Notes under the pieces: generated by a model | What the model saw: the letters and a program-made list of their open reading frames with translations, nothing else | The model's database searches: none | Told to the model about the DNA's origin: nothing | Assembly: GCF_946480305.1 (NCBI RefSeq) | Contig: NZ_CAMLJQ010000001.1 | Span: 1 to 64,000, forward strand | DNA length: 64,000 nt | Direction: 5' to 3' | From: an uncultured Caldimonas sp. | GTDB taxonomy: Bacteria > Pseudomonadota > Gammaproteobacteria > Burkholderiales > Burkholderiaceae | Made by a program: the position numbers and the translations under genes | Shown here: piece after piece, positions 1 through 64,000 of the stretch | How positions within the stretch are numbered: the first letter of the stretch is position 1 | Layout of the letters: each line of letters starts with the position of its first letter

Positions 1-54
1 ATTTACTCCGACGCGATCGCCGGAAAGTGGGTCAGTTTTAAACCGACGTTGACA
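1..54. mobile_element. Putative terminal end of an IS21-like insertion sequence
   Basis: Read on the minus strand from position 54, the sequence starts TGTCAACG and runs into the block AAAACTGACCCAC, which resembles the terminal repeats of IS21-family (istA/istB) elements. The RepA-like ATPase reading frame is normal up to about position 55, then changes to six unrelated codons and a stop (38-40), as expected if the element inserted there. The rest of the element, with any transposase, lies outside the window. The family assignment is from memory of the end sequence only; the truncation itself is visible. Confidence 0.45.
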
Positions 55-586
55 CGTTCTCGTTCGCACCCGCGCTGAGCCGGGCCAGCGTGTCCCCAAC
101 GACCAGTTCGCATTTCGCGCCGTGGTCGGACTCGAGCTGCTTGACGAGCTTGATCACGGCCGTCGCATCAGCCTCGGTGTCGAACAGATTCAAAGGCGAT
201 TTCACTACGAAGAAGTCGGGAACTCTGCAGCCGTGGTGATGCTGATAGGCCTGTAAACGCTTGCGAACGGACGCAGGTGCTTCCGTGGCCAGGTACACCA
301 CCATGCCGCGCTCAACATTGCGGCCCATCCATGCAGCTCCGCGAGCGACAGCGCAGGCAATGTCGACGGCGAGGAAGGTTTTTCCGGAGTTGCTGTCGCC
401 GTAGAGAACGCTCAGCGCCGCGCGTCCGATCAATCCTTCAATGAGCTCGTCTTCAGGTGTGAATTCGTCCGGGAGATCTTCCGCCCGTTCATATTCAAGG
501 ACGCGAGGGACATGCTTGTACGCCTCGACCTTGGCCCGATCGAGCACCGCCGCGGCTGTGTTGTACTTCTCTGAGCCAGGTTTCAA
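38..586 (-). pseudogene. RepA-like AAA ATPase (replicative helicase type), C-terminally truncated
   Basis: This is the first 182 residues of a RecA/RepA-fold ATPase of the kind used for replication by plasmids, phages and islands. A Walker A motif GDSNSGKT sits at residues 63-70 and a Walker B-like LVVGD at about 161-165. Family members normally continue well past the point where this one ends. After residue 177 the frame enters the putative insertion sequence end and stops, so the ATPase core is incomplete and the gene is probably dead. Translation would start at a TTG at 586 that overlaps the TGA of the upstream zinc-finger gene, suggesting coupling before disruption. Confidence 0.7.
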
Positions 587-1002
587 GCGGCAGCCTCCGC
601 TGCAATGACCTGAATACGGTTTGCAGACGTCTGCAGGCGCTCCAGATCCTCTGAGGTAAGCTGCATTCCGCGCGCCATGTTGGCGGCAGAGGTGGCCACC
701 ACGAGGGCCTCGAATGCGAGGATCTCGAGAGCTTGGCTCGGAGGCAGTAGACGGCGACGCTTCACAGGGCCTGCCACGTGATCACGAGGAGGGAAAAGGT
801 CGGTGATTTCCAGGCCGACGGACCGAACCACTTCTTCGACATCGCACCCAGCGAAGCACTTGAGCAGGACCGTGCCGTCAGGCAGTTCTTTGATCGAGAG
901 AGAAGGGCCCTTGTCGTCGTGCGCAGGGCATCGGGCGGACCATTGAGACGGCCCTCGCTTGCGGACCCGCTCGAGGCGAGCGAGGAGAGCTTCTGCGCAC
1001 AT
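583..1002 (-). CDS. Primase-type zinc-finger (CHC2-like) protein of the integrated element
   Basis: A 139-residue protein. The N-terminal half has the zinc-ribbon pattern of DnaG/phage primases: C25-x2-H28, then C49-x3-C53 within KCFAGC, followed by a conserved segment ending in the LF-P type motif. No TOPRIM catalytic domain follows; the C-terminal part is helical and unrecognised. It overlaps its neighbours by ATGA (upstream, 1002) and TTGA (downstream, 583), so it is translationally coupled to the HTH gene and the RepA-like ATPase. A stand-alone template-recognition subunit working with the helicase during element replication is the likely role, by inference. Confidence 0.6.
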   Translation of the reverse strand: MCAEALLARLERVRKRGPSQWSARCPAHDDKGPSLSIKELPDGTVLLKCFAGCDVEEVVRSVGLEITDLFPPRDHVAGPVKRRRLLPPSQALEILAFEALVVATSAANMARGMQLTSEDLERLQTSANRIQVIAAEAAA

Positions 1003-1265
1003 CAGAGGAGGTCTTTTGCTGGGGCCTTCTTAGGTGCGCGCACGCAGTGCGAGATGAACTCGCGCACCGCGTCTCGGGGGTACAAGAAGGCGTTGCCCAT
1101 CAGCACGTATGCCGGGCCTTTGCCGCGCTTCCGCCATGCACTCGCAGTGCCTGGGGTGATCTTCGCCAGCAGGATGAAGTCGTCTTCGGTGAAGCAGTCC
1201 AGGGACTGCGCGAGCGCCGCAACGCGCTCCTTCTCTTTCGCTTCGGGTTCGCCTGTTTGTTCCAT
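1002..1265 (-). CDS. Small helix-turn-helix DNA-binding protein (AlpA/excisionase-like)
   Basis: An 87-residue protein. Its central part reads like a MerR/AlpA-type winged helix: a helix-turn-helix around residues 30-45, then RKRGKGPAYVLMGN and a PRDAVREFI segment, matching the usual R-x-G-GP-Y..G....Y...D pattern of element-encoded excisionase/AlpA-like proteins. It is first in a three-gene overlapping cassette with the zinc-finger and RepA-like genes. It may control transcription or replication of the element; excisionase activity is not shown. Confidence 0.5.
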   Translation of the reverse strand: MEQTGEPEAKEKERVAALAQSLDCFTEDDFILLAKITPGTASAWRKRGKGPAYVLMGNAFLYPRDAVREFISHCVRAPKKAPAKDLL

Positions 1266-1321
1266 GTCATGCCCCTAAAAGAACATGCACGGATCATTGC
1301 GAGATAGTCCCGCTGGGTCTA

Positions 1322-1357
1322 GGCGAAAAGTCAGAGCGTCTATAGCGACTTTTCGCC
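1322..1357. repeat. Perfect 11-bp inverted repeat at the end of an element gene
   Basis: GGCGAAAAGTC (1322-1332) and GACTTTTCGCC (1347-1357) are separated by 14 bases. The right arm overlaps the last codons of the 207-residue element protein, so on the minus strand the hairpin would form at its stop codon. There is no U-tract after it, which argues against a simple intrinsic terminator. It could stabilise the mRNA 3' end or act as an operator for the HTH protein just downstream. Confidence 0.5.
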
Positions 1358-1963
1358 GCGTCCTCTCTCCGCTATGTATTGCCGTACGGCGGCCGTTGGA
1401 TCAACCATCACGCCAGCTGCTTCAAAGCAGCAACAGCACGCCTCCATAAAGGCCTTGTTGCGACCGACCTGAATGCCATCCCGTTCAAGCCAATACGCGA
1501 TCAAGGCAACGAGCGCGACCTGCCCGCCGCTGGTGCGGCGTCGACCTGTTCGCCTACCCTTGCCTGGAAGCGTATCGAGCACCGTACCCAGCGCCGCAGC
1601 CAACGTGCGCAGCTGTTGCTCGATGGAGAAGACGGGTTCACCCGGCCCCTTCACAACGACTTCGTCGTCTGAGGGTCGATAGCCCAGGTGCATGGAAATC
1701 TCGAAATAGCTCCGCAGGTCGAGGGCCTCGATCGCGGCAAGTAACGAGGCGGCGTGCTTTGCTGCGTCGGTTAGCCGCTTCGCCCGCTCCGCCGACGTGG
1801 GCGCCCCACCTCCCGCTATTGCTACCGAACAAGCGCCGTCCAGCTGCGCAATAGTTTCGGGCGTGCAGCCGAGACGCTTCAGCGTCTCGGCATGCTCGCT
1901 GCTCAGCGCTTTCACGAGCGGCGCAGGACGAGGCGTTGCCGGCACTGCTCCACCTGGTCGCAT
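1340..1963 (-). CDS. Hypothetical protein of the integrated element
   Basis: A 207-residue protein I do not recognise. The N-terminus is Pro/Ala-rich, the middle (about 20-85) is predicted helical, a basic KGRRTGRRR stretch lies near residue 135, and a CCCC run occurs near residue 177. It starts inside the 3' end of the 79-residue gene upstream (about 50 bases of overlap), which suggests joint expression. The hairpin at 1322-1357 covers its 3' end. Its location between the integrase and the replication cassette suggests an accessory element function. Confidence 0.5.
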   Translation of the reverse strand: MRPGGAVPATPRPAPLVKALSSEHAETLKRLGCTPETIAQLDGACSVAIAGGGAPTSAERAKRLTDAAKHAASLLAAIEALDLRSYFEISMHLGYRPSDDEVVVKGPGEPVFSIEQQLRTLAAALGTVLDTLPGKGRRTGRRRTSGGQVALVALIAYWLERDGIQVGRNKAFMEACCCCFEAAGVMVDPTAAVRQYIAERGRGEKSL

Positions 1964-2151
1964 AGGTCCGCCGCCAGCTCGAGCAATCGCTTCTGCATGC
2001 CTTCCTCGTGGTTGGCAAAGTTGGCGAAGCCAGCGCCGGAAATAGAGCAGAGCAGTGCCTGCAGTTGAGGCAGCTTAAGCGATAGATCGTCGATCGCGTT
2101 GATGTCGAGCGCAGTTCCTGCGGCGTCTTGTTCGATAATTGAGCTAGCCAT
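1912..2151 (-). CDS. Small hypothetical protein of the integrated element
   Basis: A 79-residue, acidic to neutral, mostly helical protein without a family I can name. An AGGTGA ribosome site sits just before the ATG at 2151, which supports real translation. It is the first gene after the integrase in the leftward reading direction and overlaps the following 207-residue frame. No membrane segment or metal motif is visible. Confidence 0.45.
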   Translation of the reverse strand: MASSIIEQDAAGTALDINAIDDLSLKLPQLQALLCSISGAGFANFANHEEGMQKRLLELAADLCDQVEQCRQRLVLRRS

Positions 2152-2184
2152 ACTTCACCTCTGTCGTAGGTGGATCGTTGGTTA

Positions 2185-2216
2185 GGTGTCTGCGGTGCGT
2201 CACCACCGCAGACACC
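2185..2216. repeat. Strong 12-bp hairpin between integrase and element genes
   Basis: GGTGTCTGCGGT (2185-2196) and ACCGCAGACACC (2205-2216) form a perfect stem with an 8-base loop in the 123-base gap between the integrase stop and the next element gene. There is no T-run on either side, so it is not a standard intrinsic terminator. It may separate integrase transcription from the replication module, or be a protein-binding site. Confidence 0.5.
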
Positions 2217-2274
2217 GCCTTGGCCTGTATCGGCCTTCCGCCCTGGCTTTGTAGTAGTCTTTCCGTGCGGCTCC

Positions 2275-3321
2275 TCACGCCGCATTGGTTTTTGTTGCGA
2301 TGGCTGCGTGCACGTCTTCCGGCTTGATGTCGGTGTAACGGCGCAGCATGGCCCACGTTTTGTGCCCGGTCAAAAGAGCAACCTGCGGGATGCCGAGGCC
2401 CATGCGAAAGAACTGCGCCGTGGCGCGGTGCCTTAGGTCGTGGAAAGTCAAGTCCTCGATCTTGGGTTTCACCAGCTTGCAGGCGCGTGTGAAGGCGGTC
2501 GACACCGACGCGGCCCGCACGCCGAATATGCTGCCTTCCTCTCGGCCGTCGATCAGCCGCTCTACGATGGCCCAGGCCTCCGGCAGCAGCGGCACCGTCT
2601 GGTCATTGCCAGCCTTGTTGCGCGGGTCCTTGCGGTCGCGAATCACCACGGTGCGGCGCTCGCGGTCGACGTCTTCCACCTGCAGCCCGCAGATTTCGCC
2701 CTGGCGCATGCCGGTGGCCAGCGCGAAGCGGCAGAGCAGGGGCATGTCGATTCGCTGCCAGGGATTCGCTTCCCAGTGGGCATAGAGGCGCTGCAACTCG
2801 TCGTCTGACGGTTCCCGGCTGCGCTCGCGGCTGCGGGTTTCGAGGCCGTCAGCGGCGAGCGATGCGCGTGCCTCGCGCGCCAGGTCGGCGGGGATGTCGA
2901 GGTGGCGGGAGTGCCGACCCCAATGCAGGATGGCCGAGAGGAAGGAAAGGTCGGCAGCGATCGTGACGCCGCCGGCGCCCGCCTTGCGCCGGCGCAGGAT
3001 GAAGTCGGAGAGCACGGCCTTGTTGAGCTTCGCCAGCGGCACCGAGCCGATCTCGCGCTTGAGCATGGTGTGCGTCGCTGCCTTGGTCTTGCCGGGCTCC
3101 TTGGCATGGAGCTCGGCGTACTTGTCGATCAGATCGGCCAGCGTGGCGCCCTTGGGCACGGGCGCGTAGCCGCTCACCGCGATGTGCTTGGCCTGGGACT
3201 CCATTGCCGCGCCCCAGGCCTTCGCCTCGCGCTTCGAGGCGAACGTCGCGCCCTTGCGCTGGCCGGCGACGAGTACCTGCACACGCCAGTTGCCGGACGG
3301 GAGCTGAGAAAATGTCGGCAT
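2275..3321 (-). CDS. Site-specific tyrosine recombinase (dusA-type integrase)
   Basis: A 348-residue phage-type integrase. The catalytic set is visible: R206 in ATGMRQGE, H294-x-x-R297 in FHDLRH, H320 in LLTGH and the tyrosine nucleophile Y329 in RRYTD. The N-terminal part (about 1-160) looks like the arm-binding and SAM-like core-binding domains. The gene lies directly beside the 5' end of dusA and reads away from it, the arrangement of the integrase group that uses dusA as attachment gene. It would catalyse integration and excision of the element that runs leftward out of the window. All active-site residues are present, so the enzyme may still work although the element is damaged by an IS. 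Confidence 0.9.
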   Translation of the reverse strand: MPTFSQLPSGNWRVQVLVAGQRKGATFASKREAKAWGAAMESQAKHIAVSGYAPVPKGATLADLIDKYAELHAKEPGKTKAATHTMLKREIGSVPLAKLNKAVLSDFILRRRKAGAGGVTIAADLSFLSAILHWGRHSRHLDIPADLAREARASLAADGLETRSRERSREPSDDELQRLYAHWEANPWQRIDMPLLCRFALATGMRQGEICGLQVEDVDRERRTVVIRDRKDPRNKAGNDQTVPLLPEAWAIVERLIDGREEGSIFGVRAASVSTAFTRACKLVKPKIEDLTFHDLRHRATAQFFRMGLGIPQVALLTGHKTWAMLRRYTDIKPEDVHAAIATKTNAA

Positions 3322-3322
3322 G

Positions 3323-3511
3323 TCAGGCCCGCCGAGCGGTTTGAATCTCGGCCTGTAGGGCCGTCTCCTGCAGCCGGCGAACGGCGAAGCGTGCAGCGCC
3401 GTTCGCGGTCAGGCTGCGCCCAGGCATCGGCCGGGGTTGCTTGGCGATCGAGGTGTAGTAGAGGATCGAGCTCCACTGCTCAGGCGTCCATGACTGCGGT
3501 TTCGGGTCCAT
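3323..3511 (-). CDS. Small protein encoded just upstream of the integrase
   Basis: A 62-residue protein starting at the ATG at 3511; the frame stays open to 3577 but that extension lacks support. It contains a WTPEQWSSILYYTS segment and a basic C-terminal half. Its stop lies one base before the integrase ATG at 3321, so the two are almost certainly co-expressed. Genes in this position are often recombination directionality factors, but no clear HTH is seen and the role is a guess from position. Confidence 0.4.
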   Translation of the reverse strand: MDPKPQSWTPEQWSSILYYTSIAKQPRPMPGRSLTANGAARFAVRRLQETALQAEIQTARRA

Positions 3512-3566
3512 CGTGTGCAATCTGTGTGTGTCCAATCGTGCACCGATGCTATACCCGTTCGCTACC

Positions 3567-3588
3567 CTTGTGTGCACCTTGTGTGCAC
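3567..3588. repeat. Tandem 11-bp repeat CTTGTGTGCAC beside the attachment region
   Basis: CTTGTGTGCAC occurs twice back to back (3567-3577, 3578-3588), with further GTGTGCA-type copies at about 3513 and, inverted, at 3594-3602 (TTTGCACAC). These sit in the AT-richer segment between the integrase gene and the dusA junction. Repeated short sites near an attachment core are typical of integrase arm-type sites or directionality-factor sites; the assignment is inference. Confidence 0.4.
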
Positions 3589-3622
3589 TTTTCTTTGCAC
3601 ACGCCGTGATTTTGGGCTCAGA

Positions 3623-4627
3623 GTGGTAAACAAAACTGAATTAAATCAACAAGTTAGCGAGTGGCGTCTAAGCGTTGCTCCGATGATGGACTGGACAGAC
3701 CGTCACTGCCGCTACTTCCACCGGCTGCTGACCCGGCACACCCGGCTGTACACCGAGATGGTGACGACCGGCGCGCTGCTGCACGGCGACGTGCCTCGGC
3801 ACCTGGACTTCAACGAGGAAGAGCATCCCGTCGCGCTGCAACTCGGCGGCAGCGAGCCGCACGATCTGGCCGCGTGTGCAAAGCTTGCACAACAGTGGGG
3901 CTACGACGAGGTGAACCTCAATTGCGGCTGCCCGAGCGAGCGGGTGCAGCGCGGCGCCTTCGGCGCCTGCCTGATGGCCGAGCCCCGGCTCGTGGCGGAT
4001 TGCGTGAAGGCGATGCGCGATGTGGTCGACATTCCGGTGACCGTGAAGCACCGCATCGGCATCGACAAGGTCGAGAGCTACGAATTCGTGCGCGACTTCG
4101 TCGGCACCATTGCAGAGGCGGGGTGCGACGTGTTCATTGTCCATGCCCGCAATGCCTGGCTCCAAGGGTTGAGCCCCAAGGAAAACCGCGAGGTGCCTCC
4201 ACTGCGGTATGAACTGGTGCATCGGCTGAAGCGCGAGTTTCCTCAGCTGACGATTGCGATCAACGGCGGGCTGGCGACCAACGGGGCCATCGCCGAACAA
4301 CTGCAACACCTCGACGGCGTGATGATCGGGCGCGAGGCCTATCACAACCCCTATGTGATGGCGACGTGGGACGCGGCCTTCTTCTCTGACGAGCGGGCGG
4401 TTCCTGACCGCGAAGCGATCGAAGAGGAGATGGTCCGCTATTGCGAGCGCGAGGCAGCTCGCGGGGTGCCCTGGCCGCACGTCGTTCGCCACATGCTCGG
4501 CCTGCGCAACGGCTTGCCCGGAGCGCGCCGCTGGCGGCAGGTGTGGTCGGATCATCGGCTGAAGGGCGAGTCGGTGCGCACGGTGCACAAGCTCGCATGC
4601 GAGTCAGGTTGGGCTCGCGCCGCTTAG
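3623..4627 (+). CDS. dusA: tRNA-dihydrouridine(20/20a) synthase DusA, N-terminus re-formed by the element
   Basis: A flavin enzyme that reduces uridine 20/20a in the D-loop of tRNAs. The core begins at SVAPMMDWTDRHCRYFHR (FMN site); the catalytic cysteine lies in NCGCPS near residue 103, followed by VKHRIG and INGG phosphate-binding motifs, as in DusA. About 334 residues from the GTG at 3623 is the usual family length; the frame is open upstream to 3515 but that part looks like element sequence. The first 15 or so codons are AT-rich and unlike the rest, consistent with integration having replaced the original start. The promoter would also come from the element side. Function is probably retained. 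Confidence 0.9.
   Translation: MVNKTELNQQVSEWRLSVAPMMDWTDRHCRYFHRLLTRHTRLYTEMVTTGALLHGDVPRHLDFNEEEHPVALQLGGSEPHDLAACAKLAQQWGYDEVNLNCGCPSERVQRGAFGACLMAEPRLVADCVKAMRDVVDIPVTVKHRIGIDKVESYEFVRDFVGTIAEAGCDVFIVHARNAWLQGLSPKENREVPPLRYELVHRLKREFPQLTIAINGGLATNGAIAEQLQHLDGVMIGREAYHNPYVMATWDAAFFSDERAVPDREAIEEEMVRYCEREAARGVPWPHVVRHMLGLRNGLPGARRWRQVWSDHRLKGESVRTVHKLACESGWARAA
3671..3702. other. Probable attachment site (att) of the integrated element within dusA
   Basis: The base composition changes from AT-rich element sequence to high-GC dusA coding sequence about here, over the codons for the conserved VAPMMDWTD motif. Integrases of the dusA group recombine at this conserved stretch. The exact core cannot be defined because the other junction, with the matching direct repeat, is outside the window. 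Confidence 0.45.
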
Positions 4628-4724
4628 CGCTTGTAGAGCACACGAGCCGCAGCCTCAGGCCAGCGCACGCTCGCCCCTCTCGTTGGCGTCGCATCCGGGT
4701 GCAAGACCGGGGCCTGTTGATGTC

Positions 4725-5969
4725 TCACTCCGTCCACGCCGCCATGGCGCGTTGCTGCCGCCACGCGGGGGCACTCGTCGGGAACAGCGGTGCTTCCGGT
4801 TGCAGCATCGCGAGCAGCACGGCAGCGGCCACGCGGGGGCGCTGCATACCGGTCCGCAGCACGTGCTGACAGTGCGCGGCGTTGAGGGGCTGACCGAAAA
4901 AGAGCTTCTGGTCGACCGTGAAACGGCCTCGATGCTCGCTCCACCAGGCCTTGACGCGTGGCACGTCGGGCCAGGGCAGGGCGATGTCTTCGGGCACGGT
5001 GACATCCTCGTCTTCGGGATCGTCCGTGGGCCCGTCCTCATGGCCTTCGGGCGGCATGCCTTCCAACTGATCGAGGTTGAAATCGGCACCCGTGATCCAG
5101 GCGAAAGCCTCGCCCGCGATGCGTGCGGTGGCTGGCTGCTCCATCTGCTCGATGAGCCACGGCACGTAGCGCGGGTTGCCGGTGCGCCCGGCGCCCATGA
5201 TGCGCATCCGCAGGACGTCCGGGACGCCTTCGAGCTGTGCGAGGAACTCGTGGCTGTATTGCAGGTTTGAGGTCAGTGCGAGCAGCAGGAGCGCATCGCG
5301 TTGGCGGCGCCCCGGTTTGAGCGCGAGATCATGGAGGGTGGCACGTGTATTCAGAGGGTTGCCCAGCAGAGTGACGGACCACGCGGCCCAGTAACGCGCC
5401 TCGGGCTTGGGGTCGGTCAATGCGCCTTGCAACTCCTGCAGCACGTCGACACGCCCGAGTTCTCCCGCCGCTCGCACTGCCCGGACGCGTGCTGCATCGG
5501 ACTCCGCGCCCAGCCATGCCCTCAGCGCCATTCCCGGGTCCTGCCGGTGCATGGCACAGGCAGCGATTCCCAGGCTCCGGCACAGGCCGACCGATGACAC
5601 GAGCAGTTCCTTCACGACGCCGTTCAACTCGCTTGGGCCAACCCATCCCAGGGCCGAAGCCACGCCCGGAAGGACCTCCGGCGCCTGCACCGCGCGTTCA
5701 AGCACCGCATGCCAGCGATCCGGTCGAGTCAGCGCGAGCACCGATGCAACGAAATACTCCTCGGCGCCTTCGCCGCCCAGTGCCTGCACACACAACGGCC
5801 ATGCACCGTCGGGCTGTGCGCGCAAGCCGTCGATCTGCGCCGAGAGCTGGTCATCCAGGTCGACGAGCTGATCCGGAGCGTAGTTCGGAGCATCCACGGC
5901 ATAGCAGCGCTGCAGCCACAGGAACTGCGCCTCGTCGTGATACTCCTGCAGGTTCTCGTTCATGCTCAT
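4725..5969 (-). CDS. TIGR02270-type HEAT-like repeat protein of the T6SS island
   Basis: A 414-residue cytosolic protein made of helical pairs resembling HEAT/PBS-lyase repeats (for example SDAARVRAVRAAGELG near residue 160 and PKPEARYWAAWSVTLLGN near 190), with an acidic hinge DDPEDEDVTVPED around 320. I recognise it as the TIGR02270 family, which recurs downstream of VgrG/DUF2169/DUF4150 clusters. Its start overlaps the DUF3396 stop by ATGA, so it is the last gene of the seven-gene island. Family function is not established; a role as immunity partner or effector-handling scaffold is inferred from position only. It is convergent with dusA. Confidence 0.7.
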   Translation of the reverse strand: MSMNENLQEYHDEAQFLWLQRCYAVDAPNYAPDQLVDLDDQLSAQIDGLRAQPDGAWPLCVQALGGEGAEEYFVASVLALTRPDRWHAVLERAVQAPEVLPGVASALGWVGPSELNGVVKELLVSSVGLCRSLGIAACAMHRQDPGMALRAWLGAESDAARVRAVRAAGELGRVDVLQELQGALTDPKPEARYWAAWSVTLLGNPLNTRATLHDLALKPGRRQRDALLLLALTSNLQYSHEFLAQLEGVPDVLRMRIMGAGRTGNPRYVPWLIEQMEQPATARIAGEAFAWITGADFNLDQLEGMPPEGHEDGPTDDPEDEDVTVPEDIALPWPDVPRVKAWWSEHRGRFTVDQKLFFGQPLNAAHCQHVLRTGMQRPRVAAAVLLAMLQPEAPLFPTSAPAWRQQRAMAAWTE

Positions 5970-6886
5970 GGGGCAGACCGGAGCCGGTGCAACCAGTCAT
6001 GGGTTGCGGTTTCGTCGGGGAAGCCCGGCATCGGAAAAAGGTTGTCGACCAGCAGCGGCGCGAGAGCCATGTTCGCGTTCCGGTAAGGATCGACGGGTTC
6101 GTTGCGGTGCCGGTCACCGAGCAGCGGTACAGGCCCGGCCTGCAGCAGCATTCCGCCGTCGGTCATCGAAAGGCCGAGGGCACCGCGGCCCGCGAGGTGC
6201 TCCGCGCCTTCGCGAGCAAGGGGGCTACGCGCGAGCAGATCTCGATGGATCCAGGTCTGCCACTGCGCGCTTTTCAGCGCAGTGAGCAAGCCGCGCGACT
6301 CAGTGATCAGGTCGTGGCCATCCAGGCCCGCATACCGTTCAAGCGCAGCCCGGATCGCCAGATTGCGTTCCGGGTCCATCTCGCCATAGTCGTAGTTGAT
6401 GGAAAGGCCGGCGCTGCCGTGCCAGAAGGGGAACATGCCGGTGAGCCGTTTCACCAGCGCGCCGAACTCGCTGGTGCGCTCCACGGCCAGCTCGGCGGGA
6501 ACGTGCAACTGAAGCCACCCCAGCGAGTCGGCGCCGTATTCGCCCCGATAGCCGAAGCGCAACGCCCACGGGCCGACCGAGTCGAGTGTGGAGCCCGAGT
6601 CGACGAAAAGGTAGAAGTTGTAGCCCGCGCGCATTTCCTGGATCGCAAGGTCGACCTGCTCTGCCAGCGCTTCGGGCGAGCTGGCCTCGTTCCGCTCCAT
6701 CAGGTCATTGCGAAACCAGCTGGCTCCCGGGGCGACCAGTTGCACGCTGTTGACCAGCACCTCGCGCAACGCGTCGAAGTCCACGTTCGTATGGCGAAAG
6801 AACAGGGTGACGGCGCCTGTCAGCATGGCCAGCACCTCTTGGCCACGGGCGAAGATGACCGGATGCTGCTGTGAGAGTGGTGTCAT
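5966..6886 (-). CDS. DUF3396 protein, likely type VI immunity protein
   Basis: A 306-residue soluble protein of the DUF3396 group, which is commonly annotated as a type VI immunity family. Typical features are the ALRFGYRGEYG and SINYDYGEMDPERN segments and a C-terminal PMPGFPDETATHDWLHRL stretch. It starts 8 bases after the stop of the nuclease-tailed PAAR-like effector and overlaps the next gene by ATGA. That gene order, effector then immunity, makes it the first candidate to neutralise the effector in the producing cell. Binding to the effector is not shown by sequence. Confidence 0.75.
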   Translation of the reverse strand: MTPLSQQHPVIFARGQEVLAMLTGAVTLFFRHTNVDFDALREVLVNSVQLVAPGASWFRNDLMERNEASSPEALAEQVDLAIQEMRAGYNFYLFVDSGSTLDSVGPWALRFGYRGEYGADSLGWLQLHVPAELAVERTSEFGALVKRLTGMFPFWHGSAGLSINYDYGEMDPERNLAIRAALERYAGLDGHDLITESRGLLTALKSAQWQTWIHRDLLARSPLAREGAEHLAGRGALGLSMTDGGMLLQAGPVPLLGDRHRNEPVDPYRNANMALAPLLVDNLFPMPGFPDETATHDWLHRLRSAP

Positions 6887-6893
6887 GGCAGAT

Positions 6894-7898
6894 TCACTTC
6901 GTGTAGCCGGGGCAGCCGCATCCTTCGGGCGTGATGGCCTGGGGATCCTGGCCTGGCGGCTTGGACAGCTTGCGGTAGTTCTCGATCTGGTCGGTACTGA
7001 ACTTGTCGCGGCCTCCGCCGCGCGATTCGTAGCTGAATTTCGCGTCGAAGATCCGACGGTTCCCTTTGCTTTCGACGATGAGATCGGGAAAGCAGATGCT
7101 TTTCTGGCGCGGGTTGCGCTTGTAGAACGAGCACACCTCTCGAAGGAACCGGCGTGACGGCGTGCCGCCCGGGCCGCTCAGTGCACCGGGACGCAAGAAC
7201 GCCGCGTCGGCGACGGCGGAGGGCAAGCCGTCCACCAGCGATTGGATGATGTTGCCGTCCGCCATCGGATTGATCTTCGTGGGCGGCGTGCTGTTCATGA
7301 AGAACGGCTGCTCCGATGTGATGCCATTGCCCAGCTTGCCATCGCTCTTGAGCTTGTTGATCTTTTTTTCAAAGGAGTCCGAACAGCAGCCGGGTCCCTT
7401 GATCTTGCCCTGGTCGTACTCGGCCTGCGCTTCGCAGAACGCCTGACAGATGGCATTGGCCTCGTCTTCCGACATGCCGGCTTGGACCAGCTGCTGAATC
7501 ACACCACCCAGGTTGGCGGCATTCTGGGAGTTGTGGAACATCTTGTCGGTCAGGCGGCATGCGTTCTTGCCGTTGAGCTTGACCGTGAAGGCGTAGAGGA
7601 TCCACGTTGCCTCCTTCATGAAAGTGCTCGACTTCACGCCTCCCGCCACGCCCGCGTTGTCGCCATTGGACAGCGCAAACTTCGAGCCTTTGACGGCCGC
7701 CATCATCTTGTCGCCCTTGACGGAGGTGGTTCCGCTCGCCAAGGTGATCGATTGCGCGATGTTGGGGTAGGGCACCGGCACCGGGCCTCCGGGCGAGGGG
7801 GTCTTGCACACATCGGGGATCGTCGCCGTCGAGAGCCCGTTGCTCATCTTGTGCACCAGCGAGTTGACGGTCCCGTTCACCTTGATGGTCACCGGCAT
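6894..7898 (-). CDS. T6SS effector: PAAR-like (DUF4150) domain with C-terminal nuclease-like domain
   Basis: A 334-residue protein. Residues about 1-125 are the PAAR-like DUF4150 domain (KVNGTVNSLVHKMSNG start, then PSPGGPVPVPYPN and KGSKFALSNGD), which caps the VgrG spike. A helical linker with several cysteines follows (151-172). The C-terminal domain carries P271-D272 in FPDLIVE, D286-A287-K288 and Q304, the order expected for a PD-(D/E)xK nuclease with Asp in place of Glu, and ends with a Cys-rich tail (C327, C329). I infer DNA cleavage in target cells after T6SS delivery. It lies between its probable loading factors (DUF2169, ketosynthase-like) and a DUF3396 immunity candidate. Confidence 0.75.
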   Translation of the reverse strand: MPVTIKVNGTVNSLVHKMSNGLSTATIPDVCKTPSPGGPVPVPYPNIAQSITLASGTTSVKGDKMMAAVKGSKFALSNGDNAGVAGGVKSSTFMKEATWILYAFTVKLNGKNACRLTDKMFHNSQNAANLGGVIQQLVQAGMSEDEANAICQAFCEAQAEYDQGKIKGPGCCSDSFEKKINKLKSDGKLGNGITSEQPFFMNSTPPTKINPMADGNIIQSLVDGLPSAVADAAFLRPGALSGPGGTPSRRFLREVCSFYKRNPRQKSICFPDLIVESKGNRRIFDAKFSYESRGGGRDKFSTDQIENYRKLSKPPGQDPQAITPEGCGCPGYTK

Positions 7899-7901
7899 GG
7901 T

Positions 7902-8954
7902 TCACTCCCGGGGTCCCAAGGGGGCGTGGATCACGGCGGCTGCTCGCTCGCCGCTTTCGGAACTGGCCCACACCAGGCTGTAAGGACCCTGTCCGTGTCC
8001 CTTCGCGCAGCATGCGACCGCCATCGCCACATGCAAGACGGCCCCTGCAGCGCCCACGTCACCCCAGCAGTCGGCTGGGGCGGCGAACGCCGTGGCATCC
8101 CGAAAATGCTCGCGCATGCGCAGTGCACTGAAACCGTACTCGTCAGCGCGATATGGCTCGCCGTTCATGTCGCAGAAGACGTTGTCGATGCGTGAGCCGG
8201 GTGGCAGGTGTTGCAGCGCCTGCCGGAAGGCCTGCGTCAGACCTTCACCGATGCAGACGGATTCGGTCTTGATGAGCCGGGTTTCGCGACCCGTGCCCAC
8301 TGCAACGATCTCGCCCAGCACGGGCAGCGCGCTGCGCGTGCGAACGTCGGTTCCCACCAGCAGCATGGCCGCCGCTGCTTCTCCGGGGATGAAGCCCCAA
8401 GCGTTGTTCAGCGGTCCGGCGCCGTGAAGTTGCTCGTTCGCGTCCAGCCACTCCAGCGTTTCGGCCGAGAGATAGCTGTCGACTGCGGCCACGAGACACA
8501 CCGGGATGCTGCCGGCCCGCAGACCGTCGCACGCAGTAAGCAATGCATGCAGCGCCGCGGTGTGACCGAGCTCGAAGGGAATCATCGGGAACAGGCGGTC
8601 GCCGTAAAGGGCGGCAAGGCGTTGCTGCAATTGCACGACAAGGTCAGGCGGCCGGCCGGGCCGCTCGGGGGGCAGGCCGAGGGCGAGCGGTACCTTGCAG
8701 GTCGGGGGCAGCACGGCCAGCGCTTCATCGAGTGCCGGCCGCAGCATCGCGATGTAGCGTTCCACGCCCTGCGTCTGGTCGACAAGGCGGCGCACCGGGG
8801 CGACCCGCATGGGCTCGCCGGCACTGTCCGTCATGAAGGCATGCTCACGAAAGCCGCACAGGCCCGCTCGCACCGCAGCAAGGGTGGCGGCCGCCGTGTC
8901 GCCGATCGGCGTGCACGCGCCGAACGAGAGTAGATGGAAGCGTTCAGGCAGCAT
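7902..8954 (-). CDS. Degenerate beta-ketoacyl-synthase/thiolase-fold protein of the T6SS island
   Basis: A 350-residue protein with the overall layout of ketoacyl synthases. The place where the catalytic Cys normally sits reads FELGHTAALHALLTACDG with no nucleophile in the expected slot, the usual HGTGT segment is replaced by FCDMNGEP, and the later N-K-x-x-x-GH region is reduced to CWGDVGAAG. It is therefore probably not a working condensing enzyme. Members recur between DUF2169 and DUF4150 genes in T6SS effector clusters. It overlaps the DUF2169 stop by 11 bases and ends 3 bases before the effector gene. A binding or chaperone role is plausible, unproven. Confidence 0.65.
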   Translation of the reverse strand: MLPERFHLLSFGACTPIGDTAAATLAAVRAGLCGFREHAFMTDSAGEPMRVAPVRRLVDQTQGVERYIAMLRPALDEALAVLPPTCKVPLALGLPPERPGRPPDLVVQLQQRLAALYGDRLFPMIPFELGHTAALHALLTACDGLRAGSIPVCLVAAVDSYLSAETLEWLDANEQLHGAGPLNNAWGFIPGEAAAAMLLVGTDVRTRSALPVLGEIVAVGTGRETRLIKTESVCIGEGLTQAFRQALQHLPPGSRIDNVFCDMNGEPYRADEYGFSALRMREHFRDATAFAAPADCWGDVGAAGAVLHVAMAVACCAKGHGQGPYSLVWASSESGERAAAVIHAPLGPRE

Positions 8955-10014
8955 CGCTTGGCAGGGCTTCGCTGGTGGAGGGTGGGGCGAGCACGCCGTC
9001 GCGCAGATCCTGCTTGAGCAGGATGCGGGTGTGCTTGAGCTTCAGCACCTTCGGATGACAAGGCAGGGCCGTCTGCCAGACCAGCGACACTCGCGCCTCG
9101 CCTGGCTCCAGGAGGACGGTGTGCAGCTTGGGCGGGGGGTGCCGCACCTTCTCGCCGGTATAGAAGAACGTCTCGAAGCCGAGGTGGACCCGTGGCAGTT
9201 CAAAGCGCACGTCGCCGCCGCCGAGGGTGAGATTGCGCAGAACGACGGGCTCGCCGCCGCGCAGGAACTGGGGGGCCTGCTGATCGAGCGGCGAACATTG
9301 GTAGTGGCGGTCGTCGAAGTCATCGGGCAGCAGGGGCAGACGCGTTTGCTGCCAGTGCTCGTCGTACGTGCCCGCCAAGCCGACGCGCGGATGCCAGTGA
9401 CACGCGACCGCACCAAAGCCCGCCGGCGGAGGTCGGTCGCTCCAACTGCGGATCAGTGCGTTCGGATACTCGACGTTCGGAAGCAGCACGCCGTCGAGAT
9501 GGTCTGCCGTCTCGACCCATCCTGTGCCGACCGGGTTGCGCACATCGAACGAGGGGCGGTCCGGAGTGCCGGCATGAACGTCGACCCCTCCGTACGCGCG
9601 TTCGTAGACGATGGGCATGGCGGTGAAAGGTCGAGGCGAGGACATCGAGCGCCCCTGCCAGCATCGATCGCCAAAGATGCGAAGCATCTTGACCACGGGG
9701 CCAACCGCCATGCCGACATCGAGCGCGGTGACCGGTTCCCCGCGAGGCGCGTGGGCGCACGCGTACAGGATCACGTCAGTGGTCAGCTTGGTGCGCGGCA
9801 GGTCCGTGTCATGGACCAGACTGGTGTGGCCGGGCTTTCCGTGATGCAGCGGTGCGTGCGCGACCGGAGGCTGCTCGGTGGCCACCTTCAGCAGGCCGTC
9901 CGGTTGGAGGGTGAAGGTCGATTTCACGGCGACCAGCCAGATTTCGGTGCCGTCCCGGTCGCGTACCCAGGCCCGGTCGGCGGCGAACGGCGTGCGGTTG
10001 TCCAACTGCCACAT
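8944..10014 (-). CDS. DUF2169 T6SS adaptor protein
   Basis: A 356-residue cytosolic protein of the DUF2169 family. Typical elements are the N-terminal NRTPFAADRAWVRDRDG, VKSTFTLQPDG, the central YERAYGGVD and PNVEYP motifs, and FFYTGEK followed by LEPGEARVSLVWQ in the second half. DUF2169 proteins are known as adaptors/chaperones that help load PAAR-like or DUF4150 effectors on VgrG, and the gene is two positions upstream of such an effector. It follows the DUF3540 gene by 48 bases and overlaps the ketosynthase-like gene. Confidence 0.85.
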   Translation of the reverse strand: MWQLDNRTPFAADRAWVRDRDGTEIWLVAVKSTFTLQPDGLLKVATEQPPVAHAPLHHGKPGHTSLVHDTDLPRTKLTTDVILYACAHAPRGEPVTALDVGMAVGPVVKMLRIFGDRCWQGRSMSSPRPFTAMPIVYERAYGGVDVHAGTPDRPSFDVRNPVGTGWVETADHLDGVLLPNVEYPNALIRSWSDRPPPAGFGAVACHWHPRVGLAGTYDEHWQQTRLPLLPDDFDDRHYQCSPLDQQAPQFLRGGEPVVLRNLTLGGGDVRFELPRVHLGFETFFYTGEKVRHPPPKLHTVLLEPGEARVSLVWQTALPCHPKVLKLKHTRILLKQDLRDGVLAPPSTSEALPSDAA

Positions 10015-10062
10015 GAGCTTTCCTTGGGAAGTAGCCGGCAGCAGCCGGGTGGCTTCAGCCTG

Positions 10063-10563
10063 TCAGTTGATGTCCACGTAGGCGCCCTTGATGCGGTTGG
10101 CCCCGCGCGAGTGGGTCAGCACGTATTCGCCTTTGATGAGCACCTTGCCGGCTCGAGTGAGAACGATGCTTGCTTCGCCGCAACGCAATTCGATGTCTCG
10201 CTCGGCATGCAGAACGATGCGCTCACCGTCCATCTTGAGCTGCGCAGTGCAGCGCTCGTCACCTTGACGAACGCGTGCCAGGATGACGGCCTGTGTGATG
10301 ACACCCGACCCTGGGGCCACGATCAGCTGGCATCCCACGTCGTGCGGGTGCAGCGAGATGGCAGACAGCACCGCATGCGTGCTTGCTCCCCCGTCGTAAG
10401 ACACCAGGAACTCGCCACCAGGGCCGAGTCCACAGAACGTGGCGAGGTCGACGCCACCACTTGCCGCGCCCAAGGTGGAGGCGGCAGTTCGGACGGGGGG
10501 AGTGCTGTCCCGAGGTTCAGTGGCGGCACTGGTGGGCTCGGCGAGCAAGGCGTCGATATTCAT
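10063..10563 (-). CDS. DUF3540 domain protein, VgrG-linked
   Basis: About 166 residues when started at the ATG at 10563, four bases after the vgrG stop; the open frame to 10614 overlaps vgrG and is less likely. The C-terminal half shows beta-rich repeats (KMDGERIVLHAERDIELRCG, VLTRAGKVLIKGEYV) similar to the triple-stranded beta-helix tails of VgrG proteins. This matches DUF3540, a family found beside DUF2169 and VgrG. It probably extends or caps the spike or assists effector attachment; this is inferred from context. Confidence 0.75.
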   Translation of the reverse strand: MNIDALLAEPTSAATEPRDSTPPVRTAASTLGAASGGVDLATFCGLGPGGEFLVSYDGGASTHAVLSAISLHPHDVGCQLIVAPGSGVITQAVILARVRQGDERCTAQLKMDGERIVLHAERDIELRCGEASIVLTRAGKVLIKGEYVLTHSRGANRIKGAYVDIN

Positions 10564-10567
10564 CTGT

Positions 10568-12760
10568 TCAGTTCTCCCCGATGGTTGAGCCCTTGATCTT
10601 GACGGAGCCCCCACTGTTGATGGCCACGCCGCCGCTGCCCTTGATGGTGACCTTGGAGGCCTTGATCGTGACGCCGCTCGAATTCAGCGTGATCTTGCTG
10701 CCGCCCGCCTTAAGGACGATGGTCGGTGCTTCGATCATCGCGGTGCCCGATGCCTTGATCTGGAACACGCCTTTCGAGGTCTGCTGGATCGCTGCCGCCG
10801 ACAGTTTGTGCGGCCCGCCGACCGAGACGGACTGCAACGCCCCCACGTTCACCTTTTGCACGCCACCGACCGACACCATCTGCGCGCCGCCGACGGATAC
10901 CGCCTGTGCACCGCCCACCGACACCGCCTCGGCCGCGCCCACGTTGTGCATGCGCCCGGCGCCCACCGAGTGCACCTCGGCTGCCGAGATCGTCGTGGTC
11001 TGCACGCCGTTCACCGTGTGCGAGCGTCCGCCGTTCACGGTGACGGTCTCGCCGCCGTTGACGGTTTCGGTGCGGTGCCCGGTGATCGTGATCGTCTCGG
11101 TGCCGCCGACCGTTTCGCTTCGGTTGGCCCCCACCGAGATGCTCTGGTTCGCGCCGATGCTCTGCGTCTGGTTGCTGCCCACCGTTTCGGAGTCGTCCAC
11201 GCCGATCGTGTCGGTGCGGTTGTTCGACACGTTCAGCGTCTGGTCGTGCAGCACCGTGGTGGCCATGTCGTACTGGCCATGGATGGTGATCTTCTCCTTG
11301 CCCTTGGTGTCGTCGAACGACATCTCGTTGTAGCCTCCGCGTCCCTTGGTGCTGTCGGACTTCATGCCCATCACCGAGGCCTGCCCGGGCAAATCCCAAG
11401 GCGGCATCTGCTCGGCGTTGTACACGCGGCCGGTGATGATGGGCCGGTTCGGGTCGCCTTCGAGAAAGTCGACGATCACCTCCTGGCCGATGCGCGGGAT
11501 CGCCATGAAACCGTAGTTCTTGCCAGCCCACGGTTGGGACACGCGCACCCAGCACGAGCTGTTGGCGTCGCGCTGGCCGTAGCGGTCCCAGTGGAACTGC
11601 ACCTTCACGCGGCCGTACTTGTCGGTGTAGATCTCGTCGCCGTCAGGGCCGACCACCACCGCTGTCTGCGGGCCGCGCACCACCGGCTTGCGGGTGCTGC
11701 GCGCAGGGCGGAAGGGCTCGTCGGCGGCGATCGACTCGAAGCGGCACTGGAAGCTGCTGCCGACCGACAAGGTGCTTTCGGGGTCGGCCTGCAGCACCTC
11801 GATGTTCGTGCGTGTGATCAGGTAGCCGATGTTCTGGTCTTCGCGGTCGAAGCCGGTGAGGTTGAAGATGGCACCACAGGTCACGCCGCGCGCATCGGCG
11901 GTGCCGCGCGCAGTGCGGTAGCGGCACTGCAGTTCTTCGAGCCGCGTGCGCACGAACTGCTCGCCGCGCTCGGCTTGTGTGTATTCGCCGGGGTAGTCGA
12001 AGACTTCCTCTTCGGCGTGGTCGTGGGTGCGGGGCGAGGCGCGTTGTTGCAGCAGGTCGACGCTCGGGCGCTCGAAGTCGTAGTCCTCGATCGCTGTCTT
12101 GCCGGGCTGCATCTCCTCGGACATGCGCCAGGTGCGCACCGCCTCGCGATCGGTACGCTCGTCGCCTTCGATCTCGATGAACGGCAGGCTCTCGTAGCCG
12201 GGGGTCTTCTTGTGCGCGGGCGCACCGTCGGCCAGCACCAGGGTGTGCTGCCCTTCCTTGTGTTCGAAGAAGTAGTAGATGCCCTCGTGCTCCAGCAGGC
12301 GGCTGATGAACTGGAAGTCCGTCTCGCGGTACTGCACGCAGTACTCCCACTTGTCGTAGGAGCCGGTGGTGCGGTCCTCGAAGACGGCGACGGAATGGTC
12401 TTCGAACACCTCCTTGACGATCTCCAGCGTCGACTTCTCCTGGAAGATGCGGCAGTCCTGCGTGCGCGTCAGCACCCACAGCCAGGGGCGCACGGTCGCC
12501 TCGTAGCGGAAGTAGCGACCATGCCGGCCCGCCAGCTCGAAGCGCGTGACCAGGCCGTGGAAGTGCCGCTTGGCATCGGGCACCTGCAAGGCCACGCCGA
12601 TGCCCTGGCCGATGAGTTGGTCGAACGCGACGTCGGCCGACTCCGACAACAGCTCGAGCTGCCAGCCGAAGGGTTGGGAAATGGCTTCCTCTGCCTGCAT
12701 CTTGTAGAAGAGCAGGGCACCGTCCCCGAGCGGGGTGGAGACTTCTGCGAGCACGTCCAC
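10568..12760 (-). CDS. vgrG: VgrG spike protein of the type VI secretion system
   Basis: A 730-residue VgrG (TssI). The first 350 residues match the gp27-like base (with VRPWLWVLTRTQDCRIFQEKST). The gp5-like OB domain runs about 370-460 (DKYGRVKVQFHWDRYGQ, SCWVRVSQPWAGKNYG, FLEGDPNRPIITGRVYN). From about 500 there are many short VG/VN-x-x-x-S/T repeats forming the beta-helical needle, and the C-terminus is rich in KIKGS-type repeats. No extra toxin domain follows, so the effector is probably carried through the PAAR-like gene. Translation starts at GTG 12760 with AAGGA upstream. It heads the island after a 222-base leader; a CCCCTA/TAGGGG hairpin lies at 12922-12937. Confidence 0.93.
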   Translation of the reverse strand: MDVLAEVSTPLGDGALLFYKMQAEEAISQPFGWQLELLSESADVAFDQLIGQGIGVALQVPDAKRHFHGLVTRFELAGRHGRYFRYEATVRPWLWVLTRTQDCRIFQEKSTLEIVKEVFEDHSVAVFEDRTTGSYDKWEYCVQYRETDFQFISRLLEHEGIYYFFEHKEGQHTLVLADGAPAHKKTPGYESLPFIEIEGDERTDREAVRTWRMSEEMQPGKTAIEDYDFERPSVDLLQQRASPRTHDHAEEEVFDYPGEYTQAERGEQFVRTRLEELQCRYRTARGTADARGVTCGAIFNLTGFDREDQNIGYLITRTNIEVLQADPESTLSVGSSFQCRFESIAADEPFRPARSTRKPVVRGPQTAVVVGPDGDEIYTDKYGRVKVQFHWDRYGQRDANSSCWVRVSQPWAGKNYGFMAIPRIGQEVIVDFLEGDPNRPIITGRVYNAEQMPPWDLPGQASVMGMKSDSTKGRGGYNEMSFDDTKGKEKITIHGQYDMATTVLHDQTLNVSNNRTDTIGVDDSETVGSNQTQSIGANQSISVGANRSETVGGTETITITGHRTETVNGGETVTVNGGRSHTVNGVQTTTISAAEVHSVGAGRMHNVGAAEAVSVGGAQAVSVGGAQMVSVGGVQKVNVGALQSVSVGGPHKLSAAAIQQTSKGVFQIKASGTAMIEAPTIVLKAGGSKITLNSSGVTIKASKVTIKGSGGVAINSGGSVKIKGSTIGEN

Positions 12761-12982
12761 TGAGAACTCGTCCTTGGTATTCGTGGTTCATCAGTGCCTG
12801 CCGCTGACCTCCCCGGCATGGCACTTGGTTTGCAACCGTGTTCTTCTGAACTGCGTCACAGACGTTGCATCAAAGGCCGCGAGCTTGACATCCCTAGGCC
12901 ATAAGGGAAAAGCACCCCGCACCCCTAGCTGTAGGGGGGCGATGGCTTGGGGTTGCTACGAATTGAAACCCGAAGGGCGCGT

Positions 12983-13918
12983 CTAAGGGGCGGGAGGCGT
13001 GACGGTGGGGGTCGTGGTGCGCCCCGGCCAGGTGGCGAGAACGACGCCCGCCAGTGCCAGCGCAAACGCCGCTGCATGGGCCAAGGTGAAGCGTTCGCCC
13101 AGGAACAACACCCCCACGGCGGCCGCGCTGATCGGCAGCATCACCGTGAACACACCGGCCGATGCCGCGGGCACATGCCGCAGCCCGGTCATCCACAGCC
13201 ACACGGTGATCATGCTGGCCGCAAGCGAATAGAACACGAGCAAGGCCCAGTGCCGTGGTTCGACGGCGCCGAAGTCGAACTGCCAGGCAAGATACACGCC
13301 GAATGGCGTGACCAGCGCCCAGCCCCACAGGTTGACCAGCGCGCTGATCCGTTTGGCCGATACGTTGGCGGTGAGCTGCTTGCCGATGACCACGTAGGTG
13401 GCCTCGCAGCACACGGCGGCAAACAGCAGCAGGTTGCCGAGCAGTGCGGCGCTTCCACCGGTGTTGCCCGCCGCGCCGTTCCACGCCTTGGCGAGCGACA
13501 ACAGCGCAATGCCTCCCACTGCGCAAGCGATGCCGAGTTGCACACGAGGTGCAATGCGCTCGCGCAGCAGCAACCATGACAGCACGGCAACCACCGCGGG
13601 AATCGACGCCATGATCACCCCGGCGGCGAGCGCTGACGTGAGCGAGACCCCGAACAGCATGCACACCGAAAACAGGAAGTTGCCGAAGAACGATTCCCAG
13701 AACAACAGCTTGCGGTCTCGCGGTGACAGCGGCGCTTCGCCGGGCTGTCGACGCACCCAGGTCGCCATCGCGATCGCGCCGATGCCGAAGCGCAGCCACG
13801 CCAGCAATAGCACGGGAAAAACGAGCACCAGCACCTTGGACAGCGCAACGTAGCTGCCGACCAGAGCCATGCTGAGGGCCAGGGAAGCGTAGGCGAGGAG
13901 GGGGGAGCGTGTATGCAA
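12983..13918 (-). CDS. EamA-family (DMT) transporter
   Basis: An inner-membrane permease of the drug/metabolite transporter superfamily with about ten transmembrane helices in two EamA halves (roughly residues 5-135 and 150-285 from the start used). The substrate is unknown; such proteins often export amino acids or metabolites. The frame is open to 14002, but the segment before 13940 contains the puuC terminator hairpin. I therefore prefer the TTG at 13918, just before the first membrane helix, or a later ATG at 13870. No clear Shine-Dalgarno is visible, so the start is uncertain. Confidence 0.8.
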   Translation of the reverse strand: MHTRSPLLAYASLALSMALVGSYVALSKVLVLVFPVLLLAWLRFGIGAIAMATWVRRQPGEAPLSPRDRKLLFWESFFGNFLFSVCMLFGVSLTSALAAGVIMASIPAVVAVLSWLLLRERIAPRVQLGIACAVGGIALLSLAKAWNGAAGNTGGSAALLGNLLLFAAVCCEATYVVIGKQLTANVSAKRISALVNLWGWALVTPFGVYLAWQFDFGAVEPRHWALLVFYSLAASMITVWLWMTGLRHVPAASAGVFTVMLPISAAAVGVLFLGERFTLAHAAAFALALAGVVLATWPGRTTTPTVTPPAP

Positions 13919-13939
13919 GATAGGCCGCAGGGCAGAAGT

Positions 13940-13966
13940 AAAAAGGCGGCCGCTACAACGGCCGCC
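13940..13966 (-). terminator. Intrinsic terminator after puuC
   Basis: Minus-strand GGCGGCCG / CGGCCGCC stem (13966-13945) with a 6-base loop, followed by five U residues (13944-13940). It lies about 60 bases past the puuC stop and closes the long leftward polyamine locus. Confidence 0.85.
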
Positions 13967-14024
13967 GCGCATGATGCCGCAGCTGCGCGGGCTTTGCGTC
14001 AAGCCGGTGCGCAGGCCGCGCCGA

Positions 14025-15527
14025 TCACGGATTGATACGCAACCAGGTGGTCTTCAGCTCGGTGTACTTGTCGAAGGCGTGCAGCGACTTGTCGCGCCCG
14101 TTGCCCGATTGCTTGTACCCGCCGAAGGGCACGGTGATGTCGTCCTCGTCGTACTGGTTCACGTGCACGGTGCCGGCCCGCAACGCGCGCGCCACGCGGT
14201 GGGCCCGGTCGACCTGGCTGCTCCACACGCTGGCCTGCAGCCCGTAGCTCGAGTCGTTGGCGAGCCGGATCGCTTCGGCTTCGTCCTTGAAGCGGATCAC
14301 GCTGAGCACCGGGCCGAAGATCTCTTCTCGGGCGATGCGCATGTCGTTGCGTACGCCGTCGAACAGTGTCGGCTCGACGTAGTAGCCGCCACTGTGCTGC
14401 AATGCCTGCCGGCCACCGGTCACGCAGCGCGCGCCTTCGGCATGACCCGCCTCGATGTAACCCATCACCGTGCGCAGCTGGCCTTCGTCGACCAGTGCGC
14501 CCATCTCGGTGCTGGCATCCAGCGGGTCACCGGGGCGGAAGTTGGGTGCCAGGGCCGCGATGCGCTGCACGAAGTCGTCGGCAATGCTCTCGTGCACCAG
14601 CAGGCGTGACGGCGCGTTGCACGATTCACCCTGGTTGAAGTACATCGAACCGGCGGCCGTCCGGGCGGCGCGGTCGAGATCGTCGAAGTCGGGGAACACG
14701 ACGAAGGCCGACTTGCCACCCAACTCGTTGTAGACGCGCTTGAGGTTGGAGCGGCTCGAATACTCCAGCATGCGACGGCCGATGCGGGTGGACCCGGTGA
14801 AGCCGATCGCGTCGACATCCGGGTGCAGCGCCAGTGCCTCGCCGGCTTCATGCCCATAGCCCGGCACCACGTTGAACACGCCGGGCGGAAGGCCCGCCTC
14901 GACCGCCAGTTCCGCGAGGCGCAGCGCCGTGTAGGGCGACTTTTCCGAAGGCTTGAGCACGACACTGTTGCCGGCCGCGAGCGCCGGCCCCAGCTTCCAG
15001 GCGGCCATGATCATCGGGTAGTTCCACGGCACGATGGCGCCGATCACGCCCATCGGCTCGCGCGTGATGAGCGCCAGAGCATTCGGGCCGGTGGGCGCGA
15101 TCTCGTCGTAGACCTTGTCGATGGCTTCGGCATACCACGCGATGCAGCGGGCGCAGGCCGGTACATCGACCGTGGTGCTGTAGCGGATCGGCTTGCCCAT
15201 GTCGAGCGTTTCGAGCAGGGCGAGTTCCTCCTTCGCAGCCAGGATCTTCTCGGCGAAGCGCTGCAGGAGCTTCTTGCGTGCGGCGGGCGGCTGGCGTGAC
15301 CACCGGCCGTCCTCGAATGCGGCACGCGCCGCGCGCACGGCACGGTCGACGTCCGCCGCCTGGCCTCGGGCCACCGGGCCGAGGCGGCGAGCGTCGATGG
15401 GCGAATGCTTGTCGAAGCTTGCCGCGTCCGCGGCATCGGCCCGTCGGCCATCGATGAAAAGCCGGCCGTCGAAACGCAGCTCGGCCGCGCGTGCGTGCCA
15501 GTCGATGGAGCGCTGATTCATGTTCAA
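14025..15527 (-). CDS. puuC: Gamma-glutamyl-gamma-aminobutyraldehyde dehydrogenase (PuuC-type ALDH)
   Basis: A 500-residue NAD(P)-dependent aldehyde dehydrogenase. Visible motifs are PWNYP near residue 165 (cofactor cleft), FTGSTRIG near 240, NELGGKSA near 265 (catalytic Glu), and the catalytic Cys in FNQGESCNAPSR near 300. The sequence and context, with puuA, puuB and puuD upstream, indicate oxidation of gamma-glutamyl-gamma-aminobutyraldehyde to gamma-glutamyl-GABA, the third step of the glutamylated putrescine pathway. It is the last gene of the leftward locus and is followed by an intrinsic terminator. Broader aldehyde range is common in this family. Confidence 0.85.
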   Translation of the reverse strand: MNMNQRSIDWHARAAELRFDGRLFIDGRRADAADAASFDKHSPIDARRLGPVARGQAADVDRAVRAARAAFEDGRWSRQPPAARKKLLQRFAEKILAAKEELALLETLDMGKPIRYSTTVDVPACARCIAWYAEAIDKVYDEIAPTGPNALALITREPMGVIGAIVPWNYPMIMAAWKLGPALAAGNSVVLKPSEKSPYTALRLAELAVEAGLPPGVFNVVPGYGHEAGEALALHPDVDAIGFTGSTRIGRRMLEYSSRSNLKRVYNELGGKSAFVVFPDFDDLDRAARTAAGSMYFNQGESCNAPSRLLVHESIADDFVQRIAALAPNFRPGDPLDASTEMGALVDEGQLRTVMGYIEAGHAEGARCVTGGRQALQHSGGYYVEPTLFDGVRNDMRIAREEIFGPVLSVIRFKDEAEAIRLANDSSYGLQASVWSSQVDRAHRVARALRAGTVHVNQYDEDDITVPFGGYKQSGNGRDKSLHAFDKYTELKTTWLRINP

Positions 15528-15569
15528 GGTCCTCCAGGAAGCGGCGGCGCCCGGGCCGCTTCCGCCGGT

Positions 15570-16985
15570 TCAGAAGCTCACGACCATCGACGCACCGAAG
15601 AGATGGTTGCTCTTGCGGTACGCGTCGTCATTCACGTCGTAGAAGACCGGCACGCTGGCGCGGTCATAGCGGTACTCGGCTTTCAAGGTGGTGTGCAGGT
15701 TCAGCAGGTAGCTGGTGCCGACGCTCAAGGCGTAGCGGTTCGCGCCGCGTTCCGGGTCGCCGTTCGGATTCGGGCCGATGCCGTTGCGCTCATCGGCCGC
15801 GGTGTAGCCGAGCAGCCCGCCGCCGTTCTTCTTGTTGTTCAGGTAGTCGAGCCGGACGATGCCCTCCCAACGCGGCGTGAACTTGTAGGCAGCCAGGCCC
15901 GACAAGCCCCACCAGCGCGAGTCGCGCAGTTCGCCGGTGTCGGGATCGGGGGTGATGGACGCGTTCTTCTGCGTGCCGAGGCTGACCTGGCCCTGCACGG
16001 TCCAGTCGCCGCGGATGAAGTAGGCGTCGAACTCGAACAGATGGACTGTCGAGTCGCGCTGCGGGATCACCACGGGGTTGCCGTCGTCGTCCAGCCCCAT
16101 CACGTTTTCGGTGAAGTTGGCGGCCTTGCCATGCACCCCGGCGAAGCCGAAGCCCTGGAACTCGCCGCGCGAGTAGTCGACCCGGTAGGCGAACACCGGT
16201 GCCTTCTCGTTGGATGCCCGCTTGGACGCGTTCATGTTCGCGATCATCGCGCGCGTCCACCACTTGCCGCGCGTGATGTCGACGCCCACACCGGTGTACG
16301 CCGAGGGCAGCGTGAAATCGAACAGCAGGTTGTGCGTGATCAGCTTGTTGAGCGTGGGCTGCAGGTACTCGTAGCCCGACCAGTCCGGGACCTGCCCGGC
16401 GATCAGCCGGGTCTGCAGATCGGTCAACGGCACCGAGACGGAGGCCTCGTGGATGATCGAGGTGCCGTCGAACACCGAGCCCACGCCGCGGTTCGGTGCC
16501 AGCGTGAGCTTCCAGCGCGTGTTGCTGTCGGTCTCCTTGGTGAAGTCGATCACCGCGGCGCCGAAATAGGAGTTGTCGTAGTTGTAGCCGTCGTCGTCGA
16601 CCTTGTTCAGGAACTGGAAGCCGGCCCGGTCATCGCGGAAGTTGTAGATGAAGGTCGGGTCCATGTAGCCGGTGATCGTCAGGCCCTTGAAGCCCGAGGC
16701 TTCCATGTTGTCTTCGAGCGCCTCCGTCTTGACGGCGATGCGATTGAACTCCTGCTGCTGTTCGGGCGTCATGCCGCCGCCTTGCGCTGCGGCAGCAGCC
16801 GGCTCCGGGGGCTGCGCGGCGCGTGCCTCGCCTTCGCGCACCTTGCGCTCCAGTTCGTTGACGCGCTCGCGCAGCGCGCGCAGCTCCTTCAGGAGCTCTT
16901 CGTTGGTCTGCGCTGACGCGAACCCGCTGGAACCCGCGGCGAGCGCGGCAACGAGCGCAGTGTGCTTCCAGGTGGTCATCGGCAT
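15570..16985 (-). CDS. Putative outer-membrane porin, DUF3138 family
   Basis: A 471-residue secreted protein. A signal peptide ends at about residue 25 (SGFASAQ), followed by a coiled-coil segment (LLKELRALRERVNELERKV) as in trimeric porins and an Ala/Pro-rich linker. A long beta-strand-rich barrel then ends in a C-terminal Phe (MVVSF), the outer-membrane insertion signature. I assign DUF3138, a betaproteobacterial family. It sits between potI and puuC in the same direction with 41-42-base gaps, so it probably admits polyamines or related amines to the periplasm. Start is ATG 16985 or 16979. Confidence 0.75.
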   Translation of the reverse strand: MPMTTWKHTALVAALAAGSSGFASAQTNEELLKELRALRERVNELERKVREGEARAAQPPEPAAAAAQGGGMTPEQQQEFNRIAVKTEALEDNMEASGFKGLTITGYMDPTFIYNFRDDRAGFQFLNKVDDDGYNYDNSYFGAAVIDFTKETDSNTRWKLTLAPNRGVGSVFDGTSIIHEASVSVPLTDLQTRLIAGQVPDWSGYEYLQPTLNKLITHNLLFDFTLPSAYTGVGVDITRGKWWTRAMIANMNASKRASNEKAPVFAYRVDYSRGEFQGFGFAGVHGKAANFTENVMGLDDDGNPVVIPQRDSTVHLFEFDAYFIRGDWTVQGQVSLGTQKNASITPDPDTGELRDSRWWGLSGLAAYKFTPRWEGIVRLDYLNNKKNGGGLLGYTAADERNGIGPNPNGDPERGANRYALSVGTSYLLNLHTTLKAEYRYDRASVPVFYDVNDDAYRKSNHLFGASMVVSF

Positions 16986-17026
16986 CTCTCCTCTGCAAGG
17001 ATCTCTTCACGTGAACATGGAAACCG

Positions 17027-17881
17027 TCACCCGGACGCACGCGGCCCGGCGTTCATTGCGCGGGCCCGTTCGCGTTCTGCGCGGGCAATGAAGTAGCTGG
17101 CCGCCACCACACCGATGGCGACGACCACGATGATCACGGTGGCGACGGCATTGACGCTGGGGTTCAACCCCAGGCGTGCACGCGAGAAGATCACGAGCGG
17201 CAGCGTGGTGGCGCCGGGGCCGGACAGGAAGGCCGAGAGCACGACGTCGTCGAGCGAGATCGTGAAGGTCAGCAGCCAGGCCGACAACAGCGACTGCGTG
17301 ATCAGCGGCAGCGTGACCAGCGTGAACACCTGCCAGGGTCGGGCACCGAGGTCCATCGCGGCCTCTTCGAGCTGCGGGTTCATGTCCTGCAGCCGTGCCT
17401 GGATCACCACGGTGGCGTAGGCCATGCCGAGCAGCAGATGACCGAGCCAGATGGTCAGCATGCCGCGTTCGGGAAAACCGAGTACCCGTTGCAGGGACAC
17501 CAGCATCAGCAGCAGCGACAGGCCGACGATGACTTCCGGCATCACGAGCGGCGCGTTCACCATGCCGGAGAACAGCGTGCGCCCGAAGAAGCGGCGGTAT
17601 TTCACCAGCGCAAAGGCCGCCAGCGTGCCGAGCACCACCGACGCGCAGGCGGTGAAGAACGCGATGCGCAGCGACAGCCAGAGCCCTTGCAGGATCTCGC
17701 GGTCTTGCAGCAGGGCTGCATACCACTTCAACGTGAAGCCGGCCCACGCGTTGGGTATGGGCGAGTCGTTGAAGGAATAGAGCACCAGGGCCGCGATGGG
17801 CAGGTACAGGAACACGAAGCCGCCCAGCAGCCAGGCCTTGCCGACGTGGCGGTTCAGTGCGAGGACGAGGCGCGAACTCAT
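17027..17881 (-). CDS. potI: Putrescine ABC transporter permease PotI
   Basis: A 284-residue inner-membrane permease of the binding-protein-dependent type, with about six helices and the EAA loop (EEAAMDLGARPWQVF) near residue 170 that docks with the ATPase. The ATG at 17881 overlaps the potH stop by ATGA; the longer open frame lies inside potH and is not used. Together with PotH it forms the channel for putrescine uptake. A family member of spermidine PotC type is possible, but the neighbours point to putrescine. Confidence 0.87.
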   Translation of the reverse strand: MSSRLVLALNRHVGKAWLLGGFVFLYLPIAALVLYSFNDSPIPNAWAGFTLKWYAALLQDREILQGLWLSLRIAFFTACASVVLGTLAAFALVKYRRFFGRTLFSGMVNAPLVMPEVIVGLSLLLMLVSLQRVLGFPERGMLTIWLGHLLLGMAYATVVIQARLQDMNPQLEEAAMDLGARPWQVFTLVTLPLITQSLLSAWLLTFTISLDDVVLSAFLSGPGATTLPLVIFSRARLGLNPSVNAVATVIIVVVAIGVVAASYFIARAERERARAMNAGPRASG

Positions 17882-18816
17882 CGCCGCACCTCCTGTGCCT
17901 CTGCCTGGTATTTGTTGAAGATGGCGAGCGGCACGATGATCAACAGCACCATCACGACCGCCACGCTGGAAGCCATCGGCCAGTCGTTGTTGCTGAAGAA
18001 TTCGTCCCACAGCACCCGGCCGATCATCAAGGTCTGCGGTCCGCCGAGCAGTTCCGGGATGACGAACTCGCCCACACAGGGGATGAACACCAGCATGGAG
18101 CCGGCAATGATGCCGGCTTTCGAGAGCGGCACGGTGATCTTCCAGAATGCCACCCAGGGGGTGGAGCCAAGGTCCGCCGCCGCTTCGAGCAGCCGCATGT
18201 CCATCTTGGCCAGATTCGCGTACAGCGGCAGGATCATGAACGGCAGGTAGGTGTAGGCCATGCCGACCACCAGAGAGAAGGGCGTGTTCATCAGCTTGCC
18301 TGGCGCCGGGATGAGGCCGACCGCCACCAGCACATGATCGAGCCCGAGTGCGATGACGGCGTCGGCCACCAGCCCGTTCTCACCGAGCAGACCCTTCCAC
18401 GCGTACACGCGCAGCAGGAACGATGTCCAGAACGGCAGCATCACCAGCATCAGCAAGGCGGGCTGCACGGTCGGCCTGGCGCGTGCCATGAAGTAGGCGA
18501 AGGGGTAGCCGATCGCCAGGCAGATGGCCGTGGTGATCGCCGCGTATTTCAGGCTGGCTAGATAGGTCTTGAAGTAAAGGTCGTCTTCTGTGATGAACAG
18601 GTAGGTGCCGAGCCGCATGGTGAACTGCAGCACCCCGTCGGCATAGGTGACCAGATCCTTGATGACCACCGTCTCCATCTCCGAGACGCTGATCTTCACC
18701 AGGATCAGGAAGGGCAGCAGGAAGAACACGAGCAGCCACAGGTAGGGCACGCCGATGACGGCGAGCCGGCCGCGGCGGGCTCGCGTGGGTGTGCGGGTGG
18801 GGCTGCGTGGCGTCAT
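17878..18816 (-). CDS. potH: Putrescine ABC transporter permease PotH
   Basis: A 312-residue inner-membrane permease. An Arg/Thr-rich cytoplasmic N-terminus (TPRSPTRTPTRARRGR) is followed by the first helix. The family insert between helices one and two is present (about residues 50-80), and the EAA loop reads LLEAAADLGSTPWVAF. The ATG at 18816 lies five bases after the potG stop. It pairs with PotI, to which it is translationally coupled. Confidence 0.87.
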   Translation of the reverse strand: MTPRSPTRTPTRARRGRLAVIGVPYLWLLVFFLLPFLILVKISVSEMETVVIKDLVTYADGVLQFTMRLGTYLFITEDDLYFKTYLASLKYAAITTAICLAIGYPFAYFMARARPTVQPALLMLVMLPFWTSFLLRVYAWKGLLGENGLVADAVIALGLDHVLVAVGLIPAPGKLMNTPFSLVVGMAYTYLPFMILPLYANLAKMDMRLLEAAADLGSTPWVAFWKITVPLSKAGIIAGSMLVFIPCVGEFVIPELLGGPQTLMIGRVLWDEFFSNNDWPMASSVAVVMVLLIIVPLAIFNKYQAEAQEVRR

Positions 18817-18821
18817 GCGGT

Positions 18822-19925
18822 TCACTGCGTCAGCACCACCTGGGCCGAGTCGGACCAACTCGCCCACGCCGGGTCGTCCCAGGTCAGCACGTCGTCGGGA
18901 TGACGCTCGACGTTGCCCTGGCTGACCTTCAAGGTGGCTCCGCTTTGCAGCTGCAGGTGGTAGACGGTATAGCTGCCGAAGTAGGAAAGGTCCTTCACCG
19001 TGCCGTGTACGCAGTTGAACTCGCCGTCCGGCCGGTGGCGCGAGAGGCGGATCTTCTCGGGCCGCAGGGCCACCGTGACGTTCATCCCCGCGGTGCCCGT
19101 GATGCCGTGACCCACGTAATGGCGGCAGTCGTCACAGTCGATCACGACGTGATCGGGCTGGTCTTCCGTGAGGGTACCGTCCATCAGGTTGACGTTGCCG
19201 ATGAAGTCCGCCACGAAGCGGGTGGCGGGTGTTTCGTAGATCTCGTTCGGGGCGCCGACCTGCAGGATGCGCCCCTCGCTCATCACCGCGATGCGCGAGG
19301 CCATCGTCATCGCCTCTTCCTGGTCGTGCGTGACCATCACGCAGGTCACGCCGACTTCCTCGATGATGTTGACGAGCTCGATCTGCGTTTCCTCGCGCAG
19401 CTTCTTGTCGAGGGCCCCGAGCGGCTCGTCGAGCAGCAGCAGTTGCGGACGCTTGGCCAGGCTGCGGGCGAGGGCCACGCGCTGTTGCTGTCCGCCGGAC
19501 AACTGATGCGGCTTGCGCCTGGCGAAGCCGGTGAGCTGCACCAGCTTGAGCATGGCCTCGACCCGTTCGGCGATCTCTGCTTTCGCCATGCCATCGCGTT
19601 TCAGGCCGAACGCGATGTTGTCCCACACCGTGAGGTGCGGGAACAGCGCGTACGACTGGAACATCATGTTGATCGGCCGCTCGTAGGGCGGCAGGTCGCC
19701 CAGATCCTGCCCGTTGAGCACGATGCGGCCCGAGGTGGGCGTCTCGAACCCGGCGAGCATGCGCAGCAAGGTGGTCTTGCCGCAGCCCGACGAGCCGAGC
19801 AGCGCGAAGATCTCGCCCTTGGCGATGTCGAGGCTGACGTTGTTGACGGCCCGCATGGCGCCGGCCGGGCCGCCGAATTCCTTCACGACGTCCTGGATCT
19901 GCAGGTACGCCTGCTCGCTGCTCAT
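18822..19925 (-). CDS. potG: Polyamine ABC transporter ATP-binding protein PotG
   Basis: A 367-residue ATPase. Walker A is GSSGCGKTT near residue 40, the Q-loop lies in MMFQSYALFPH, the signature is LSGGQQQRVALARSLA near 140, Walker B is LLLLDEPLGALDKK, and the H-loop is VTHDQEEAMTM. The C-terminal 110 residues form a TOBE-type regulatory domain typical of the PotA/PotG/MalK group. It energises uptake through PotHI with substrate delivered by PotF. Gaps to neighbouring genes are 28 and 5 bases, so co-transcription is expected. Confidence 0.9.
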   Translation of the reverse strand: MSSEQAYLQIQDVVKEFGGPAGAMRAVNNVSLDIAKGEIFALLGSSGCGKTTLLRMLAGFETPTSGRIVLNGQDLGDLPPYERPINMMFQSYALFPHLTVWDNIAFGLKRDGMAKAEIAERVEAMLKLVQLTGFARRKPHQLSGGQQQRVALARSLAKRPQLLLLDEPLGALDKKLREETQIELVNIIEEVGVTCVMVTHDQEEAMTMASRIAVMSEGRILQVGAPNEIYETPATRFVADFIGNVNLMDGTLTEDQPDHVVIDCDDCRHYVGHGITGTAGMNVTVALRPEKIRLSRHRPDGEFNCVHGTVKDLSYFGSYTVYHLQLQSGATLKVSQGNVERHPDDVLTWDDPAWASWSDSAQVVLTQ

Positions 19926-19953
19926 CCGCTCTCCCGTTGCGTGAGCTGGCGGA

Positions 19954-21078
19954 TCACAGGCCGGTCTTGAACGAGGTGAACATCCGCGTGATGGTGCGAC
20001 GGATGTCGTTGCTCAACGCGTCGGGTGCGGACATCTTCTTCATGTCCTCGTCGCTGGGGAACACGGTGGGGTTGCTCGCCACCTCGGGTTTCACGAAGCG
20101 CTTCGACTCCTTGTTCGGGTTCGCGTAGAACACCTTGTTCGTCAGGCTCGCGTGCACCTCGGGGCGCAGGATGTAGTTGATGAACTTGTGCGCGTTCTGG
20201 GGGTGGGGTGCATCCGCCGGGATCACCATCACGTCGAAGAACAACAGGCCGCCGCTCTTGGGGATGAGCGCCTCGATCTTCTGGCCCGTCTTGCCGTCGA
20301 TGGCGCGCTGGCGCGCGATGTTGATGTCGCCTGACCAGCCGAGTGCCACGCAGATCGAGCCGTTGGCCATGTCGTTGATGTAGCCGGACGAGCTGAACAG
20401 CGTCACGTAGGGTCGGATCGACTTGAGCAGCGGCGCCACCGCCTGGTAGTCGGCCTGGTTGCGGCTGTAGGCCGGTTTGCCCAGGTAGTGCAGTGCGGCG
20501 GGCACCACCTCGGTGGCGGAATCGAGAAAGCTGACCCCGCACGACTTGAGCTTCGAGATGTACTCAGGCTTGAACAGCAGATCCCACGCGTTTTCGGGCA
20601 TAGGCGTGCTGCCCAGTGCCGCCTTCACCTTGTCGACGTTGATGCCCACCGTCGTGAAACCCCAGAGCCAGTTCACCTGGTACTGGTTGCCGGGGTCCAG
20701 CTTGGCCAGCTGCGCCTGCACGGCCGGGTCGAGGTTCTTGTAGTTCGGAATCTGCGAGCGGTCGATCTTCTGCAGCAGGCCGCCATCGGCCTGCAGCTTG
20801 GCCCAGTACGACGAGGGGATCACGATGTCGTACCCCGTCTTGCCGGCCACCAGCTTGGCGTGGACGATCTCGTTGTTGTCGAAGTTGTCGTAGCGGACCT
20901 TGATGCCCGTTTCCTTCTCGAAGTTCGCGAGCGTGTCCTCGGCGATGTAGTCGGACCAGTTGTAGACGTTCAGGACCTTTTCTTCCTGCGCGTGGGCCGA
21001 GCCCGGTGCAAGCAGAGCGGCGCCACCCAACACGCCGAGAACGCCTGCAACCAGGCTGCGCAAGGACATCAGCATCAT
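19954..21078 (-). CDS. potF: Periplasmic putrescine-binding protein PotF
   Basis: A 374-residue secreted binding protein. The signal peptide runs to about residue 30 (GSAHAQ). The mature protein begins EEKVLNVYNWSDYIAEDTL, with the WSDY residues that line the polyamine pocket in PotF/PotD. Later conserved pieces are PSSYWAKLQ, YQVNWLWGFTTVGIN and ALGWSGDINIA. It captures putrescine in the periplasm and presents it to PotHI. It starts 52 bases downstream of the spuC-type aminotransferase stop. Confidence 0.9.
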   Translation of the reverse strand: MMLMSLRSLVAGVLGVLGGAALLAPGSAHAQEEKVLNVYNWSDYIAEDTLANFEKETGIKVRYDNFDNNEIVHAKLVAGKTGYDIVIPSSYWAKLQADGGLLQKIDRSQIPNYKNLDPAVQAQLAKLDPGNQYQVNWLWGFTTVGINVDKVKAALGSTPMPENAWDLLFKPEYISKLKSCGVSFLDSATEVVPAALHYLGKPAYSRNQADYQAVAPLLKSIRPYVTLFSSSGYINDMANGSICVALGWSGDINIARQRAIDGKTGQKIEALIPKSGGLLFFDVMVIPADAPHPQNAHKFINYILRPEVHASLTNKVFYANPNKESKRFVKPEVASNPTVFPSDEDMKKMSAPDALSNDIRRTITRMFTSFKTGL

Positions 21079-21130
21079 CGTCGAACCTCCGGTTCAGTTT
21101 TGTTCAATCAGTCGACCACCGCGGGCTGGG

Positions 21131-22522
21131 TCAGACCCATCCCTTTTCCTTCACGTCGGCCCAGGTCTTGTCCAGGCACAGCACGATCAGCCGGCCCAGT
21201 TCGTCGATCTGGTCGCGCGTCATCACCAGGGGCGGGGCGACGATCATGCGGTCGCCCACCGCGCGCATGATCAGCCCGTTGCCGAAGCAATGGCCGCGGC
21301 AGACCATGCCCACCTGCAACTCCGACGGGAACAGCTCGCCGCTTTGCTTGTTCTTCACCAGTTGCAGCGCGCCCATCAGCCCGCAGGTTTCCGCCTCGCC
21401 GACCAGCGGGTGATTCTTCAGCGTCTCGTAGAGCTTCGCAAGATGCGGGCCGGTTTCGTTGCGTACACGCTCCACCAGGCCCAGGCGCTGGATCAATCGG
21501 ATGTTCGCCACCGCCACCGCGCAGGCCACCGGGTGGCCGGAGTAGGTGTAGCCGTGCTCGAACTCGCCGCCTTGCTCGATCAGTACCTTGGCGATGCGGT
21601 CGCCGACCATCACGCCGCCCAACGGGACGTAGCCGGAGGTCACGCCCTTGGCGAAAGTCATCAGGTCGGGGCGCGTGCCGAAGCGTTCGCAGCCGAACCA
21701 ATGGCCGGTGCGGCCAAAGCCGCAGATCACTTCGTCGCTGACGAGCAGGACGCCGTACTTGTCGCAGATGCGCTGGATCTCGGGCCAGTAGGTCTCCGGC
21801 GGGATGATCACGCCGCCCGCGCCCTGTACCGGCTCGCCGATGAACGCTGCCACTTTGTCGGGGCCGACCTCGAGGATCTTTTCTTCGAGCCAGCCGGCCG
21901 CCTTGAGGCCGAACGCTTCACGGGGCATCTCGCGCCCCAATTCGAACCAGTGCGGCTGCTCGATGTGCACGATGCCGGGGATGGGCAGCCCGCCTTGCGC
22001 GTGCATCGCGCTCATGCCCCCGAGCGAGGCGCCGGCCACCGTGGAGCCGTGATAGGCGTTCTTGCGGCTGATGATGACCTGCCGCTCGGGTTGGCCCAGC
22101 ACGTCCCAGTAGCGGCGCACCATGCGCACCACCGTGTCGTTGCCTTCGGAGCCGGAGCCGGAGAAGAACACGTGCTGGAACTGCGGCGGCGTGACCTCGG
22201 CCAGCAATTCGGCCAGTTCGATCGCCGGCGGGGTGGAGGTCTGGAAGAACGCGTTGTAGAACGGCAGTTCCTTCATCTGCCGCGTGGCAGCATCGATCAG
22301 CGCCTGCTGGCCGTAGCCGACGTTGACGCACCACAAGCCGCTCATCGCGTCGAGGATCTTGTGGCCTTCGGTGTCCCAGAGGTAGATGTTCTCGGCGCGC
22401 GCGATGATGCGCGAACCCTTCCGGGCCAGCGACTGGAAATCGGTGAACGGGTGCAGGAAGTGAGCAGCGTCGGCCGCCTGCCATTCGCGCGTGCTGCGCG
22501 TGGTCGTGTTGGATGAGGTCAT
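21131..22522 (-). CDS. spuC: Class-III aminotransferase, putrescine/polyamine:pyruvate type (SpuC-like)
   Basis: A 463-residue PLP-dependent enzyme. Key motifs are SGSGSEGNDT (phosphate site), NAYHGST, DEVICGFGRTG with the PLP-contacting Asp, and the Schiff-base lysine in MTFAKGVTSGYVPLGG near residue 290. The sequence closely resembles SpuC-like enzymes that transfer the terminal amine of putrescine or cadaverine to pyruvate. This would give a direct, non-glutamylated route beside PuuA. The ATG at 22522 is preferred over the open frame to 22558, which overlaps puuA. A role as GABA transaminase after PuuD is also possible. Confidence 0.8.
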   Translation of the reverse strand: MTSSNTTTRSTREWQAADAAHFLHPFTDFQSLARKGSRIIARAENIYLWDTEGHKILDAMSGLWCVNVGYGQQALIDAATRQMKELPFYNAFFQTSTPPAIELAELLAEVTPPQFQHVFFSGSGSEGNDTVVRMVRRYWDVLGQPERQVIISRKNAYHGSTVAGASLGGMSAMHAQGGLPIPGIVHIEQPHWFELGREMPREAFGLKAAGWLEEKILEVGPDKVAAFIGEPVQGAGGVIIPPETYWPEIQRICDKYGVLLVSDEVICGFGRTGHWFGCERFGTRPDLMTFAKGVTSGYVPLGGVMVGDRIAKVLIEQGGEFEHGYTYSGHPVACAVAVANIRLIQRLGLVERVRNETGPHLAKLYETLKNHPLVGEAETCGLMGALQLVKNKQSGELFPSELQVGMVCRGHCFGNGLIMRAVGDRMIVAPPLVMTRDQIDELGRLIVLCLDKTWADVKEKGWV

Positions 22523-22550
22523 GTGCGTAGGCTCGTGTGCGAGGTGTGGT

Positions 22551-23918
22551 TCAAACATGCAGCAGCAGGTGCTCGCGCTCCCACGGCGAGATCACTTTCA
22601 TGAACTCCTCGTACTCGATCTCCTTGACCTCGGTGTAGACGGTGACGAACTCCTTGCCGAGCACTTCGTGCAGGTCGGTCTCTTCCTTCAACAAGGCCAG
22701 CGCTTCGCCGAGGCTGCGCGGCAGCGCGTAGTCGCCCAGGTAGGCGTCGCCCTTGCATTCGGGCGAGGGCTCGATGCGGTTCTTCATGCCGAGATACCCG
22801 CAGGCGAGCGTCGCGGCCAGTGCAACGTAGGGGTTCGCGTCGGCACCGATCACCCGGTTCTCGATGCGCCGCGCCGAAGGTTTTGCCACCGGCGAGCGAA
22901 TGCCCACCGTGCGGTTGTCGGTGCCCCACTGGATGTTGATCGGTGCGGCCGTGGCGCGTGCAAGGCGCCGGTAGGAGTTGACGTACGGGGCGAACAGAGC
23001 CATGGCTGCCGGGATGTAGCGCTGCAGCCCGCCGATGTACCAGTAGAACTCCTGCGACGGGGAGCCGTCTTCGTTGCTGAAGATGTTGAGGCCGGTGGCC
23101 TTGCTGAGCAGGCTCTGGTGCACGTGCATCGCGCTGCCGGGCTCGTTGGCCATCGGCTTGGCCATGAAGGTGGCGTACATCTCGTGGCGCAACGCCGCTT
23201 CGCGGATGGTGCGCTTGAAGAAGAACACCTCGTCGGCCAGCTGCAGCGGGTGATCATGGAAGAAATTGATCTCCATCTGGCCCGCGCCCACTTCGTGGAT
23301 CAGCGTGTCGACGTTCAACTCCATCTTTTCACAGTAGGCGTAGATGTCTTCGAACAGCGGGTCGAACTCGTTGACCGCATCGATGGAATAGGCCTGGCGC
23401 GACGTCTCGGCGCGACCGCTGCGGCCCTTGGGCGGGCGCAAGGGCTGGTTCGGATCGGTGCTGCGTTCGATCAGGTAGAACTCGAGTTCCGGTGCGACGA
23501 TCGGCTGCCAGCCCGCCGCGTCGAACAGGTCGCACACGCGGCGCAATACCGAGCGCGGTGCGTAGGGAACCATGTTGCCATCGCGGTCGAAGCAATCGTG
23601 GATCACCTGCGCGGTAGGGTCCACTGCCCAGGGCACGATGCGCACCGTGGCCGGGTCGGGCTTCAGGTGCATGTCGCGATCGGTCGGCGTGATGACGTCG
23701 TAGTAGGGCCCCTCTTCAGGGAACTCACCCGTCACGCCGATCGCCACGATGGCCTCGGGCAGGCGCATGCCGCGGTCTTCGGTGAACTTCTCGCGCGGAA
23801 GGATCTTGCCGCGTGCGACGCCGGTGAGGTCAGGCACCAGGCATTCGATCTCGGTCACGCGGCGCTCGTTGAGCCATTGCTCGAGCTCGCTGAAGGTGAA
23901 ACTGTCTCGGACCACCAT
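22551..23918 (-). CDS. puuA: Gamma-glutamylputrescine synthetase (glutamine-synthetase family)
   Basis: A 455-residue ATP-dependent ligase of the glutamine synthetase fold. Visible are the N-terminal beta-grasp part, APELEFYL (metal-binding Glu) near residue 150, HEVGAGQMEINF, the HVHQSL nucleotide site, and RRIENRVIGADANPY near the C-terminal third. PuuA-type enzymes join glutamate to putrescine, the committed step of the glutamylated pathway. Start taken at ATG 23918; a longer frame to 23969 lacks support. It lies between puuD and the SpuC-like aminotransferase. Confidence 0.85.
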   Translation of the reverse strand: MVVRDSFTFSELEQWLNERRVTEIECLVPDLTGVARGKILPREKFTEDRGMRLPEAIVAIGVTGEFPEEGPYYDVITPTDRDMHLKPDPATVRIVPWAVDPTAQVIHDCFDRDGNMVPYAPRSVLRRVCDLFDAAGWQPIVAPELEFYLIERSTDPNQPLRPPKGRSGRAETSRQAYSIDAVNEFDPLFEDIYAYCEKMELNVDTLIHEVGAGQMEINFFHDHPLQLADEVFFFKRTIREAALRHEMYATFMAKPMANEPGSAMHVHQSLLSKATGLNIFSNEDGSPSQEFYWYIGGLQRYIPAAMALFAPYVNSYRRLARATAAPINIQWGTDNRTVGIRSPVAKPSARRIENRVIGADANPYVALAATLACGYLGMKNRIEPSPECKGDAYLGDYALPRSLGEALALLKEETDLHEVLGKEFVTVYTEVKEIEYEEFMKVISPWEREHLLLHV

Positions 23919-24011
23919 ACATCCCCATCTTGGTTGTTGCGGCCCCCGGGCCGCTTTGACGAAGCTCACGACGCAACCGCTGCGTAGCGGTGGCAGTGGT
24001 GCTGGAGGGCG

Positions 24012-24797
24012 CTAGGTGAGGGGGTCTCGGTGGCGGTCTCGGTGGCTGCGGCAGGCTTCTCCGAAGGCCTTGAAGAGCTTGATGGACACCGGGTTCTCTT
24101 CGGCTCTCCACTCCGGGTGCCATTGAACGAACAGGTTGAACGCTGGCGCTTCGGGGTGGGAAAACGCTTCGACCGTGCCGTCCGGCGCGGTTGCTTCCAC
24201 ACGCAGTGGCGCGGCGAGGCGGTTCACCCCCTGGCCATGCAGGCTGTTGACGTCGAACTCGGCCATCCCGAGCACCCGCTCGAGCACGCCGCCGGACTCC
24301 ACCTTGACCGGGTGCGCCATGCCGTACTGCACGTTGACGTCGTCCACAGGCTTGGCACGGTGGTCGTGGCGTTGCGGCACCTCCTGCACCGCCTGGTGCA
24401 AGGAGCCGCCGAGTGCCACGTTGGCTTCCTGCAGCCCTCGGCAGATGGCGAACAACGGGATGCCACGTTCGAGCGCCGCGGGAATCAACGGAAGCGTCCA
24501 TGCGTCTCGACCCGGGTCGAGCGGCAGCGACGGGTCATGCACCTCTTCGCCGAAGTGACTCGGGTGCACGTTGGAGACCGAGCCGGTGAGCAGCACGCCG
24601 TCCGCGAGGTCGAGCAGTTGCTGGATTTCGGAGGATTGCGCCGTGGGAACCACCAGTGGCAGGCAGCCTGCCAACCTCACGGCGTCGACGTACTTCTTGC
24701 CTGCGACGTGGAAAGGATGATGCCCGATCATCTTGTTGCAGGCGGGAACCAGGACCACCGGAGGGCGCTGGTTCATGGGCGAAGTTTTGTGGCTCAT
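24012..24797 (-). CDS. puuD: Gamma-glutamyl-GABA hydrolase PuuD
   Basis: A 261-residue class-I glutamine-amidotransferase-like hydrolase. The nucleophile Cys is in AICRGLQEANVALGG near residue 120, and the His-Glu pair is in QWHPEW near 226. It releases GABA and glutamate from gamma-glutamyl-GABA, the last step of the Puu pathway. The C-terminus is unusually basic and His/Arg-rich (CRSHRDRHRDPLT). The gaps to puuB (about 180 bases) and puuA (about 93 bases) allow a separate promoter; an inverted repeat lies upstream at 24866-24885. Confidence 0.85.
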   Translation of the reverse strand: MSHKTSPMNQRPPVVLVPACNKMIGHHPFHVAGKKYVDAVRLAGCLPLVVPTAQSSEIQQLLDLADGVLLTGSVSNVHPSHFGEEVHDPSLPLDPGRDAWTLPLIPAALERGIPLFAICRGLQEANVALGGSLHQAVQEVPQRHDHRAKPVDDVNVQYGMAHPVKVESGGVLERVLGMAEFDVNSLHGQGVNRLAAPLRVEATAPDGTVEAFSHPEAPAFNLFVQWHPEWRAEENPVSIKLFKAFGEACRSHRDRHRDPLT

Positions 24798-24865
24798 TGG
24801 GCTTGCTGCGCTGGGTTGTTAACCCTGTCTTGCGACGCGGCGCACTGGGCTTACTGGTGCGGTTT

Positions 24866-24885
24866 CAAGAGTCGAGCGACTCTTG
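24866..24885. repeat. 8-bp inverted repeat in the puuB-puuD gap
   Basis: CAAGAGTC (24866-24873) and GACTCTTG (24878-24885) with a 4-base spacer lie in the 180-base gap between puuB and puuD. No U-tract follows on either strand, so an operator for a polyamine-responsive regulator is as likely as an RNA hairpin. Confidence 0.4.
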
Positions 24886-24976
24886 TGCAAGCAGTGTGCC
24901 AAAGCACATGCAGGTGTCAATGCGGTGAAGGGTAAACACGCATCGTCGAGCGGGCAGTGCATGTTGAGTTGTGTCA

Positions 24977-26296
24977 TCACAGCACATCCCGCAAGCGGTA
25001 GTAGGCCATGCCGAGCACCAGTGCGGGCATGCGCAACCAGCGCCCACCGGGGAAGGGCCTGTGCTTGATGCGCGCGAAGGTATCGAAGCGACTGGCGTCT
25101 CCCGCCATGGCCTCGGCGGCCAGTTTGCCGGCCAGGCCCGTCAACGCGAGACCGTGACCGGAGAAGCCTTGCAGGTAGTAGATGTTCTGCTTCGATGCAC
25201 CGGATGCACCGACTGCGGGCAGCCGCCCGAAATCGGGCGCGCGGTTCATCGAGATATCGACGAAACCGCCCCACGCATATTCGATCTTCGCGCTCTTCAA
25301 CTGCGGGAAGGTGGTTGCCATGCGGCGGTGCATGCTGGCCTCCAGATGGCGAGGCGTCCGGGTGCTGTAGCTGACCCGGCCCCCGTACAGCATGCGGGCG
25401 TCGACCGTGGGGCGGAAGTAGTCGAGCACGAAGTTGGTGTCGCACACGGCGCAGCCGCTGGGCACCAGCGAGCGGGCGAGTGCGGGGTCGAGTGCCTCGG
25501 AGCAGACGATGTAGGTGCCGACGGGCATGATGCGCCGCTCCAACACGGGAGCGATCCCTTGCAGGTAGACGTTGCCCGCCAGCAGCAGTTGCCGAGCGTG
25601 CACGGTGCCCTGGGCGGTGTGAAGCACGGGTGACGACCCCTGCGTGACACGGATGACGGCACTGTTCTCGAAGATGCGTGCCCCCAGGTGCTGTGCGGCA
25701 CGTGCCAGCCCGAGGCTGTATTTGAGTGGGTGCAGGTGGCCCGAGCGCGCGTCGTGCACACCGGCGCTGAAGCGGGGGCTGGCGATCCATTGCGGCAGGT
25801 CCTGCCGGTCTATCCAGCTCAGCGGGTAGGTGTAGACGCGCTGCATGCGCTCGTGCCAGGCAAGCAGCTCGCGCGCCTTGCGCTCGCCCACAGCGACGCC
25901 GAGGAAGCCGGGTGTCCAGTCGCAGTCGATGCCAAAGCGGGCGCAGCGTTGCTGGATGAGGTCGAGCGCTTCCAGCGTCATCGCCCATGTGCGGCGCGCT
26001 TCATCGAGGCCGAGCTGGGCCTCGATCTCCGATTGATCGCATGCCAGCCCGTGGATGGCTTGACCCCCGTTGCGGCCGGAGGCGCCCCAGCCCACTTCAC
26101 GTGCTTCGAGCAGCGCCACGCTGAAGCCACGATCTGCCAGCTCGATGGCGGCGGAGAGCCCCGCGAGACCACCGCCGACGATGCCGACGTCAGCGTGCAC
26201 GTCGCCTTCCAAGCTGGGAAAGCTCACATCGCGCCGCGCGGTGGCCGCGTAGTAGGAATTGCGCGTGAGGTCCTGGTCGGCGCGGAGAAAGTGCAT
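24977..26296 (-). CDS. puuB: Gamma-glutamylputrescine oxidase (FAD-dependent, DAO family)
   Basis: A 439-residue flavoprotein. The dinucleotide-binding motif is GIVGGGLAGLSAA near residue 40, followed by LLEAREVGWGASGRNGGQ and, near the C-terminus, the second FAD-contact segment YLQGFSGHGLALTG. This is the layout of PuuB, which oxidises gamma-glutamylputrescine to gamma-glutamyl-gamma-aminobutyraldehyde, ammonia and hydrogen peroxide. It follows the first aminotransferase of the locus by 47 bases. Other D-amino-acid-oxidase-like enzymes share the fold; the puu context decides. Confidence 0.85.
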   Translation of the reverse strand: MHFLRADQDLTRNSYYAATARRDVSFPSLEGDVHADVGIVGGGLAGLSAAIELADRGFSVALLEAREVGWGASGRNGGQAIHGLACDQSEIEAQLGLDEARRTWAMTLEALDLIQQRCARFGIDCDWTPGFLGVAVGERKARELLAWHERMQRVYTYPLSWIDRQDLPQWIASPRFSAGVHDARSGHLHPLKYSLGLARAAQHLGARIFENSAVIRVTQGSSPVLHTAQGTVHARQLLLAGNVYLQGIAPVLERRIMPVGTYIVCSEALDPALARSLVPSGCAVCDTNFVLDYFRPTVDARMLYGGRVSYSTRTPRHLEASMHRRMATTFPQLKSAKIEYAWGGFVDISMNRAPDFGRLPAVGASGASKQNIYYLQGFSGHGLALTGLAGKLAAEAMAGDASRFDTFARIKHRPFPGGRWLRMPALVLGMAYYRLRDVL

Positions 26297-26343
26297 GGAA
26301 GGTATGCGCTAGGCAGTGTCCCGCTCGTTGTGGCCGCGCGTCG

Positions 26344-27654
26344 CTACTCGGCGCGCTTCAGCGCATCGGCAATGGTGCCCACGATCTGGTCGATGTGCGA
26401 CTTCTCGATGATCAGCGGCGGCGACAGCGCAATCGTGTCGCCCGTGGTGCGGATCAATACACCGCGCTCCCAGCAGTCCAGGAAGACGGAGAACGCGCGC
26501 TTGCCGGCCTCGCCGGGGATGGGTGCCAGCTCGATGCCTCCGACAAGGCCGATGTTGCGGACGTCGATCACGTGCGGCAGGCCCTTCAGCGAATGCACGG
26601 CGTCCGCGAAGTACTGTGCCAGTTCACCCTGGCCGCGCGTGAGCAGGCCCTCATCCTCGTACGTGTCGAGCGTGCCGAGTGCAGCGGCACACGCGAGCGG
26701 ATGCGCCGAGTAGGTGTAGCCGTGGAAGAACTCGATCAGGTGCTCGGGGCCGTTCATGAACGCATCGTGGATCTGCTGCTTCACGAACACGGCGCCCATC
26801 GGCACGCAACCGTTGGTGATGCCCTTGGCGACGGTCATCAGGTCAGGCGTGACGCCGAAATGCGTGGCGGCGAACGGTGACCCGAGACGCCCAAAGCCGG
26901 TGATGACCTCATCGAAGATCAGCAGGATGCCGTGCTTGTCGCAGATGTCGCGCAGGCGCTGCAAGTAGCCCTGCGGCGGGATCAGCACGCCGGTGGAGCC
27001 TGCCACCGGCTCGACGATGACCGCAGCGATGGTCGAGGCGTCGTGCAGCGCGATCAGGCGCTCCAGGTCGTCCGCCAGCTCGGCGCCATGCGCAGGCTGC
27101 CCGCGCGAGAACGCGTTGAGTTGCAGATCATGGGTGTGCCGGATGTGGTCAACGCCGGCGAGCAGCGTGCCGAACATCTTGCGGTTGGCGACCATGCCGC
27201 CCACCGAGATGCCGCCGAAGTTGACACCGTGGTAACCCCGCTCGCGGCCGATCAGCCGCGTGCGTTGGCCTTCGCCACGCACACGGTGGTAGGCGATGGC
27301 CATCTTCAGCGCCGTCTCGACCGCTTCGGAGCCGGAGTTGGTATAGAAGACCTTGCTCAAGTCGGGCGGAGTCAACTTCACCAGCCGCTCGGCCAATTCG
27401 AAGGCCTTCGGGTGGCCCATCTGGAAGGGCGGCGCGTAGTCCAGTTCACCCGCCTGCTGGCGAATTGCTTCAACGATCTTCGGTCGCGCGTGCCCAGCGT
27501 TCACGCACCACAGGCCGGCGATGCCGTCGAGCACTTGCCGGCCTTCGGGTGTCCAGAAATACATGCCCTCCGCGCGCGCGAGCAGGCGCGGAGATTTCTT
27601 GAACTGGCGGTTGGCCGTGAACGGCATCCAGTAGGCGTCGAGGTCTTGGTACAT
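26344..27654 (-). CDS. Class-III omega-amino acid:pyruvate-type aminotransferase
   Basis: A 436-residue PLP enzyme. Motifs are TNSGSEAVETALKMA near residue 100, YHGVNFGGISVGG, IVEPVAGSTGVLIPP, FDEVITGFGRLG and the Schiff-base lysine in MTVAKGITNGCVPMGAV near 280. It resembles beta-alanine/omega-amino acid:pyruvate transaminases and differs clearly from the SpuC-like one in the same locus. It may transaminate GABA, beta-alanine or diamines. It is the first gene of the leftward polyamine locus, divergent from the Lrp-type regulator with an operator-like palindrome between them. Confidence 0.8.
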   Translation of the reverse strand: MYQDLDAYWMPFTANRQFKKSPRLLARAEGMYFWTPEGRQVLDGIAGLWCVNAGHARPKIVEAIRQQAGELDYAPPFQMGHPKAFELAERLVKLTPPDLSKVFYTNSGSEAVETALKMAIAYHRVRGEGQRTRLIGRERGYHGVNFGGISVGGMVANRKMFGTLLAGVDHIRHTHDLQLNAFSRGQPAHGAELADDLERLIALHDASTIAAVIVEPVAGSTGVLIPPQGYLQRLRDICDKHGILLIFDEVITGFGRLGSPFAATHFGVTPDLMTVAKGITNGCVPMGAVFVKQQIHDAFMNGPEHLIEFFHGYTYSAHPLACAAALGTLDTYEDEGLLTRGQGELAQYFADAVHSLKGLPHVIDVRNIGLVGGIELAPIPGEAGKRAFSVFLDCWERGVLIRTTGDTIALSPPLIIEKSHIDQIVGTIADALKRAE

Positions 27655-27774
27655 GGCGGCGGCGGTGGGTGAAGATGGCGCAAAGCATGAACTTCGTCAC
27701 AGCGAAGTCAAGCGCAGTCTAGGCTGGCACGCGGGCAATCGGGTTGCGTTGCGGGGTGGCGGTTTCCCCATCCC

Positions 27775-27822
27775 TTCGCATAACATGCGAAAACCCTCAC
27801 CGTTCGCGAAATTTCATGCGAA
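27775..27822. promoter_or_regulatory. Operator-like palindromes in the divergent Lrp/aminotransferase promoter
   Basis: TTCGCAT-AAC-ATGCGAA is a perfect interrupted palindrome at 27775-27791. TTCGCGAA (27803-27810) and another ATGCGAA half-site (27816-27822, covering the regulator ATG) follow at roughly helical spacing. Arrays of half-sites in front of an Lrp/AsnC gene are typical of autoregulation, and the same sites would control the divergent polyamine locus. Confidence 0.6.
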
Positions 27823-28295
27823 ACCACGTGCGAGAACTGCCGCTCGATGCGATCGACCGCGCCATCCTCCGGGAGTTGCAGGCCGATGGCCGGCTTTCGA
27901 ACCTCGAACTGGCGCAGCGTGTGCATCTGTCGCCATCGGCCTGCCTGCGCCGCGTGAAGCACCTTGAAGAGTCCGGCGTGATTGCCCGCTATGTGGCGCT
28001 GCTCGACCCCAAGGCCGTGGGGCAGCCCGGCACTTCGTTCACCATCGTCAATGTCGAGCGCACCACACCTGAAAGCCTGCGCAGCTTCGAGCAGGCGGTG
28101 CGCGACGAGCCGCAGATCCTGGATTGCTTCTACGTGGCGGGCAGCAGCGATTACCTGTTGCGCTTCACCTACCGCGATGCCGAGGACCTGGAGCGCTTCC
28201 ATGCGGAGGTGCTGCCCAGGCTGCCCGGGGCGGTGCGCTTCAACTCGATGCTGGTGCTGCGCACGGTCAAGCGCACGACGGCGCTCGAGGTCTGA
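27816..28295 (+). CDS. Lrp/AsnC-family transcriptional regulator
   Basis: A 159-residue regulator from the ATG at 27816. The N-terminal winged HTH spans about residues 8-65 (LDAIDRAILRELQADGRLSNLELAQRV, recognition helix around SPSACLRRV). The C-terminal RAM ligand-binding domain spans about 75-150 (FYVAGSSDYLLRF with the typical GxxD motif). Divergence from the aminotransferase-puu-pot locus suggests that it controls polyamine use in response to an amino acid or polyamine. It ends immediately against the agmatinase stop. Confidence 0.85.
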   Translation: MRNHVRELPLDAIDRAILRELQADGRLSNLELAQRVHLSPSACLRRVKHLEESGVIARYVALLDPKAVGQPGTSFTIVNVERTTPESLRSFEQAVRDEPQILDCFYVAGSSDYLLRFTYRDAEDLERFHAEVLPRLPGAVRFNSMLVLRTVKRTTALEV

Positions 28296-29216
28296 TCAGC
28301 GCCCCGCGGCGACGCGGCCGCAGAGATAGGTCCAGACGAAGTTCGCTGCGGCGTAGCTGGTCAGCTCGGCGTGATCATAGGGCGGCGCCACTTCCACGCA
28401 ATCCATGCCCACGAAGGGAAGATCGGCCAGCTCTTCGAGCAGGCTGAGCACCTGATTGGTCGACATGCCGCCTGGCTCGGGCGTCCCGGTGCCGGGAGCG
28501 AAAGCGGGGTCGAGGCAGTCGATGTCGAGACTCAGGTAGAGCGGCGGGTTGCCGTGATGGGCCATGCGGGTGCGGATCTCTGCCATGATCGGCTGGAGCT
28601 GCGCCGGGCTTTCCAGGCCGCGCAACTCGCGCGCCGTGAAGATGCGGCCGCCCTGGTCCTGCACGTAGTTGCGTGCCTCCCGTTGGCCCGCCGAGCGGAT
28701 GCCGATCTGCATGAAGCACTCGGGGCGCACCAGCCCCTCCTGTACGGCTTCATAGACCCAGGTGCCGTGGCCACTGGGCTCGCCGAAGTGGTCTTGCCAG
28801 GTGTCGCAGTGGGCATCGAAATGGAGCACGGCGAGCGGCTGGCCGAGCCAGCTCTTGTAGGCGCGCAGCAGGGGCAGGGTGATCGAGTGATCGCCACCGA
28901 GCCAGACCATGTGATGCCGCTGCAACAGCGGCTCCACCATCGGCACCATCGCCTCCCGCATGCGCTCCAGGCTGGTGTTCGGCAAGGGAAGGTCGCCGAG
29001 ATCCGTCAACACGGATGCCAAGTCCACGTCGAAGTGCGGATGGATGCCATCGCACAGCATGTGGCTGGCTTCGCGTACTGCTCGCGGCCCGAAGCGCGCG
29101 CCGGGGCGGTTGGTGACGCTGCCATCCCATGCAATGCCCGCAATGGCAAATGGCAGGGCTTCAGAAACAGGTGCCTTCAGGAAGGCCGTGTTGGAGAGGA
29201 AGGCGAACTGCGTCAT
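28296..29216 (-). CDS. speB: Agmatinase/ureohydrolase family protein
   Basis: A 306-residue manganese-dependent hydrolase. The three metal motifs are present: GGDHS, HFDAHCDTW and SLDIDCLDPAFAPGTGTPEPGG. The sequence fits agmatinase, which turns agmatine into putrescine and urea, feeding the neighbouring putrescine pathway. Guanidinobutyrase activity is the main alternative. Start set at ATG 29216; an open frame continues to 29405 but would overlap the divergent gene. Its stop touches the regulator's stop at a shared TGATCA. Confidence 0.85.
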   Translation of the reverse strand: MTQFAFLSNTAFLKAPVSEALPFAIAGIAWDGSVTNRPGARFGPRAVREASHMLCDGIHPHFDVDLASVLTDLGDLPLPNTSLERMREAMVPMVEPLLQRHHMVWLGGDHSITLPLLRAYKSWLGQPLAVLHFDAHCDTWQDHFGEPSGHGTWVYEAVQEGLVRPECFMQIGIRSAGQREARNYVQDQGGRIFTARELRGLESPAQLQPIMAEIRTRMAHHGNPPLYLSLDIDCLDPAFAPGTGTPEPGGMSTNQVLSLLEELADLPFVGMDCVEVAPPYDHAELTSYAAANFVWTYLCGRVAAGR

Positions 29217-29290
29217 CGCGCTTGAGCCCGGCCTGGCGGCATCGTGCACACTGTCCGGCGTGTTGGGAATCGAGCCCTGAAGGATCGCAC

Positions 29291-30652
29291 ATGAGCTTGC
29301 CGAGCGGGTTGGATGCACAGCGCGTGCGTGCGCTTTTCGAGCACGAAACGGCTTTCTATCGCGAGCGGCATCCGCGGTCGCTGGAGCTGGCGGCGCAAGC
29401 CGCACCGCACTATCTCTTCGGCCTGCCGATGCACTGGATGCGCGACTGGTCGACGCCCGTGCCCTTGCACGTGGAGCGTGCCAATGGCGTTGAGCTGGTG
29501 TGCGTCGACGGCCACCGGTACGTGGACCTCTGCCTGGGGGACACCGGAGCCATGTTCGGACATTCGCCGCAGCCGGTGGCCGCCGCCGTCGCCCGCCAAG
29601 TCTCGCAGGGCATGACGGCCATGCTGCCGTCGCACCTGAGCGGGGAAGTGGGGCGATTGCTGTCGCGCACCTTCGGCTTGCCGAACTGGCAGGTGACGTT
29701 GAGCGCGACCGACGCGAACCGGTTTGTGCTGCGCTGGGCGCGGGCGATCACCGGGCGGCCCAAGGTGCTGGTGTTCGATGGCTGCTACCACGGAACCGTC
29801 GACGACACGCTGGTGGACATGCACGGGCCGGGGCGTGCGCGGAGTCGCGCGAGCCTGCTCGGCCAGGTGCACGACCTTGCGTTGACGACGGTGGTGGTGC
29901 CTTTCAATGACACGGCGGCCGTCGAACAGGCACTTGGTGGCGACGACGTGTGCTGCGTGCTGGCAGAACCGGCCCTGACGAACTGCGGCCTGGTGCCTGC
30001 GCTCCCTGGTTTTCTTGAACAACTGCAGGACAACTGTCGCCAACGCGGAGTGCTGTTCGTTCTGGATGAGACCCACACGTTGAGCACGGGCTACGGCGGT
30101 TACGCACGCGTGCATGGACTCGAGCCCGACTTCGTCGTGATCGGCAAGGCGATTGCGGGCGGTTTTCCTGCGGCCGTGTACGGCTTTACCGCAGCCGTCC
30201 GGGAAAGGATGGAGGCCGCAAAGCGTGCGGCACCGGACGGGCACTCCGGGATCGGAACAACGCTGTCCGGCAGCTTGTTGGCGATGGCAGCGTTGCACGC
30301 GAGTCTGGCGGAAGTGGTCACGCGGGAGCAGCACGACAAGATGAATGCGACTGCTGCGCTGCTCGAAAACTTGCTGACACAGGTGATTCAGCGCAGGCAG
30401 CTGGGCTGGAGCGTGACGCGGCTCGGTGCCCGGATGGAGATCCAGTTCTGCCCGACCGCACCGCGCGACGCTTCAGAGTCAACGGCTGTGACGGACGAGA
30501 TGACCGAGCGTGCCCTTCATCTTTATCTCGCGAATCGGGGCTGGCTGGCCACGCCCTTCCACAACATGCTGCTGGTGGCTCCACAGCTGAACGAGGAGCA
30601 GGGGGCGGCACTGACGAAGGCTGTCGACGCCTTTCTTACTCATCTCACATAG
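29291..30652 (+). CDS. Class-III aminotransferase, glutamate-1-semialdehyde aminomutase-like
   Basis: A 453-residue PLP enzyme from the ATG at 29291, transcribed away from agmatinase. It has LGDTGAMFGHSP near residue 90, CYHGTVDDTL, FVLDETHTLSTGYGG and the lysine of VVIGKAIAGGFPAAVYG near 285, the HemL-like subgroup layout. The usual class-III SG-SEA segment is altered to SATDANRFVLRWAR, as in GSA-aminomutase relatives. Substrate unknown; the divergent agmatinase suggests an amine or guanidino compound. It is not likely to be the haem-pathway HemL. Confidence 0.75.
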   Translation: MSLPSGLDAQRVRALFEHETAFYRERHPRSLELAAQAAPHYLFGLPMHWMRDWSTPVPLHVERANGVELVCVDGHRYVDLCLGDTGAMFGHSPQPVAAAVARQVSQGMTAMLPSHLSGEVGRLLSRTFGLPNWQVTLSATDANRFVLRWARAITGRPKVLVFDGCYHGTVDDTLVDMHGPGRARSRASLLGQVHDLALTTVVVPFNDTAAVEQALGGDDVCCVLAEPALTNCGLVPALPGFLEQLQDNCRQRGVLFVLDETHTLSTGYGGYARVHGLEPDFVVIGKAIAGGFPAAVYGFTAAVRERMEAAKRAAPDGHSGIGTTLSGSLLAMAALHASLAEVVTREQHDKMNATAALLENLLTQVIQRRQLGWSVTRLGARMEIQFCPTAPRDASESTAVTDEMTERALHLYLANRGWLATPFHNMLLVAPQLNEEQGAALTKAVDAFLTHLT

Positions 30653-30783
30653 CGGAAAAGGAATTTCGCATGGAGAAAATTGTTCCATGGTGCGCTGCGG
30701 CAATTTCTTCCATTGTGGGAAAACGGTTTGCGCATCCTGAAATTGCGTACTTAAGTCGTTGTTTTTTCTAGAAAAACTTTTGT

Positions 30784-30797
30784 GTCTTATATAAGAC
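30784..30797. promoter_or_regulatory. Perfect 14-bp palindrome in the aceA promoter region
   Basis: GTCTTATATAAGAC lies 85 bases upstream of the aceA ATG in an AT-rich stretch that stands out from the high-GC surroundings, with a second partial ATAAG right after it. A dimeric regulator binding site controlling isocitrate lyase is the simplest reading. The TATAAG core may also overlap the promoter -10. I cannot name the regulator from sequence. Confidence 0.55.
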
Positions 30798-30881
30798 ATA
30801 AGTGTGGTCCTCGCGGACGAACGCTCGTAATCTTCAGTCATCCGCATCACGTTGATGTCTTGACTCACTGGAGGTCCCCAA

Positions 30882-32180
<1,299 letters not shown>

Positions 32181-32262
32181 AGTCTCCCTCTGGGGCAGGT
32201 GGCGTCCTCCTCGCGACCTGCCGTCAAGTGAGAAGCTCCAACCGCATCGCTGCGATGCATTG

Positions 32263-32291
32263 GCCCGGCGACCTGCTCGCCGGGCTTTTTT
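32263..32291 (+). terminator. Intrinsic terminator after aceA
   Basis: GCCCGGCGA (32263-32271) and TCGCCGGGC (32277-32285) form a perfect 9-bp stem with a 5-base loop, followed by six T residues. Confidence 0.9.
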
Positions 32292-32304
32292 CCATCTGCT
32301 GCGC

Positions 32305-32310
32305 TAGAAT
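32305..32310 (+). promoter_or_regulatory. Probable -10 element of the thrS operon promoter
   Basis: TAGAAT lies just after the aceA terminator and about 50 bases before the leader peptide ATG. No good -35 hexamer is seen 17 bases upstream, so the call rests on the -10 and on position. RNA starting near 32317 would include the whole attenuator region. Confidence 0.4.
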
Positions 32311-32360
32311 CCGAGCCTTCTTCTTCTGAACCAGCAAGAGCGAGAAAGGCACGACGGGTT

Positions 32361-32405
32361 ATGACACCGCGAACTACGACCCCCTTCACCTTCTTCAAGG
32401 TCTAG
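32361..32405 (+). CDS. Thr/Phe-rich leader peptide of the thrS operon attenuator
   Basis: A 14-codon open frame, MTPRTTTPFTFFKV, with stop TAG at 32403-32405. Five of the fourteen residues are Thr (codons at 32364, 32373, 32376, 32379, 32388) and three are Phe (32385, 32391, 32394). An AAAGG-type ribosome site lies about 12 bases upstream. It is followed at once by overlapping antiterminator and terminator arms before thrS. The downstream operon encodes both threonyl- and phenylalanyl-tRNA synthetase, so stalling at either codon type would report poor charging of the tRNAs those enzymes serve. The assignment is from sequence logic; expression is untested. Confidence 0.75.
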   Translation: MTPRTTTPFTFFKV

Positions 32406-32413
32406 TCGGTCGG

Positions 32414-32469
32414 CCGCGGCTTTCGTTTGTCTGTTCTCCAACAAAGCGCGGCGACCACCGCGCTTTTTT
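32414..32469 (+). promoter_or_regulatory. Transcription attenuator (antiterminator/terminator pair) upstream of thrS
   Basis: Terminator: AAAGCGCGG (32443-32451) pairs with CCGCGCTTT (32458-32466), followed by T residues to 32469. Antiterminator: CCGCGGCTTT (32414-32423) can pair with the same AAAGCGCGG arm, apart from one bulged G. The early leader CCGCG (32367-32371) can pair with CGCGG (32415-32419) as a protector stem. A ribosome at the leader stop would cover the 32414 arm and allow termination; one stalled on Thr or Phe codons would leave it free and allow read-through. Confidence 0.7.
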
Positions 32470-32510
32470 GTTTTCTGCGGCCCGGTACGGGTCGCCTCAG
32501 AGAGGTCCTC

Positions 32511-34430
32511 ATGGTTTCAGTTCAGTTGCCCGATGGTTCCAAGCGTGAGTTCCCCGGGCCAGTGACGGTGGGTGAGGTGGCGGCATCGATCGGCCCCGGG
32601 TTGGCGAAGGCTGCGATCGCGGGGCGAGTAGGGCAGGGCAGCGACGCCCGCGTGGTCGATACGAGCTACCGCATCGAGAGTGACGCGTCGCTCGCCATCC
32701 TGACCGACAAAGATCCGGAAGGCCTGGATGTCATCCGGCACTCAACTGCCCACCTGCTGGCCTACGCCGTGAAGGAGCTTTTCCCGGACGCACAGGTGAC
32801 GATCGGCCCGACGGTCGAGAACGGCTTCTACTACGACTTCTCGTACAAGCGTCCTTTCACGCCCGAGGATCTGCAGGCCATCGAGAAAAAGATGGCCGAA
32901 CTCGCGAAAAAGGACGAGAAGGTCGAGCGGCGAGTGCTGCCGCGCGATGAGGCCGTTGCCTACTTCAAGAGCATCGGCGAGCACTACAAGGCCGAGATCA
33001 TTGCGAGCATTCCTCAGAACGAGGAGGTTTCGCTGTACCGCGAGGGCGGGTTCGAGGACTTGTGCCGCGGCCCTCATGTGCCGAGCACCGGCAAGCTGAA
33101 GCACTTCAAGCTGATGAAGGTCGCCGGCGCCTACTGGCGCGGCGATCATCGCAACGAGCAATTGCAGCGCATCTACGGCACGGCGTGGGCATCCAAGGAA
33201 GAACTGCAGCAGTACCTGCACATGCTCGAGGAGGCCGAAAAGCGCGATCACCGCAAGCTGGGTCGTGAACTGGATCTGTTCCACATCGACGAGCACTCGC
33301 CGGGCACCGTGTTCTGGCATCCGAAAGGCTGGGCGTTGTGGCAGCAGGTCGAGCAGTACATGCGACAGGTGTACCGTGAAAACGGCTACCTGGAGGTCAA
33401 GGGGCCGCAGATCCTGGACCAGGGCCTCTGGGAGAAGACCGGCCACTGGGGCAAGTACCGCGAGAACATGTTCACGACGGAGTCGGAGAAGCGCGACTAC
33501 GCGCTCAAGCCGATGAACTGCCCCGGTCACATCCTGATCTTCAAACAAGGCATCAAGAGCTATCGCGACTTGCCGCTGCGCTTCGGCGAGTTCGGCCAGT
33601 GCCATCGCAATGAGCCCACCGGGGGGTTGCACGGCATCATGCGGGTGCGCGCCTTCACTCAGGACGACGGCCACATCTTCTGTACCGAAGATCAGGTGCA
33701 GGGGGAGGTTGCAGCCTTTACTTCGCTGCTGCAGCGGGTCTATCGAGACTTCGGCTTCACTGAGATCATCTACAAGCTGTCGACGCGGCCTGAGCACCGC
33801 ATCGGAACCGAAGAAAGCTGGGACCGGGCGGAGGCTGCGCTGGCCGACGGTCTGCGTGCCTCCGGATGCGAGTTCGAGTACCTGCCGGGCGAGGGCGCTT
33901 TCTACGGGCCCAAGATCGAGTACACGTTGAAGGACGCGCTGGGCCGGGAATGGCAATGCGGCACCATCCAGATCGATCCGAACATGCCGGAGCGGCTCGA
34001 TGCGGAGTTCGTGGCGGAAGACGGCAGCCGCCAGCGGCCGCTCATGCTGCACCGAGCCATCGTGGGCAGCCTCGAAAGGTTCATCGGCATCCTGATCGAG
34101 CAGCACGCGGGGGCGCTGCCCGTCTGGCTTGCTCCGGTGCAGGTTGTCGTGGCCAATATCACCGACGCGCAGGCGGATTACGTTCGGGAAGTGGTCAAAA
34201 CGCTGCAAAAACAAGGACTTAGAGTTGAGAGCGATTTGCGCAACGAAAAAATCACGTATAAAATCCGCGAGCATTCGTTGCAGAAGGTTCCCTACATCCT
34301 CGTTGTCGGCGACAAAGAGAAAGCGGCGGGAACCGTCGCAGTGCGCGCCCGGGGCAACCAAGACCTCGGTGTGATGTCACTCGACACCTTCTCCCTGAAG
34401 ATTGCAAGCGACATTGCCCAGAAGGCTTGA
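32511..34430 (+). CDS. thrS: Threonyl-tRNA synthetase
   Basis: A 639-residue class-II synthetase charging tRNA-Thr. In order: TGS domain (1-61), editing/SAD domain (about 65-225), catalytic core with Zn ligands in [16 protein letters not shown] and MLHRAIVGS and motif 2 around [14 protein letters not shown], and a C-terminal anticodon-binding domain (about 535-639). Start is ATG 32511; the open frame back to 32427 runs through the attenuator terminator and is rejected. It is first in the thrS-infC-rpmI-rplT-pheS-pheT-ihfA operon. Confidence 0.97.
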
Positions 34431-34432
34431 GC

Positions 34433-34456
34433 AGTGGCGGCTGGCCTGCCGCCACT
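34433..34456 (+). repeat. Hairpin between thrS and infC
   Basis: AGTGGCGGC and GCCGCCACT form a 9-bp stem with a 6-base loop directly after the thrS stop. The T-run (TTTTTTTT, about 34474-34481) is 18 bases away, too far for a standard terminator. It may be an RNA processing or stability element, or part of IF3-linked control. Confidence 0.45.
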
Positions 34457-34514
34457 CTTGAGCCGATGTGCATGTTTTTTTTGTTTTGGGGCGGGACCCC
34501 TGAGGATCTGAGCC

Positions 34515-35063
34515 ATCGCTACTTTCATGGACCGGCGCACTCCCAACGTGGAGCGCAAACATCGACTGAATCGGGAAATCACCGCACCGGAGGTCCGGCT
34601 GAACGGTCCCGAGAACGAACCCATCGGCATCGTGAGCCTGCAGGAAGCGCTGCGGTTGGCCGCGGAGCACGATGTCGACCTCGTCGAGATTGCACCGACG
34701 GCCGCGCCGCCGGTGTGCCGGTTGATGGACTACGGCAAGTTCAAATACCAGGAGCAGAAGAAGGCTGCGGAGGCGAAGGCCAAGCAGCACGTCATCGACA
34801 TCAAGGAAGTGAAGTTTCGCCCCGGCACCGACGAGGGCGACTACCAGATCAAGCTGCGCAACCTGCGCCGCTTCCTCGAAGAAGGTGACAAGGGCAAGGT
34901 GACGCTGCGGTTCCGCGGTCGCGAAATCACGCACCAGGAACTCGGCATGCGATTGCTGGAACGTGTGCGTGACGATCTCGCCGACGTCAGCGTGGTCGAG
35001 AACATGCCCAAGCTCGAGGGCCGCCAGATGATCATGGTGCTGGCGCCCAAGAAGAAGAAATAA
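34515..35063 (+). CDS. infC: Translation initiation factor IF-3, probable non-AUG (ATC) start
   Basis: IF-3 binds the 30S subunit, prevents premature 50S joining and checks start-codon pairing. The N-domain ([18 protein letters not shown] to about 85), Lys-rich linker ([21 protein letters not shown]) and C-domain ending PKKKK are complete. The ATG at 34527 has its GAGG site over 20 bases away. An in-frame ATC at 34515 has GAGG at 34502 with normal spacing, adds I-A-T-F, and mirrors the rare AUU/AUC starts by which IF-3 limits its own synthesis. Confidence 0.95.
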
Positions 35064-35197
35064 GGCTCCGCGACGGAGCCGTCAGGTTCGAAACCTGTTG
35101 CCGGTCTGGTCGCCGGCAGCAAGGCCAAGTGGCCCGGGGCCGACAAGACCGCGAAAGGTTCGCGGCGCCTCACGGGCACAACGAAGAAGGAGCAGTC

Positions 35198-35401
35198 ATG
35201 CCCAAAATGAAGACCAAGAAGAGCGCGGCCAAGCGTTTCCGCGTTCGTCCGGGTGGCACCGTCAAGCGCGGTCAGGCGTACAAGCGCCACATCCTCACCA
35301 AGAAGTCCACGACCCGCAAGCGCCATCTGCGTGGCGCAGCCAACGTGCACGACACCAACATGGGCCACATCGCGCAGATGATGCCCTTCGCTGGTCTGTG
35401 A
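35198..35401 (+). CDS. rpmI: 50S ribosomal protein L35
   Basis: A 67-residue basic protein, [19 protein letters not shown] at the N-terminus and [11 protein letters not shown] at the C-terminus, typical of bL35. AGAAGGAG precedes the ATG. The upstream open frame to 35129 is the spacer after infC and is not part of the protein. Co-transcribed with infC and rplT, as in most bacteria. Confidence 0.97.
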
Positions 35402-35439
35402 TCGTCGGGTCCACTGTCAACGGTTGAAGGAGAAAAGAC

Positions 35440-35799
35440 ATGCCTCGCGTCAAACGTGGTGTTACCGCACGCGCCCGTCACAAGAAGATCCTGGCCCTGG
35501 CCAAGGGCTTCCGTGGTCGCCGCAAGAACGTATTCCGCATCGCCAAGCAGGCGGTGATGAAGGCCGGCCAGTACGCCTACCGCGACCGCCGTGCCAAGAA
35601 GCGTGAGTTCCGCCGTCTCTGGATCGCCCGTATCAACGCGGCGGCACGTGAGCAGGGCATCACCTACAGCAAGTTCATGAACGGCATGAAGAAGGCCTCG
35701 ATCGACATCGATCGCAAGGTGCTTGCCGATCTGGCTGTGAACGACCCGGCTGCGTTTAGCAGCATCGTCGCAAAGGTGAAGGCTCAGCTCGCTGCTTGA
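35440..35799 (+). CDS. rplT: 50S ribosomal protein L20
   Basis: A 119-residue basic protein ([20 protein letters not shown] start) essential for early 50S assembly. In other bacteria L20 also represses the rpmI-rplT mRNA; the 135-base infC-rpmI spacer could host such a site, but I cannot fold it reliably. GAAGGAG precedes the ATG. Confidence 0.97.
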
Positions 35800-35866
35800 T
35801 CGCCGTGATGGCGTCGGGGTACAGGCCCCGACCACCGCAGCGCCCCGGTCAGTACCGGGGTAGCAG

Positions 35867-35897
35867 AAAAGGCCGACACCTTGTTCGGCCTTTTTTT
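35867..35897 (+). terminator. Internal intrinsic terminator between rplT and pheS
   Basis: GGCCGA (35871-35876) and TCGGCC (35885-35890) form the stem, extended by flanking A/T pairs, followed by seven T residues. It is only about 50 bases before pheS, so part of the transcription must read through or pheS must have its own promoter. No Phe-rich leader peptide is seen in this gap. Confidence 0.8.
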
Positions 35898-35947
35898 ATG
35901 TCCAGACCGATAGAAGCGCGCTCGTTGCAGTGCGCCGATTGCAAAGC

Positions 35948-36985
35948 ATGAACGAGCTCGATCAACTGGTGTCGCAGGCGCGTGCCGATTTTGCCCAGGC
36001 GCCCACGCCCACGGACCTTGAGAACGCGAAGGCGCGCTACCTCGGCAAGGCCGGCCGCGTCACGGAACTCCTGAAGGGTCTCGCTGCCTTGTCGCCTGAG
36101 GACAAGAAGTCGCGCGGTGCAGCCATCAACGACGCAAAGCAGAAGGTGGAAGCGGCGTTGAACGAGCGTCGTCAGGCTCTTGCCGATGCCGAATTGGAAG
36201 CGCAGCTGAAGGCCGAGGCGCTCGACGTGACGCTGCCTGGGCGTAGCAGGGGAGTCGGTGGCCTGCATCCGGTGATCCGCACGATGGAGCGGATCGAAGC
36301 GATCTTCGGCTCGATGGGCTTCGACGTGGCAGACGGCCCCGAGATCGAAGCGGACTGGTTCAACTTCACGGCGCTCAACACGCCGGCCGACCACCCCGCC
36401 CGGTCGATGCACGACACCTTCTACGTGGAAGGTGGGCATCTGCTGCGCACGCATACCAGTCCGATGCAGATCCGCTATGCCGTGCAGCACGTGAAGCGAC
36501 ACCGGGCGCTGCTGGACGCAGGGCAACCGATGCCGGACATCCGCGTCATTGCCCCCGGGCGGACCTATCGCGTCGACAGCGATGCGACGCATTCCCCGAT
36601 GTTCCATCAGGTCGAAGGCCTGTGGGTGGGGGAGAACGTCAGCTTCAAGGATCTGAAGTCGGTCTACGTGAACTTCCTGCGCGAGTTCTTCGAGACCGAC
36701 GACATGCAGATCCGCTTCCGGCCGAGTTACTTCCCGTTCACGGAGCCGAGCGCCGAGATCGACATGATGTTCAACAGCGGTCCGCTGAAGGGCCGCTGGC
36801 TCGAAGTGTCGGGATCGGGGCAGGTTCATCCGCAGGTGGTCCGCAACATGGGGCTCGACCCTGAGCGCTACATCGGCTTCGCGTTCGGCTCCGGCATCGA
36901 CCGTCTGGCGATGCTGCGCTACGGTGTCAGCGATCTGCGTCTGTTCTTCGATGGTGATCTGCGTTTCCTGTCGCAGTTCAAGTAA
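35948..36985 (+). CDS. pheS: Phenylalanyl-tRNA synthetase alpha subunit
   Basis: A 345-residue subunit from ATG 35948. An N-terminal coiled coil (about 1-85) contacts tRNA. The catalytic class-II core follows with [19 protein letters not shown], the DTFYV and HTSPMQIRY segments, [15 protein letters not shown] and [17 protein letters not shown] (motif 3). It works as an alpha2-beta2 enzyme with PheT, whose gene starts 15 bases later. Confidence 0.97.
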
Positions 36986-37000
36986 AGGTACTGAGTCGAA

Positions 37001-39418
37001 ATGCAATTCCCAGAATCGTGGCTGCGTGAGTTCTGCAACCCGCCGATCGGCACGCAGGAACTGGCCGAGGTGTTGACGATGGCGGGGCTGGAGGTCGAAG
37101 AGCTGCGCCCTGTGGCGCCGCCTTTCCAGCGTGTGGTCGTGGCACAGGTGCTCGAAGTGGCAAAGCACCCGAATGCCGACCGCCTGAACGTGTGCCAGGT
37201 GGATGCCGGCACCGGTCAACCGCTCAACATCGTCTGCGGCGCACCGAACGTGCGGCCCGGCATCAAGGTGCCGTGCGCGCTGGTCGGCGCCGAACTGCCG
37301 CCCGGGGAAGACGGCAAGCCCTTCCAGATCAAGCTGGGCAAGTTGCGCGGGGTCGAAAGTCAGGGCATGTTGTGCTCTGCGCGGGAGCTGCAGCTGTCCG
37401 AAGACCAAAGTGGCTTGCTCGTGCTCGACGACGCTGCTCGGGTGGGGCAGGACATACGCGAGCATCTGCGGCTCGACGACGTCCTGTTCACCTTGAAGCT
37501 CACGCCGAATCTTGCACACTGCCTCAGCGTGTATGGCATTGCACGTGAAGTGTCTGCGTTGACCGGGGCTCCGTTGAAGGACGTCCGGTTCGATCCGGTG
37601 CCCGTCAGCAACGCCGACAAGCTGCGTGTGTCGATCGAGGCGCCCGACTTGTGCGGTCGTTTTTCGGGTCGTGTGATTCGCAATGTCGACACGAAGGCGC
37701 GCACACCGGCTTGGATGGTGGAGCGGCTCGAGCGCTGTGGCCAGCGGTCGGTGACGGCCCTGGTCGATATCTCGAACTATGTGATGTTCGAATTCGGCCG
37801 TCCGTCGCACATCTTCGACCTGGACAAGATCCACGGTGGCCTCAACGTACGTTGGGGCCGTGCTGGAGAGCAGTTGAAGCTGCTGAACGGCAACACCATC
37901 GAGGTCGACGAGAAGGTCGGCGTGATTGCCGACGACGAGGCTGTCGAGTCACTGGCAGGCATCATGGGCGGTGACGCGACCGCGGTCTCGGATGCCACCC
38001 GAAACATCTATGTCGAGGCGGCGTTCTGGTGGCCGCAGTCGGTGGCGGGCCGTTCGCGTCGCTACAACTTCTCCACCGACGCGGGGCATCGTTTCGAGCG
38101 GGGAGTCGATCCGGCATTGACGGTGGAGCACATTGAGCGCATTTCGCAGCTTGTGCTTGAGATCTGCGGTGGAGAGCCGGGCCCGATGGACGATCAGATC
38201 GTCAACCTGCCTGAACGACGGCCGGTGACATTGCGGGTCGCGCGGGCGGCGAAGGTGATCGGCATGCCTGTCACGCAGCAGCAGTGCGCCGATGTGTTCG
38301 GGCGGCTCGGGCTGTCGTTCACCGAAGGCGACGGTACGTTGACGGTGGCGCCACCAAGCTGGCGCTTCGACCTCCAGATCGAGGAGGACCTGATCGAAGA
38401 GGTCATCCGCGTCATCGGGTATCAGAACCTGCCCGACACCGCGCCTGCAGGGCCGATCCTGCCGCGCGTGCGGACCGAGTCGCAGCGCGGGCTGCACGCG
38501 GTACGTCGCGCGCTTGCCGCGCTTGGATACCAGGAAACGCTGAACTTCAGCTTCGTCGAGGAGCGCTGGGAGCACGATTTCGCCGGCAACGCGAAACCGA
38601 TCCGCTTGTTGAACCCGATCGCGAGTTCGCTCAGCGTGATGCGCTCATCGCTGATCGGCAGCCTGGTGCAGGTGCTGCGTTTCAACCTCGCCCGCAAGGC
38701 GGGCCGGGTGCGTGTATTCGAAGTGGGGCGGGTGTTTCTGCGCGACGACAGCGTGACGGAGAGCGATGCAACCGTGGGCGGGTTGCGCCAGCCGATGCGT
38801 GTGTGCGGCCTGGCGTATGGAGGGGCGGCACAGTTGCAATGGGGTGTGGCAGACCGTCCGGTGGACTTCTTCGATGTGAAGGGCGACCTGGGCGAGTTGT
38901 TTGCGCCGCTGCAACCCGGCTTTGTCGCCACCGAGCATCCGGCTTTCCATCCAGGGCGGTGCGCGGCCATCATGCTCGACGGCGTGGTCGTCGGCCATGT
39001 CGGCGAACTGCATCCCAAGTGGCGGCAGGCCTACGAACTGCCGCACGCCCCGGTGATCTTCGAGGTGGATGCGACGGCTTTGCAGCGCCGTCCGGTGCCT
39101 GCCTACAAGCCAATTGCGCGGCAACAGGCCGTCACGCGGGACCTCGCGGTCATCGTTTCCGACAAGGTTCGTTACGACGCGTTGGTCGAGGCGGTGCACG
39201 CCGCGCCCACCGGGGGGCTGGTACGTGAGGTGACGCTGTTCGACATCTACAAGCCCAAAGCGGCTGCCACGGATATCGGCGCGGATGAGCGCAGCGTGGC
39301 ACTGAGGCTTGAGTTGCTCGACGACGACGCCACGCTGACCGATGAACGGATCGATGCGGCAATGAAGGCGGTGGTCGATACACTGGGGGCCCGGCTGGGG
39401 GGCCGATTGCGCGGCTGA
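37001..39418 (+). CDS. pheT: Phenylalanyl-tRNA synthetase beta subunit
   Basis: An 805-residue subunit with the usual domain order: tRNA-binding OB fold (about 40-150, [16 protein letters not shown]), B3/B4 editing domain (about 215-390), B5 domain (about 410-475), the catalytic-like domain and the C-terminal anticodon-binding FDX-ACB domain (about 710-805, [15 protein letters not shown]). Length is normal. It removes mischarged Tyr-tRNA-Phe and binds tRNA. Confidence 0.97.
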
Positions 39419-39436
39419 GGGGCCGGAGGAACGAAC

Positions 39437-39778
39437 ATGGATCGAGCGATTCTTCCTTCCATCGAGACGCCGACGCTGACGAAGGCCGAACTTGCGGACC
39501 TGCTGTTCGAACGACTCGGACTGAACAAGCGCGAGTCCAAGGACATGGTCGAGGCCTTCTTCGAGATCATCCACGCAAGCCTCGTGGAAGGCGAGGATGT
39601 GAAGCTGTCCGGATTCGGCAACTTCCAGATCCGGCGCAAGGCACCGCGCCCGGGGCGCAACCCGCGCACCGGAGAGGCCATTCCCATCAAGGCGCGAAAT
39701 GTGGTCACATTTCACGCGAGCCACAAGTTGAAGGGTGTTGTGCAGGGAGACATTCCCGCGGGAGAAGACTTCGAGTAA
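39437..39778 (+). CDS. ihfA: Integration host factor alpha subunit
   Basis: A 113-residue HU/IHF-fold protein that bends DNA at specific sites as a heterodimer with IHF-beta. The core [20 protein letters not shown] and the DNA-binding arm [21 protein letters not shown] are present. The N-terminal extension ([12 protein letters not shown]) is common in betaproteobacteria. It follows pheT by 18 bases with a GGAGG site, the conserved pheT-ihfA arrangement. Confidence 0.95.
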
Positions 39779-39804
39779 AGTCTTAGCTTTCTTGCCCGAT
39801 CTCT

Positions 39805-40278
39805 TTGATTTCAGTGGAGAAAGCGCTCCCCGCCATCCCTGCCAAACGCTACTTCACCATCGGTGAGGTGAGCGAGTTGTGCGGCGTCAAGCCGTACGTG
39901 CTGCGCTATTGGGAGCAGGAGTTCACGCAGCTCAAGCCGATGAAGCGTCGGGGTAACCGACGCTACTACCAGCACCACGAGGTGCTGTTGATCCGGCGCA
40001 TTCGCGAGTTGCTCTACGAGCAGGGCTTCACGATCAGCGGTGCACGCAATCGCTTGGCCGAGATGGGCGCCCATGCGGCCAAGGTGGAGTCGGTGGAGCA
40101 GGCTGAGCCGTCGACGGTCGCCTACGCTGAGCAAATCGAAGAGGCTGTTCCGGTGGTGCAGGAAGCAGTGGCTGCCGCGTTGGTCGCGAACACTTCCGCT
40201 CGCACGGCAGTGGTGCCGTACTCGGTTCATCAAGTTCGCCAGGAACTGCTTTCGATTCGCAGTTTGCTGGTCATCTGA
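39805..40278 (+). CDS. MerR-family transcriptional regulator
   Basis: A 157-residue regulator. The N-terminal winged HTH (YFTIGEVSELCGVKPYVLRYWEQEF, residues about 16-40, then RRGNRRYY) is typical of the MerR-like gene that follows ihfA in many proteobacteria. The C-terminal part lacks metal-binding cysteines. The start is TTG 39805 or GTG 39814. Target genes are unknown. A promoter for the downstream tRNA lies within its last codons. Confidence 0.85.
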   Translation: MISVEKALPAIPAKRYFTIGEVSELCGVKPYVLRYWEQEFTQLKPMKRRGNRRYYQHHEVLLIRRIRELLYEQGFTISGARNRLAEMGAHAAKVESVEQAEPSTVAYAEQIEEAVPVVQEAVAAALVANTSARTAVVPYSVHQVRQELLSIRSLLVI

Positions 40279-40290
40279 GCAAAAGCATCG

Positions 40291-40296
40291 TATACT
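40291..40296 (+). promoter_or_regulatory. -10 element of the tRNA-Pro promoter
   Basis: TATACT lies 12 bases before the mature tRNA 5' end, just after the merR stop, which is a normal distance for a stable-RNA promoter. The -35 is not obvious. Confidence 0.45.
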
Positions 40297-40308
40297 CTTT
40301 GGCTTCGT

Positions 40309-40385
40309 CGGGGTGTAGCGCAGCCTGGTAGCGCACTTGCATGGGGTGCAAGGGGTCGCGAGTTCGAATCCCGCCACCCCGACCA
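40309..40385 (+). tRNA. tRNA-Pro (anticodon GGG)
   Basis: A 77-base cloverleaf. The acceptor stem CGGGGTG/CACCCCG has discriminator A and an encoded CCA. The anticodon arm is CTTGC-ATGGGGT-GCAAG with anticodon GGG, and the T arm carries GTTCGAATC. It decodes CCC, and in part CCU, proline codons. An intrinsic terminator follows. Confidence 0.97.
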
Positions 40386-40401
40386 TTTATTCAGAAGCAA
40401 G

Positions 40402-40435
40402 AAGCCCGTCACGGTAACGCGTGACGGGCTTTTTT
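40402..40435 (+). terminator. Intrinsic terminator after tRNA-Pro
   Basis: AAGCCCGTCACG (40402-40413) and CGTGACGGGCTT (40420-40431) form a perfect 12-bp stem, followed by a T-run to 40435. Confidence 0.92.
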
Positions 40436-40628
40436 CATTCCCGTGTTGCCGCAGCGGGACGATGCTTCGCAAGTACCCGGCGCGCACGGTGCGCATAGCT
40501 ACTCGCCTTGGAGTGGACTGCACAGAAAGAAGGCAGACTGATGACAACCCGCGCCGTTGCAGGGGTTGCGAGCGGTACAGACAGCTTCTCCACAGGGCCA
40601 TCCACAAGAGCTGTGGATGCGCTGCCGT

Positions 40629-41924
40629 TCACTCAGGTCTGGTGGTGCTCTTGAATGTGGTCAATGCCGCGGCACGTTCCATCAGCAACGCGCGCTCTCG
40701 TGAATTGCGAGCGAGCGAGGCGGCGTGCTCGAACTCCGCCCGGGCTTCGTCGCGGCGGCCCAGTTTTGCCAGCAGGTCGCCGCGCACGCTTGGGAGCCAC
40801 TGGTAGTGCTGCAGCGAGCGATCGGCCCGCATGCGGTCAACGATTTCCAGCGCCGCCGCCGGCCCGAAGGCCATGCTCACAGCCACTGCACGGTTGAGTT
40901 CGACCACGGGCGACGGCTGGATCTGCGCCAGCGCGTCGTACAGCGCGACGATGCCTTCCCAATCGGTCGCGTCTGCCGTGGCAGCGCGCGCGTGGCAGGC
41001 TGCGATGGCGGCCTGCAGGGCGTAGGGGCCGAGGGGACCGAGTGCCTCGGCGCGATCGAGCGCGAGCAGCCCACGGCGGATCAGCAGGCGATCCCAGCGC
41101 GAGCGGTCCTGTTCGAGCAGCAGCACCGGCCGACCGGCGGCGTCGACGCGAGCTGCGTTCCTTGAGGCCTGCAATTCCATCAGCGCGACCAGGCCGTGCA
41201 CCTCGCCTTCGTGCGGCGTCAACTCTGCCAGCACCCGGCCGAGGCGCAGTGCTTCGTTGCACAGGTCGAGCCGCATCCAGTCATCACCGGCGGTGGCCGT
41301 GTAACCTTCATTGAACACGAGGTAGATCACTTCGAGCACCGAGGCCAACCGCTCGGCGAGCGCGCCTCCTTGCGGCAGTTCGAACGGCACGCGTGCGGCA
41401 CTGAGGGTGCGCTTGGCTCGAACGATTCGTTGCGCGACCGTGGGTTCGGGCACCAGGAATGCGCGCGCAATCTCTGCGGTGCTCAGTCCTCCGAGCAACT
41501 TGAGCGTGAGTGCCACGCGTGCCTCGGTGGACAGCACCGGATGGCATGCGGTGAAGATCAGGCGCAGCATGTCGTCGCCGATCTGGTCGGCTCGCGCTGC
41601 GTCGAGCGCATCGACGAAATCCGGGACGATCAGGGCCTCTTGCGCTTCAAGTTCGTGGCCGATCTCCTCGTGTTTCGTGGCTTGCAGCTTGTCGCGCCGC
41701 AGCCGATCGAGCGCGCGGTTCTTGGCGGTGGCCATGAGCCATGCACCGGGGTTGTCTGGCACACCGGATCGGGGCCAGTGTTCGAGCGCGGCCACGAGCG
41801 CGTCCTGCGCCAACTCCTCAGCGAGCCCGACGTCCCGCACCATGCGTGCCACGCTCGCGATGATCTTGGCCGCCTCGATACGCCAGACGGCATCGATGGC
41901 GCGGTGCGTGGCGGCGTTGCTCAT
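40629..41924 (-). CDS. ECF sigma factor of the ECF42 (DGPF-linked) type
   Basis: A 431-residue sigma factor. Region 2 lies about residues 10-80 (AEELAQDALVAALEHWP, NPGAWLMATAKNRALDRLRR) and region 4 about 115-175 (LLGGLSTAEIARAFLVPEPTVAQRIVRAKR). A long C-terminal extension of about 240 residues has TPR-like helices and the LVFNEGYTAT motif. This layout and the two adjacent DGPF/YCII proteins define ECF42; no anti-sigma factor is present, so the extension probably controls activity. Start ATG 41924 is chosen over a longer frame overlapping the DGPF gene. Confidence 0.88.
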   Translation of the reverse strand: MSNAATHRAIDAVWRIEAAKIIASVARMVRDVGLAEELAQDALVAALEHWPRSGVPDNPGAWLMATAKNRALDRLRRDKLQATKHEEIGHELEAQEALIVPDFVDALDAARADQIGDDMLRLIFTACHPVLSTEARVALTLKLLGGLSTAEIARAFLVPEPTVAQRIVRAKRTLSAARVPFELPQGGALAERLASVLEVIYLVFNEGYTATAGDDWMRLDLCNEALRLGRVLAELTPHEGEVHGLVALMELQASRNAARVDAAGRPVLLLEQDRSRWDRLLIRRGLLALDRAEALGPLGPYALQAAIAACHARAATADATDWEGIVALYDALAQIQPSPVVELNRAVAVSMAFGPAAALEIVDRMRADRSLQHYQWLPSVRGDLLAKLGRRDEARAEFEHAASLARNSRERALLMERAAALTTFKSTTRPE

Positions 41925-41937
41925 GCCCGATGCCCGC

Positions 41938-42348
41938 TCAGATGCCGACACCGATGCTGCGAAAGCGCTGCGCGACCTGCGCGGACAGGACCTCTTCCAA
42001 CTCGTAGAGCCGCCGCACCTCGATCTCGCACTCCACCTGCTCGCCAAAAGGGGCAGGGAAACGGCGCGTCCACTCGAGCGCTTCTTCCGGCGAGCGGACC
42101 TGGATCAGCGTGTAGCCGGCGATGAGTTCCTTTGTCTCGGCGAACGGCCCGTCGATCACCACCCGCTTGCCGCGCGAGCAGCGGATGCGCCAGCCTTCCG
42201 CGCTGGGGTGCAGGCCCGATGCGTCGAGCAGCACACCCGCCTTGGCCAACTCGGCGTGATAGGTGGCCATGGCATTTGCGAGGGCATCATCCGGAAGCAC
42301 GCCTGCCTCGCTGTCTGGCGTCGCCTTGACGATGATCATGAATCGCAT
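41938..42348 (-). CDS. YCII/DGPF-domain protein
   Basis: A 136-residue protein of the YCII-related (YciI-fold) family. The signature VIDGPFAETKELIAGY at about residues 63-78 is the DGPF motif that gives ECF42-linked proteins their name. It precedes the sigma gene by 13 bases in the same direction and is probably co-transcribed. The biochemical function is not established; a small-molecule binding or enzymatic role is suggested by the fold. Confidence 0.85.
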   Translation of the reverse strand: MRFMIIVKATPDSEAGVLPDDALANAMATYHAELAKAGVLLDASGLHPSAEGWRIRCSRGKRVVIDGPFAETKELIAGYTLIQVRSPEEALEWTRRFPAPFGEQVECEIEVRRLYELEEVLSAQVAQRFRSIGVGI

Positions 42349-42473
42349 GTCGGTTCTCCTTCATGGCGCCGTGCGGGACTGCAGGCGGTCATGTGCACGA
42401 CGAACCGGAAGCGCTGATTTCGACATCAGGAGAACCCTGGTGAAAACCCGCGGCGAGGGTGGTGCTTCGGCGC

Positions 42474-42827
42474 CTATTCGTAGCAGGGGGCGAGGTTGCG
42501 AACCTCCACCGTGCACCACTGTGCCGCGGGGCATTCGGCTGCGATGGCGACGGCTTCGTCGCGGGTGCGGCAGTTCAGCAGGAAAAAGCCGCCCACCATT
42601 TCCTTGGCCTCGGCGTAAGGGCCATCGAGGACCTGGGTGCGACCTTCGCGCACTTCGACGCGGGCCGCCTTGTCGAGCGAGCCGAGCGATTCGCTTGCGA
42701 GCAGCAGGCCGCGCTCCTTGAGGCCGCGCCCGAACTCCAGCATCTGTTCGTAGGCGTCGCGGCCTTCCGCATCTGTGCGAGTGCCGCGTTGGCCGGTGGG
42801 TTCCATGATCAGCAGCATGTACGACAT
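42474..42827 (-). CDS. Second YCII/DGPF-domain protein
   Basis: A 117-residue YCII-fold protein with VLDGPYAEAKEMVGGFF near residue 67, a Tyr-for-Phe variant of the DGPF motif, and a C-terminal Cys pair (WCTV, PCYE). It is first in the leftward row before the other DGPF gene and the sigma factor, with a 125-base gap that could hold a sigma-dependent promoter. It is probably a target or partner of the ECF42 factor. Confidence 0.82.
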   Translation of the reverse strand: MSYMLLIMEPTGQRGTRTDAEGRDAYEQMLEFGRGLKERGLLLASESLGSLDKAARVEVREGRTQVLDGPYAEAKEMVGGFFLLNCRTRDEAVAIAAECPAAQWCTVEVRNLAPCYE

Positions 42828-42970
42828 CAGCGTCTCCCGGTGCGGGCGTCACTGCCCGCGATGACGCGCGATTACATCACGCGCGTGTTTCGTGTGGGCG
42901 CGATCCGCGCTGGGCAGGTGCTGCCGGAACCGGGGGGAAACCCTTCTGCAAGCGGCTGTATCGCCACCCC

Positions 42971-42995
42971 TAGAATCGTTGTGCTCTGCACAACG
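42971..42995 (+). promoter_or_regulatory. phaR promoter -10 with overlapping palindromic operator
   Basis: TAGAAT (42971-42976) is followed at once by CGTTGTGC-TCT-GCACAACG (42977-42995), a perfect 8-bp interrupted palindrome with a TGC-N3-GCA core. A repressor bound there would block the promoter start point. PhaR proteins are known to repress their own genes through TGC/GCA-type sites, so autoregulation is likely. Confidence 0.6.
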
Positions 42996-43023
42996 ACGTG
43001 CATGTGTTTTTGGAGACTCCCCC

Positions 43024-43611
43024 ATGGCTCAAGCCAGACGTACCGCGGCTGCTGGACAAGAAGGATCGGCGACGCAGGAGGTGCGAACGCTCAAGAAGTA
43101 CCCGAATCGCCGTCTGTACGACACGCAGACCAGCAGCTACATCACCTTGGCGGACGTGAAGCACATGGTGCTCGACGGGCAGGAGTTCGTGGTTCGCGAT
43201 GCGAAGACGAACGAGGATCTCACGCGCAGCATCCTGCTGCAGATCATTCTCGAAGAAGAGACTGGCGGGGTGCCGATGTTCACGACGCCGATGCTGGCCC
43301 AGATCATCCGCTTCTACGGCCACACGATGCAGGGCCTGATGGGCACCTACCTGGAAAAGAACATCCAGGCGTTCATCGACATGCAGAAGAGTTTTGCCGA
43401 ACAGTCCAAGGGCGTCTACGACGCCAAGGGCCTGAACGCCGAGATGTGGACGCAGCTGATGAACGTGCAGGCGCCGATGATGCAAGGGCTGATGTCGAAC
43501 TACCTGGAGCAGTCCAAGAACATGTTCGTGCAGATGCAGGAACAGATGCAGAAGCAGGCGGAGTCGCTGATGCCCGGTTTTCCCGGTTTTCCGCCGAACA
43601 ACAAGCGCTGA
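43024..43611 (+). CDS. phaR: Polyhydroxyalkanoate synthesis repressor PhaR
   Basis: A 195-residue regulator. The N-terminal DNA-binding domain (RTLKKYPNRRLYDTQTSSYITLADVKHMV, about 20-80) and the PHB-accumulation domain that binds PHA granules (about 85-130) are intact. The C-terminus is Met/Gln-rich and ends PGFPGFPPNNKR. PhaR represses phasin and its own gene until it is titrated by nascent granules. Start ATG 43024; upstream open frame covers the operator and is excluded. It indicates PHA storage in this organism, which suits the glyoxylate cycle gene nearby. Confidence 0.93.
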   Translation: MAQARRTAAAGQEGSATQEVRTLKKYPNRRLYDTQTSSYITLADVKHMVLDGQEFVVRDAKTNEDLTRSILLQIILEEETGGVPMFTTPMLAQIIRFYGHTMQGLMGTYLEKNIQAFIDMQKSFAEQSKGVYDAKGLNAEMWTQLMNVQAPMMQGLMSNYLEQSKNMFVQMQEQMQKQAESLMPGFPGFPPNNKR

Positions 43612-43650
43612 TGCGACTCGCGGTGCCCGGATCGGCGAAAATCCGGGCCC

Positions 43651-45048
43651 ATGACTCAAGACACTTCCCAGGCCATGCCGGCGATCGCCGGCGCGGCTCC
43701 CAAGATCGGTTTCGTGAGCCTGGGCTGCCCCAAGGCGCTGACCGATTCCGAACTGATCCTCACGCAGTTGAGCGCCGAGGGCTACCAGACCGCCAAGACC
43801 TTCCAGGGCGCTGACCTCGTCATCGTCAACACCTGCGGCTTCATCGACGACGCGGTGAAGGAAAGCCTCGACACGATCGGCGAAGCGTTGGCCGAAAACG
43901 GCAAGGTGATCGTCACCGGCTGCCTGGGTGCCAAGGCAGGCGAGGACGGCGGCAATCTCGTCAAGCAGATCCACCCGAAGGTGCTGGCCGTGACGGGCCC
44001 GCATGCGACGAACGAGGTGATGGACGCGGTGCACCTGCACGTGCCCAAGCCCCATGACCCCTTCGTCGATCTCGTGCCGGCTGCCGGCGTCAAGCTCACG
44101 CCCAAGCACTACGCCTACCTGAAGATCAGCGAGGGCTGCAACCACCGGTGTTCGTTCTGCATCATCCCGAGCATGCGCGGGGACCTCGTTTCGCGCCCCG
44201 TGGGCGACGTGCTCGGCGAGGCGCAACGGTTGTTCGAGTCGGGCGTCAAGGAGCTGCTGGTGATCAGCCAGGACACCAGCGCCTACGGCGTGGACGTGAA
44301 GTACCGTACCGGCTTCTGGGATGGGCGCCCGGTGCGCACACGCATGCTCGATCTCGTGCAGTCGCTGGGCGATATGGCCGAGAAGCACGGCGCGTGGGTG
44401 CGGCTGCATTACGTCTACCCGTATCCGCACGTCGACGAGGTGCTGCCGCTGATGGCGCGTGGTCTGGTGCTGCCCTACCTCGACGTGCCGTTCCAGCACG
44501 CCCACCCGGACGTGCTCAAGCGCATGAAGCGACCGGCCAGCGGCGAGAAGAACCTGGAGCGCATCCAGCGCTGGCGCGAGATCTGCCCGGAGATCGTGAT
44601 CCGCAGCACCTTCATCGCCGGGTTTCCTGGCGAAACCGAGGCGGAGTTCCAATATCTGCTTGACTTCATGCGCGAGGCCGAAATCGACCGTGCCGGCTGC
44701 TTCGCCTATTCGCCCGTCGAGGGGGCGAGCGCCAACGAGCTGCCTGGGGCCGTGCCGGACGAAGTACGCGCCGAGCGGCAGGCGCGCTTCATGGCGGTGG
44801 CGGAGGAAGTGTCGGCCGCGAAGCTGCAGCGCCGCGTGGGAGCGACGATGCAGGTGCTGATCGACTCTGCTCCTGCCATGGGACGCAAGGGTGGGGTGGG
44901 ACGCACCTATGCCGATGCGCCCGAGATCGACGGCACCGTGCGGTTGCTGCCGCCCGAGAAGGCGTCGAAGACGCTGCGGGTCGGCGAATTCACGCGTGCC
45001 CGCATCGTGGCGACGGAAGGGCACGACCTGATCGGCATGCCCATATGA
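43651..45048 (+). CDS. rimO: Ribosomal protein uS12 methylthiotransferase RimO
   Basis: A 465-residue radical-SAM enzyme that methylthiolates Asp88 of ribosomal protein S12. The N-terminal UPF0004 domain supplies three Cys for a second cluster ([18 protein letters not shown]). The radical-SAM cluster motif CNHRCSFC lies near residue 165, and a C-terminal TRAM domain spans about 395-465. Length is normal. Its stop overlaps the metC start by ATGA, so they are coupled although functionally unrelated. Confidence 0.95.
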
Positions 45049-46229
45049 GTGCCGACAGCGATCCCAGCACCCGGCTGATCCACCACCCTTACAAACCGCC
45101 GGAGGGCTTTGAATCTCCAGCGGTCGGGGTGTTCAAGGGATCGACGGTGTTCTTTCCCACCGTGGCGGCGATGCGGTCCCGTACCTGGAAAGACAAGTCC
45201 GCGTACACCTACGGCCTGCACGGAACGCCGACCACTTTCACGCTGGAAGAACGTATCGCGGCGCTCGAGGGCGGTCGCCACACCTTGCTCGTACCAAGTG
45301 GTCTGGCGGCGATCACCCTGGTGAACCTGGCGCTGCTGAAGGCGGGCGACGAGGTCCTGCTGCCGGACAACGTCTACGGGCCGAGCCGGGAACTGGCGTC
45401 GAACGAGCTGATGCAATACGGCATCACGCACCGCATCTACGACCCGATGGCCGGCGCCGAAGCTTTGCGCTCGATGATCGGAGAGCGCACCCGCCTGGTA
45501 TGGGTGGAAGCCGCCGGCTCAGTGACGCTGGAGTTCCCCGACGTGCGTGGGCTCGTGGCGGCGGCGCGCGATCGTGGCGTACCCGTCGTCCTCGACAACA
45601 CCTGGGGCGCGGGGATCGCCTTCAAGCCGTTCGACCTGGGCGGCGGGCTGGGTGTGGATGTGTCCGTGCAGGCGTTGACGAAATACCCGTCGGGTGGCGG
45701 TGACGTGCTGATGGGATCGATCACGACGGTCGACCGCGCGATGCACGAGCGGCTCATGATGACGCATTGCCGCTTCGGCCTGGCCGTGGCGGCGAACGAT
45801 GCCGAGCTGGTGCTGCGGGCGCTTCCCAGCGTGCATCTGCGGTACCACGCGCAGGATCGCTCGGCGAGAGAGATTGCGGCCTGGGCGCTGCAGCGGCCGC
45901 AGATCAAGAAGGTGCTGCATCCTGCCTTGCCAGGCTCGCCCGGGCACGAGCATTGGGCGGGGCTTTGCAGTGCCGCAGCCGGACTGCTGTCGATCGTCTT
46001 CGACGAGCGCTACGACAGCCCGACGGTTGACCGTTTCGTCGACGCGTTGAAGCTGTTTCGCATCGGCTATTCCTGGGGCGGGCCGATCAGTCTGGCGGTG
46101 CCGTACCGCCCGCGGGCCATGCGTGACTTTGCACCGCCGACCACGGGCACGCTGGTGCGCTTGTGCATCGGCCTGGAGGACACGCGCGACCTGATCGCCG
46201 ATCTGGAGCAGGCGCTCGCGACGCTGTGA
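45045..46229 (+). CDS. metC: Cystathionine beta-lyase (Cys/Met metabolism PLP enzyme)
   Basis: A 394-residue PLP enzyme that splits cystathionine to homocysteine, pyruvate and ammonia in methionine synthesis. The Schiff-base lysine is in [18 protein letters not shown] near residue 213, with [17 protein letters not shown] near 55 and the PLP-binding Asp in [10 protein letters not shown] near 183. This fits the MetC subgroup, but other gamma-family members cannot be excluded. It ends directly against smpB. Confidence 0.85.
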
Positions 46230-46691
46230 TCAGGCCTTGGGGCTGCTCACCTTGTGTCGCATCAGCCGACCTTTTTCGCGTTCCCAGTCGCGCTTCTTCT
46301 CGGTTTCGCGCTTGTCGTGCAACTGCTTGCCCTTGGCGAGCGCGATTTCGGCCTTTACCAGGCCGCCCTTGTAGTGCAGATTGAGCGGCACCAGCGTGTA
46401 GCCTTTCTGCTCGACCTTGCCGATGAGGCGACGGATCTCGTCCTTCTTCATCAGCAGCTTCTTGGTGCGGTCGGCTTCAGGGTGGACGTGGGTCGAGGCA
46501 GTGCGCAGCGCGTTGATGCGGCAGCCGATCAGGTACAGCTCGCCGTCGCGGATGACGACATAGCCGTCGGTCAGCTGGACCTGGCCCGCGCGGATCGCCT
46601 TGACCTCCCAGCCTTCGAGCACGATGCCGGTCTCGAAGCGCTCCTCGATGAGGTAGTCGAACCGGGCTCTCTTGTTTTCTGCGATGGACAT
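46230..46691 (-). CDS. smpB: SsrA-binding protein SmpB
   Basis: A 153-residue RNA-binding protein that works with tmRNA to rescue stalled ribosomes. The beta-barrel core ([29 protein letters not shown]) is followed by the basic C-terminal tail ([20 protein letters not shown]) that enters the mRNA channel. Start ATG 46691; the open frame to 46817 overlaps ratA on the other strand. Divergent from ratA with about 50 bases between them. Confidence 0.96.
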
Positions 46692-46743
46692 CGAAGTCAG
46701 TGGTGTGTGTAGAAGGAGCACGCAAAGCCGGCCCCTAAAATCC

Positions 46744-47205
46744 ATGCATTCTATGAAGCACGTCAAGAAGTCGGTCTTGCTGTGGTACTCGGCGCAGGAG
46801 ATGTACGAGCTGGTCACCCGGGTGCAAGACTATCCGCAGTTCCTTCCCTGGTGCGAAAAGGCCGAGGTGCTGGAGCACCTCGACCGTGAGATGACTGCGC
46901 GCCTGACGCTCGCCTACGCGGGGCTGCGGCATGCCTTCACCACACGCAACTCGCACAGTCCGGGTGAGCTCGTCGTGGTGAAGTTGGTCGACGGGCCGTT
47001 TTCGCTGCTGGAAGGCGAGTGGCGATTCAACGAACTCGGCAGTGGCGCCTCGGGGCCGCCTGCGAGCAAGGTCGAACTCGATCTCCGCTATGCATTTTCG
47101 AGCGGAGCGCTCCAGGCGCTGGTCAGCCCGGTGTTCGACCGCATTGCGAACACGCTGGTCGATTCCTTCGTGCACCGCGCGGAGCAGGTCTATGGCGAGC
47201 GCTGA
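46744..47205 (+). CDS. ratA: RatA-type START/coenzyme Q-binding domain protein
   Basis: About 153 residues of the SRPBCC fold ([34 protein letters not shown]), the family called RatA or YfjG. E. coli RatA was reported to bind 50S subunits; relatives (COQ10-like) bind ubiquinone, so the role is unsettled. It sits between smpB and rnfH, the usual arrangement. Starts at ATG 46744 or 46753; it overlaps rnfH by 14 bases. Confidence 0.88.
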
Positions 47206-47503
47206 CGTCCTCCGCGTTGAAGTGGTCTACCTGCCCAAAGACCAACCCGAGGACGTGGTCGCTCTTGAACTGGCGCCCGGTTCGACCGTTCTTCATGCTC
47301 TGCGCGCCAGCGGCGTTCTCGCACGGCATGCGGGGATCGACCTGGCCACTCAGCGCGTGGGCATCTGGGGACGGGTGATGCCGCTCAGCCAACCGCTGCG
47401 CGACAAGGACAGGGTGGAGATCTACCGTCCGTTGACGGTCGATCCGAAGGAGGCACGGCGCCTGCGGTATCGGGACCACAAGGAGCGCAAGGCGGGGCGG
47501 TGA
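47192..47503 (+). CDS. rnfH: RnfH/RatB family ubiquitin-like protein
   Basis: A 103-residue beta-grasp protein (VLRVEVVYLPKDQPEDVVALE; later RDKDRVEIYRPLTVDPKEARRLRY), the UPF0125/RnfH family. The start at 47192 lies inside ratA, implying coupling. In E. coli the pair ratA-ratB is next to smpB, as here. Function is not firmly known. Confidence 0.88.
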   Translation: MASADVLRVEVVYLPKDQPEDVVALELAPGSTVLHALRASGVLARHAGIDLATQRVGIWGRVMPLSQPLRDKDRVEIYRPLTVDPKEARRLRYRDHKERKAGR

Positions 47504-47517
47504 AAGAACCGCGGCGA

Positions 47518-48030
47518 CTATTTGCAGTCGTTCGCCATGATCTGCCGGTTGCGCTCGATTTCCTTCGCGCGGGCGGCGTCGTCCAGGATCTCGCGCTCGC
47601 CCTTCTCATTGGTGCGACCGATGCGCACGCCGCTGTCCAGCGTCTGCTGGTAGCTGCGCGCACGCGCGCAGTTCTCGGCGCGCAGCTTGGCGATACGCTC
47701 TTCCTCTGCCTTGCGCTTGGCTTCCTGCTCCTGCTCTTCCTTCTTACGGCGGGCTTCGAGCTCCTTGTCGACGGTCGGCGCAGATGGTTTCAATGCAGCG
47801 TCGGTCGCTTCGGGCGTAGCGGGCGCGGGTTGGGGTGCCACGAGGCGAGCACCGGCAGGGCGCTGAAGAATGTCTTTCTCGGGCACGGTTGCGGGTGGCG
47901 GGCGGTCGCTGTACTGCACCTTGCCGGTGCCATCCTTCCACTTCCACTGGGCAGCGGCCGGCAGGCTGGCGCCCAGCCCGAGAGCCACCGTCATGGACGC
48001 AGCCAACACGCGAAGCGAGACACTTTTCAT
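47518..48030 (-). CDS. DUF4124 domain protein (exported)
   Basis: A 170-residue secreted protein. The signal peptide ends near residue 28 (SLPAAAQ). The short DUF4124 motif WKWKDGTGKVQYSDRPPP follows directly, then a Pro/Ala linker and a charged coiled coil (DKELEARRKKEEQEQEAKRKAEEERIA in part) with two C-terminal Cys. Such proteins are common periplasmic proteins of unknown role. Start ATG 48030 preferred over 48066. Convergent with rnfH and divergent from guaB. Confidence 0.8.
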   Translation of the reverse strand: MKSVSLRVLAASMTVALGLGASLPAAAQWKWKDGTGKVQYSDRPPPATVPEKDILQRPAGARLVAPQPAPATPEATDAALKPSAPTVDKELEARRKKEEQEQEAKRKAEEERIAKLRAENCARARSYQQTLDSGVRIGRTNEKGEREILDDAARAKEIERNRQIMANDCK

Positions 48031-48138
48031 GCGGCGCAGTGTAGCGGGGGGCATGGGGCCCACCAAGAGGGCGTGACTGCGCTGCCCCTTCAGTCGTGAC
48101 CAATGGCACGGTTTGCATTGGCTGCGGCGCGGGCGAGC

Positions 48139-49670
<1,532 letters not shown>

Positions 49671-49691
49671 GCGCCTCGAGCGACGCGACCC

Positions 49692-49715
49692 AGGCAGCAC
49701 GAGGTGCTGCCTTTT
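49692..49715 (+). terminator. Intrinsic terminator between guaB and guaA
   Basis: AGGCAGCAC (49692-49700) and GTGCTGCCT (49704-49712) form a 9-bp stem with a 3-base loop, followed by TTTT. It probably reduces read-through into guaA. It also shows that the GTG at 49704 is not the guaA start. Confidence 0.7.
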
Positions 49716-49739
49716 CCTTTTCTTGAACAGGCCCCGACC

Positions 49740-51323
49740 GTGCACGACAAGATCCTCATCCTCGATTTCGGCTCCCAGGTCACGCAGCTCATCGCCCGCC
49801 GCGTGCGCGAGGCCCACGTCTACTGCGAGATCCACCCCAACGATGTGAGCGAAGCCTTCATCCGCGAGTACGCGCCCAAGGGCGTGATCCTGTCCGGCAG
49901 CCACGCGAGCACGTATGAATCGCATGAACTGCGTGCGCCGCAGGTCGTGTTCGAACTCGGGGTGCCGGTACTGGGCATCTGCTACGGCATGCAGACCATG
50001 GCCGAGCAACTGGGCGGCAAGGTGGAGTGGAGCGATCACCGCGAATTCGGCTATGCCGAGGTGCGTGCGCACGGCCACACCAAGCTGCTGGAGGCGATCG
50101 AGGACTTCTCCACCGCCGAAGGCCACGGCATGCTGAAGGTGTGGATGAGCCACGGCGACAAGGTCACCGGCCTGCCGCCCGGCTTCAAGCTGATGGCCTC
50201 CACGCCGTCGTGCCCGATCGCCGGCATGGCAGACGAAGCGCGTCGGTTCTATGCGGTGCAGTTCCACCCCGAGGTGACGCACACGCTCAAGGGCCGCGAC
50301 ATGCTGAACCGCTTCGTGCTGCAGATCTGCGGCGCCAAGCCGGATTGGGTGATGGGCGACTACATCGCCGAGGCGGTGGCGAAGATCCGCGAGCAGGTGG
50401 GTGACGAGGAGGTGATCCTGGGGCTTTCCGGCGGCGTCGACTCCAGCGTCGCAGCCGCGCTGATACACCGCGCGATTGGCGATCAGCTCACCTGCGTGTT
50501 CGTCGACCACGGCCTGCTGCGCCTGAACGAAGGCCACATGGTGATGGACATGTTCGCGCGCAACCTGGGCGTGAAGGTGGTGCATGTGGACGCCAGCGAG
50601 CAGTTCATGGGCCACTTGAAGGGCGTGGCCGACCCCGAGGCCAAACGCAAGATCATCGGCCGCGAGTTCGTCGAGGTGTTCCAGGCCGAAGCGAAGAAGC
50701 TCACGCGTGCGAAGTGGCTGGCACAAGGCACCATCTATCCCGACGTGATCGAATCTGCCGGCGCCAAGACGGGCAAGGCGACCACGATCAAGAGCCACCA
50801 TAACGTCGGCGGCCTGCCGGAGACCCTCGGCCTGAAGCTGCTGGAGCCGCTGCGCGAGCTGTTCAAGGACGAGGTGCGCGAGCTGGGCGTGGCGCTGGGC
50901 CTGCCGCACGAGATGGTCTACCGCCACCCGTTCCCCGGGCCGGGCCTGGGTGTGCGCATCCTCGGCGAGGTCAAGCGCGAGTACGCCGACCTGCTGCGCC
51001 GTGCCGATGCGATCTTCATCGAGGAGCTGCGCAACACGGTCGACACGGCCAGCGGCAAGAGCTGGTACGACCTCACCAGCCAGGCGTTCGCCGTGTTCCT
51101 GCCCGTCAAGAGCGTCGGCGTGATGGGTGACGGCCGTACCTACGACTACGTCGTCGCACTGCGCGCGGTGCAAACCAGCGACTTCATGACCGCCGACTGG
51201 GCCGAGCTGCCTTACAGCCTGCTCAAGCGCACCTCGAGCCGCATCATCAACGAAGTGCGTGGCATCAACCGCGTGACCTACGACGTGTCGTCCAAGCCGC
51301 CGGCGACGATCGAGTGGGAGTGA
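49740..51323 (+). CDS. guaA: GMP synthase (glutamine-hydrolysing)
   Basis: A 527-residue enzyme converting XMP to GMP. The N-terminal class-I amidotransferase has the nucleophile in GICYGMQTM near residue 83 and the His-Glu pair in FHPEVTHT near 175. The PP-loop ATPase motif is [11 protein letters not shown] near 230, and the C-terminal dimerisation domain ends [18 protein letters not shown]. It starts at GTG 49740, downstream of the guaB terminator. Confidence 0.96.
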
Positions 51324-51353
51324 GGCGGCGGCCTTGCGCGCGCCGGCAGCCGG

Positions 51354-51911
51354 TCACTTCACCCGCTGCTTCTCCAGCTTGCGCGCCAGCGTGCGCCGGT
51401 GCATGCCGAGGCGGCGGGCGGTCTCCGAGATGTTGAAGCCGGTTTCGGCCAGCGTCTCGTGGATGCGTTCCCACTCCAGCGTCTTGATCGAGGTGGTGCG
51501 CTCGGTGAGTTCGACCTCGGCATCGCCTTGGGCGCGTGCGAACGCGGCTTCGATGTCGTCGGTGTTGGCCGGCTTGGCCAGGTAGTGGCGGGCGCCGAGC
51601 TTGATGGCCTCGACGGCGGTAGCGATGCTGGCGTAGCCGGTGAGCACCACGACCACGATGTCGGCGTCGTGTTCATGCAGTGCCTGCACGCAGGCCAGGC
51701 CGGAGGCACCGCCCGCCAGACGGAGGTCGACCACCGCATAGTCGGGCCGGTGCTCGCGCAACAGCGCACGCACGTCGTCCAGGCTGGTGGCGCGCAGCAC
51801 CCGGTAGCTGCGTCGCTCGAAGGAGCGCACCAGCGTACGAGCAAAGGCATCGTCGTCCTCGACGATCAGCAGCAGGCGTTGGTCGTCGTCAGCGGGTGTC
51901 ATCGGTGGCAT
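51354..51911 (-). CDS. regA: Redox response regulator RegA/PrrA/ActR-type
   Basis: A 185-residue response regulator. The receiver domain (about 8-125) has the acidic pair in LLIVEDDD, the phospho-accepting Asp in YAVVDLRLAGG and the Lys in YLAKPA. A short linker leads to a C-terminal Fis-type HTH (about 142-185, ETGFNISETARRLGMHRRTLARKL). This compact layout is characteristic of RegA/PrrA/RoxR. The ATG at 51911 has GGAG just upstream and overlaps the regB 3' end. Expected targets include respiratory genes such as the adjacent cyo operon. Confidence 0.87.
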   Translation of the reverse strand: MPPMTPADDDQRLLLIVEDDDAFARTLVRSFERRSYRVLRATSLDDVRALLREHRPDYAVVDLRLAGGASGLACVQALHEHDADIVVVVLTGYASIATAVEAIKLGARHYLAKPANTDDIEAAFARAQGDAEVELTERTTSIKTLEWERIHETLAETGFNISETARRLGMHRRTLARKLEKQRVK

Positions 51912-53238
51912 CTTGCTCCGGCGGTGCCAGCGCGGCAAGCGGCAGTCGAATCTCCACTTCGGCACCACCTTCAGGCCGGTTGCGTGCGGCGATACGCCCG
52001 CCCAGCGCCCGCACGACGTTGACCGCGAGGAACAGCCCCAGCCCGCTGCCCGGCCGGCCCTTGCTGGACTGGTAGGGCTTGCCGAACCGTTCGAGCATGG
52101 CGGGCGCGAAGCCCGGCCCTTCGTCGAGCACGCGCAACACCAGTTCCTCGTTCTCGCAATGCGCGAGCAGGCGGGGCGCGGCGTGGGGGGCGGCCTCGAA
52201 GGCGTTGTCGATGACGTTGTCGATCATCTGGCGCAGCGCGAAGTCGGAGATCACCGCCAGGTCGGGCGTGCCACTGCGGTCGTAGTCCAGGCCGGGCGCG
52301 GCGCTGCGCGTGGTGCGCCAGTGAGCCACCAGTTCATCGAGGAAGGCATGCAGCGTGGTCAGCACCGGGGCCTCGCCCCGCGCTTCGCCTGCCGACAGCA
52401 GGATGTTGCTGACGATGGTCTTGCAACGCTGCAACTGCAGTTGCATTTCCTCGATGTCTTCGCGCAGCTCCGGCTCGGCCGCGAACGGCGCCATGCGCGA
52501 CCAGTCCCCCAGGATGACCGACAAGGTGGACAGCGGCGTGCCCAGCTCGTGGGCCGCGCCCGAGGCCAGCAGGCCCATGCGCACGATGTGTTCTTCTTCG
52601 GCTGCGCGCTGGCGCAGGTCGGCCAGGCGCGCATCGCGCTGGCGCAGGTTGCGACCGATGCGCACGATGAAGATGCCGAGCAATACCGCATTCAGCAGGA
52701 AGCACAGCAGCAGGCCGCCGATGTAGTAGGGCGCCGACAGCGCACCGCCTTGCAGCCCGGGCAGCTCGAGAGGCCGGTGCCACTGCGTGAGCGCCGCGAA
52801 GCACAGGCTCGTGATGCCGACGATGGTCCAGGTGTGGCGGGGGCGCAGCAGCACCGACGCCACCGCCACCTGCAGCAGGTACAGGAAGATGAACGGGTTG
52901 GTGACACCGCCTGCGTAGAAGAGCTGGCCGCTGAGCACGCCCACGTCCACCAGCAACCCCGCCAGCAGTTCGGTGTCGCCCACCCGGAATGCCGCCCGGC
53001 TGCGCAGCCAGCAGGCCGCGTTGAAGAGCGCGAGCGCGCCCAGCAGCGTCAGCATCTCGGCCAAGGGCAGCGTGATGCCGAGCGCTAAGTGCACCGCGAG
53101 GATCGTGACCAGTTGCCCGGCCACCGCCAGCCATCGCAGTTGGATCAGCTGCAGCAGGTTGTTGTGCCCCGCCAGCTTGTCGGCCGCCTGGCCGGCTTCG
53201 CCAGGTGCGGCACGCGTCCGCGCTGCGGCTGCGTCCAC
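51889..53238 (-). CDS. regB: Redox sensor histidine kinase RegB/PrrB-type
   Basis: About 449 residues. There are six predicted membrane helices (about 30-200). The quinone-binding GGxTNPF motif in YAGGVTNPFIFLYLLQ is the hallmark of RegB/PrrB. The H-box is ASGAAHELGTPLSTLS, a single Cys in QLQRCKTIV lies in the position of the redox-active cysteine, and the ATP-binding N and G boxes follow (IDNAFEAAP, GSGLGLFLAV). I prefer GTG 53238, with GAGAGG upstream and 10 bases after SURF1; a frame to 53304 overlaps SURF1. Confidence 0.87.
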   Translation of the reverse strand: MDAAAARTRAAPGEAGQAADKLAGHNNLLQLIQLRWLAVAGQLVTILAVHLALGITLPLAEMLTLLGALALFNAACWLRSRAAFRVGDTELLAGLLVDVGVLSGQLFYAGGVTNPFIFLYLLQVAVASVLLRPRHTWTIVGITSLCFAALTQWHRPLELPGLQGGALSAPYYIGGLLLCFLLNAVLLGIFIVRIGRNLRQRDARLADLRQRAAEEEHIVRMGLLASGAAHELGTPLSTLSVILGDWSRMAPFAAEPELREDIEEMQLQLQRCKTIVSNILLSAGEARGEAPVLTTLHAFLDELVAHWRTTRSAAPGLDYDRSGTPDLAVISDFALRQMIDNVIDNAFEAAPHAAPRLLAHCENEELVLRVLDEGPGFAPAMLERFGKPYQSSKGRPGSGLGLFLAVNVVRALGGRIAARNRPEGGAEVEIRLPLAALAPPEQDATDDTR

Positions 53239-53248
53239 GAGCGCCCTC

Positions 53249-54058
53249 TCAATCGCCGCCCGCCGCGCGGTGGCGCTGTGCGCGGTGTTCAACGTAGACG
53301 GCATAGCCGATGGCGACAGCCACCATCGCTGCCAGCGCGAACCAGGTCAGGGCGTACATCAGGTGATTGTTGCTGAAGTTGAGCACCGTCAGGCCAGGGC
53401 GTGGCCAATCGATCGGTGCGTCGTCGTCCGCCGCCACGTCGACGAAATAAGGGGCCACGAGCCCGCCGTGTTCGCCGCTGCCCAGTCCGCGCGACGCGGC
53501 GATGGCTGAAACATCGCGCGAGTACCACCGGCCCGCATCAGGGTTGTTGTCCTGCAGCAGGCGGCCGCTTGGTTCGGACAGGCGCAGCAGCCCGGTGACC
53601 GACTGCGTGCCGTCGGTTCCGCGTTCGCCGCGCGCGGTGCGCTCGCGCTTGTCGGGCGGCACGAAACCGCGGTTGACCAGCACCCAGAAGCCCTGTTCGG
53701 TGCGCAGCGGCGTCAACACCCAGTAGCCGCTGCCCAGCGCCGTGGTGGCCTGCACCAGGGTTTCGAGGTCGTGCGCGTAGGTGCCGCGCAGGTGCACCCG
53801 GCGGTACTCTGCGCTGGCGGCATCCAGAGCGCTCCAGTCCGTCGGCCCGGGCGCTGCCACCGGCGCCGCCTTCAGCCGTGCGTCGACGCGCTCGATCAGC
53901 TCGGTCTTCCAGGTCAGCCGGTTGATCTGCCACAGGCCGAGTGCTACGAAACCGGCAAAGGCAAACAGTCCTGCCAGCAGCAGCGTGACCCATAACACCG
54001 GGCGGGGTGCGCGAGGGGTGGCGTCGTGGTCGTCGGGCCGAGCGGTGGTCGAGTTCAT
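53249..54058 (-). CDS. SURF1-family cytochrome oxidase assembly protein
   Basis: A 269-residue membrane protein with one N-terminal helix (about 22-45, LLAGLFAFAGFVALGLWQINRL) and one C-terminal helix (about 232-255). The periplasmic domain between them includes the YRRVHLRGTYAHD and GYWVLTPLRTEQGFWVLVNRGFVP motifs of SURF1/SCO-linked haem insertion factors. Its ATG overlaps the cyoD stop (ATGA), so it belongs to the oxidase operon and probably helps insert haem into CyoB. Confidence 0.9.
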   Translation of the reverse strand: MNSTTARPDDHDATPRAPRPVLWVTLLLAGLFAFAGFVALGLWQINRLTWKTELIERVDARLKAAPVAAPGPTDWSALDAASAEYRRVHLRGTYAHDLETLVQATTALGSGYWVLTPLRTEQGFWVLVNRGFVPPDKRERTARGERGTDGTQSVTGLLRLSEPSGRLLQDNNPDAGRWYSRDVSAIAASRGLGSGEHGGLVAPYFVDVAADDDAPIDWPRPGLTVLNFSNNHLMYALTWFALAAMVAVAIGYAVYVEHRAQRHRAAGGD

Positions 54059-54453
54059 GGCATCGATCGCATGTCGTGCACCGGCATCATGTTCGTGTTC
54101 AGGTGATACATCACCCAGATCGAACCAGCCAGCATGATGAGCACCAGGGCTGCGGTGAAGATCAGCGCCAGCATGGACCAGCCGCCTTCGATCTTCGCGT
54201 TCATGTGCAGGAAATAGATCATGTGCACGACGATCTGCACCGCCGCGAAGCCGAGGATCACGGCTGCCGTGGTGCCAGGTGTGGGCAGCACCTTGCCCAT
54301 CACGAGCCAGAACGGAATGGCGGTGAGCAGCACCGACAGCGCGAAGCCGATCACGTAACCCTTGGCACTGAAGTGGTAGCCAGCGCCGTCGTCGTGGTGG
54401 GCGTCGGAATGGTGGCCGCTCGCCGCGGGCACAGGGGGCAGGGGATGAGTCAC
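54055..54453 (-). CDS. cyoD: Cytochrome bo3 ubiquinol oxidase subunit IV
   Basis: A 132-residue membrane protein with three helices and the family motif FAAVQIVVHMIYFLHM. It supports assembly of the oxidase around CyoB. It starts at GTG 54453, overlapping the cyoC stop (GTGA), and overlaps SURF1 at its end. The N-terminus is His/Asp-rich (GHHSDAHHDDGAGYHF). Confidence 0.9.
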   Translation of the reverse strand: MTHPLPPVPAASGHHSDAHHDDGAGYHFSAKGYVIGFALSVLLTAIPFWLVMGKVLPTPGTTAAVILGFAAVQIVVHMIYFLHMNAKIEGGWSMLALIFTAALVLIMLAGSIWVMYHLNTNMMPVHDMRSMP

Positions 54454-55085
54454 AGCGTTCCCATCAGGTAGACGAAGGTGAACACGCCGATCCAGACGAC
54501 GTCGAGGAAGTGCCAGAACATCGACAGGCACATCAGGCGGCGCTTGTTCTCGGCAATCAAGCCATGCTTGTGCACCTGAGCCATCAGCGTGATCAACCAC
54601 AGGGTACCGAAGGCGACGTGCAGGCCGTGCGTGCCCACCAGCGTGAAGAACGACGACAGGAACGCGCTGCGCTGCGGGCCGGCACCCTGATGGATCAGGT
54701 GAGCGAACTCGTACAGCTCGATACCGAGGAAGCCCAACCCCAGCAGCCCGGTGACGGCCAGCCAGCCGAGCACCTGCGACTTGCGGCCATGCTGAGCGCC
54801 GATCATTGCGAAGCCGTAGGTGATGGACGACAGCAGCAGCAATGCGGTGTTGATGGCGACCAGCTGCAGATCGAACAGGTCGGCACCCGATGGCCCGGCG
54901 GCGTAGCTGCGGCCGAGCACGGCATAGGTGGCGAACAGCACCGCGAAGATGAGGCAGTCGCTCATCAGGTACAGCCAGAAGCCCAGCAGCGTGCCTTGCT
55001 GGGGGTGGTGGTCGCCGTTGTCGTAGAACACCGGGGCGGGTACGCCGGTGTTCGTGGCGAGAACGTGTTGAGGGGTCTGCATCAT
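54450..55085 (-). CDS. cyoC: Cytochrome bo3 ubiquinol oxidase subunit III
   Basis: About 211 residues with five transmembrane helices. Family motifs visible are GFWLYLMSDCLIFAVLFATY, the conserved ELYEF, TLVGTHGLHVAFGTLW and WHFLDVVWIGVFTFVYL. The start is one of two adjacent ATGs at 55085/55082, 14 bases after the cyoB stop. It stabilises the oxidase core and its proton-uptake side. Confidence 0.93.
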   Translation of the reverse strand: MMQTPQHVLATNTGVPAPVFYDNGDHHPQQGTLLGFWLYLMSDCLIFAVLFATYAVLGRSYAAGPSGADLFDLQLVAINTALLLLSSITYGFAMIGAQHGRKSQVLGWLAVTGLLGLGFLGIELYEFAHLIHQGAGPQRSAFLSSFFTLVGTHGLHVAFGTLWLITLMAQVHKHGLIAENKRRLMCLSMFWHFLDVVWIGVFTFVYLMGTL

Positions 55086-55099
55086 CGTTCGTGCTGCTC

Positions 55100-57109
55100 T
55101 TACGCCTGGGCGCCGGCCAGCGCCAGCGTGCGGCGCTCTTCGCTGCGCGCCACCTCGTCGGCAGGGATGTGGTAATCGCGCTGGTAGTTGAAGGTGTGGA
55201 CGATCGCGGCAACCACCGTGGCAAGGAACGTGAGCCCCGCCACCAGCCACATGTGCCAGATCAGCGCGAAGCCCAGCGCGGTGGACAGCGCGGCGATCAC
55301 CACGCCGGCGGCGGTGTTCTTGGGCATGTGGATGGGCTTGAAGCCGCTCACCGGGCGTTGCGCGCCACGCCGCTTCATGTCGTGCCAGGCGTCGTTGTCG
55401 TGCACCACGGGCGTGAAGGCGAAGTTGTAGTCGGGCGGCGGCGAGGCGGTGGACCATTCCAGCGTGCGGCCGTCCCACGGATCACCGGTCACGTCGCGCA
55501 GCTGCTCGCGCTTGCGGTAGCTCACGACCAGCTGCACGACGAAGGACGCGATGCCCAGCGCGATCAGCACCGCACCGAAGGCCGCCACCTGGAACCAGAT
55601 CTGCAGCGACGGATCGTCGAAATGGCTCATGCGCCGGGTCACGCCCATCAGTCCGAGCACGTACAGCGGCATGAAGGCGAAGAAGAAGCCGATCTGCCAG
55701 AACCAGAACGAGCACTTGCCCCAGAACGGGTCGAGCTTGTAGCCGAAGGCCTTGGGGAACCAGAACACGATGCCGGCGAACAGGCCGAACAGCACGCCGC
55801 CGATGATCACGTTGTGGAAGTGCGCGATCAGGAACAGGCTGTTGTGCAGCACGAAGTCGGCCGGCGGCACCGCGAGCAGCACGCCGGTCATGCCGCCGAT
55901 CACGAAGGTGACCATGAAGCCCACGGTCCACAGCATCGGCACCTCGAACTGGATGCGCCCGCGGTACATCGTGAACAGCCAGTTGAAGATCTTCGCCCCG
56001 GTGGGGATCGAGATGATCATCGTCGTGATGCCGAAGAACGAGTTGACGCTGGCGCCCGAGCCCATCGTGAAGAAGTGGTGCAGCCACACCAGGTACGACA
56101 GGATGGTGATGACCACCGTGGCATAGACCATGGATGCATAGCCGAACAGGCGCTTGCGGCTGAAGGTGGAGACCACTTCGGAGAAGATGCCGAAGGCCGG
56201 CAGCACCAGGATGTAGACCTCGGGGTGGCCCCAGATCCAGATCAGGTTCACGTACATCATCGCGTTGCCGCCGAGGTCGTTCGTGAAGAAGTTGGTGCCG
56301 ATGTAGCGGTCCAGGGTCAGCAGCGCGAGCGTGGCCGTGAGCACAGGGAACGACGCGACGATCAGGATGTTGGCGCACAGCGAGGTCCAGGTGAACACCG
56401 GCATGCGCATCATCGTCATGCCGGGCGCGCGCATCTTGATGATGGTGGCGATGAGGTTGATGCCCGACAGCGTCGTGCCCACTCCCGCGACCTGCAGCGA
56501 CCACAGGTAGTAGTCCACCCCGACGCCCGGACTCTGCAGGATGCCCGACAGCGGCGGGTAGGCCAACCAGCCGGTGCGCGCGAACTCGCCGACGAACAGC
56601 GACGCCATCACGAGCACCGCGCCGCCCGCCGTCATCCAGAAGCTGAAGTTGTTCAGGAACGGGAAGGCCACGTCGCGGGCACCGATCTGCAGCGGCACCA
56701 CGTAGTTCATGAAGCCGGTGATCAGCGGCATCGCCACGAAGAAGATCATGATCACGCCGTGGGCCGTGAAGATCTGGTCGTAGTGATGCGGCGGCAGGAA
56801 GCCGGCAGCATCACCGAACGCGACGGCCTGCTGGGCGCGCATCATGATGGCGTCGGCGAAGCCGCGCAGCAGCATCACCAGGCCCAGCACCATGTACATG
56901 ATGCCGATCTTCTTGTGGTCGATGCTGGTGATCCAGTCGCGCCACAGCGTTCCCCACAGGCGGTAGCGCGTCAGCAACGCGAGGATGGCCAGACCGCCCA
57001 GCGCGGTGGCGGCGAAGGTGCCGATCAGGATGGGCTCGTGCAGCGGGATGGCATCCCAGCCGAGGCGGCCGAACACGAGTTGGCTCAGATCGAGGGAGTC
57101 GGAAGACAT
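55100..57109 (-). CDS. cyoB: Cytochrome bo3 ubiquinol oxidase subunit I
   Basis: A haem-copper oxidase subunit of about 669 residues that reduces oxygen to water and pumps protons. The haem and CuB ligands are visible: [17 protein letters not shown] (with the His-Tyr crosslink), WLHHFF and [11 protein letters not shown]. The length and the C-terminal extension are those of quinol oxidases rather than aa3. The start is probably ATG 57109 (a second ATG lies at 57121), 33 bases after the cyoA stop. Confidence 0.96.
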
Positions 57110-57142
57110 CAGGAAACTCACGCAGTGGCAGGCGCAGCCGGC

Positions 57143-58231
57143 TCAGGGTCGGGCGGCAGCGAGCTCGGCGCGCACCGTCGAGGCGCCGGTCGGGTTGTCC
57201 GGGGTGCAGGCGGCGGCCGCAACGATGGTCCGTTCGCCGTCGCGCCAGGGCTTGCGCTCGGTGTAGGCGAGGCCGATCTTGCCCAGGCCACCGGCCGCGT
57301 CGATGGCCATCATCTCGCCCATGCACATCTTGCTGGCGTCGACGCAGCGGTTCAGCACCGCGTCGAACAGCTTCGGGTCGACGCGGCCATAGCGGCGCAC
57401 CGGCTCGCGCTCGCTGGGTTGTTCGAGCTGTTGGTAGACACTGCGAGTCAGTTCCTCGCTGGAGGCACGGTTGGCCTCGACCCAGCGCTGGAAGCCGGCC
57501 TCGGACAGGCCATGGAACTTGAAGCGCATGTGCGAGAAGCCATCGCCGCTGTAGTTGGCCGAGAAGCCGTCGTACACGCCGGCCCGGTTGATGACCGCAT
57601 GCAGCCGCGTTTCCATGCCGGGCATGGCGTAGATCTGCCCGGCCAGCGCCGGCACGTAGAACGAGTTCATCACGGTGGACGAGGTGATGCGGAACTGGAT
57701 CGGCCGGTCCACCGGCGCTGCCAGTTCGTTGACGGTGGCAATGCCCTGCTCCGGGTAGAGGAACAGCCACTTCCAGTCGAGTGCGACCACCTGCACCACG
57801 AGCGGCGCGACGGCAGGGTCGAGCGGGCGCTCGGCGTCGATGCGTTGCAGCGGGCGCCAGGGGTCGAGCTTGTGCGTGTAGATCCAGGTGAGCGCGCCGA
57901 GGGCGATGATGATGAGCAGCGGCGCACCCCAGATCACCAATTCCAGCCGGGTCGAATGATCCCAGTCGGGAGAGTAGGGGGCCTCGGTGTTCGATGCGCG
58001 GTAACGCCACGCGAACACCAGCGTCAGCACGATCACCGGCACGATGATCAGCAGCATCAGCACCGTCGAGGTGACGATCAGCTGGGCCTGCTGGGCGGCG
58101 ATGTCACCGGATGGGTTCATCACCACGGTGTCGCAGCCGGCCAGCAGAGCGGCGAGCAGCATCCATGCTGAAGCCCCGCCGGCAAAGCGGCCTGCGCGGG
58201 CTGTTAAATTGTTCGGGCGTGTCGGCAACAT
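57143..58231 (-). CDS. cyoA: Cytochrome bo3 ubiquinol oxidase subunit II (lipoprotein)
   Basis: About 362 residues from ATG 58231. A lipoprotein signal with lipobox LLAGC (Cys near residue 33) is followed by two helices and a periplasmic cupredoxin domain (about 130-250, VVALDWKWLFLYPEQGIATVNE). The domain lacks the CuA ligand set, as expected for a quinol oxidase. The C-terminal tail (about 270-362) has the COX-aromatic-rich region and four further Cys. It is first in cyoABCD, downstream of an FNR-type box. Confidence 0.95.
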   Translation of the reverse strand: MLPTRPNNLTARAGRFAGGASAWMLLAALLAGCDTVVMNPSGDIAAQQAQLIVTSTVLMLLIIVPVIVLTLVFAWRYRASNTEAPYSPDWDHSTRLELVIWGAPLLIIIALGALTWIYTHKLDPWRPLQRIDAERPLDPAVAPLVVQVVALDWKWLFLYPEQGIATVNELAAPVDRPIQFRITSSTVMNSFYVPALAGQIYAMPGMETRLHAVINRAGVYDGFSANYSGDGFSHMRFKFHGLSEAGFQRWVEANRASSEELTRSVYQQLEQPSEREPVRRYGRVDPKLFDAVLNRCVDASKMCMGEMMAIDAAGGLGKIGLAYTERKPWRDGERTIVAAAACTPDNPTGASTVRAELAAARP

Positions 58232-58291
58232 GAGACTTCCGGGAGCGCGCGGGTAAACCACAGTTGCGCGTCGCGACGGAATGTAGCGTCA

Positions 58292-58305
58292 TTGATCCCG
58301 ATCAA
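58292..58305. promoter_or_regulatory. FNR/ANR-type box upstream of cyoA
   Basis: TTGAT-CCCG-ATCAA matches the FNR/ANR consensus exactly and is centred about 68 bases from the cyoA ATG and 44 bases from the divergent MFS ATG. A TACATT -10-like hexamer lies about 14-20 bases downstream toward cyoA, so the box would overlap the promoter. This fits repression of the low-affinity oxidase under oxygen limitation. The same site could act on the divergent transporter. Confidence 0.7.
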
Positions 58306-58341
58306 CGATTGGACATTTTGTCCCACCCCTTCCTCTTGACC

Positions 58342-59691
58342 ATGACGTCCAGCCCTGCCACTTCCCCCTTCGCTCCGGCCCCCGCCCGGCAGACCCGCAG
58401 CATCCACCATGCGCCGGGTGCCTCCCTCCACGAGCACGATCGGGTCGCGCCAGGCGACATCGCCGTGGGAGTGGTCATCGGGCGCGCTTCCGAGTATTTC
58501 GACTTCTTCGTTTACGGCATCGCGTCCGCGCTGGTCTTCCCGTCCGTGTTCTTTCCGTTCGCGAGCCGGCTGGAAGGCATCCTGTACGCCTTCGTGCTGT
58601 TCGCCTTCGCCTTCGTGGTGCGCCCGCTGGGCACCCTGGTCGGCATGGAGATCCAGCGCCGCTTCGGCCGCAGCACGAAGCTCACGGTGGCGCTGTTCCT
58701 GCTCGGGTGCTCGACCGCCGGCATGGCACTGCTGCCGGGTTATGCCAGCCTGGGAACGCTGTCGATCGCTCTGCTGGCCTTGTTCCGCGTCGGTCAGGGG
58801 CTGGCGCTCGGTGCCTCGTGGGACGGGCTGCCTTCGCTGCTCGCGTTGAACGCACCGGAGCACCGCCGCGGCTGGTACGCCATGCTGGCGCAACTGGGCG
58901 CGCCGCTTGGCTTCCTGGTGGCGTGCAGCCTGTTCGCCTACCTGTGGGGCAGCCTGGACCGCGCCGATTTCCTCGGCTGGGGCTGGCGCTATCCGTTCTA
59001 TGCCGCCTTCGCGATCAACGTGGTGGCGCTGTTCGCACGCCTGCGCCTGGTGGTGACGCACGAATACGAGCGCGAACTCGACGAGCACGAACTGGAGCCG
59101 TGCAACGAGCGCGAGCTGTTCCGGCAGCAGGGTGGCAACATCCTGATCGGTGCGTTTGCGGCGCTGGCCAGCTATGCGCTGTTCCACATCGTGACGGTGT
59201 TCCCGCTGTCGTGGATCCTGCTGTATTCCGATCAGGTGATCGGTGAATTCCTCACGGTGCAGATCGTGGGGGCGGTGCTGGCGGCACTGGCGATGCCGGT
59301 GTCCGGCCTGGTGGCCGACCGCATCGGGCGGCGCAGCACGCTGGGCCTGCTGGCGCTGCTGATCGCCGTGTTCAGCCTGTTTGCACCGCTGCTGCTGAAC
59401 GGCGGTGTGCTCGGACAGGATCTGTTCATCCTGGTCGGCTTCGTGCTGCTGGGCCTGTCGTATGGGCAGGCTGCGGGCACCGTGACGGCCAATTTCGCGC
59501 CGAAATTCCGCTACACCGGGGCGGCACTCACGGCCGACTTCGCCTGGCTGGTCGGTGCGGCCTTTGCGCCACTGGTGGCCCTGGGGCTGTCCGCGCGGTT
59601 CGGGCTGCTCGCCGTGACGGTCTATCTGCTGTCCGGCTGCGTGTGCACCTTGCTGGCCCTGCGCGCCAACAGGAGCCTTTCCTCGCGCTGA
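58342..59691 (+). CDS. MFS transporter (metabolite:H+ symporter-like)
   Basis: A 449-residue permease with twelve predicted helices. The MHS-type start RASEYFDFFVYGIASALVFP at about residue 50 and the loop motif GRRSTLG near 330 are visible. A soluble segment follows helix six (HEYERELDEHELEPCNERELF). It resembles dicarboxylate/aromatic-acid symporters, but the substrate is not certain. Start ATG 58342. Divergent from cyoA with the FNR box between. Confidence 0.8.
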   Translation: MTSSPATSPFAPAPARQTRSIHHAPGASLHEHDRVAPGDIAVGVVIGRASEYFDFFVYGIASALVFPSVFFPFASRLEGILYAFVLFAFAFVVRPLGTLVGMEIQRRFGRSTKLTVALFLLGCSTAGMALLPGYASLGTLSIALLALFRVGQGLALGASWDGLPSLLALNAPEHRRGWYAMLAQLGAPLGFLVACSLFAYLWGSLDRADFLGWGWRYPFYAAFAINVVALFARLRLVVTHEYERELDEHELEPCNERELFRQQGGNILIGAFAALASYALFHIVTVFPLSWILLYSDQVIGEFLTVQIVGAVLAALAMPVSGLVADRIGRRSTLGLLALLIAVFSLFAPLLLNGGVLGQDLFILVGFVLLGLSYGQAAGTVTANFAPKFRYTGAALTADFAWLVGAAFAPLVALGLSARFGLLAVTVYLLSGCVCTLLALRANRSLSSR

Positions 59692-59780
59692 CCAACGGCG
59701 AACGCGGTGCGATCTGCGGCACGGCTGCCGAAGTGCGGCCGTGCTAAAACACCGCCTCTTGCGCAACCGAGGAGTCTTGC

Positions 59781-60017
59781 ATGCGTGCGATGTTCAGCAT
59801 CGCTGCCCTGCTGATCGTGCTCGCCGTGATCGGCGTGCTGGTCAAGCAGCAGTTGTCGGCCGCCAGCCTTCCGGCCGTGTCTGCGGAAGCCGGCGAGGCT
59901 GCTGCGTCGGAGCCGATGACGCAGCGCCAGCAGACTCAGCAGCAGTTGCAGCAATTCAAGTCCGACCTGAACCAGACCTTGCGGCAGGGCGCGGCCCGCA
60001 ATGAACCGGCCGAGTGA
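59781..60017 (+). CDS. Small membrane-anchored hypothetical protein
   Basis: A 78-residue protein with one N-terminal helix (FSIAALLIVLAVIGVLV) and a Gln-rich polar tail (MTQRQQTQQQLQQFKSDLNQ) likely to be coiled. It is 9 bases upstream of tadA and in the same direction. A helix plus coiled coil could anchor or scaffold another protein; no family is recognised. Confidence 0.6.
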   Translation: MRAMFSIAALLIVLAVIGVLVKQQLSAASLPAVSAEAGEAAASEPMTQRQQTQQQLQQFKSDLNQTLRQGAARNEPAE

Positions 60018-60026
60018 CGACCACGC

Positions 60027-60617
60027 ATGAGCGAAATCCTTCCCTCTGACGAATACGCGATGCGCATCGCGCTCGATCAGGCGCAAAACGCCTGGTTGAT
60101 CGGCGAGGTGCCGGTGGGTGCGGTGATCATGCGCGACGGCAAGGTGATCGCCACGGGCTACAACCGACCGATCACCGAGCACGACCCCACCGCGCATGCC
60201 GAGATCGTGGCGTTGCGGCACGCGGCACAACTGCTCGGCAATTACCGGCTGCCCGAATGCGAACTGTTCGTCACGCTCGAGCCTTGCGCAATGTGCGCGA
60301 TGGCGCTGATGCACGCCCGCTTCAAGCGCGTCGTGTTCGGCGCCCACGATCCCAAGACCGGCGCCGCAGGCTCGGTGATCGACCTGTTCGGGGAACAGCG
60401 GCTGAACCATCACACCGAGGTGGTCGGCGGCGTGCTGGCCGATTCGTGCGGCGGGTTGCTGCGCGAGTTCTTCGCCGAGCGCCGTGCCATGCACCGCAAC
60501 CGCAGGGCCGGCACCACAGCGCCGCTTTTTGACGATGGCACCACCCCCGCAGCACTGGACGAGCCGATCCCGACCGGCGATGCGGTCGAACTGAATGACC
60601 CGGAGAACAACGTTTGA
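60027..60617 (+). CDS. tadA: tRNA adenosine(34) deaminase TadA
   Basis: A 196-residue zinc deaminase making inosine at the wobble position of tRNA-Arg(ACG). The active site HAEIVAL (His and catalytic Glu) is near residue 57 and PCAMCAMAL (two Cys ligands) is near 87. The C-terminal extension (about 150-196) is acidic and longer than in E. coli. Its stop overlaps the TTG start of the next gene. Confidence 0.93.
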   Translation: MSEILPSDEYAMRIALDQAQNAWLIGEVPVGAVIMRDGKVIATGYNRPITEHDPTAHAEIVALRHAAQLLGNYRLPECELFVTLEPCAMCAMALMHARFKRVVFGAHDPKTGAAGSVIDLFGEQRLNHHTEVVGGVLADSCGGLLREFFAERRAMHRNRRAGTTAPLFDDGTTPAALDEPIPTGDAVELNDPENNV

Positions 60618-61558
60618 GCGCCCATGACCACGCGCACGATCATGAACACGATCATGCCCACCCCCATCCCCCGACCTCGCTGACGCTGTTTTCGCCCGCG
60701 GGCGTGGTCTTGAATGCCGCGGTGCTGCGTCGCGCGGCCAAACGCCTGGCCGCGCACGGCTTCGATGTTCACGTCGATGAAGCCGCACTGCTGAAGCATC
60801 AGCGCTTTGCAGGCGACGACGAGGCCAGGCTCGACGCCTTGCACCGCGTGGCGCGCAGCGGTACTTCCGTTGCGATGGCCGCCCGTGGCGGCTACGGCCT
60901 GACGCGCCTGCTCGACCGCATCGACTACAAGCTGTTGAACAAGAGCATCGAGCGGGGCACGCGTTGGGTGGGGCACAGCGACTGCACCGTGCTGCAACTC
61001 GCGCTGCTGGCGCACCACAAGAGCATCACGTACGCCGGCCCCATGGCCGCCTACGACTTCGGCGGCGACGAGGTCGACGAGGTCACCGAGGCCTGTTTTC
61101 TGGAGGCCATGCACGGCGAACTCGAAGCAGTCGGCTTCCGCACCGAAGCCGGTTTCGACGGGCTCGACGTGAAGGGCACCTTGTGGGGCGGCAATCTCTG
61201 GATGGTCACGTCGTTGCTGGGCACGGCGCACATGCCGAAGGTGAAGGGCGGCATTCTGTTCCTGGAAGACGTGAACGAACATCCCTATCGCATCGAGCGC
61301 AATCTGTTGCACTTGCACCAGGCCGGCGTGCTGGACGGGCAGAAGGCGATCGTGCTGGGCCGCTTCACCGACTACAAGAAGTCTCCGAACGACCGCGGCT
61401 ACACGTTGAAGACAGCCGTTGAACACGTTCGCAGCGTCACACGAACACCGGTGCTCACCGGTCTGCCGTTCGGTCACGTCCCCACCAAGGTCACGTTGCC
61501 GGTCGGCGCGAAGGCGCAACTCGTCGTGCAAGGCAAGGACGTCCTGATCGCCTGGTGA
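60614..61558 (+). CDS. ldcA: LD-carboxypeptidase (peptidase S66)
   Basis: A 314-residue serine peptidase that trims the terminal D-Ala from tetrapeptide during murein recycling. The catalytic Ser is in VGHSDCTVLQ near residue 120. GGNLWMVTSLLGT, FLEDVNEHPYRIERNL (Glu) and GHVPTKVTLPVG (His) follow the S66 pattern. The first 18 residues are strikingly His/Asp-rich (HDHAHDHEHDHAHPHPP), possibly metal-binding. It begins at TTG 60614, overlapping tadA. Confidence 0.9.
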   Translation: MSAHDHAHDHEHDHAHPHPPTSLTLFSPAGVVLNAAVLRRAAKRLAAHGFDVHVDEAALLKHQRFAGDDEARLDALHRVARSGTSVAMAARGGYGLTRLLDRIDYKLLNKSIERGTRWVGHSDCTVLQLALLAHHKSITYAGPMAAYDFGGDEVDEVTEACFLEAMHGELEAVGFRTEAGFDGLDVKGTLWGGNLWMVTSLLGTAHMPKVKGGILFLEDVNEHPYRIERNLLHLHQAGVLDGQKAIVLGRFTDYKKSPNDRGYTLKTAVEHVRSVTRTPVLTGLPFGHVPTKVTLPVGAKAQLVVQGKDVLIAW

Positions 61559-61608
61559 ACGCGCGCCCTGCGTTTGCGCTGCGGGGCGAATCGTGCAGAA
61601 TCGCCCGC

Positions 61609-63438
61609 ATGGCAGGTGTTCTGGCAAAAGGCTTGCTCGTTGCGCTGATGGCGATCAGCGCCCCTGCGGCATGGGCCGCGCACGCGTACGCGCAGTTCGG
61701 TGACATCAAGTACCCGCCTGGGTTTGCCCACTTCGACTACGTCAACCCGAATGCACCGAAGGGTGGATCTTTTTCGCTGGTGCCGCCTTTGCGCATCAGC
61801 AGTTTCGACAAGTACAACCCGTACACGCTGAGGGGCACGTCGGCCCCGGGCCTGTCGCAGATGATGTTCGAGTCGCTGCTGACCGGCACCTTCGACGAGC
61901 CCACCACGGCCTACGGCCTGCTCGCCGAGGACGTGAAGGTATCGCCCGACCTGCGCACGGTGACGTTCCGGCTCAATGCGAAGGCGCGGTTCAACAATGG
62001 CGACCCGGTGCTGGCCCACGACGTCAAGCACTCCTTCGACACCCTGGCGGGCGAGGAAGCCGCACCGTACGTCAGGGCCTATCTCGCCGACATCGAATCT
62101 GTTCGTGTGCTCGACGAGCGGACTGTGCGCTTCGACTTCACGCGCGCCAGCGCCGAACTGCCGCTGATAGCGGGCGGCCTGCCCATCTTCAGCCGGAAAT
62201 GGGGTGTGGTCGACGGCAAGCGCAAGCCTTTCGACCAGATCGTCACCGACATGCCGATCACCTCCGGTCCTTACCGTATTGGCCGCGTGAACTTCGGCAA
62301 GGACATCACCTACGAGCGCAATCCCGACTACTGGGCGAAGGATCTGAACGTGCGACGGGGGATGTACAACTTCGACCGCGTCACGTTCTACATCTTCAAG
62401 GACAACACGGCGCAGCTCGAAGGCTTCAAGGCGGGCGAGTTCGACTACATGGAGTCGGCGACCGCGCGCGACTGGGCTCGCGCCTATACCGGGCCGAAAT
62501 TCAAGTCCGGCGAACTGGTCAAGAAGGAACTCCAGCACGGCAACGCAGCAGACTTCCAGGGTTTTCTGTTCAACGTACGACGCGAGAAGCTCAAGGACCC
62601 GCGTGTGCGCGAGGCCATCACGCTGGCGATGGACTTCGAATGGATGAACCGGCAGTTGTTCTACAACGCGTACACGCGCGTCAGAGGCTTCTTCCCGGCC
62701 AGCGATTTCGAGGCCAAGGGCTTGCCCGACGGGCAGGAATTGGCGTTGCTCGAACCGTTGCGGCAACACTTGCCGCCTGAAGTGTTCACGCAGGAGGTTC
62801 CTCAGCCGCCGAGCACGGCGCCACCGGGCAGCCTGCGCGAGAACCTGCGCAAGGCAAAACGACTGCTGGAGGCCGCTGGCTGGACGTACCGGGACGGCGC
62901 CCTGCGCAACGCCAAGGGAGAGCCATTGGAGATCGAATTCCTGGACGAGTCGGCCTCCGGGGGCCGCATCGTCTCGCCCTACATCGGCAACCTGGAGAAG
63001 CTCGGCATCCGTGCCACGTTCCGCGCGGTCGATTTCGCGTTACTGCAAAAGCGGCTCGACACCTTCGATTTCGACATCACGGGAATCCGTATGCCGGGTA
63101 CGGAAGCGCCGGGTATCGAGCTGATCGGCAGGTTCTCGTCCAAGGAGGCGGACACCAATGGATCGAACAACCTGATCGGTGTGAAGAGCAAGGCGGTCGA
63201 TGCGCTGTTGCAGGAGGCCACTTCTGCAACCACCCGGCCGCAACTGGCCGCGGCTTTGCGCGCGCTCGATCGGGTGCTGCGCTTTGGCCACTATGTCGTC
63301 CCCAACTGGTACTCGAGCGTGTTCCGCATCGCATACCGGGCGGGTCGGTACGGGCAACCTCAAGCGGTTCCCCGCTACTACCAGCCGGACAGCTGGGCGC
63401 TCTCCACGTGGTGGGCAATTTCTGCCGAGAACCGGTGA
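61609..63438 (+). CDS. yejA: YejA-type extracellular solute-binding protein (family 5)
   Basis: About 609 residues. The signal peptide ends near residue 24 (SAPAAWA). The mature protein starts AHAYAQFGDIKYPPGFAHFDYVNPNAPKGG, the hallmark of YejA, followed by the family-5 core with ITSGPYRIGR-type segments. It binds oligopeptides or microcin-C-like compounds for the YejABEF transporter. The frame is open to GTG 61555, which overlaps ldcA; ATG 61609 at the signal peptide is preferred. Confidence 0.88.
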   Translation: MAGVLAKGLLVALMAISAPAAWAAHAYAQFGDIKYPPGFAHFDYVNPNAPKGGSFSLVPPLRISSFDKYNPYTLRGTSAPGLSQMMFESLLTGTFDEPTTAYGLLAEDVKVSPDLRTVTFRLNAKARFNNGDPVLAHDVKHSFDTLAGEEAAPYVRAYLADIESVRVLDERTVRFDFTRASAELPLIAGGLPIFSRKWGVVDGKRKPFDQIVTDMPITSGPYRIGRVNFGKDITYERNPDYWAKDLNVRRGMYNFDRVTFYIFKDNTAQLEGFKAGEFDYMESATARDWARAYTGPKFKSGELVKKELQHGNAADFQGFLFNVRREKLKDPRVREAITLAMDFEWMNRQLFYNAYTRVRGFFPASDFEAKGLPDGQELALLEPLRQHLPPEVFTQEVPQPPSTAPPGSLRENLRKAKRLLEAAGWTYRDGALRNAKGEPLEIEFLDESASGGRIVSPYIGNLEKLGIRATFRAVDFALLQKRLDTFDFDITGIRMPGTEAPGIELIGRFSSKEADTNGSNNLIGVKSKAVDALLQEATSATTRPQLAAALRALDRVLRFGHYVVPNWYSSVFRIAYRAGRYGQPQAVPRYYQPDSWALSTWWAISAENR

Positions 63439-63445
63439 CTCGATC

Positions 63446-64000
63446 ATGTGGGCCTACATCCTCAAACGCCTGCTGCTGATGATTCCCACGCTGTTCGGCG
63501 TGTTGCTGATCACGTTCGTCGTTACGCAGTTCGTGCCCGGCGGCCCGGTGGAGCAGATGGTGTCGCAACTGCAGGGGCGAGGCTCTGGCGCGGGGGAGGG
63601 GGCCGCCGCCCGCAGCAACCTGTACCGGGGGAGGCAGGGCGTCGACGCCCAGCAGGTGGAGGAGATCCGGGCTCTCTACGGATTCGACAAACCGGCTCAC
63701 GTGCGCTTCTTCGAGATGTTGAAGGCGTACGTGCGGTTCGACCTGGGGCGCAGCTTCTTTCACCACAAGGACGTGTGGGAACTGGTGAAGGAGAAGCTGC
63801 CGGTCTCGATCACGCTAGGTCTGTGGACGTTTTTCCTCAGCTACCTCATCTCGGTGCCGCTCGGCATTGCCAAGGCGGTGCGTGCCGGCAGTCGCTTCGA
63901 TGCGGTGACCACGTTGCTGGTGCTGGTCGGCTATGCCATCCCCGGTTTCGTGCTGGGCGTGCTGCTGCTCGTACTGTTCGGCGGGGGCAGTTTTCTGGCA
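63446..64000 (+). CDS. yejB: YejB-type ABC transporter permease (partial, cut by window end)
   Basis: The first 185 residues of an inner-membrane permease, MWAYILKRLLLMIPTLFGVL at the start, followed by a periplasmic loop with RQGVDAQQVEEIRALYGFDKP and a second and third helix. It begins 7 bases after the yejA stop. The missing part would contain the EAA loop. Together with YejA it forms the peptide importer. Confidence 0.88.
   Translation, partial: MWAYILKRLLLMIPTLFGVLLITFVVTQFVPGGPVEQMVSQLQGRGSGAGEGAAARSNLYRGRQGVDAQQVEEIRALYGFDKPAHVRFFEMLKAYVRFDLGRSFFHHKDVWELVKEKLPVSITLGLWTFFLSYLISVPLGIAKAVRAGSRFDAVTTLLVLVGYAIPGFVLGVLLLVLFGGGSFLA

Follow-up and report, generated by a model that had tools for sequence, protein, structure and literature searches.

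The window, meaning the whole 64,000-nucleotide stretch of DNA analysed here, comes from an uncultured Caldimonas sp. of the order Burkholderiales. Pfam matches gave the order isocitrate lyase, ThrRS, IF-3, L35, L20, PheRS alpha, PheRS beta and HU/IHF-family protein. On the + strand, the corresponding features were thrS (32511..34430, with its ATG at 32511), infC (34527..35063), an open frame holding rpmI (35129..35401, with the L35 match at residues 25-85 and the gene start inside the frame), rplT (35440..35799), pheS (35930..36985, with the ORF start as listed and a later ATG possible), pheT (37001..39418) and an HU/IHF-family gene (39437..39778), which we take from its position to be ihfA. 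These matches confirmed the order thrS-infC-rpmI-rplT-pheST given in the first-pass annotation, and the HU/IHF-family gene then followed pheT. The cluster headed by the leader was thus thrS-infC-rpmI-rplT-pheS-pheT-ihfA. A terminator scan of 32000-32700 gave three terminator-like sites, compared with 0.7 ± 0.9 in shuffles; one of the three, at 32262-32286, lies 3′ of aceA.

The leader ORF, MTPRTTTPFTFFKV, occupied 32361..32405 on the + strand, ended with the stop codon TAG and was identified from the sequence and from its conservation in relatives. Thr was encoded at positions 2, 5, 6, 7 and 10 (ACA, ACT, ACG, ACC and ACC, respectively) and Phe at positions 9, 11 and 12 (TTC in each case), with ATG (1), CCG (3), CGA (4), CCC (8), AAG (13) and GTC (14) as the other codons. 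This is the 14-codon leader with five Thr and three Phe codons that had been described from a first reading of the sequence. Possible ribosome-binding sites were seen by eye on the + strand for the leader (GAGAAAGG, 32342..32349) and for thrS (AGAGAGG, 32499..32505). The 151-nt leader folded better than its shuffles (z -2.6; 4 of 200 shuffles were equally good), and no Rfam family, T-box included, was found in it at the gathering score.

Scanning and folding located an intrinsic terminator 3′ of the leader at 32443..32469 (+ strand), formed by segments 3 and 4 (stem 32443-32466) and a T tract, in agreement with the earlier claim. Folding also gave segment 1 at 32367..32381 (codons 3-7), its partner within segment 2 at 32408..32419, and an apical hairpin, ACCTTCTTCAAGGT, at 32388..32401, which holds Phe codons 11 and 12. 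According to duplex computation, the antiterminator part of segment 2 lies at 32413..32428 and pairs with segment 3 at 32439..32451, which consists of an A-tract and the 5′ terminator arm; all of these elements are on the + strand. This computation located an antiterminator arm 3′ of the leader stop, as proposed, that begins to pair 8 bases beyond the stop codon and not nine. The duplex of 32413-32428 with 32439-32451 reached -12.6 kcal/mol compared with -10.3 in shuffles (z -1.2), and by another measure its z was only -0.4.

The comparison covered three sets: ThrS loci from named genomes (80), loci selected through the leader pattern (30) and upstream regions of thrS in family members (110; 30 that had loci plus 80 additional entries), the last taken from among 395 genomes in which ThrS was matched. 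Some listed ThrS matches, several with a known pattern match, stayed outside the fetched set, as did L066, in which the ThrS start was missing. A recognisable leader, with recognition relying on the R-T motif itself, was present in 178 of the 205 usable regions, the window included, and absent from 27. Restricting the count to regions fetched by ThrS similarity, with the window itself and 15 usable loci picked by pattern set aside, gave 162 of 189, a few genomes occurring twice. Removal of repeats left 166 distinct leaders encoding 147 peptides. Met-Thr-Pro-Arg-Thr was invariant in all 154 distinct leaders of the MTPR type, and the remainder varied freely. Twelve leaders with other starts, such as MFFPLARTTT in Achromobacter, MIQAPRTTT in Ralstonia and MIARTFT in Pandoraea, were left out of the codon counts, which refer to the 154 MTPR leaders.

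Thr was frequent beyond the invariant start. Residue 6 was Thr in 119 and residue 7 in 82 of the 154 MTPR leaders, each leader carried 2-9 Thr codons, and the leader tails contained 366 Thr, compared with 254 ± 8 in phase-keeping shuffles. Across 93 nearest-neighbour leader pairs, Thr retention was 0.71 compared with 0.545 for all residues. In a thinned set of 95 of the 154 MTPR leaders, TANAAT was found 25-90 nt 5′ of the leader ATG in 74 relatives, compared with 3 in one shuffle of each. The window has TAGAAT at 32305..32310 (+ strand), a probable -10 box by its position and by the frequency of TANAAT in relatives; the promoter scan returned no sigma-70-type promoter, TAGAAT at 32305-32310 included. 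Judged from the sequences, conservation in relatives is the strongest evidence against a chance origin of the leader. Annotating and testing the leader is easy, since it is short, has five invariant first residues in the MTPR group and is known here from over 150 distinct versions.

Two wider samples were compared. The order sample consisted of 29 loci (L222-L250) besides the centre genome. ATG-started leaders with R-T and further Thr were present in L222, L227, L235, L236 and L246, Thr-containing ORFs without R-T in L223 and L225, and R-T in weaker ORFs only in L234 and L237. The class sample consisted of 25 ThrS loci (L251-L275) with the two best Thr-scoring ORFs each, the start being extrapolated in L272, L273 and L275. 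Among the two best ORFs per locus, none of these 25 loci had an R-T leader in which a run of Thr is followed by a terminator. One of them, L264, had an 8-codon ORF, MSTTTAQR, located 172 nt 5′ of thrS and followed by a hairpin after roughly 70 nt, which is possibly an unrelated Thr leader.

A terminator was present for all 107 leaders tested; the choice of terminator looks wrong for L009 and is doubtful for L043. Pairing statistics were calculated for 104 of these leaders, after three with fewer than 14 nt before the terminator arm had been dropped. The 1:2 (protector) hairpin was stronger than in dinucleotide shuffles, with a mean z of -0.92 (47 of 104 below -1, 3 above +1). Measured as the energy gained on adding the arm, 2:3 pairing did not differ from shuffles (mean z -0.07; 22 of 104 below -1, 19 above +1). 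A measure tried after the energy gain had shown nothing, the strongest duplex that the intervening region forms with the terminator arm, gave a mean z of -0.78 (45 of 104 below -1, 5 above +1). In L067 and L080, which carry a GGCCTCG arm, segment 2 paired with its own arm at -18.9 compared with -10.2 for the common arm, and in L070, with a GTGCGG arm, the values were -17.0 and -10.1. Segments 2, 3 and 4 thus differ together in these three leaders. In the two large arm groups, the cross-pairing table did not clearly favour a leader's own arm: with two foreign arms, GCGCGG leaders reached -13.8 and -16.8, compared with -13.0 for their own, and ACGCGG leaders gave -12.3 with their own compared with -16.0 with the GGCCTCG arm.

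Segment 1 may itself pair with the terminator arm (1:3, through CCGCG of codons 3-4); this duplex had a mean z of -1.5 against shuffles (81 of 104 below -1, 3 above +1), a signal exceeding that of 2:3. It could mean that translation of the leader itself, and no given amino acid, sets termination. Such a pairing is likely anyway, because CGCG is self-complementary and segment 2 fits both segments 1 and 3. It had a z above -0.1 in 8 of the 12 non-MTPR leaders and is therefore not kept where the leader start and the arm differ. Furthermore, a stall at Thr codons would place the ribosome over segment 1 and thereby promote termination, the opposite of the response expected of a synthetase gene. We give this explanation the least credence of those weighed here and regard it as highly improbable.

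We consider it probable, at about 0.7, that the leader of the thrS operon acts as a Thr-responsive, ribosome-mediated transcription attenuator, a reading drawn from sequence comparison. The leader stands before thrS, and its Thr codons are cognate to ThrRS, the product of the first gene. With ample Thr-tRNA, a ribosome would pass Thr codons 5-7 quickly and arrive at the TAG just 5′ of segment 2. Segment 2 would then be covered or weakened, segment 3 would be free, and the 3:4 terminator would halt transcription before thrS. With scarce charged tRNA-Thr, the ribosome would wait at the Thr codons and cover segment 1, so that segments 2 and 3 could pair, the terminator would be prevented, and transcription would continue into thrS and the genes downstream of it. 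An untranslated leader would form the 1:2 pairing and the terminator. The sequences show the anatomy, its conservation and, in a few divergent leaders, co-change of the pairing segments; that the ribosome stalls, that transcription reads through and which way the response runs are inferred.

A masking model, in which the RNA under the ribosome was masked to 12 nt beyond the A site, was used to compute the hold of the upstream RNA on the terminator arm. For the window, this hold was -0.4 kcal/mol without a ribosome, -6.0, -4.9 and -4.9 kcal/mol with the ribosome at Thr5, Thr6 and Thr7, respectively, and -3.9 kcal/mol at the stop. With the ribosome stalled at Thr6, the arm was held more than with the ribosome at the stop in 57 of 92 thinned leaders and less in 20; relative to no ribosome, the hold was greater in 70 and smaller in 15. 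Within the model, these results follow classical attenuator logic, with a modest contrast.

Codon choice at the leader start showed a further constraint. ACA and CCG were used in all 154 MTPR leaders, CGA in 143 and ACT in 136, and CGA followed by ACT was also found in 12 of the 12 non-MTPR leaders. In the window, this nearly invariant dicodon lies at 32370-32375 (+ strand, identified from codon counts in relatives). Both codons are rare in the seven genes counted, which are those of the operon and aceA, CGA making up 15 of 206 Arg codons and ACT 8 of 111 Thr codons. Thr sensing alone is insufficient to explain the near-invariance of CGA-ACT. The rare dicodon could be the key element, with slow decoding of CGA or the RNA sequence timing the ribosome and amino-acid sensing being secondary, but the further Thr codons and the location before thrS would then be unexplained, and we judge this to be very unlikely.

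The design of a Thr attenuator makes Phe codons unnecessary. The first-pass annotation had proposed a dual Thr/Phe attenuator. In this reading, lack of either Thr or Phe would stall the ribosome 5′ of segment 2 and lead to read-through into thrS and pheST. The part that stands, as a probable reading, is a Thr-sensing, ribosome-mediated attenuator before thrS that is kept across Burkholderiales; Phe sensing was not established, and the dual form seems to us rather unlikely. Phe was over-represented in the tails of the 154 MTPR leaders, with 81 codons in the leader frame compared with 31 ± 5 in phase-keeping shuffles; the two alternative reading frames contained 21 and 35. The thinned set gave 58 compared with 22 in shuffles, and at least one Phe was present in 45 of its 95 leaders. 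At least one Phe was also present in 11 of the 15 leaders nearest to that of the window, and both members of neighbour pairs had Phe in 24 of 93 cases compared with 17 expected. In the masking model, stalls at Phe9, Phe11 and Phe12 of the window held the arm as well as a Thr stall (-6.1, -6.6 and -7.6 kcal/mol, respectively), and across the thinned set Phe stalls were 2.57 kcal/mol stronger than the stop (n=56), compared with 1.38 for other residues (n=337).

Several observations argue against Phe as a second input. Any Phe was found in 65 of the 154 leaders, two or more in 14, three in 2 and none in 89, and the Phe codons had no fixed place. Codon conservation in relatives, on which the dual proposal had been made to depend, held for Thr (0.71) but was poor for Phe, whose retention of 0.33 between near relatives was the lowest among the ten residues with 50 or more occurrences. 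By the same shuffle, the excess of Glu was larger than that of Phe (81 compared with 19), and the shuffle is therefore a poor null for amino acids. L222, L227, L236 and L246 of the order sample had Thr but no Phe.

Glu and Phe were over-represented in the variable leader tails, and Tyr, His, Asn and Asp were scarce. Compared with shuffles of codon order, the tails folded more stably (mean z -0.61; 51 of 154 below -1, 5 above +1). Phe as a by-product of RNA pairing was considered and rejected: pairing does not explain the Phe excess, because the paired share of Phe codons (27 of 81, 0.33) barely exceeded that in shuffles (0.30). Phe codons were also paired less often than tail codons as a whole (0.45 compared with 0.57).

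Any response of pheST to the leader would extend only as far as transcription passes a terminator-like hairpin in the rplT-pheS gap. This hairpin, which also speaks against the dual reading, was found in 59 of the 68 loci compared, the window included (35867..35894, + strand); it was recognised there by comparison of loci, the hairpin at 35867-35894 being missing from the pattern-scan list. The presence of Phe in the leader was not linked to the absence of the hairpin (Fisher p 0.44, 51 loci). A separate Phe leader before pheS was considered and set aside: among the best ORFs, one per locus in 68 loci, none with an ATG start had more than two Phe. These best ORFs held 0-4 Phe, and those of L047 (4 Phe) and of L015, L032 and L066 (3 Phe each) started with TTG or GTG. 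It is conceivable, though doubtful, that the subclade of the window gained Phe codons in and beside the apical hairpin and so acquired a two-input attenuator that reads out both thrS and pheST. If such a form existed, related lineages would show the one-input Thr form, and the gain of an input could be traced step by step.

The gammaproteobacterial pheST attenuator has the leader peptide pheM. The putative thrS leader would work by a mechanism of known kind and differs from the devices of E. coli thrS and gammaproteobacterial pheST. As described in PMC1183508, enterobacterial ribosome-mediated attenuators control the trp, his, thr, ilvGMEDA, ilvBN and pheA operons. Like the leader studied here, they have a terminator before the first gene and a short ORF that contains the regulatory codons; their three competing pairings have predicted counterparts here. 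The thrS leader differs from them in being very short, in having a tRNA synthetase gene as its first gene and in carrying only 2-9 Thr codons. According to PMC1262725, the gammaproteobacterial pheST attenuator is likewise a case of classical attenuation of a synthetase operon; there, a Phe leader lies directly before pheST, whereas the leader in the window precedes thrS and has Thr as its conserved codons. Firmicutes T-box leaders, as outlined in PMC1262725, resemble the putative thrS attenuator in switching a synthetase gene by tRNA charging through a terminator. They differ in that a leader ORF is present here and no T-box was found at the Rfam gathering score.

In E. coli, ThrRS binds hairpins of its own mRNA at the ribosome-binding site of thrS, as stated in PMC3858243. 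The same gene would be controlled here, but in the window a leader ORF and a terminator precede thrS. Burkholderiales appear, from their upstream regions, to use a leader peptide for thrS control; with a leader peptide here and a ThrRS operator in E. coli, two unrelated devices would therefore serve one essential synthetase gene among related bacteria. Among the matches listed, the open-licence literature contained no description of a thrS leader peptide in Burkholderiales, and specialised comparative papers (Vitreschak 2004; Lopatovskaya and co-workers) may list one. The word thrS does not occur in the main text of PMC2965389 or PMC4833913.

The thrS upstream regions also contained other elements. 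Among the 27 regions lacking a recognisable leader, 22 had a terminator-like hairpin within 170 nt. In L001, L002, L011, L023, L054, L141 and others, a hairpin lay closely 3′ of a TAAAAT box in the last 100 nt before thrS. By eye, GCGTTT or GCGTTC in these loci could pair with AAGCGC of the terminator arm. A tRNA-Val (gac) gene was located 5′ of thrS in 17 of the 29 order-sample loci and in L060, and L247 had tRNA-Asp in place of tRNA-Val.
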